20,694 nt of DNA, from positions 1-20,694 of the IMG/VR virus record IMGVR_UViG_3300020411_002662; one strand, 5' to 3'. Numbering within the stretch: the stretch's first letter is position 1; every line of letters starts with the position of its first letter. Shown piece after piece: positions 1 through 20,694 of this stretch. Source of the DNA: a virus. A program made the position numbers and the translations under genes. The notes under the pieces were generated by a model. It was not told where the DNA came from, did not search any database, and saw only the letters and a program-made list of their open reading frames with translations.

Positions 1-2831
1 CCCGACACCGACCACTTGAACAGGTCTGGGAAATGGCCAGGCAGCGAGCGACTGCTGGTATACAAAGTATAACCCAGGTTGAGACGGGCGTTGCGTGTGG
101 TGTTAAAATTTAAAAGAGTAGTAGCCAAAGTAATAATATCATCCAAGAAATTCCGCCAAGGCCACTGCTGGCGACCAGGGTAAATTACTTTATCCAGCAT
201 CCATTGATTAAAATAGTCGAGTGCAATAGGAATATCATAAATACTAATAAAGCGACTATTATACATGTCAAGATCCGAGTCCCCACCCGCCGACAATCGA
301 TCCAGGGTGCCAATAATCATCTGGATATCCTGGCGCATATCGGCGTTCTCCGCCGCTAGGACCAGGAGATCGCCGAGGCGAATATAGAAAACGTTATATA
401 CCCACAAGTCACCCGTAACACCAGCGGTGCCGTGATAAGAGCTTCTTTCTCGGTCAAAAGTGTTTCTGATTTCTTTTCTTAACTTATCTCGATTAAGCTT
501 ATATTGAGTCTTGTCATCTTTTTTAATAGCCTCGTACATTGCCGCAAACAATTGGAGGCGTTTTCGTTGTTGCTCCAAGGCAACATCCAAAAACCCGGTA
601 GGGCCGTGGGTCCCCTTGCCCCCAGCGGCGCTGACGTGAGAATTTTCGGATCCATAAGGGAGAAAAACCACTTCACTCGATACGTCGCCCAGACCGGTCT
701 GAGGATCTTGTCGTTTGATTCGAGTGACCACCTGGGCGCACAGGAGTGCAATGTTGTAGCCGGCAAAGTTACTCGAAAGATCGTTATGAGTGAGCCTGTT
801 CAAAAATTGACTATAGCGTTCGGCGGCGAGTCTTTTTTTCACTAGACTGTCGAGGTAAAATGTGCCTTTCAGGCGTTCATCTAGGGCTTTGGACTCCGCC
901 TCACTACCCTTGTCATAGCCGGGAAGAGCAGCGCGCAACTTCAAGATTTCGGACTTGGTTTTTAACAATGCAAATTCCGCACGTATATCATTAAGATTTA
1001 TCTTCATGAACCGGTCACTACCACTTCCCATTAGGATGCGTGAGGCTATAAAACCACCGCCAGGACCGCCATAAAGCTTGGCAGGGATTTCATCAATCTG
1101 CTCGGTCCCAAGGGTAATGTCCTTTTTGTTGAGTTGCTCGCGCTGGTCAGCATTCGCAGAACCTAACACACAACTCTCATTGCTGGCAAAATAACTATCA
1201 GCGCTACCCACAAAGGAAATGGTTAGAGTAGTGCGACCATCCTGCTCAAAAGAAACATCATAGTCGGTAAGATTCAACACAATAGCTTGCTGGGTAGCAC
1301 GGACGCCTTCCAAGAATTGTTCTAACTTTTTGCGCCGGCTATTTGTCGAACCCCCTTCAAACAAAGTGTATAACTGATCTTGTGATCCTTTGGGAACGGA
1401 CCAACCACATATTACTTTTAGTTGGCGGAAGTCTTTCTTAGGGGCGTTGGCGGGTTCTTGGAGGACACTAGCGGTGTCGCGGGATTGTCCGTCGCTGATG
1501 ATGTGCTCGTTACCCTCCGGATCCTTATATTTCCGGGGGTTCGGAACGCGTTTAGCCGCCGCTTCGATCTCAGCCAAGCGCTCTTCAAGCCGTATTAATC
1601 GCTCGTGAGGAGTTTCGTCTGCCTCCCTTTCAGCTAGAGGCCTCGCAAACGCGTTCGGATCGCCATTCAAAAAGAGAAACTGCAAATAATCTTCATTTAC
1701 GAGTTCCATTAACGAACCAAAATGCAATTGTAGACTAGCCTCAATAACGCGATCACCTTCGTGAATATTTTGATAATTCCACTCAAAGCTTTTGATACCT
1801 ACATCCGTGCCACGCTTTTTGCGTGACTTGAGCAGATCATCTGTAGAAGAGGCGCGCATTGTGGCCAAGTTGGATAAATTATTCGCGTCGGTATAATCGG
1901 GAAAATAAATCTCCTGGCTATTTCCGCGGTTGTCTTGGATAAAAAATCGTAACAAAGGCTGGAGCATCGAGAGTTGTGCCGGCGTGGCATTGGTAAAATA
2001 ACGGGCTGCCGGTGGGTTCGTGAATTTGTCCACCAAAGTATTAGGATCTCCGTGATAAGGAACAATGTGCTGATGCCAGTCCTTGTACGAGTGTTGTCCG
2101 AATTGGTTAAGAGTCTCCGTGTGGCGTGCATGCGTTGAGCCTCCGGGGGTGGCGATCATCTTGGGACTATCTTTCGATGTGGAGTGGCCAATTACAATGC
2201 TATGCGCCAGTACGGCTCGGTCGAGATTTTCCATTAATAATTCTTGAACATTGCGAGAGCGGATATTTAACTGCTGGTCTGGAGTAAGAGAACTGTTGCG
2301 CGATTTGTTGCCCTCGGCGACCTCCTCGTTATTCGGGGCGAGGCGACCGTCTTGGTCCACTAACCCAAGGTCATCCCTCGCTTGCCGATAAACCTTGAGC
2401 TTCTCCCGTGGATTAAGATCTTCAAGCCTGCTGTTATACAGATCTTGGGCGAGTATCTCAGCCTTAGACTTTAGGAGATAATCTTCATCATATATTCTCT
2501 TAGCCTTGGCGACCACTAACCTCCGGAACTCTGGGTTCGCCGCCATGATGGCGAGGGTCCCTTTTCGGAGGTGAGCGTCACCGTCGTCCACTGCTTTGAT
2601 TGCGGCTTGAGTCAGGAGTTCCAAATCAGCAGCCTCTTTTTCGGACGAGAGTGTGCCCGCCTCAAGGGCGAGCTGAACGAGTTCGGTTTTGTTCAGTCTG
2701 ATAACGAATGCTTCGTTGCGGAGCCAGGGCAGCTTGTCCCTGTCACCATGAAGCATATATCTAAACGGGCGGGCTTTAAAATCGGCCTTCGCGTAGTCAT
2801 CATCGAAGGCGGGGTCAACCGGGCGCACCAT
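1..2831 (-). CDS. Large virion structural protein, possibly baseplate-associated (3' end outside window)
   Basis: An uninterrupted frame starts at ATG 2831 and runs off the left edge, giving at least 943 residues. The start overlaps the stop of the gp53-like gene as TAATG, so translation is probably coupled. The N-terminal ~220 residues are charged and mostly helical-looking. Two beta-rich stretches follow, around residues 343-380 (containing VGIKSFEWNYQ and ASLQLHFGSLMEL) and 510-550 (containing NLTDYYDVSFEQDGRTTLTI), separated by a charged helical segment near 405-430. A glycine-rich patch (YGGPGGGF) lies near 590, followed by a long mixed region. I see no signal peptide, membrane segment or lysozyme motif. 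The two beta blocks resemble domains of large tail or baseplate proteins in jumbo T4-like phages, and the position after tape measure, gp48-like and gp53-like genes supports a baseplate role. A gp27-like hub is possible but unproven. The coding status is secure; the function is not. Confidence 0.8.
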   Translation of the reverse strand, partial: MVRPVDPAFDDDYAKADFKARPFRYMLHGDRDKLPWLRNEAFVIRLNKTELVQLALEAGTLSSEKEAADLELLTQAAIKAVDDGDAHLRKGTLAIMAANPEFRRLVVAKAKRIYDEDYLLKSKAEILAQDLYNSRLEDLNPREKLKVYRQARDDLGLVDQDGRLAPNNEEVAEGNKSRNSSLTPDQQLNIRSRNVQELLMENLDRAVLAHSIVIGHSTSKDSPKMIATPGGSTHARHTETLNQFGQHSYKDWHQHIVPYHGDPNTLVDKFTNPPAARYFTNATPAQLSMLQPLLRFFIQDNRGNSQEIYFPDYTDANNLSNLATMRASSTDDLLKSRKKRGTDVGIKSFEWNYQNIHEGDRVIEASLQLHFGSLMELVNEDYLQFLFLNGDPNAFARPLAEREADETPHERLIRLEERLAEIEAAAKRVPNPRKYKDPEGNEHIISDGQSRDTASVLQEPANAPKKDFRQLKVICGWSVPKGSQDQLYTLFEGGSTNSRRKKLEQFLEGVRATQQAIVLNLTDYDVSFEQDGRTTLTISFVGSADSYFASNESCVLGSANADQREQLNKKDITLGTEQIDEIPAKLYGGPGGGFIASRILMGSGSDRFMKINLNDIRAEFALLKTKSEILKLRAALPGYDKGSEAESKALDERLKGTFYLDSLVKKRLAAERYSQFLNRLTHNDLSSNFAGYNIALLCAQVVTRIKRQDPQTGLGDVSSEVVFLPYGSENSHVSAAGGKGTHGPTGFLDVALEQQRKRLQLFAAMYEAIKKDDKTQYKLNRDKLRKEIRNTFDRERSSYHGTAGVTGDLWVYNVFYIRLGDLLVLAAENADMRQDIQMIIGTLDRLSAGGDSDLDMYNSRFISIYDIPIALDYFNQWMLDKVIYPGRQQWPWRNFLDDIITLATTLLNFNTTRNARLNLGYTLYTSSRSLPGHFPDLFKWSVS

Positions 2832-3169
2832 TAGAAGTATCCTAACATTTCTTCCAGGGAGATCGGAATGAGATATACTTCCCCGGCTTGAAAATCTGAT
2901 TCCGCCGTTTTTTGATTAAACCAAGCAATGATCCACCAATAGGCTGGAGAACCATAATATTCAGCGGCAATATTATAAAGCTTATCCGTTGCGGTCCAAA
3001 TAGCGGTTACCGTATCAATCTGGGAAATCATCGCATCACTAGGATAATAAAGCCGCGCAAGGTCAAACTGGCGGATATAGTTAGCGTCCCGTTGTTCTAA
3101 AAACGTCTTTTTATACTCGCGATCGTTGTTGACAAAGGTACGTCGGTTATTATATCGTGAAAAAGCCAT
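2831..3169 (-). CDS. Baseplate wedge protein, gp53/LysM-like
   Basis: This 112-residue protein has a LysM-like module at about residues 57-102: a TATDKLYNIAAEYYG helix, the aromatic stretch YWWIIAWFNQ, then a GEVYLIP strand at the end. T4 gp53 is a baseplate wedge component that helps join wedges around the hub, and many phages carry short LysM-like equivalents. The chosen start is ATG 3169, preceded by AGGGAGA at a good distance. A TTG two codons upstream (3175) is less likely. The gene sits between the gp48-like gene and the giant left-edge ORF, with which it shares a TAATG overlap, so it is in a baseplate context. It is shorter than T4 gp53 (about 196 aa). The first 50 residues are basic and tyrosine-rich. 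A generic LysM tail protein is the main alternative. Confidence 0.72.
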   Translation of the reverse strand: MAFSRYNNRRTFVNNDREYKKTFLEQRDANYIRQFDLARLYYPSDAMISQIDTVTAIWTATDKLYNIAAEYYGSPAYWWIIAWFNQKTAESDFQAGEVYLIPISLEEMLGYF

Positions 3170-3187
3170 CAGCAAAGTCTCCCTAGT

Positions 3188-4471
3188 TTAGTCATCTTCA
3201 TCTCGACTGGGTGTGTTAATGGTGACTTCTTCGGTTGTTGGGTCATAGACCAGAGTCTTCAACCGCCGTGGATCATTAGGTGCGACATTTAAAGGAAGCT
3301 TAATAGTTTCCGTGCGCCGTTGTTGTTCGCGACCCGCATGAGTGTGATAAGGATAAATAGAATTGGGACCACCTCTTTCAAAATCGCCAATCAAAGTAGC
3401 TTCACGGCGACCAGTGCCTCTCCCTGTTTTTTTATGGAGGCGCTTATCATTAAAAGTATAAGTCCGTTTAAATGCCGAGCGACCACGTTTTTGGTCCGCA
3501 GAAGTTGTTACTTGTTCTTGCGATACGGCAAAGCCTAAAGCATGTTGATGTAAGACATTGAACTCGCAATTTAGACGGAAGGTTTTGGGGTAATAATGTT
3601 GACGATCTAACAAGCCCCCCGACTTAGCCCGCATTGCCTTGTTTTTAAATTGACTAGGGTCATACTGCTCTGTAAACATTCCGTACTCCAAAGCAGGATC
3701 AAAGGTAAACCCGTTACAATATCCCAACAGGGGTCCGCCAGTTACTGCATCCTGAACGAGGTTTCCAAACCTGATCTTCAAAAGTGGACCCTGATTGATG
3801 ACGGCTGCTCCACCACCCCCGGCACGGTCATATAAAGGATAAAGAAAGCTCAAGAGGCGATTAACCTTCACCAAGTTTTCTTTAGCATGCTGCAAACTTT
3901 CAGCGGGAACTGCCCACGCCAAAGACAAGGCTCGACGGGTGTGACCAAACGTCGCAATGGGATCCATTCGTCCATAGACTTGTTCCGCGTTCCACTCAGA
4001 AGTATAAGCATCACTGAAGAGTTCTAACATTGCAGGAAAACTTACCCCAAAGCCGGTGGGAACGTGAGTAATTTCCAACACCATCCGGTGAACGCTTTCT
4101 AGGTTTTTAGCGCCCGGAAGACGTAAAGCCTTTTGTTGAGTATTGTTCTCTGGGCGTCGCACATACGGACGATTAGTGTTGGCTTTCTTATTCTCTAGGC
4201 GTTGGCGGTTTCCTTGGGGTGTACCGATAGGAGCCCATGTATGCGCCGTTTTCCGTTTAAGGCGCTTCAGTCGCGCCTTGGCTTCGCGGCTGGCGCGGGT
4301 GCTAGTGTTTAACTGGGAGTCGTCCGGTCCCTCCGCCACCTTGGCGCTCTTGCGGTCTGACCCCGGCACTTTAGGAGGGAGAGGTTTGACTACCGGTCCA
4401 AATGGCTGGGGTGGCCCCTGGCGTCTTTGAATGAACGGTCGTTTTGTGGCTTTTCCTACTTTCTTTCCCAT
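3188..4471 (-). CDS. Tail-tube cap / baseplate protein, gp48-like
   Basis: The protein has 427 residues. The first ~115 are low-complexity, very rich in Lys, Arg and Pro, and probably disordered. The folded core runs from about residue 120 to 330 and carries FSDAYTSEWNAEQVYGRMDP, then a helix that includes AKENLVKVNRLLSFLYPLYD, then PLLKIRFGNLV, LLGYCNGFTFDPALEYGMF and LNCEFNVLHQHALGF. From memory, T4 gp48 shows a similar succession (an EQIYTTARSMYGG-type segment, a helix, then strands on both sides of an IAPN-type loop). T4 gp48 and gp54 cap the baseplate and start tube polymerisation. The C-terminus is charged and ends in a run of Asp and Glu. The gene follows the tape measure by 16 nt, with AAAGGGA upstream of ATG 4471. 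The family level is fairly safe; gp48 rather than gp54 is an inference. Confidence 0.62.
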   Translation of the reverse strand: MGKKVGKATKRPFIQRRQGPPQPFGPVVKPLPPKVPGSDRKSAKVAEGPDDSQLNTSTRASREAKARLKRLKRKTAHTWAPIGTPQGNRQRLENKKANTNRPYVRRPENNTQQKALRLPGAKNLESVHRMVLEITHVPTGFGVSFPAMLELFSDAYTSEWNAEQVYGRMDPIATFGHTRRALSLAWAVPAESLQHAKENLVKVNRLLSFLYPLYDRAGGGGAAVINQGPLLKIRFGNLVQDAVTGGPLLGYCNGFTFDPALEYGMFTEQYDPSQFKNKAMRAKSGGLLDRQHYYPKTFRLNCEFNVLHQHALGFAVSQEQVTTSADQKRGRSAFKRTYTFNDKRLHKKTGRGTGRREATLIGDFERGGPNSIYPYHTHAGREQQRRTETIKLPLNVAPNDPRRLKTLVYDPTTEEVTINTPSRDEDD

Positions 4472-4487
4472 ATTGGTGTTTTTCCCT

Positions 4488-6575
4488 TTATGCTCGGACT
4501 ATGCGATCAGGAGCAATGAGTCCCTTTACCGTCTGTGCGCCAAGGCGTCCAATCTCTTTTTTACCATCCGGAGACAAGTATAGTACAATTTCCGGTAAAT
4601 TTAAATCAATCTTCTGTTTCAATGACTGCTGAGCAAGGCGTTTGTCCCGTTCCTTGCGTGCCAACCCACCATAATCAAACACTGTCATCCCGGATTCACT
4701 ATCACGGGTGATTTGGTCGCCGGCGGGAACGCGCACCGCTTTCGACCAGTCGCCGTGGGGCATATAAATTCCGGGTCCGGCGACGCCATCATTCATCCAG
4801 CCTTGGGTGGCAAAATCGAAGAGTCCACTACCCATCAGAAAGCCGAGGGTTCCGGCTGCCGCTTTACCCCAAAATCCGCCGGGGGCGCGCCCTGCCATCT
4901 TGAGGGCTTTCATTATTGCCGCAGAGCCGAGAAAACCCGATGCCAGACTACCAATACCCTTGGCAGCACCGGTGATCCCACCTTGTTGATATCCCACGAT
5001 AGCAGCCATAAAGCCCGCCGCAATACGAGCAAAGCTCGATAACTTCGCCATCGCGGCGCCTAACTTGCTGACCTGTCCTGTGACCGCAGCTAATTTGCTG
5101 GCGGCTCTCCCCATCAGAATAAACGGCTGTACCGCTCCTTTAGCAAAAAGAGCGAGCAAAGCCACTTTCCCTGTCATCGTGTTAAGAATAGGGTTCAATA
5201 CGTTAGTAACCCCCGTTATCATATCCATCACCAAAGTAGTCACAGGCTCTAATGCAATATACATCTTCTCAAAACTTTCGGCCATTTTCTTTTGGGCTGA
5301 AGTAAACCTGGCGAGGTTCTCGGCGCGGTCTTGTTCATCTTTCTGGAGTTTGTAGGCTTCGATGGGATCTTTAAGAAGAGCCATTACCTCATCTACACCT
5401 CGTCCAGTAATCGCAGCTAACGCCTGACGCTCTCGAATAGAGATATTCTCATAAGATAACCCTACAGCAGTCAATTCCTCTCGTAAGATTCTTAATCTTT
5501 CCGCGGGATCCAAGGTTCCCATCAGTTCCATCGCATTAATCTGGGTACGAAACTGAGCATTAAGACGACCTGCCACATTAAAGGCAGATTCATAAGTATC
5601 AAACATTTCCGAAAGCCCAAAGGCTGATTCAGCGTCCATTCCGAACTGCCGTGCGGTCTTAATCAACTTGTTAAAGATGATCTCGGTGCTTTGTCCATAG
5701 CGGGCGAGTTGAGGACCTAATTTAGTAAGGCTTCCCATCACCTTAGCTAGAGATTGTCCTGACTCATCAGCCAGACGCTTCATAGCGTCCATCGTCGCAA
5801 GAGCGTTCTCAGTGGCCAAACCAAAACCGCGAGTCAAAAGGTGCAAGGCTTGCGAGGTCTGTTCAGGGGCGACCCCTAAACGCAAAAATTCACCTGCCAG
5901 GTTTTCAGTAATACGTTGCGCGTCGTCACCCAGAGCATTAAACTCTAAAAAGGTGTTCGATAAAGAGCCGATCACCTGGTTGCTTTCAGCCATACTTAGT
6001 TGTAGCCTATCGTTGTTTGCTAACTCTAGCATTTGCGAACCGAAGCGGTTGGCGTAGCCAGTGGTTACAGCCAGATTGGCTCGGAGTTCGTCAAATGCAT
6101 GCCCCTGTTGGAGGACACTTTTGGTAAACTGAGTCGAATTGGCAAAGAGCTTTCCTTGTACTCCTAAAAATGCGGCTGTGAAGTCTATAGCCTGAGAAAC
6201 AGTTTGGTTGAACGCCGAGAGCGCCGCACGCTCTTCCTGTTTAAGTTTAATGTTTTCTCGTGCCTGCCTCAGGAGGTCTTGGTTTCTATCAAATAAGTCT
6301 TTCTCTAGTTTGTTAGTTGTTTCTAGCTCAGATCCAAGAGTGACTACCTTGGCGGTTAAATCGTCTAATAGATCCCTATATTCGGTTGCACCTTCCGAGA
6401 CAAGATCAGTTAATTCTGCCTGTTGTGCAAGGAGGGACTGATATTCACGGAGAGATGTGTTTGTCTTTAACTGGATGGCCTGTTTACGCTCTTCAACAGC
6501 TAGCACACGCTGCGCTTCTCGCAGTTCTTGTTCTAACTGTTGTAACCGAGTGTTGTTACTGGAGTCGTCTGCCAC
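4488..6575 (-). CDS. Tail tape measure protein (gp29-like role)
   Basis: This 695-residue protein has the layout of a tape measure. Residues 1-130 form a long charged coiled coil rich in Leu, Gln, Glu and Arg, followed by a helical middle section. Hydrophobic Ala/Gly/Leu-rich segments at roughly 445-500 and 540-600 (for example VALLALFAKGAVQPFILMG) are typical of membrane-interacting tape measure regions. The C-terminus is soluble and ends in IAPDRIVRA. Tape measures set tail length and are later ejected with the DNA. It lies after tube, tail-assembly protein and frameshifted ORF, the order common in long-tailed phages. At about 0.15 nm per helical residue the length would match a tail near 100 nm, which is an inference. 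The start is GTG 6575, seven bases after AGGAGG, which overlaps the preceding gene's TAG stop. T4 gp29 is about 590 aa. Confidence 0.82.
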   Translation of the reverse strand: MADDSSNNTRLQQLEQELREAQRVLAVEERKQAIQLKTNTSLREYQSLLAQQAELTDLVSEGATEYRDLLDDLTAKVVTLGSELETTNKLEKDLFDRNQDLLRQARENIKLKQEERAALSAFNQTVSQAIDFTAAFLGVQGKLFANSTQFTKSVLQQGHAFDELRANLAVTTGYANRFGSQMLELANNDRLQLSMAESNQVIGSLSNTFLEFNALGDDAQRITENLAGEFLRLGVAPEQTSQALHLLTRGFGLATENALATMDAMKRLADESGQSLAKVMGSLTKLGPQLARYGQSTEIIFNKLIKTARQFGMDAESAFGLSEMFDTYESAFNVAGRLNAQFRTQINAMELMGTLDPAERLRILREELTAVGLSYENISIRERQALAAITGRGVDEVMALLKDPIEAYKLQKDEQDRAENLARFTSAQKKMAESFEKMYIALEPVTTLVMDMITGVTNVLNPILNTMTGKVALLALFAKGAVQPFILMGRAASKLAAVTGQVSKLGAAMAKLSSFARIAAGFMAAIVGYQQGGITGAAKGIGSLASGFLGSAAIMKALKMAGRAPGGFWGKAAAGTLGFLMGSGLFDFATQGWMNDGVAGPGIYMPHGDWSKAVRVPAGDQITRDSESGMTVFDYGGLARKERDKRLAQQSLKQKIDLNLPEIVLYLSPDGKKEIGRLGAQTVKGLIAPDRIVRA

Positions 6576-6586
6576 GATTCAGCCTC

Positions 6587-6916
6587 CTAATTACGAATAG
6601 GCCACGCGATCTTAGCTTCGCGTTCGAATCGTTTAATCGCCACATCCAGTTTAGCTTTCTGAGAATAGGTCATCGGATTGTCGAGTCCATACTTTTTAAT
6701 ATAGTCCATATACCTTTTTTCGTTGACCAACGCATCTGTAAAGCTGGCGACTTCTATGCGATTACCCCGCACTCGTACTGGAATGCGACGCCCTTTGTAC
6801 ATTTTAGAAAGAAGGTATTCAATCCACGCCGCAAAAACATTCAAAATATTTTCGTTTAGCACTGGGCCTTTGAAATCATTGAGATTTAAATCTTGGTTTT
6901 CAAAATCACGATCCAC
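6587..6916 (-). CDS. Small protein of unknown function in tail operon
   Basis: This 109-residue protein starts at GTG 6916, six bases after a strong AAAGGAGGT. It has a helical N-terminal half (ILNVFAAWIEYLLSKMYKG), a short basic beta-looking stretch (RIPVRVRGNRIEV), then a charged helical end containing EKRYMDYIKKYGLDNP and FEREAKIAWPIRN. No catalytic motif, signal peptide or membrane segment is visible. It lies between the frameshifted tail-assembly ORF and the tape measure, and its stop codon overlaps the tape measure's ribosome binding site. Similar small ORFs with an 'EKRYMD...GLDNP...W' pattern seem to occur in tail clusters of other large T4-like phages, but that is recollection. A chaperone or minor tail role is plausible. 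I do not recognise a named family. Confidence 0.7.
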   Translation of the reverse strand: MDRDFENQDLNLNDFKGPVLNENILNVFAAWIEYLLSKMYKGRRIPVRVRGNRIEVASFTDALVNEKRYMDYIKKYGLDNPMTYSQKAKLDVAIKRFEREAKIAWPIRN

Positions 6917-6937
6917 AGTCTTACCTCCTTTTACTTT

Positions 6938-6946
6938 GTAAATAGT
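6938..6946 (-). promoter_or_regulatory. Candidate promoter motif (ACTATTTAC)
   Basis: The minus strand reads TATACTATTTACAAAG here, in the 42-nt gap before the GTG start at 6916. Closely related ACTATWTAY strings lie in three other intergenic gaps of this window, upstream of the tube, sheath and gp13-like genes. TATACT could also serve as a sigma-70-like -10 box. The motif does not match the T4 late consensus TATAAATA. The assignment is speculative. Confidence 0.25.
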
Positions 6947-6958
6947 ATAAAGTCGGGA

Positions 6959-7249
6959 TTATTTTAAGTTATAAGTTCGACCGCGGTTAGTTTGAGGGGT
7001 GGAAGTTTGCCCTACCTGTTTATTGATGGCTTCAGCTTCTTCATGCTTTTGCTTAATGAGACGGGTCAAAAACCATCGGCGGATGCGGATCGGCAAGTTA
7101 TAGACCTCAAAAAAGCTCCAGCCGCCATAATATTTTAATTGAAAAGCTTCTTCATAGACCGATTCAATATATGCATCATTTAGGCCAAAAAAAGTCAGTA
7201 GTGAGCGGCACCTCCAGGGCCGCTTCGTATTGACATTCGTTACACACAT
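6959..7249 (-). CDS. Frameshift-expressed C-terminal part of tail-assembly protein
   Basis: This 96-codon frame overlaps the end of the gp26-like gene in another frame. Its only Met codon (7249) lies inside the CNEC zinc-site coding sequence of the upstream gene and has no ribosome binding site, and there is no other Met, so independent initiation looks unlikely. The probable translated part begins at 7186, just after seven T, reading GLNDAYIESVYEEAFQLKYY, then GGWSFFEVYNLP, then IRIRRWFLTRLIKQ and a polar tail. That pattern (aromatic, then LP.R.RRWFL..LI.Q) is typical of the T part of GT-type tail chaperones and of small ORFs just before tape measures. Fused to the upstream frame it would give about 367 residues (+1) or 368 (-2). 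It would bind the tape measure during tail assembly. A sequencing error in the T run is the main alternative. Confidence 0.68.
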   Translation of the reverse strand: MCVTNVNTKRPWRCRSLLTFFGLNDAYIESVYEEAFQLKYYGGWSFFEVYNLPIRIRRWFLTRLIKQKHEEAEAINKQVGQTSTPQTNRGRTYNLK

Positions 7250-8063
7250 AGGTGTGGGTTAGGTCGATATTAGGAGTAATCTCACGATAGACGGTTCGTA
7301 GATAGCGTGCATCCCGAGCCGGCATCGTATTAATAAAAGAAATCCTAGTCAGCGGGGAATCATCACCATTAACACTGATGATGAAACTTCTAAACTGATC
7401 GGTCGTGGAAGTACTTTGTTGCTTGTGTTTGGCTTTACGCTGAAGATCTTTAACGAGATTCATTTCGTCCTGCGACGTTAACAGCTTACACTCTACTGTC
7501 GCTTGGGTCATAGGCAATTCTATCAAAAAAGTATTATGAGGAGTTTGAGTAACTCCAAACTGTTCGAGCGCTGACTCGTGATCGCTGACCATGGGTTCCG
7601 AAATGTCAAAAGTGTGATCATCAGTATTCCCGCACGAAGGACACGTCATTGAGGTTACATATTCTTCGCCATATCCCGTAATCCGCGCAGCTACCAACAA
7701 CGCGTTTTTATCACCAATCATTAATGTATCCACATCAACGCGGCGATCCACAATAACACTCTGCAACATACGATCCAAAGCCAAGCCTTCTTTTAAGAGG
7801 GCTCGCGAGCTTAATATATCTTCTTCTTTCGCTGTCATATAGCGAATTTCGAGCGTATCTTGATTGTACAAGGGATGATCACTCGGGTAAAATGCCCCTC
7901 TGCTCGGCAGTGACACAAACTCACTAGGGACAGACCACGCCATTGGAGGGGCTTCATTCCCAGACGGGTGGTGAGGAGGCATTTGGGGGGCGACTGCCGC
8001 AGTTACGTCTGCATCCTCCGGCGTCGTATCAAAAATATCAGTTCGTCCTTCATTGCGACTCAT
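7176..8063 (-). CDS. Tail-assembly/baseplate hub protein, gp26-like, with Cys4 site
   Basis: The protein has 295 residues. A proline-rich polar N-terminus (1-45) leads into SLPSRGAFYP and LEIRYMTAKEEDILSSRALL, the hallmark start of the T4 gp26 (baseplate hub) family. A four-cysteine site, CPSC at 141-144 and CNEC at 274-277, probably binds zinc. The zero-frame product ends TTDFFWPK. T4 gp26 acts in central hub assembly. In this position, between tube and tape measure, the gene corresponds to lambda G-type tail chaperones, with the overlapping downstream frame as its T extension. The start is ATG 8063, seven bases after GAAAGG. It is longer than T4 gp26 (208 aa), mainly in the N-terminal tail and middle. 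The gp26 family call is fairly strong; the chaperone role is inferred from order and the frameshift layout. Confidence 0.8.
   Translation of the reverse strand: MSRNEGRTDIFDTTPEDADVTAAVAPQMPPHHPSGNEAPPMAWSVPSEFVSLPSRGAFYPSDHPLYNQDTLEIRYMTAKEEDILSSRALLKEGLALDRMLQSVIVDRRVDVDTLMIGDKNALLVAARITGYGEEYVTSMTCPSCGNTDDHTFDISEPMVSDHESALEQFGVTQTPHNTFLIELPMTQATVECKLLTSQDEMNLVKDLQRKAKHKQQSTSTTDQFRSFIISVNGDDSPLTRISFINTMPARDARYLRTVYREITPNIDLTHTYVCNECQYEAALEVPLTTDFFWPK
7187..7193 (-). other. Putative programmed frameshift site (run of seven T)
   Basis: The zero frame reads GAC TTT TTT TGG CCT AAA TGA. The downstream frame needs a +1 shift (TTT TTT T GGC) or a -2 shift. The Phe tRNA on the second TTT can re-pair perfectly after either a +1 or a -2 move. 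The zero frame ends only four codons after the shift point. RNA-polymerase slippage on the T run would give the same fusion. Confidence 0.6.
7210..7215 (-). promoter_or_regulatory. Internal Shine-Dalgarno-like GGAGGT upstream of shift site
   Basis: A perfect GGAGGT lies inside the gp26-like coding sequence, 16 nt before the seven-T run. No start codon follows at a suitable distance, so it is not an obvious initiation site. Internal Shine-Dalgarno sequences stimulate frameshifting in dnaX and prfB. A spacing this long fits backward slippage better than the very short spacing used for prfB +1 shifting. It may also be chance. Confidence 0.3.
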
Positions 8064-8099
8064 TCTATAACCTTTCGTGTATAATTTGTTATATCATAT

Positions 8100-8128
8100 T
8101 CTCCCCCAGGCGTTTAGCCCAGGGGAGA
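8100..8128 (-). other. Strong RNA hairpin after the tail tube gene
   Basis: The minus-strand RNA can form a 12-bp stem, TCTCCCCTGGGC against GCCTGGGGGAGA, around a five-base loop (TAAAC), starting four bases after the tube stop codon. The two central pairs are G-U wobbles in minus-strand RNA but would be C-A mismatches in plus-strand RNA, so the fold favours the minus sense. No T tract follows on the minus strand. T6 follows on the plus strand instead. It is therefore more likely a processing, stability or attenuation hairpin than an ordinary terminator. Confidence 0.6.
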
Positions 8129-8132
8129 TTTT

Positions 8133-8702
8133 TTAGACATTGCTAGCAGCAGCCGTCGGAGCCATGCGGTGCTGTTGAGTATAGGTCAAACGCGCCCAAT
8201 CATAGGTCACTTCAACCGTTACTTCATTCATATCGTCAGCGGCATAATCCAATGCGCCACCAAAATCAACACTCGTAATAAAAGGATTGACAAGTTCCCA
8301 CTTTTCAATCTCTTTCCCTTCGTCGTCAATCTGGCGAATAAAAACGCTACCTAGCGTGGCGGCGAACCGCTCCTTGCTCAAACTAAATTTGGCTTGTGTG
8401 GAAGTGGTAGGATACTTGTATCCAGCAAATCCGAGAACATCAAGGAAAGCCCAACAAAGATCCGGTTCAACTGGATCTACCAAAGTAACAGTGATGGGAT
8501 CCCAGGTCACGCGACCCGGATATTTAAAAACGTGATCAATGTACTGGTGTTCAATCGTACTCACATTAGCCTTGGGCTTCATTGCAGTCTTGATTGTCCA
8601 GACTGGAATTTGATCATTATTTGTACGGTTTGTAAAACCCAGTTCAAATCGAAACCTGCGTTTCGGATCTGTTTTAACATCACTCCAAAATAGACTCGCC
8701 AT
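8133..8702 (-). CDS. Tail tube protein, gp19-like
   Basis: This 189-residue protein is the probable subunit of the inner tail tube, through which DNA passes and around which the sheath assembles. It opens with the tube-family pattern of an N-terminal strand (RRFRFELGF), then a variable loop and PGRVTWDPITVTLVDPVEPD, where the WDPITVT strand is diagnostic. The C-terminal half has FITSVDFGGALDYAADDMNE followed by VTVEVTYDWARLTY, the usual final strand before a short tail. T4 gp19 has 163 residues, so this one is slightly longer. It follows the sheath gene directly, as 18-19 do in T4. ATG 8702 is preceded by AAGGAGA. The hairpin just after the stop may give this abundant product a separate mRNA end. 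Confidence 0.9.
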   Translation of the reverse strand: MASLFWSDVKTDPKRRFRFELGFTNRTNNDQIPVWTIKTAMKPKANVSTIEHQYIDHVFKYPGRVTWDPITVTLVDPVEPDLCWAFLDVLGFAGYKYPTTSTQAKFSLSKERFAATLGSVFIRQIDDEGKEIEKWELVNPFITSVDFGGALDYAADDMNEVTVEVTYDWARLTYTQQHRMAPTAAASNV

Positions 8703-8722
8703 TTGTTTATGTTCTCCTTAGT

Positions 8723-8731
8723 GTATATAGT
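8723..8731 (-). promoter_or_regulatory. Candidate promoter motif (ACTATATAC)
   Basis: The minus strand reads GACTATATACACTAAGGAGA between the sheath stop and the tube start. It is the second of four related ACTATWTAY strings in intergenic gaps here. It lies very close to the ribosome binding site, which would leave a very short leader and weakens the promoter reading. Confidence 0.22.
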
Positions 8732-8740
8732 CTTCCGGAA

Positions 8741-11700
8741 TTAATCTTCAAAAGAAGCTCCACTATTAGTGACAACAAAGTCAATAGCAAAGAACTCCGC
8801 AGCGCGAGTTGGCTTCACCATCAGCTTCGCATAGATAATGTTTCGATCAATCAGATCAGGCGTGGTGGTCGTATCATCAAGAATCAACGTAAAGTCCTCG
8901 ACGCCGAACTCAGCCTTCACGCTTTCGAGCAAAGGATTGGCTTGACCAAGGAAACGATCCCAGGTCAATTGAGTATTCGGTGCGAAGATCAGTCGCGATG
9001 CGATGAAGGAAATCTCACGCTTGAGATAGATCATCAACCTTCTAACATTAATGCGGTCTAGCGCGGAAGCCGTTTGTTGAAGGGTTTTCTGTCCGTAAAT
9101 GACGATGCCTTCAGCAGGGAACTTAGCAATAGGATTAATGTTATTTTCGTAAAGTAAATCACGATCATCCGAGGTAAGGCGTCGTGAAACATCTACCACC
9201 GGAATGCCGCCAGCGCCTTCACTCAAGCCGCCTCGTGTAAAGCCAGCCGGTGCAAACCAGGGTGCCTGGGCGCGATCAGTTGTTGAGAGAACCCCAAGCG
9301 CCGCAATGCTCGGAGGTGCCCACAGTGACTGATTCGCAATAGTGTCAGTGATACGCACCCAAGGGTAATACGTGGCACCATAACTATTATTGATTGCTCG
9401 TGATGTTAGCGCGGTAACTGCTGCCTCTGGAGTATTTCCTTCGTTGCGGGCTTCCGCCGAGGCGCTCGATTCGGTATCAGGCGTATATGCTTTTTCGATA
9501 TCGATAATAGCCAACGTGTCGCCACGCTCTTGAGCCGTCTCTAGGAGATAATTGGTCACCTCCGGCGAAACAATGCCCGGCATCGCGACCGCGTTCATCT
9601 GCACGTAATCCGGATCGGACACAATGTCGATGGCTTTTCTCAAGGTGTACAGAGTAGAAGAGGTATCTACCGTATCGCTGGTTGTGATAGTGCGGGCAGC
9701 AAAAGGATCACGTTCAGTAATATCATACCCGTCAGTACCGCCTGCCAACACAGTCGTAAAGCGGTCGATGCCCAACTTCAAGACCGACACATAGCTTTGC
9801 CCACTCTTCGCTGTGAGACTGTTGCCATTGCGACGGCTCTTAGGAGTGTAAGATACGGTTCCCTTTAGCTTAGAGTTCGCAATGGTACCGCTCACATTAT
9901 CCAGAGAGAACACCCATGGAAGAGCAATAGGATCGGCATTAAAAGAGGCCGTAGCGGGATTATAAGCCACCGCGGCGCTTTTAAACCCATCGTTAATCTG
10001 GTGATTAGTGCTATAAGGGTTAACATCGAGTCCCGGCTGTCGAGCCCGGAGATAGTCGGGGATGCCCAGATCATAGAAAGTGTCGGTGAAGGTTCGCCCT
10101 GTCCAAACACCCCAATAAGTAGCTCTTAGGCTGCGTGGGGTACCCTGGGTGCTTTTCATTCTCAAAGGGATTCCCGGAAACTGGATCGTCGCTCTAAGAT
10201 TCTCAAAGCGGTTGGCGTTAAGTAAGTTGGCGATGCCCTTTCCGGTTCTTGTCTGTCCGCCGACTCCCAAAATGGCGGCATTGCCACCAGCTACCATCGA
10301 AACCACGTTGGTAGTTCCACTAGCGGGAACAATCAGGTTATTAGACCAGTTATATGATTCAACTCCATCAGCATTGAGGTCCGCACCACCCAAGGAAAAG
10401 TAGCTAACATCCTTGTATTTGAGGGGTCCGAACACTCCAAAGGGCAACCAGCGTCTTTCACCGGTACCTTTGGCTACATCCTCATCCATCACGACGCGGA
10501 TATAGTTTGAGACATTATCAAACTCGCCATATTGTACCAACCGCTTTTCAGTCTCATCGTAAACTTCGTACTTGTCTCCGATGATGCGAGCCACATAATT
10601 AGGACTCATCGGGTTGAGACTCAGTTGGTCATAGCGTTCGATAATCTGGGGGTTTGCGTCCGTATCCGAGATTTTCCGCACCAAAATGGAGAAAGTTCCG
10701 AAGTCAGTAAAATCACCTTCCGCAGCGCGGATATTGGAAATAGAAATTTTGATAGTGCGCTGGAAGTCTTCGCCGGCAGTAAGAGCCTCAAGGCGGAAGA
10801 GCTTCTGCATATCCTGGGCGCGGTAAGATCCGGTATTGGTGCTTAAATCTTGAGCAATAAACCAGCCGGTAGAGGCGCGCTTAGCAGCCGCTCGCCATTT
10901 GGACTGCTGTCCGGTTTGACTATAAGCCGTATCAGTGCCGGCTGCGCCGCTGAATTGTGTCAAGGGGAATATAGCTGCCATTACTCCAGACACTGCGGTG
11001 CCTCCTGAGCGTACGGCCATCATCCCCAAGCTGGTGCTTCCTGTGGCGAGGCATCGCCTCTCGAAAGTTTCACCGAGCCAGTAATTCCCACCCTGGAAAT
11101 AGGTGCGGGTAGCTGCTGTGGTAATAGCCGAATTCGTAATGGTTGGATTAGTATTCAGAACCTTGCGAATAAAATTGGATTCGCCAGGGTTGAGACTCAC
11201 TGTAGCTTCTTTGGCGTAATTGCTTCCGGTAAAGCGCAACTTAATGCTGTTAATATCCGGAAATTCAAAGAGGGTTGAGCCCTGAGCAGAACTGCTGTTA
11301 TTCAGTCCAACAACCGACCCCGACAGAATAACTCGACTAGTGGGGCAATAAAACTGCGCGGCCATCACGCCATCTACTAGGGTATTCGCGGATGAGGAGG
11401 GCCAAACCACCAAACCATATGCGCCACCTTTGACAACCGAGTTGTCCACCACATTGCCGGCTTCCCAGCCAGCTTTGCCCGTAGCATCGGCAGCACTGGA
11501 CTCATCGCCCAATGGGCGCAAGAAAGTAATAGGAGAGTTGTTTCTTAACCAAGCTTGGGCTGCATAGGCAGCATACGTGGGAGCAGTTGTGTCTCCCTGT
11601 CTCCACACGTCAGTCGCGGCGTTGCCAGGAACAGGATTCCCAAACGTTTCCACGAAATCGGAAAATGAATCTATAACCACAGGAACGTTTGCTGGTCCAC

Positions 11701-11827
11701 GACGAGTGCGACCAATGATCAGGGGACCCACAGGACCCGGCAATGCGGGCAACTGCGAATTGTCCACTTCATTAACAAAAACTCCTGGCGAAATGAATTT
11801 AAATCTTCTTGCAGAGTTGTCAGCCAT
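8741..11827 (-). CDS. Contractile tail sheath protein, gp18-like, enlarged
   Basis: The 1028-residue product is the contractile sheath subunit. The N-terminus FISPGVFVNEVDNSQLP and the following GPVGPLIIGRTRRGPANVPV are the classic sheath entry motif, with FSDFVETFGNP after it. The last ~150 residues hold the conserved polymerisation domain: GIVIYGQKTLQ, then INVRRLMIYLKREI, then LTWDRFLGQANPLLESVKAE and the final strands IIYAKLMVKPTRAAEFFAID. T4 gp18 has 659 residues, so roughly 370 extra residues sit in the middle. They are Ser/Thr/Gly/Asn-rich and probably form protruding domains on the outer surface. ATG 11827 lies nine bases after GAGGAGA, downstream of a 121-nt gap, the second-longest in the window. 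Reading frame and family are secure; the role of the inserts is inferred. Confidence 0.95.
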   Translation of the reverse strand: MADNSARRFKFISPGVFVNEVDNSQLPALPGPVGPLIIGRTRRGPANVPVVIDSFSDFVETFGNPVPGNAATDVWRQGDTTAPTYAAYAAQAWLRNNSPITFLRPLGDESSAADATGKAGWEAGNVVDNSVVKGGAYGLVVWPSSSANTLVDGVMAAQFYCPTSRVILSGSVVGLNNSSSAQGSTLFEFPDINSIKLRFTGSNYAKEATVSLNPGESNFIRKVLNTNPTITNSAITTAATRTYFQGGNYWLGETFERRCLATGSTSLGMMAVRSGGTAVSGVMAAIFPLTQFSGAAGTDTAYSQTGQQSKWRAAAKRASTGWFIAQDLSTNTGSYRAQDMQKLFRLEALTAGEDFQRTIKISISNIRAAEGDFTDFGTFSILVRKISDTDANPQIIERYDQLSLNPMSPNYVARIIGDKYEVYDETEKRLVQYGEFDNVSNYIRVVMDEDVAKGTGERRWLPFGVFGPLKYKDVSYFSLGGADLNADGVESYNWSNNLIVPASGTTNVVSMVAGGNAAILGVGGQTRTGKGIANLLNANRFENLRATIQFPGIPLRMKSTQGTPRSLRATYWGVWTGRTFTDTFYDLGIPDYLRARQPGLDVNPYSTNHQINDGFKSAAVAYNPATASFNADPIALPWVFSLDNVSGTIANSKLKGTVSYTPKSRRNGNSLTAKSGQSYVSVLKLGIDRFTTVLAGGTDGYDITERDPFAARTITTSDTVDTSSTLYTLRKAIDIVSDPDYVQMNAVAMPGIVSPEVTNYLLETAQERGDTLAIIDIEKAYTPDTESSASAEARNEGNTPEAAVTALTSRAINNSYGATYYPWVRITDTIANQSLWAPPSIAALGVLSTTDRAQAPWFAPAGFTRGGLSEGAGGIPVVDVSRRLTSDDRDLLYENNINPIAKFPAEGIVIYGQKTLQQTASALDRINVRRLMIYLKREISFIASRLIFAPNTQLTWDRFLGQANPLLESVKAEFGVEDFTLILDDTTTTPDLIDRNIIYAKLMVKPTRAAEFFAIDFVVTNSGASFED

Positions 11828-11898
11828 TTATAAAATTCTCCTCTTTTACCTTCAGGATAAGATGAGCAAATACATATTCAAATAATAGTATGCGCTAC

Positions 11899-11909
11899 TA
11901 ATAAATAGT
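11899..11909 (-). promoter_or_regulatory. Candidate promoter motif (ACTATTTATTA) before the sheath gene
   Basis: The 121-nt gap before the sheath gene contains ACTATTTATTA on the minus strand, identical over 11 bases to a site before the gp13-like gene. Here it sits in a small inverted repeat (CTACTA and TAGTAG). The plus strand of the same site reads AATAAATA, close to the T4 late-promoter core but facing away from the genes. A separate transcription start for the abundant sheath would make sense, but the strand and type of element are unresolved. Confidence 0.3.
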
Positions 11910-11948
11910 AGGTTCCTTGACCAAACACCCACCAATATCCTTTTAACG

Positions 11949-12830
11949 TTAAGCTCGGTATTTATCTTTCCTGTTTGGGTCATCTTCGGGGGTGTCGCCC
12001 AGAATTGCGCGCTCTCGGCCAACCGTGACTTCCGCAGCAGATTCTCGGGTGACAACCACCGGTGTTTCTTGGTTAGTGCCGCCGCCAATTAGGTGTCCGA
12101 GAACCTTAATGGTGACAGTAGACTTGAAAATGCGTTCGTCCGTTTCTAGTCCCAAGTTATTGCTCTCGTTCTGGAATGTTTGATCCACAAAAGCCTCGTA
12201 GGAATTCCCCTCATGTGTAACATTAAAGACAGCAGGAGTCGAAAATCGAGTCAAAAAGGGCGTAAGCATTTGATTCATCTGTTGTTGGTAATTCGAGATA
12301 AGCTGAATATCATAAGTCATCTCTACAAACGTTGGATTGGGAACATACAAGGTCTCATACACTACCTTCTTGTTGTCAAAGGGGAAAGTTTGATAAGTTT
12401 TGTTTGTTTTGTTCCCAAACCTTTTGATTGCGGTGTTGTTAGCTCGTTCACGGCTCTTTTCCTGCATTACTCTTCGCGCAATCGGAATAGCCCCGCCCCG
12501 TTTATAAAATTCATAATAGGGAGGGATAAAGACGCCGTAACGACCCTTGTTCGCCGGGTTCTTATCCATCGCGGTACGAGCTACCGAAATGAGGGGATAC
12601 TCCAAAGTTCGAGTATTGGTACGAAGGAGCGGATCTTCCTTGATTGAGAAGGCTCGTTCAGGCGATGAAAAGAGAATTGGAACCTTTTTAGAGCCGGCGT
12701 TCGTGTCGCAGAATATATTTAATTCCTCATTGACGAAGTTGTATAAGGCGCGGTCAATGTCTTCAAAAGTTGAACCATTAAATCCATAAGTGGAACGCAG
12801 GTTTTGATCGAGCTTAGTTCGCTTTGGCAT
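11949..12830 (-). CDS. Tail terminator / sheath stabiliser, gp15-like
   Basis: The 293-residue product resembles T4 gp15, which caps the finished tail at its head-proximal end and joins it to the neck. The match lies in an N-terminal alpha/beta region with LEYPLISVAR (76-85), then PTFVEMTYDIQLISNYQQQM (166-185) and NQMLTPFLTRF, corresponding to T4's PIKMIYELSIFTRYEDDM and following helix, and later the strand segment TVTIKVLGHLIGG. The C-terminal ~40 residues are polar and probably flexible. Length is close to T4 gp15 (272 aa). It follows the gp14-like gene and precedes the sheath, which fits its job. ATG 12830 is preceded by AGAGGT, which overlaps the end of the upstream gene. Confidence 0.82.
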   Translation of the reverse strand: MPKRTKLDQNLRSTYGFNGSTFEDIDRALYNFVNEELNIFCDTNAGSKKVPILFSSPERAFSIKEDPLLRTNTRTLEYPLISVARTAMDKNPANKGRYGVFIPPYYEFYKRGGAIPIARRVMQEKSRERANNTAIKRFGNKTNKTYQTFPFDNKKVVYETLYVPNPTFVEMTYDIQLISNYQQQMNQMLTPFLTRFSTPAVFNVTHEGNSYEAFVDQTFQNESNNLGLETDERIFKSTVTIKVLGHLIGGGTNQETPVVVTRESAAEVTVGRERAILGDTPEDDPNRKDKYRA

Positions 12831-12836
12831 ATGTTT

Positions 12837-13379
12837 TTACCTCTTGTTTTGTTCGGATCTACTACCAATGCGATTGCCGGGGTCGAACATTCCCTGGCGA
12901 ACCTGGCGGCACGAAGCCTCTACTCCTAAAACTGACCAATCGGTAAAGCCGCTGTCTTGCCCGAAAATCAGTCGGGGCTGGGCGACGTCCACAATTTCAA
13001 AATACGTGTCGTCATATTGTAAGAAATCCCCAAGTCGGACGAAAAGATTTTGATCTTGGGAAATTCGTCGTTTGTGAAAATGAACCTTAAGGGTAAGGAT
13101 TCTGTCAAAACCGAACCGGTCCTGGGTGCGCTGGGTATCTTCATATTCCACCAGTGCATAAACGTGGACCGGCGACAGGAAGGTTTTATGCAATGCTTCC
13201 CCATATAAGCTATGATAATTGGTACGATCTTGATCTATCGGAAAGTAAATAAGCTGTTGCCCTACGACGCGCTCGATTACTTCATCATTAAGTTGCTTAA
13301 CAAAATTGCGTTCTGACTGCCCGACGAATAATGGCGGAGGTGGCTGTAGAGGCTGAGTCCAGAGATTCTTATTTGACAT
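12837..13379 (-). CDS. Neck / head-closure protein, gp14-like
   Basis: This 180-residue protein matches T4 gp14 in two places as I remember it: IYFPIDQD followed by LYGEALHKTFLSPVHVYALV (T4 has YYVPRE, then an LIFGEDLKNKF-like stretch), and FLQYDDTYFEIVDVAQPRLI at about 119-138 (T4 has LIYFPMDNSLFEINWVEP). gp14 and gp13 complete the filled head and form the docking site for the tail. It is shorter than T4 gp14 (256 aa). The start ATG 13379 lies four bases after the gp13-like stop with only a weak ribosome binding site, so coupling is likely. The C-terminus is basic and hydrophilic. Confidence 0.82.
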   Translation of the reverse strand: MSNKNLWTQPLQPPPPLFVGQSERNFVKQLNDEVIERVVGQQLIYFPIDQDRTNYHSLYGEALHKTFLSPVHVYALVEYEDTQRTQDRFGFDRILTLKVHFHKRRISQDQNLFVRLGDFLQYDDTYFEIVDVAQPRLIFGQDSGFTDWSVLGVEASCRQVRQGMFDPGNRIGSRSEQNKR

Positions 13380-13383
13380 CTAC

Positions 13384-14649
13384 TTAACCCACATAAATGC
13401 CATTAGGAATTCGTGCCACAATCTCTTGAACATTGCGTTGCATATTATTATCTTTTTCCGCCAACTGGTTGTACACCATCTCGTCCAGAACAGCCTTCAA
13501 TTCATCTCGTAAGCTGTTCTGTTCATCTTTGGCTTCGGTAATAAGTGCCGGACCATTAAGCGTAATATCATTTCCCGGAATAGGAATGGTCGCCAATTTA
13601 GAACGTACTTGTCCAAGCGTCTCTTTACATAATGACAAGGCAAATCGGCGTACCCACTGCTTTCCGACACTATTAATATTAACATAAGGAACATTAGGAA
13701 AAGGAAGAGTGTTCATATTGTTCACCCCATCGGCACCATATTTGCGATCCTCGTCTTGATCAAACGGATCTTCAGAAACTCGGAAGTCTACCCAAAAATG
13801 GCTTGGCTCTTCACCCGACGGTGTAGGAAAAATACGCAACATATTATTATTAATGCGGAAAGACCAATGAGAAGCTCTAACGTGAAGATCTTCCTCAAAC
13901 GCATAAGCCTGAAGAACATTTTGCCACGCCGGCACTAATTGGAAAGTGCTGTCATCGGCATACATACCATAAGTAGATAAGTTGCCCACGGTCCCAATAG
14001 CATACCCACCGAAAAAGTTCCACATCGCTTGTGGAGTTTTATAATAGACACGCTGAATGGTAATAGCTTTTTTCCCCACCTTTCCCCAGTAAGGAATGTG
14101 TTTTTTTGCCGGATCTACCGAGGCGCTATAGATAATCGATTGCAGATCATAATCCTGTTGGTCTTGGCGCGCCTTAAAAGAAGCTGAATAAACAGTTTGT
14201 CCCGAACCCACCCCGATGTGTGCGCCGATGCCTCTCCCCACGTGAGTAGTGTATTTTAATTGAAGGCGTGGGAATTTCAAGTTTGGTTTGCCTTTAAGTC
14301 CGTCAGAACCTGCATAGGCTGAGAATTCTCCATCTTCATTGAAAGAGCCTGTCGTCGCTCCGAGCATATCAGAGAGAACATTTTTGGCTTGATGAGTGTT
14401 AATAAGGTAGGAATATTCTAAACAAGCTTCCTCATAAGCGTTATAAACGTTTTCCGGGGTAATTTCCAAATCTAGAACATTTCCACCTAATTTGTTATAC
14501 ACATAAGCTACTTGATCTACTGCTCCACTGACAAAGGCGTTAGTGGAGTAGATACCATAAGCTAAAGAGCCGAGCACTTTAGAATGCGAGCCAGTGCTCG
14601 GGAGCACTACAGCACTTTGAACACTAACGGGTTGTAAATTGACGGGCAT
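13384..14649 (-). CDS. Neck protein / head completion, gp13-like
   Basis: The protein has 421 residues from the preferred start ATG 14649, eight bases after AGGGAGA. The frame stays open upstream to 14742, but that would run across the terminator. Near the N-terminus, LEITPENVYNAYEEACLEYS (61-80) parallels T4 gp13's [21 protein letters not shown]. Near the C-terminus, KQWVRRFALSLCKETLGQVR, then ITLNGPALITEAKDEQNSLR and the ending NGIYVG parallel T4's [39 protein letters not shown] and FGILVG. The middle is larger than in T4 (309 aa), aromatic and Gly/Ser-rich. The protein should bind the portal side of the neck after packaging. It is the first gene after the capsid-gene terminator and starts the 13-14-15-18-19 block. 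Confidence 0.85.
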   Translation of the reverse strand: MPVNLQPVSVQSAVVLPSTGSHSKVLGSLAYGIYSTNAFVSGAVDQVAYVYNKLGGNVLDLEITPENVYNAYEEACLEYSYLINTHQAKNVLSDMLGATTGSFNEDGEFSAYAGSDGLKGKPNLKFPRLQLKYTTHVGRGIGAHIGVGSGQTVYSASFKARQDQQDYDLQSIIYSASVDPAKKHIPYWGKVGKKAITIQRVYYKTPQAMWNFFGGYAIGTVGNLSTYGMYADDSTFQLVPAWQNVLQAYAFEEDLHVRASHWSFRINNNMLRIFPTPSGEEPSHFWVDFRVSEDPFDQDEDRKYGADGVNNMNTLPFPNVPYVNINSVGKQWVRRFALSLCKETLGQVRSKLATIPIPGNDITLNGPALITEAKDEQNSLRDELKAVLDEMVYNQLAEKDNNMQRNVQEIVARIPNGIYVG

Positions 14650-14685
14650 TACCGGATTCTCCCTGGGGGCAAATAGATTTAACCT

Positions 14686-14696
14686 TAATAAATAGT
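14686..14696 (-). promoter_or_regulatory. Candidate promoter motif (ACTATTTATTA) before the gp13-like gene
   Basis: Lying between the capsid-gene terminator and the ribosome binding site of the gp13-like gene, ACTATTTATTA is identical over 11 bases to the site before the sheath gene. A promoter just after a terminator would restart transcription for the neck and tail module. The plus strand reads AATAAATA, so an inverted T4-type late core cannot be excluded. Confidence 0.33.
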
Positions 14697-14719
14697 TTTG
14701 GCGCGAACACTTGGCACAT

Positions 14720-14752
14720 AAAAACAGAAAACCCCGCCACAAGGACGAGGTT
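14720..14752 (-). terminator. Rho-independent terminator after major capsid gene
   Basis: In minus-strand RNA, AACCTCG pairs with CGGGGTT (seven pairs, one U-G) around a nine-base loop, followed by TTCTGTTTTT. It begins 31 nt after the capsid stop. The wobble pair and the T tract both point to minus-strand function. Such a site would separate heavy capsid expression from the neck genes. Confidence 0.78.
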
Positions 14753-14783
14753 AACTGCGTTATTATTCAACGATAAGTGTAAA

Positions 14784-16583
14784 TTACACGAGATCGGCGA
14801 CGATAACAAGTCCGTACATATCAGGACGCACCATCTTCTTGGCGTAGCGAGTCATGACGCCCTTGCGGGGCACGAAATCTTCAACGCCGAAGATTGTGGG
14901 AGTGACTTGCAGCGGAACATACGGAGCATAGACATATCCGCTTTCAAGGAAGCTGTTGCCTCGGCGACCAACCAAAACAATGTTTCGGAGGAAGTAAGGA
15001 TCAACGTGGATGTCCATCTTGCGGCTGATTGAACCAACCTTTTGAACGCCCCAACTACCATTCTCGTCATCAACAGCCGCCTGAGCGCGGAATCCGCTGG
15101 TGAACTCAAGAATGTTAGCAACTTCAGGAGAGCAAACCAAGAAGTTTGCGCCGCCACGAAGCGTCTTGCGGTGAATACGAGCACTCACATCATTGATTGT
15201 CTCAAGAAGAGTTTCGTACCATTCGCTGACCGTACCTGTGAAATCAGGATGCAGGGTGGTGTTAATAACCGCCCCTGTTTCGCGATTAAGGAACTTGCCT
15301 GGGCTGCGGCTCCACCACAACGTACCGGCAGTAGCGTCCACAACCAGATCCTCAAGGATTTCACGGTCAATTTCCAAAGCAATCTGCTCCGAAAGAATGC
15401 TCGTAAGCTCAACTTCAGCGTCAAGGTTATGATAAGCATTCAAATCTTGAGCAAGCTCGGGGCTCCACTTAGCTTTGAGCTTCTTGGTGATTGCGGTCAC
15501 GGCGACACTGCTGACATCAATGTTGATTTCAGGAATGCGCGCGTTGGCCTCAAGACCCCAAGGAGTCGTACCACGGAGCGAACCGAGGGCATCACCCTGC
15601 TGGAAAGCGTCCACGATCGGATAAGTGACTTGACCGGTGGCGCCACCACACTCCAACACTATGGCTTCGAGATTGGCGGGGGCGGCGGCGGCGAGGGGAC
15701 TCGGATCTAGAGCCACAAACACCACCATGTCACGAGCGGAACCCGAAAAGCGCGTGAGGCGACGAGCAAAGAAAGCATCAGCACTCACTCCGACACCCGC
15801 ACCACCACCTGGGTACACTGCACCTGCACCGGTACCGGGAACGATTGCCACCAAGTCATTTGTGTTAAGGTTCGGCAAAGCACTGGCAGATTGGCGGACG
15901 ATGGCATATGCCGTACCTGTGCCGGCTGCGCCGGAGACCAACGTGGGGTCATCACGCAGATACTCATAGGCTGCGCCGCCAGGGGATGAGTTAGCATCAC
16001 CAAAGGTGCCGTTGAGGACGGCAGCGAATCGGTTAGCGGCAATGAGATTAACGGAGCCCGTAGGGCTTGCATAACCATTATTCAAAGCGTAAAACGACTT
16101 TTCACCAAACTGGTTGGCCAAGTTCACACCGCCGGTGATCTGTTGACCAACAACATCACCACCGTAGACCGACTTGTTAGCAACAGCAGCAAGACGCGGC
16201 ATCGTCGGACCCATTTGGGTACCGTCACGCAACGCCGAAGTGTACTGATCAGCAAACTTAAAGTCGAGGAAGAAGATGAGTCCACTTGGGAGGCTCATCG
16301 GTTGGACAGAAACAAGGTCCTGTGCCAAAAGATTGGCGAACACACGTCGCACAATCGGGAAAGCAACTGCGGCAAAGCCATCAACGTCGCCAGCCGACAT
16401 CGTTGATTGTTCCTTGAGAAGTTGGGCAGCCTGGTTTTCCAGAAGACGAGCCATGTTGGTACGTCCAACATCACTAAGTCCTTCGAGGAGTCCCGTCTTT
16501 TCCCACTTACCAAGGAGTGCTTCACCCTCATTAGCAAGAGAGCGCGCTCTAATGCCTTCTGTTAGGGTATCAATTACAGACAT
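14784..16583 (-). CDS. Major capsid protein, gp23-like
   Basis: The 599-residue product forms the head shell with the HK97 fold. The N-terminal part parallels T4 gp23: LLGKWEKTGLLEG, then MARLLENQ, then FPIVRRVFANLLAQDLVSVQ followed by PMSLPSG (T4: LLNKWKPLLEG, IFENQ, VMGMVRRAIPNLIAFDICGVQ, PMNSPTG). Further on, KWSPELAQDLNAYHNLDAEV and LTSILSEQIALEIDREI match T4 YSIELAQDLRAVHGMDADAE and LSGILATEIMLEINREV, and YAPYVPL near the end matches YAPYVAL. A Gly/Ala-rich stretch at about 190-320 is larger than expected from T4 (521 aa) and may be an external insertion. Several L-x-E sites (for example LLKE ending at 58) could be cut by the prohead protease. ATG 16583 follows GGAGA. Confidence 0.96.
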   Translation of the reverse strand: MSVIDTLTEGIRARSLANEGEALLGKWEKTGLLEGLSDVGRTNMARLLENQAAQLLKEQSTMSAGDVDGFAAVAFPIVRRVFANLLAQDLVSVQPMSLPSGLIFFLDFKFADQYTSALRDGTQMGPTMPRLAAVANKSVYGGDVVGQQITGGVNLANQFGEKSFYALNNGYASPTGSVNLIAANRFAAVLNGTFGDANSSPGGAAYEYLRDDPTLVSGAAGTGTAYAIVRQSASALPNLNTNDLVAIVPGTGAGAVYPGGGAGVGVSADAFFARRLTRFSGSARDMVVFVALDPSPLAAAAPANLEAIVLECGGATGQVTYPIVDAFQQGDALGSLRGTTPWGLEANARIPEINIDVSSVAVTAITKKLKAKWSPELAQDLNAYHNLDAEVELTSILSEQIALEIDREILEDLVVDATAGTLWWSRSPGKFLNRETGAVINTTLHPDFTGTVSEWYETLLETINDVSARIHRKTLRGGANFLVCSPEVANILEFTSGFRAQAAVDDENGSWGVQKVGSISRKMDIHVDPYFLRNIVLVGRRGNSFLESGYVYAPYVPLQVTPTIFGVEDFVPRKGVMTRYAKKMVRPDMYGLVIVADLV

Positions 16584-16596
16584 TTTATTTTCTCCT

Positions 16597-17628
16597 TTAA
16601 TTTTTATCTGTGGTTCCTGCGAGAATCGCCCATCGAGAATAGGTCGGGTCAGAAGGGTTGGAGGCGCGTTCTTCCGAACGACGACTGCTTAGAATCACCG
16701 AAGAACTTCTACTTACTGCTTCAGACAATGATTTTGGACCAGCCGTCGTGCGGTTGGACGCCAATGTCTTTTGAAGAGTTTCAAAAATTGTTCTTGATTC
16801 TTCAACCGAACTTGCACCACGGACCATATCAACAATTTTAGTTTTTTGCTGCTCATTCAAAGAGTGATCGGTGAGAACACGATTCGCATAAAATAACCTA
16901 GCATTCTGGAGGTTTAATTCCTGAAGCTTCTTTTTAACCTCTCTCAGCACCATCGTGAGAGAATGATTTTCTTTTTTTAATGATTCGTTTTTTGCCATAG
17001 TGGCGACATATTCTTCTATGTCATCACTATCCATACCATCTGTATAGATGGTTTCTTTTTTAGTATCCAACGAGCGACGGCTGGCTTCATCTTGTTCTAT
17101 CTGATCGTGATTAAGTTTTTCCTCAGTCCGATCGAGTTGAATCTGAGGGACATCTACTACTAGAATTTCCTTAAACATATTAACCAACTCAGCGGGATCC
17201 AATTCAATTTCGTCATCGCGATTAGCGGGAGCTTCACTGTCCAGGCTGACGCCTATATTGTTAGCAACGTCGCTGTGGTCACGAGTAGCATCGATAGCAT
17301 CTTCAGCCGAAGGGTCATCATCCTCCACCGCAGCAAGGATATCTCGTAAGTCTACTACCACCTCGTCGGGATTATCCCCTTCGATATGAGCCATTGGTAC
17401 GCCCTCAAGGGCTGTCGTATCAATATCGGCGGTTTCCTCTTCCATATCGAGACCAAGCCCCTGGGGAGCTAGCGGGTCGATTTCTTCGTCTTGTTCGAGA
17501 ATACTGTTCAGAGCCGAGCGGACTTCATCAGCATATTTCTCTACAATGGCACTTTCAGCGTTCTTAAGAGCCGCTTCACGAAGTGACTGGGCATCTATAA
17601 TAGCTTGTTCAAGCATGCTGTTCGACAT
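16597..17628 (-). CDS. Prohead core scaffold protein, gp22-like
   Basis: This 343-residue protein is very acidic and helical, as expected for the internal scaffold around which the T4-type shell assembles and which the gp21 protease later degrades. The N-terminal ~50 residues form a helix. A long Asp/Glu-rich section follows (50-200). A coiled coil at about 215-260 leads to LQNARLFYANRVLTDHSLNE and QQKTKIVDMVRGASSVEES, which parallels the C-terminal region of T4 gp22 (ARLFEELNMRDAYINYVQ, then LTESQKEKVSALVEG). It lies 13 nt upstream of the capsid gene, the same 22-23 order as T4. ATG 17628 lies eight bases after GAAGGAG. It is larger than T4 gp22 (269 aa) because of the acidic section. L-x-E-type cut sites such as ILE before QDEE are present. 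Confidence 0.85.
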   Translation of the reverse strand: MSNSMLEQAIIDAQSLREAALKNAESAIVEKYADEVRSALNSILEQDEEIDPLAPQGLGLDMEEETADIDTTALEGVPMAHIEGDNPDEVVVDLRDILAAVEDDDPSAEDAIDATRDHSDVANNIGVSLDSEAPANRDDEIELDPAELVNMFKEILVVDVPQIQLDRTEEKLNHDQIEQDEASRRSLDTKKETIYTDGMDSDDIEEYVATMAKNESLKKENHSLTMVLREVKKKLQELNLQNARLFYANRVLTDHSLNEQQKTKIVDMVRGASSVEESRTIFETLQKTLASNRTTAGPKSLSEAVSRSSSVILSSRRSEERASNPSDPTYSRWAILAGTTDKN

Positions 17629-17699
17629 AAAAATAGCTCCTTCAATTAAGAAATTGTCACTATTAATTAGTTGGAGTAGATATTAAACGACGATTTTAA

Positions 17700-18149
17700 T
17701 TAGTCAGTGATTCCTGAACCGGTCAAATTATACATCTGGCTGCGGCCGATGCCAGTCAAAGAAGCGACCAATTTCCACGGAGCACCAGGGTTAGCGGTAA
17801 TAATCCACACGTTCTTACATTTCACATTAAGAGTAATAGCCGGCTCGTTGGTGGCGCTATTAGGGAAGGGTACATAATGTTCCCCGGTGATAGTCTTGGG
17901 GGAAGAAGAGCCGGTTGGAGCGAAGGCCAAAAAATTCACGTTACTGCCGTTGCCCGGAATTAAGGTAATCGATTTAGTGACCGTCGGAAAGGCAATTTGC
18001 TGGTGTTTGGTCTGGGGTCCAAAGTTTTGAGAGCCAGTCACAAACGGCGCGCCGGATACTTGATAGGAAGCGACATTACCCAATCCGGGTGTATTAGCAA
18101 TCTGTCCTTCGTAGTAACGGGTTTTATCAGGTTGATTCCAAGTAGACAT
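17700..18149 (-). CDS. Putative capsid decoration / virion surface protein
   Basis: The protein has 149 residues and no membrane segment or signal peptide. It looks like a beta-sandwich: a polar N-terminus (to about 45), then the strands IAFPTVTKSITLIPGNGSNV, VNFLAFAP and HYVPFP, then ITLNVKCKNVWIITANPG, and finally WKLVASLTGIGRSQMYNLTG before a GSGITD end. The composition (many Ser, Thr, Gly, Asn and Pro, few charges) fits an exposed particle protein. I recall proteins with a 'FP.VTKS..V' start and 'LTGSG.TD' end beside capsid genes in other environmental T4-like phages, but cannot name the family. It sits between bS21 and the scaffold, with AGGAGA before ATG 18149. The 71-nt gap after it separates it from the scaffold gene. 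A Hoc- or Soc-like role is an inference. Confidence 0.65.
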   Translation of the reverse strand: MSTWNQPDKTRYYEGQIANTPGLGNVASYQVSGAPFVTGSQNFGPQTKHQQIAFPTVTKSITLIPGNGSNVNFLAFAPTGSSSPKTITGEHYVPFPNSATNEPAITLNVKCKNVWIITANPGAPWKLVASLTGIGRSQMYNLTGSGITD

Positions 18150-18173
18150 ATAATTCTCCTAGCGCAGGCTATT

Positions 18174-18437
18174 TTATTTAAATAGTTCTTTCATCCGCAA
18201 ATTATGTTTTTTAATGACACGATCGCGGTTTCTCTTTTTTTCGATGCGCCTCTCCGAGGGGGATTTATAATATTGGCGTTCGCGAATTTCATCGACAACA
18301 CCCTCTTTCTTGGACTTTTTAATAAAACGCCGAACCATCTTGTCGGGATTTCCCTGGCACTCTTCTGCTGTGACAGTGATCTGCGTTCTCAGGGGACGAT
18401 TGCCGGTTCGTCGCCGGGAGTAATTTTTATTCTTCAT
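18174..18437 (-). CDS. rpsU: Phage-encoded ribosomal protein bS21
   Basis: The 87-residue, highly basic protein matches bacterial bS21. The diagnostic block RRFIKKSKKEGVVDEIRERQ (36-55) followed by YYKSPSERR corresponds to E. coli [20 protein letters not shown] and FYEKPTTERK, and a Lys/Arg-rich C-terminal helix completes the fold. bS21 binds the 30S platform near the anti-Shine-Dalgarno end of 16S rRNA and helps initiation. The N-terminal 18 residues (with SRRRTGNRPLR) extend beyond the E. coli start. bS21 is known as the commonest ribosomal protein in phage genomes, where it is thought to replace or supplement the host copy. Here it lies inside the head-gene operon, 12 nt after the preceding gene, so it should be made late with the capsid proteins. 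ATG 18437 has only a weak ribosome binding site (AAAG). Confidence 0.93.
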   Translation of the reverse strand: MKNKNYSRRRTGNRPLRTQITVTAEECQGNPDKMVRRFIKKSKKEGVVDEIRERQYYKSPSERRIEKKRNRDRVIKKHNLRMKELFK

Positions 18438-18449
18438 TTTTATATCTTT

Positions 18450-18848
18450 CTATTTTAGATTGTTAACAACGTTACCCCAGGCTCCAAAACCTGGGATGCT
18501 AGAAATATCTACGCCTGCATCATCGGGGGCTTGACCCGCCAGGGCACTTCCCTTCTTCCCGGTCGAGGGAATCGGGGTAGTTCCCTCAAATAGTTCGGGA
18601 TTAGGAAACCTTTTTTTAATCTCCTCATAAGAGCGATGTCCCACTTCTTTCATCACTTGTTGGCGCAATTCAGAAGAGGCTCGTGAGGGAGCCTTAGCCT
18701 GTGAAGAGGAGGGAGATTTATTTTCCATCAAAGTAGAGGCTCCCAAGCCCTGGACTACCTCGGATATAATAGTGGAAAGCGCACCTTCTTCAAAAATTAC
18801 CTCTTTGACGCATTCTTTAATAATATTTTTGAGTTCCGATTTTTTCAT
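18450..18848 (-). CDS. Small head-operon protein of unknown function
   Basis: This 132-residue protein has three parts. Residues 1-40 form an amphipathic helix (KKSELKNIIKECVKEVIFEE and onward). A Ser/Lys/Pro-rich linker runs to about 60. A second helical piece (ELRQQVMKEVGHRSYEEIKK) is followed by a glycine-rich C-terminus containing SIPGFGAWGNVVNNLK. No membrane segment or enzyme motif is visible. Short proteins beginning with an 'LK.IIKE.V.E...EEG' helix appear near capsid genes of other large phages, as far as I remember. Its place between fibre-like and bS21 genes and its length suggest a minor core or internal head protein, similar in role to T4 gp67/gp68, but this is only inferred. ATG 18848 follows AAAGAGAA. 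Confidence 0.65.
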   Translation of the reverse strand: MKKSELKNIIKECVKEVIFEEGALSTIISEVVQGLGASTLMENKSPSSSQAKAPSRASSELRQQVMKEVGHRSYEEIKKRFPNPELFEGTTPIPSTGKKGSALAGQAPDDAGVDISSIPGFGAWGNVVNNLK

Positions 18849-18866
18849 TGTTCTCTTTCTGTTTTT

Positions 18867-19877
18867 CTAACTGACCGATGCCAGCAAGTTGTTTGAAACT
18901 AACGCCCACTTACTTCCTGTCCAAATGAATTTAAGGGCAGCACCGAGCATATCAGGCTCAATGGCCATAAAACTGATTTTGTTCCCTCCAGACAGAATAT
19001 TAGAAGTATTAATCATAATTCCCTGTCCATTGGTGGCAGTGGTCATAATAAGTTGTAAAATCTGTCCGGCAGTGGTGCCACTAGCTAAACTCATAGTGTG
19101 CATACCTGCGTCACCGGTGATGGAAGTAGCGGTGAGAAGATGCACTGAACTGGCAGGTGTCAGTGTACTTGTCGTTTGATTCCCTAAATCTGTTGTGGTC
19201 GTTCCGTGGATAACCTCCCCAGAAAATTTAGCGTCGCCGTCAACATCCAAATCAACACTAGGCAATGTTGTGCCAATGCCCACCCTGTTGTTTCCGGCAT
19301 CGACGTGTAACACCACCTGTCCGTTATCCGCCATCACTTTCGTATCGTAGTTTGCGTTGGCATTGTTTAGTACAATGTCGGACCCATCAAACTTAAAAAC
19401 AGATTTTCCATCTGCGACTAAATTAATTTTACCATTGTCGGGGAAACTAATACGAGTATCAACATCTCCGTTGTGGCGGATGTGCTCATCTATTGCCATG
19501 CTTCCTGCTATGACAAGTTTGTAGCCCGGAGAATCTGTCCCGATACCTACTTTACCATTAGCATTTATCACCATCGCCGGGGTGGCTTCTGATCCCGCCT
19601 TGAAATCCAGACTATCATCACCGTAGTTATTAAATATAATCCACTTTCTTGTGCCGTTCTCGTGAAATTCAAGACCGGGGTGGCTGTCGGTGTCGCCGTT
19701 TATTTTAATTCTAGCGTCGTCGCCGCTGATCTGAAGACTTGTGCCTTGTTGCTCAACGCTGCCGGTGATTCGAATTAGATCGTCGGCTGTGTTTCCAAGA
19801 ATTATTTTGCCGTCAGCGGTAGCCCTAAAACCCCACGAACCGTCATCATCCTTTGACCCATAACCTACTCCAGACAT
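18867..19877 (-). CDS. Fibre-like repeat protein in the head operon
   Basis: The protein has 336 residues and is rich in Gly, Asp, Asn and short beta strands. Two copies of a tail-fibre/adhesin-type repeat are visible: NGKVGIGTDSPGYKLVIAG at about 107-125 and NNRVGIGTTLPSVDLDVDG at about 197-215. Related shorter motifs (DGKIILGNTADD, DNGKINLVADGK, DNGQVVLHVDAGN) occur throughout. The last ~100 residues form a separate domain with VHLLTATSITGDAGMHTMSL and a closing FIWTGSKWALVSNN strand pair. Such repeats build trimeric beta-structured shafts in tail fibres and surface proteins. The gene starts at ATG 19877, overlapping the protease stop as TAATG, so it belongs to the head operon. A head fibre or capsid-surface appendage is therefore as likely as a tail fibre. 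No chaperone-cleavage domain is evident. Confidence 0.75.
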   Translation of the reverse strand: MSGVGYGSKDDDGSWGFRATADGKIILGNTADDLIRITGSVEQQGTSLQISGDDARIKINGDTDSHPGLEFHENGTRKWIIFNNYGDDSLDFKAGSEATPAMVINANGKVGIGTDSPGYKLVIAGSMAIDEHIRHNGDVDTRISFPDNGKINLVADGKSVFKFDGSDIVLNNANANYDTKVMADNGQVVLHVDAGNNRVGIGTTLPSVDLDVDGDAKFSGEVIHGTTTTDLGNQTTSTLTPASSVHLLTATSITGDAGMHTMSLASGTTAGQILQLIMTTATNGQGIMINTSNILSGGNKISFMAIEPDMLGAALKFIWTGSKWALVSNNLLASVS

Positions 19878-20482
19878 TAGGCATCCCCGATTATGTCATT
19901 CAGGGCACGATTAATGCGGTCAGCTTTAGTAAGATTGGTCAAGCGTTCACGGATCTTGTTTTCAGACACCAGAAACGCCCCAGCAGTGCTAGGTTCTGAA
20001 ACGAGGTCAAAACAGAGAAGTTGAAAATCATCTTCCACCATCGTCATCCCATTCTCTTGTCGGGTAGAACCCAAACCTCGACTAGAAATACCCAATTGGA
20101 CACCACCCTCGACTAGTTGTTTAGCAATCTGTCCCGCTGGGGTATTCAAAATCTTAATCTTACCCATTACATCATTACCCTTCCACCAAACTTCGGTGAC
20201 GAGGTGACTGACATTAGCCAAGTTGACCACGGAGTGGTCTGGATGGTCTAATTCGCCTGTCGCCCGGCACTCTTTGACAAGTTTCGCGTAATTCTTCATT
20301 TCGCGTTCCAAAAGGCCTCTGGGATAAACGCGCTGGTTCCCGTTGGGGGTGTCGGCGCGCTGGATGGGTCCGGCTACTATAAGATGGGTTCCATTGCGAT
20401 TACCCTCACGTTCCTCTTCCGTGAGAAGACTATTACTATAGTCCAAACTCATAAATTCTTGAAGGACAGACTTATTACTCAT
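19877..20482 (-). CDS. Prohead core protease, gp21-like
   Basis: This 201-residue serine protease belongs to the T4 gp21 type, with the herpesvirus-assemblin-like fold. It would cut the scaffold and trim the capsid protein before packaging. The entry strand HLIVAGPIQRADTPNGNQRV (33-52) with YPRGLLEREM is typical. The probable catalytic histidine is in GELDHPDH (H80 or H83), the serine in LGISSRGLGS (S133 or S134), and an acidic residue in FDLVSEPS (D159). The block DFQLLCFDLVSEPSTAGAFL is a family signature. T4 gp21 is about 212 aa, so the length fits. ATG 20482 lies eight bases after AAAGAGG, and the stop overlaps the next start. Exact catalytic residues are inferred from motif position. Confidence 0.93.
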   Translation of the reverse strand: MSNKSVLQEFMSLDYSNSLLTEEEREGNRNGTHLIVAGPIQRADTPNGNQRVYPRGLLEREMKNYAKLVKECRATGELDHPDHSVVNLANVSHLVTEVWWKGNDVMGKIKILNTPAGQIAKQLVEGGVQLGISSRGLGSTRQENGMTMVEDDFQLLCFDLVSEPSTAGAFLVSENKIRERLTNLTKADRINRALNDIIGDA

Positions 20483-20485
20483 TGT

Positions 20486-20694
20486 TTAATCCTCTTTCTT
20501 ATCCCACATATCGTGCAACGACTTAGGCGAGACGCCCATCTTCTTAGCCGTATCGACAAAATGGTTATAACTTAGATGCATCTTGGGATCTTTCTTCTTA
20601 GCCGCGTTAAACATCTTGCGAGCTTCCGGACTCAAACCGGCCAGTCCGCTGTTCTTGTCGGCTTCGCGCTCCATAAGATTGACCACTTCTTCTT
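20486..20694 (-). CDS. Small protein upstream of protease (5' end may be outside window)
   Basis: The frame is open from the right edge to the TAA at 20488-20486, giving at least 68 codons. A GTG at 20686 or an ATG at 20674 could start it, but neither has a visible ribosome binding site within the window, so it may begin outside. The visible part is hydrophilic and helical, with LSPEARKMFNAAKKKDPKMH and a charged end (MWDKKED). In T4 the genes just upstream of 21 encode small prohead-core proteins (67, 68). A similar role is possible from position alone. It ends three bases before the protease start. Confidence 0.6.
   Translation of the reverse strand, partial: EEVVNLMEREADKNSGLAGLSPEARKMFNAAKKKDPKMHLSYNHFVDTAKKMGVSPKSLHDMWDKKED

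Follow-up and report, generated by a model that had tools for sequence, protein, structure and literature searches.

In tail-assembly chaperones of the G/GT type, the G part binds the tape measure protein, the T part binds the tail tube, and both are absent from virions. Phage lambda makes its pair, gpG and gpGT, as a short protein and a frameshift-extended long form from a locus between the tail tube and tape measure genes, while T4 is described as an exception to chaperone frameshifting among long-tailed phages (PMC5009743). A passage of PMC10885494 that cites Vladimirov et al. 2022 (Virology 566:9) describes some T4-like phages as having, in place of a frameshift, one short gene and a second, longer one that is a fusion. 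Pakpunavirus Adele and its relatives end the short chaperone of a myovirus at a Phe/poly-T site, where the shift is -1 at an invariant GTTTTT; the study describing it also points to -1 signals of the poly-T kind in TAC genes of T4-like phages (PMC12846349). Shifts of +1 in phage structural or tail genes are represented by Listeria phage PSA, whose sites are Pro CCC codons in capsid and tail shaft genes, and by the archaeal virus HSTV-2, a myovirus with a presumed +1 G-T shift (PMC5009743). In bacteria, UUU_Ynn sequences are described as shifting +1 with particular ease (PMC5009743), and mass spectrometry shows a +1 shift at UUU_CGU, the influenza PA-X site (PMC3498833); in both cases P-site tRNA-Phe can re-pair on UUU or UUC.

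Here, we analyze a T4-like counterpart of these systems in the window, the whole 20,694-nt stretch of viral DNA examined (IMG/VR record IMGVR_UViG_3300020411_002662). The window is a genome fragment in which the locus sits within a T4-like block of structural genes: head maturation protease, gp23-like capsid protein, sheath, tube, chaperone locus, a 109-codon gene and tape measure (Table 1). The chaperone locus lies between the tail tube and tape measure genes, as in lambda, but lambda-type loci shift -1, whereas this one is offset +1 and its upstream protein belongs to the T4 gp26 family; it shares a Phe/poly-T site with Adele but not the -1 direction, and its Phe site differs from the CCC sites of PSA. 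We propose that programmed +1 frameshifting at UUU_Y very probably allows one gene to yield short and long tail-assembly chaperones of the G/GT type. Comparison among relatives points to this through a recurrent frame offset, a second frame that behaves as coding DNA, many relatives with no independent start, an invariant UUU_Y and the exclusion of U from the preceding position.

Table 1. Positions of the chaperone locus and neighboring features in the window
Feature	Position	Strand	Remarks
0-frame ORF, T4 gp26-like short chaperone (G-like)	7176..8063	minus	295 aa; ATG 8063; stop TGA 7178..7176
Second ORF	7249..6959	minus	96 codons; +1 (= -2) frame relative to gp26-like frame
+1-frame extension, putative T-like domain of long form	6959..7186	minus	GLNDAY...NLK, 75 aa; stop TAA 6961..6959
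Seven-T run	7193..7187	minus	
Slip-site codons TTT TTT, T after each	7188..7193	minus	proposed tRNA-Phe +1 re-pairing on UUU
TGG (Trp)	7185..7187	minus	A-site codon with second Phe codon in P site
C preceding T run	7194	minus	position where +1 relatives never have U
GGAGG, candidate upstream stimulator	7215..7211	minus	17 nt before first T / first Phe codon
109-codon gene	6916..6587	minus	strong SD; between chaperone locus and tape measure
Tape measure gene	6575..4488	minus	
Tail tube gene	8702..8133	minus	
Sheath protein	8741-11827	minus	1028 aa
Tail-fibre-like protein	18867-19877	minus	phrog_9942, E 3e-7

The 0-frame protein is a member of PF12322 (T4_baseplate), the family of T4 gp26 and gp51 (E 1.2e-12; 48.5 bits against a curated cut-off of 24.5), and also matches phrog_150, baseplate hub. 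Its gene ends GAC TTT TTT TGG CCT AAA TGA, encoding a TTDFFWPK terminus shortly after the seven-T run as the original prediction had stated, and the coordinates and the +1/-2 frame relation that it gave for the second ORF proved correct. Equally as claimed, the second ORF has a single Met, an ATG at 7249..7247 that falls where the second zinc-site stretch (YVCNECQY) is encoded, and no Shine-Dalgarno sequence is present there. Profile searches gave no convincing family for the 109-codon gene. Elsewhere in the window, matches of the sheath protein to the sheath domain are confined to its C-terminal third, and the tail-fibre-like protein adjoins the head maturation protease rather than the tail genes.

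To compare this junction with others, we gathered relatives by several IMG/VR searches and from genomes of isolated and uncultured phages, and ran a profile of the second-frame domain (alignment A1) in each of the three frames around the gp26 stop of 181 loci. The domain fell in the +1 frame in 172 of these, in the -1 frame in 2 and was undetected in 7, counts that include related sequences and are thus not fully independent; it was also +1 in 7 further contigs from bacterial MAGs. Across 62 independent pairs, substitutions at +1-frame codon positions 1:2:3 numbered 404:234:1065, a third-position bias indicating that the second frame behaves as coding DNA. The recurrent offset and the substitution bias together place this frame beyond chance. 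In a small phage test set the domain scored 92, 60 and 58 bits in the three nearest phages and 10-21 bits in GXN1, LIS04, SP-15 and BRock, in a database so small that bits are more telling than E-values. Public records of immuto, LIS04 and SP-15 (L093, L095, L097) annotate the +1 extension as a truncated separate gene or leave it unannotated; the second frame is misannotated or missing in several public genomes. RM378 was considered as a family member and rejected: although TTT TTT TGG is present and its +1 frame is open, the domain profile finds no match in the extension.

One near relative, L065, carries TTC TTC TGG with no UUU_Y, a broken +1 frame and the domain in the -1 frame, and may represent an indel error or another solution. 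Such odd single cases, and the presence of a homopolymer in a metagenome contig, raise the idea that the T run was missequenced or misassembled, splitting what is truly one continuous frame. This explanation is refuted for the family by the same +1 offset in the isolate genomes Mel-JY01, immuto, SP-15, LIS04 and GXN1 and in more than 100 distinct contigs, and for the window it is barely conceivable.

In general, the extension frame does not have its own start. In 30 of 132 distinct loci, the stretch from the last +1-frame stop to the domain contains no ATG, GTG or TTG, and in 11 distinct loci a +1-frame stop directly precedes the slip site, so that the shift must fall in the few codons from there to the 0-frame stop. 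The conserved +1 peptide (alignment A1) opens FFGL, at the junction itself. We therefore consider it very unlikely that the second-frame protein is a separate product of independent initiation or re-initiation, even though the window has an in-frame ATG at 7249 and phage genes are often coupled through overlapping stops and starts: that ATG lacks a ribosome site, nearly a quarter of the distinct relatives have no candidate start ahead of the domain, and conservation begins right at the junction. When relatives were searched for a single continuous frame, or for a start codon with a ribosome site for the downstream ORF, neither was found. Overall, comparative evidence strongly supports the original proposal of a programmed frameshift that joins the gp26-like frame to a downstream tail-assembly frame.

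The junctions of 136 distinct loci fall into a few classes: TTT TTT TGG (84), TTT CTT TGG (32), TTC TTT TGG (4), TTT TTT TAC (4), TTT CTA TGG (3) and single cases of TTT CTA TTC, TTT CTT TAC, TTC TTT CGT, TTT TTT CAC, TTT TTT CGG, TTT TTT AGT and TTT TTT TTT. Every one of the 132 distinct +1 loci has an in-frame UUU with U or C as the next base, and 121 have TGG as the A-site codon. Thus, while the offset expected from the original prediction is conserved, the T run is not the conserved signal; UUU plus a pyrimidine is. tRNA-Phe (GAA) can read UUU as well as UUC, so any UUU_Y offers it a +1 re-pairing. Taken alone UUU_Y is weak evidence, since UUU is the commoner Phe codon here (572 of 737). 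We dropped CUU_U as a required second slip codon, as the TTT CTA relatives leave UUU_Y as the only common factor. The junction of Streptococcus phage GXN1, a streptococcal phage, contains the same UUU_CGU core as PA-X, which is a different gene and not from a phage; most of the phage sites instead have UGG in the A site.

Classes with short T runs also bear on RNA polymerase slippage, which would generate mRNAs with the frames already joined and for which a seven-T run is a possible site. In TTT CTT TGG, TTC TTT TGG and TTT CTA TGG the runs are of at most four T and the offset is unchanged, so neither polymerase slippage nor homopolymer error can account for the offset in general; we judge the former extremely unlikely. 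The original prediction had left the shift as either +1 or -2, which give an identical net frame. Were the shift along the T run -2, the kind seen in phage Mu, the product would read DFFFGLND rather than DFFGLND; TTT TTT T permits perfect -2 re-pairing, and a far-upstream SD-like element would be expected to pull the mRNA backward, not forward. Yet -2 re-pairing is unacceptable in the TTC TTT relatives (L004, L056, L068, L088 and GXN1), of which L004 belongs to the window's own GGAGG clade, and in the TTT CTA relatives (L092, L113, L124 and L135), and phage Mu is described as the sole natural example of programmed -2 shifting known (PMC3498833). Since these relatives keep the offset and UUU_Y fits all of them, +1 is favored and -2 is improbable.

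The base preceding the Phe codons provides a further mark of the +1 site. U is found there in 0 of 132 distinct +1 loci, against 60 expected from codon usage, and in 0 of 77 loci less than 75% identical, against 39 expected; in the latter set some nearby codons are poorer in T than expected, but none lacks it completely. A U in this position would create U_UUU and so allow -1 slippage. With their +1 offset and excluded U, these loci do not have the X_XXY_YYZ heptamer of a -1 G/GT shift. By contrast, Atu_ph07, Paride, L184/L185 and LR756511 all have U_UUU_UUC, a canonical -1 heptamer. The -1 frame is open after U_UUU_UUC in L099, L100, L184 and L096, which comprise the jumbo/megaphages Atu_ph07, Paride and LR756511 and an IMG/VR contig. 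Four distant jumbo/megaphage lineages thus appear to read a -1 version of the same joint, with the frame in Atu_ph07, Paride and L184/L185 assigned by eye or from the motif, as the domain profile is below significance there. The contrast in the preceding base between +1 and -1 loci, a matter of counts over sequences that are not fully independent, supports active control of the direction of slippage.

Upstream of the site, GGAGG stands exactly 17 nt away in 34 near-clade loci; it is the same element as the GGAGGT that had been placed 16 nt upstream. All 31 of the 31 distinct near-clade loci use GAG for its Glu residue, although GAA is commoner, and in every one of them the codon before it ends in G while coding for Met, Leu, Val or Arg. 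Together with the slip codons and the Pro codon, which is constrained by its overlap with the +1 frame, this Glu codon is among the least variable of 73 conserved columns. We therefore regard GGAGG as a candidate +1 stimulator in the near clade. The prfB (RF2) frameshift likewise couples P-site +1 slippage to an upstream SD-like element, and its CUU_U core recurs in the TTT CTT TGG class, but in prfB some 3 nt separate the element from the slip codon and the A-site codon is a stop, whereas here GGAGG is 17 nt from the first Phe codon and 20 nt from the second, and the window's A-site codon, UGG, is not a stop. GGAGG was not found at the 17-nt position in more distant clades. Some distant loci have an SD-like (A)GGAGG at 26 or 37 nt before the site (L066, L070, L074, L086; L060, L061, L069, L072). 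Downstream, there is no conserved RNA structure (mean z -0.45, against -0.47 in a control region). A strong hairpin of the GGGCCU...AGGCCC type lies just 3' of the slip site in one small clade (L049-L051, L064).

The extension weakly matches DUF6760 (PF20546), at 17.2 bits against a cut-off of 27, and 18 of 35 members match it weakly as well (best E 0.0007); DUF6760 was not found in three bacterial genomes searched, and PF12322 is present in just 2 of 198 bacterial genomes of one phylum. An AF2 model of the extension has three helices (pLDDT 82). A fold search with it returned nothing in the PDB below E 4 and nothing viral below E 0.008, its weak matches including two proteins annotated as tail/tape measure chaperones and a baseplate protein of KPV15. 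In T4, PF12322 is represented by two genes, gp26 and gp51, in line with the prediction's statement that genes 26 and 51 are separate there. Nine other isolate genomes searched whole have one or none over the cut-off (in Mel-JY01 and immuto, none by Pfam and one by tblastn), and three long contigs have one each. The two-gene arrangement of T4 was not seen among the relatives searched; in these phages an extra domain would be joined by the proposed frameshift.

We infer that slippage occurs, at a level at which most ribosomes would read the gp26-like frame to its ...DFFWPK terminus and release the 295-aa, G-like short form. In a fraction of ribosomes, tRNA-Phe in the P site would release the mRNA and re-pair one base forward on UUU, and translation would go on with GGC CUA... 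in the +1 frame to give a GT-like long form, ...DFFGLND...NLK, of about 367 aa. The position before the tape measure gene, the predicted short and long products and the small, modeled helical extension match G/GT tail-assembly chaperones. As in lambda, the extra helical domain would connect tail tube subunits with the tape measure protein that the G part holds.

Frameshifted chaperones are already known, and -1 shifts near the PF12322 family may be known as well; +1 shifting at UUU_Y in a T4-like group appears to be the new element, since we found no report of a +1 site in the gp26/PF12322 chaperone family in a limited set of open literature. A broader reading, which we regard as evenly balanced, is that the family follows three routes: a large environmental T4-like group shifts +1 at UUU_Y, jumbo/megaphages shift -1 at U_UUU_UUC, and T4 has two genes, with the preceding base marking direction and GGAGG at 17-20 nt stimulating the +1 shift in the near clade. 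The more than 100 natural variants of the junction offer material for study of +1 slippage and of the determinants of shift direction. A large T4-like environmental group appears to frameshift its chaperone forward, the rarer direction, at a site that is both simple and widely conserved, which suggests how frameshifting and gene duplication can substitute for one another.
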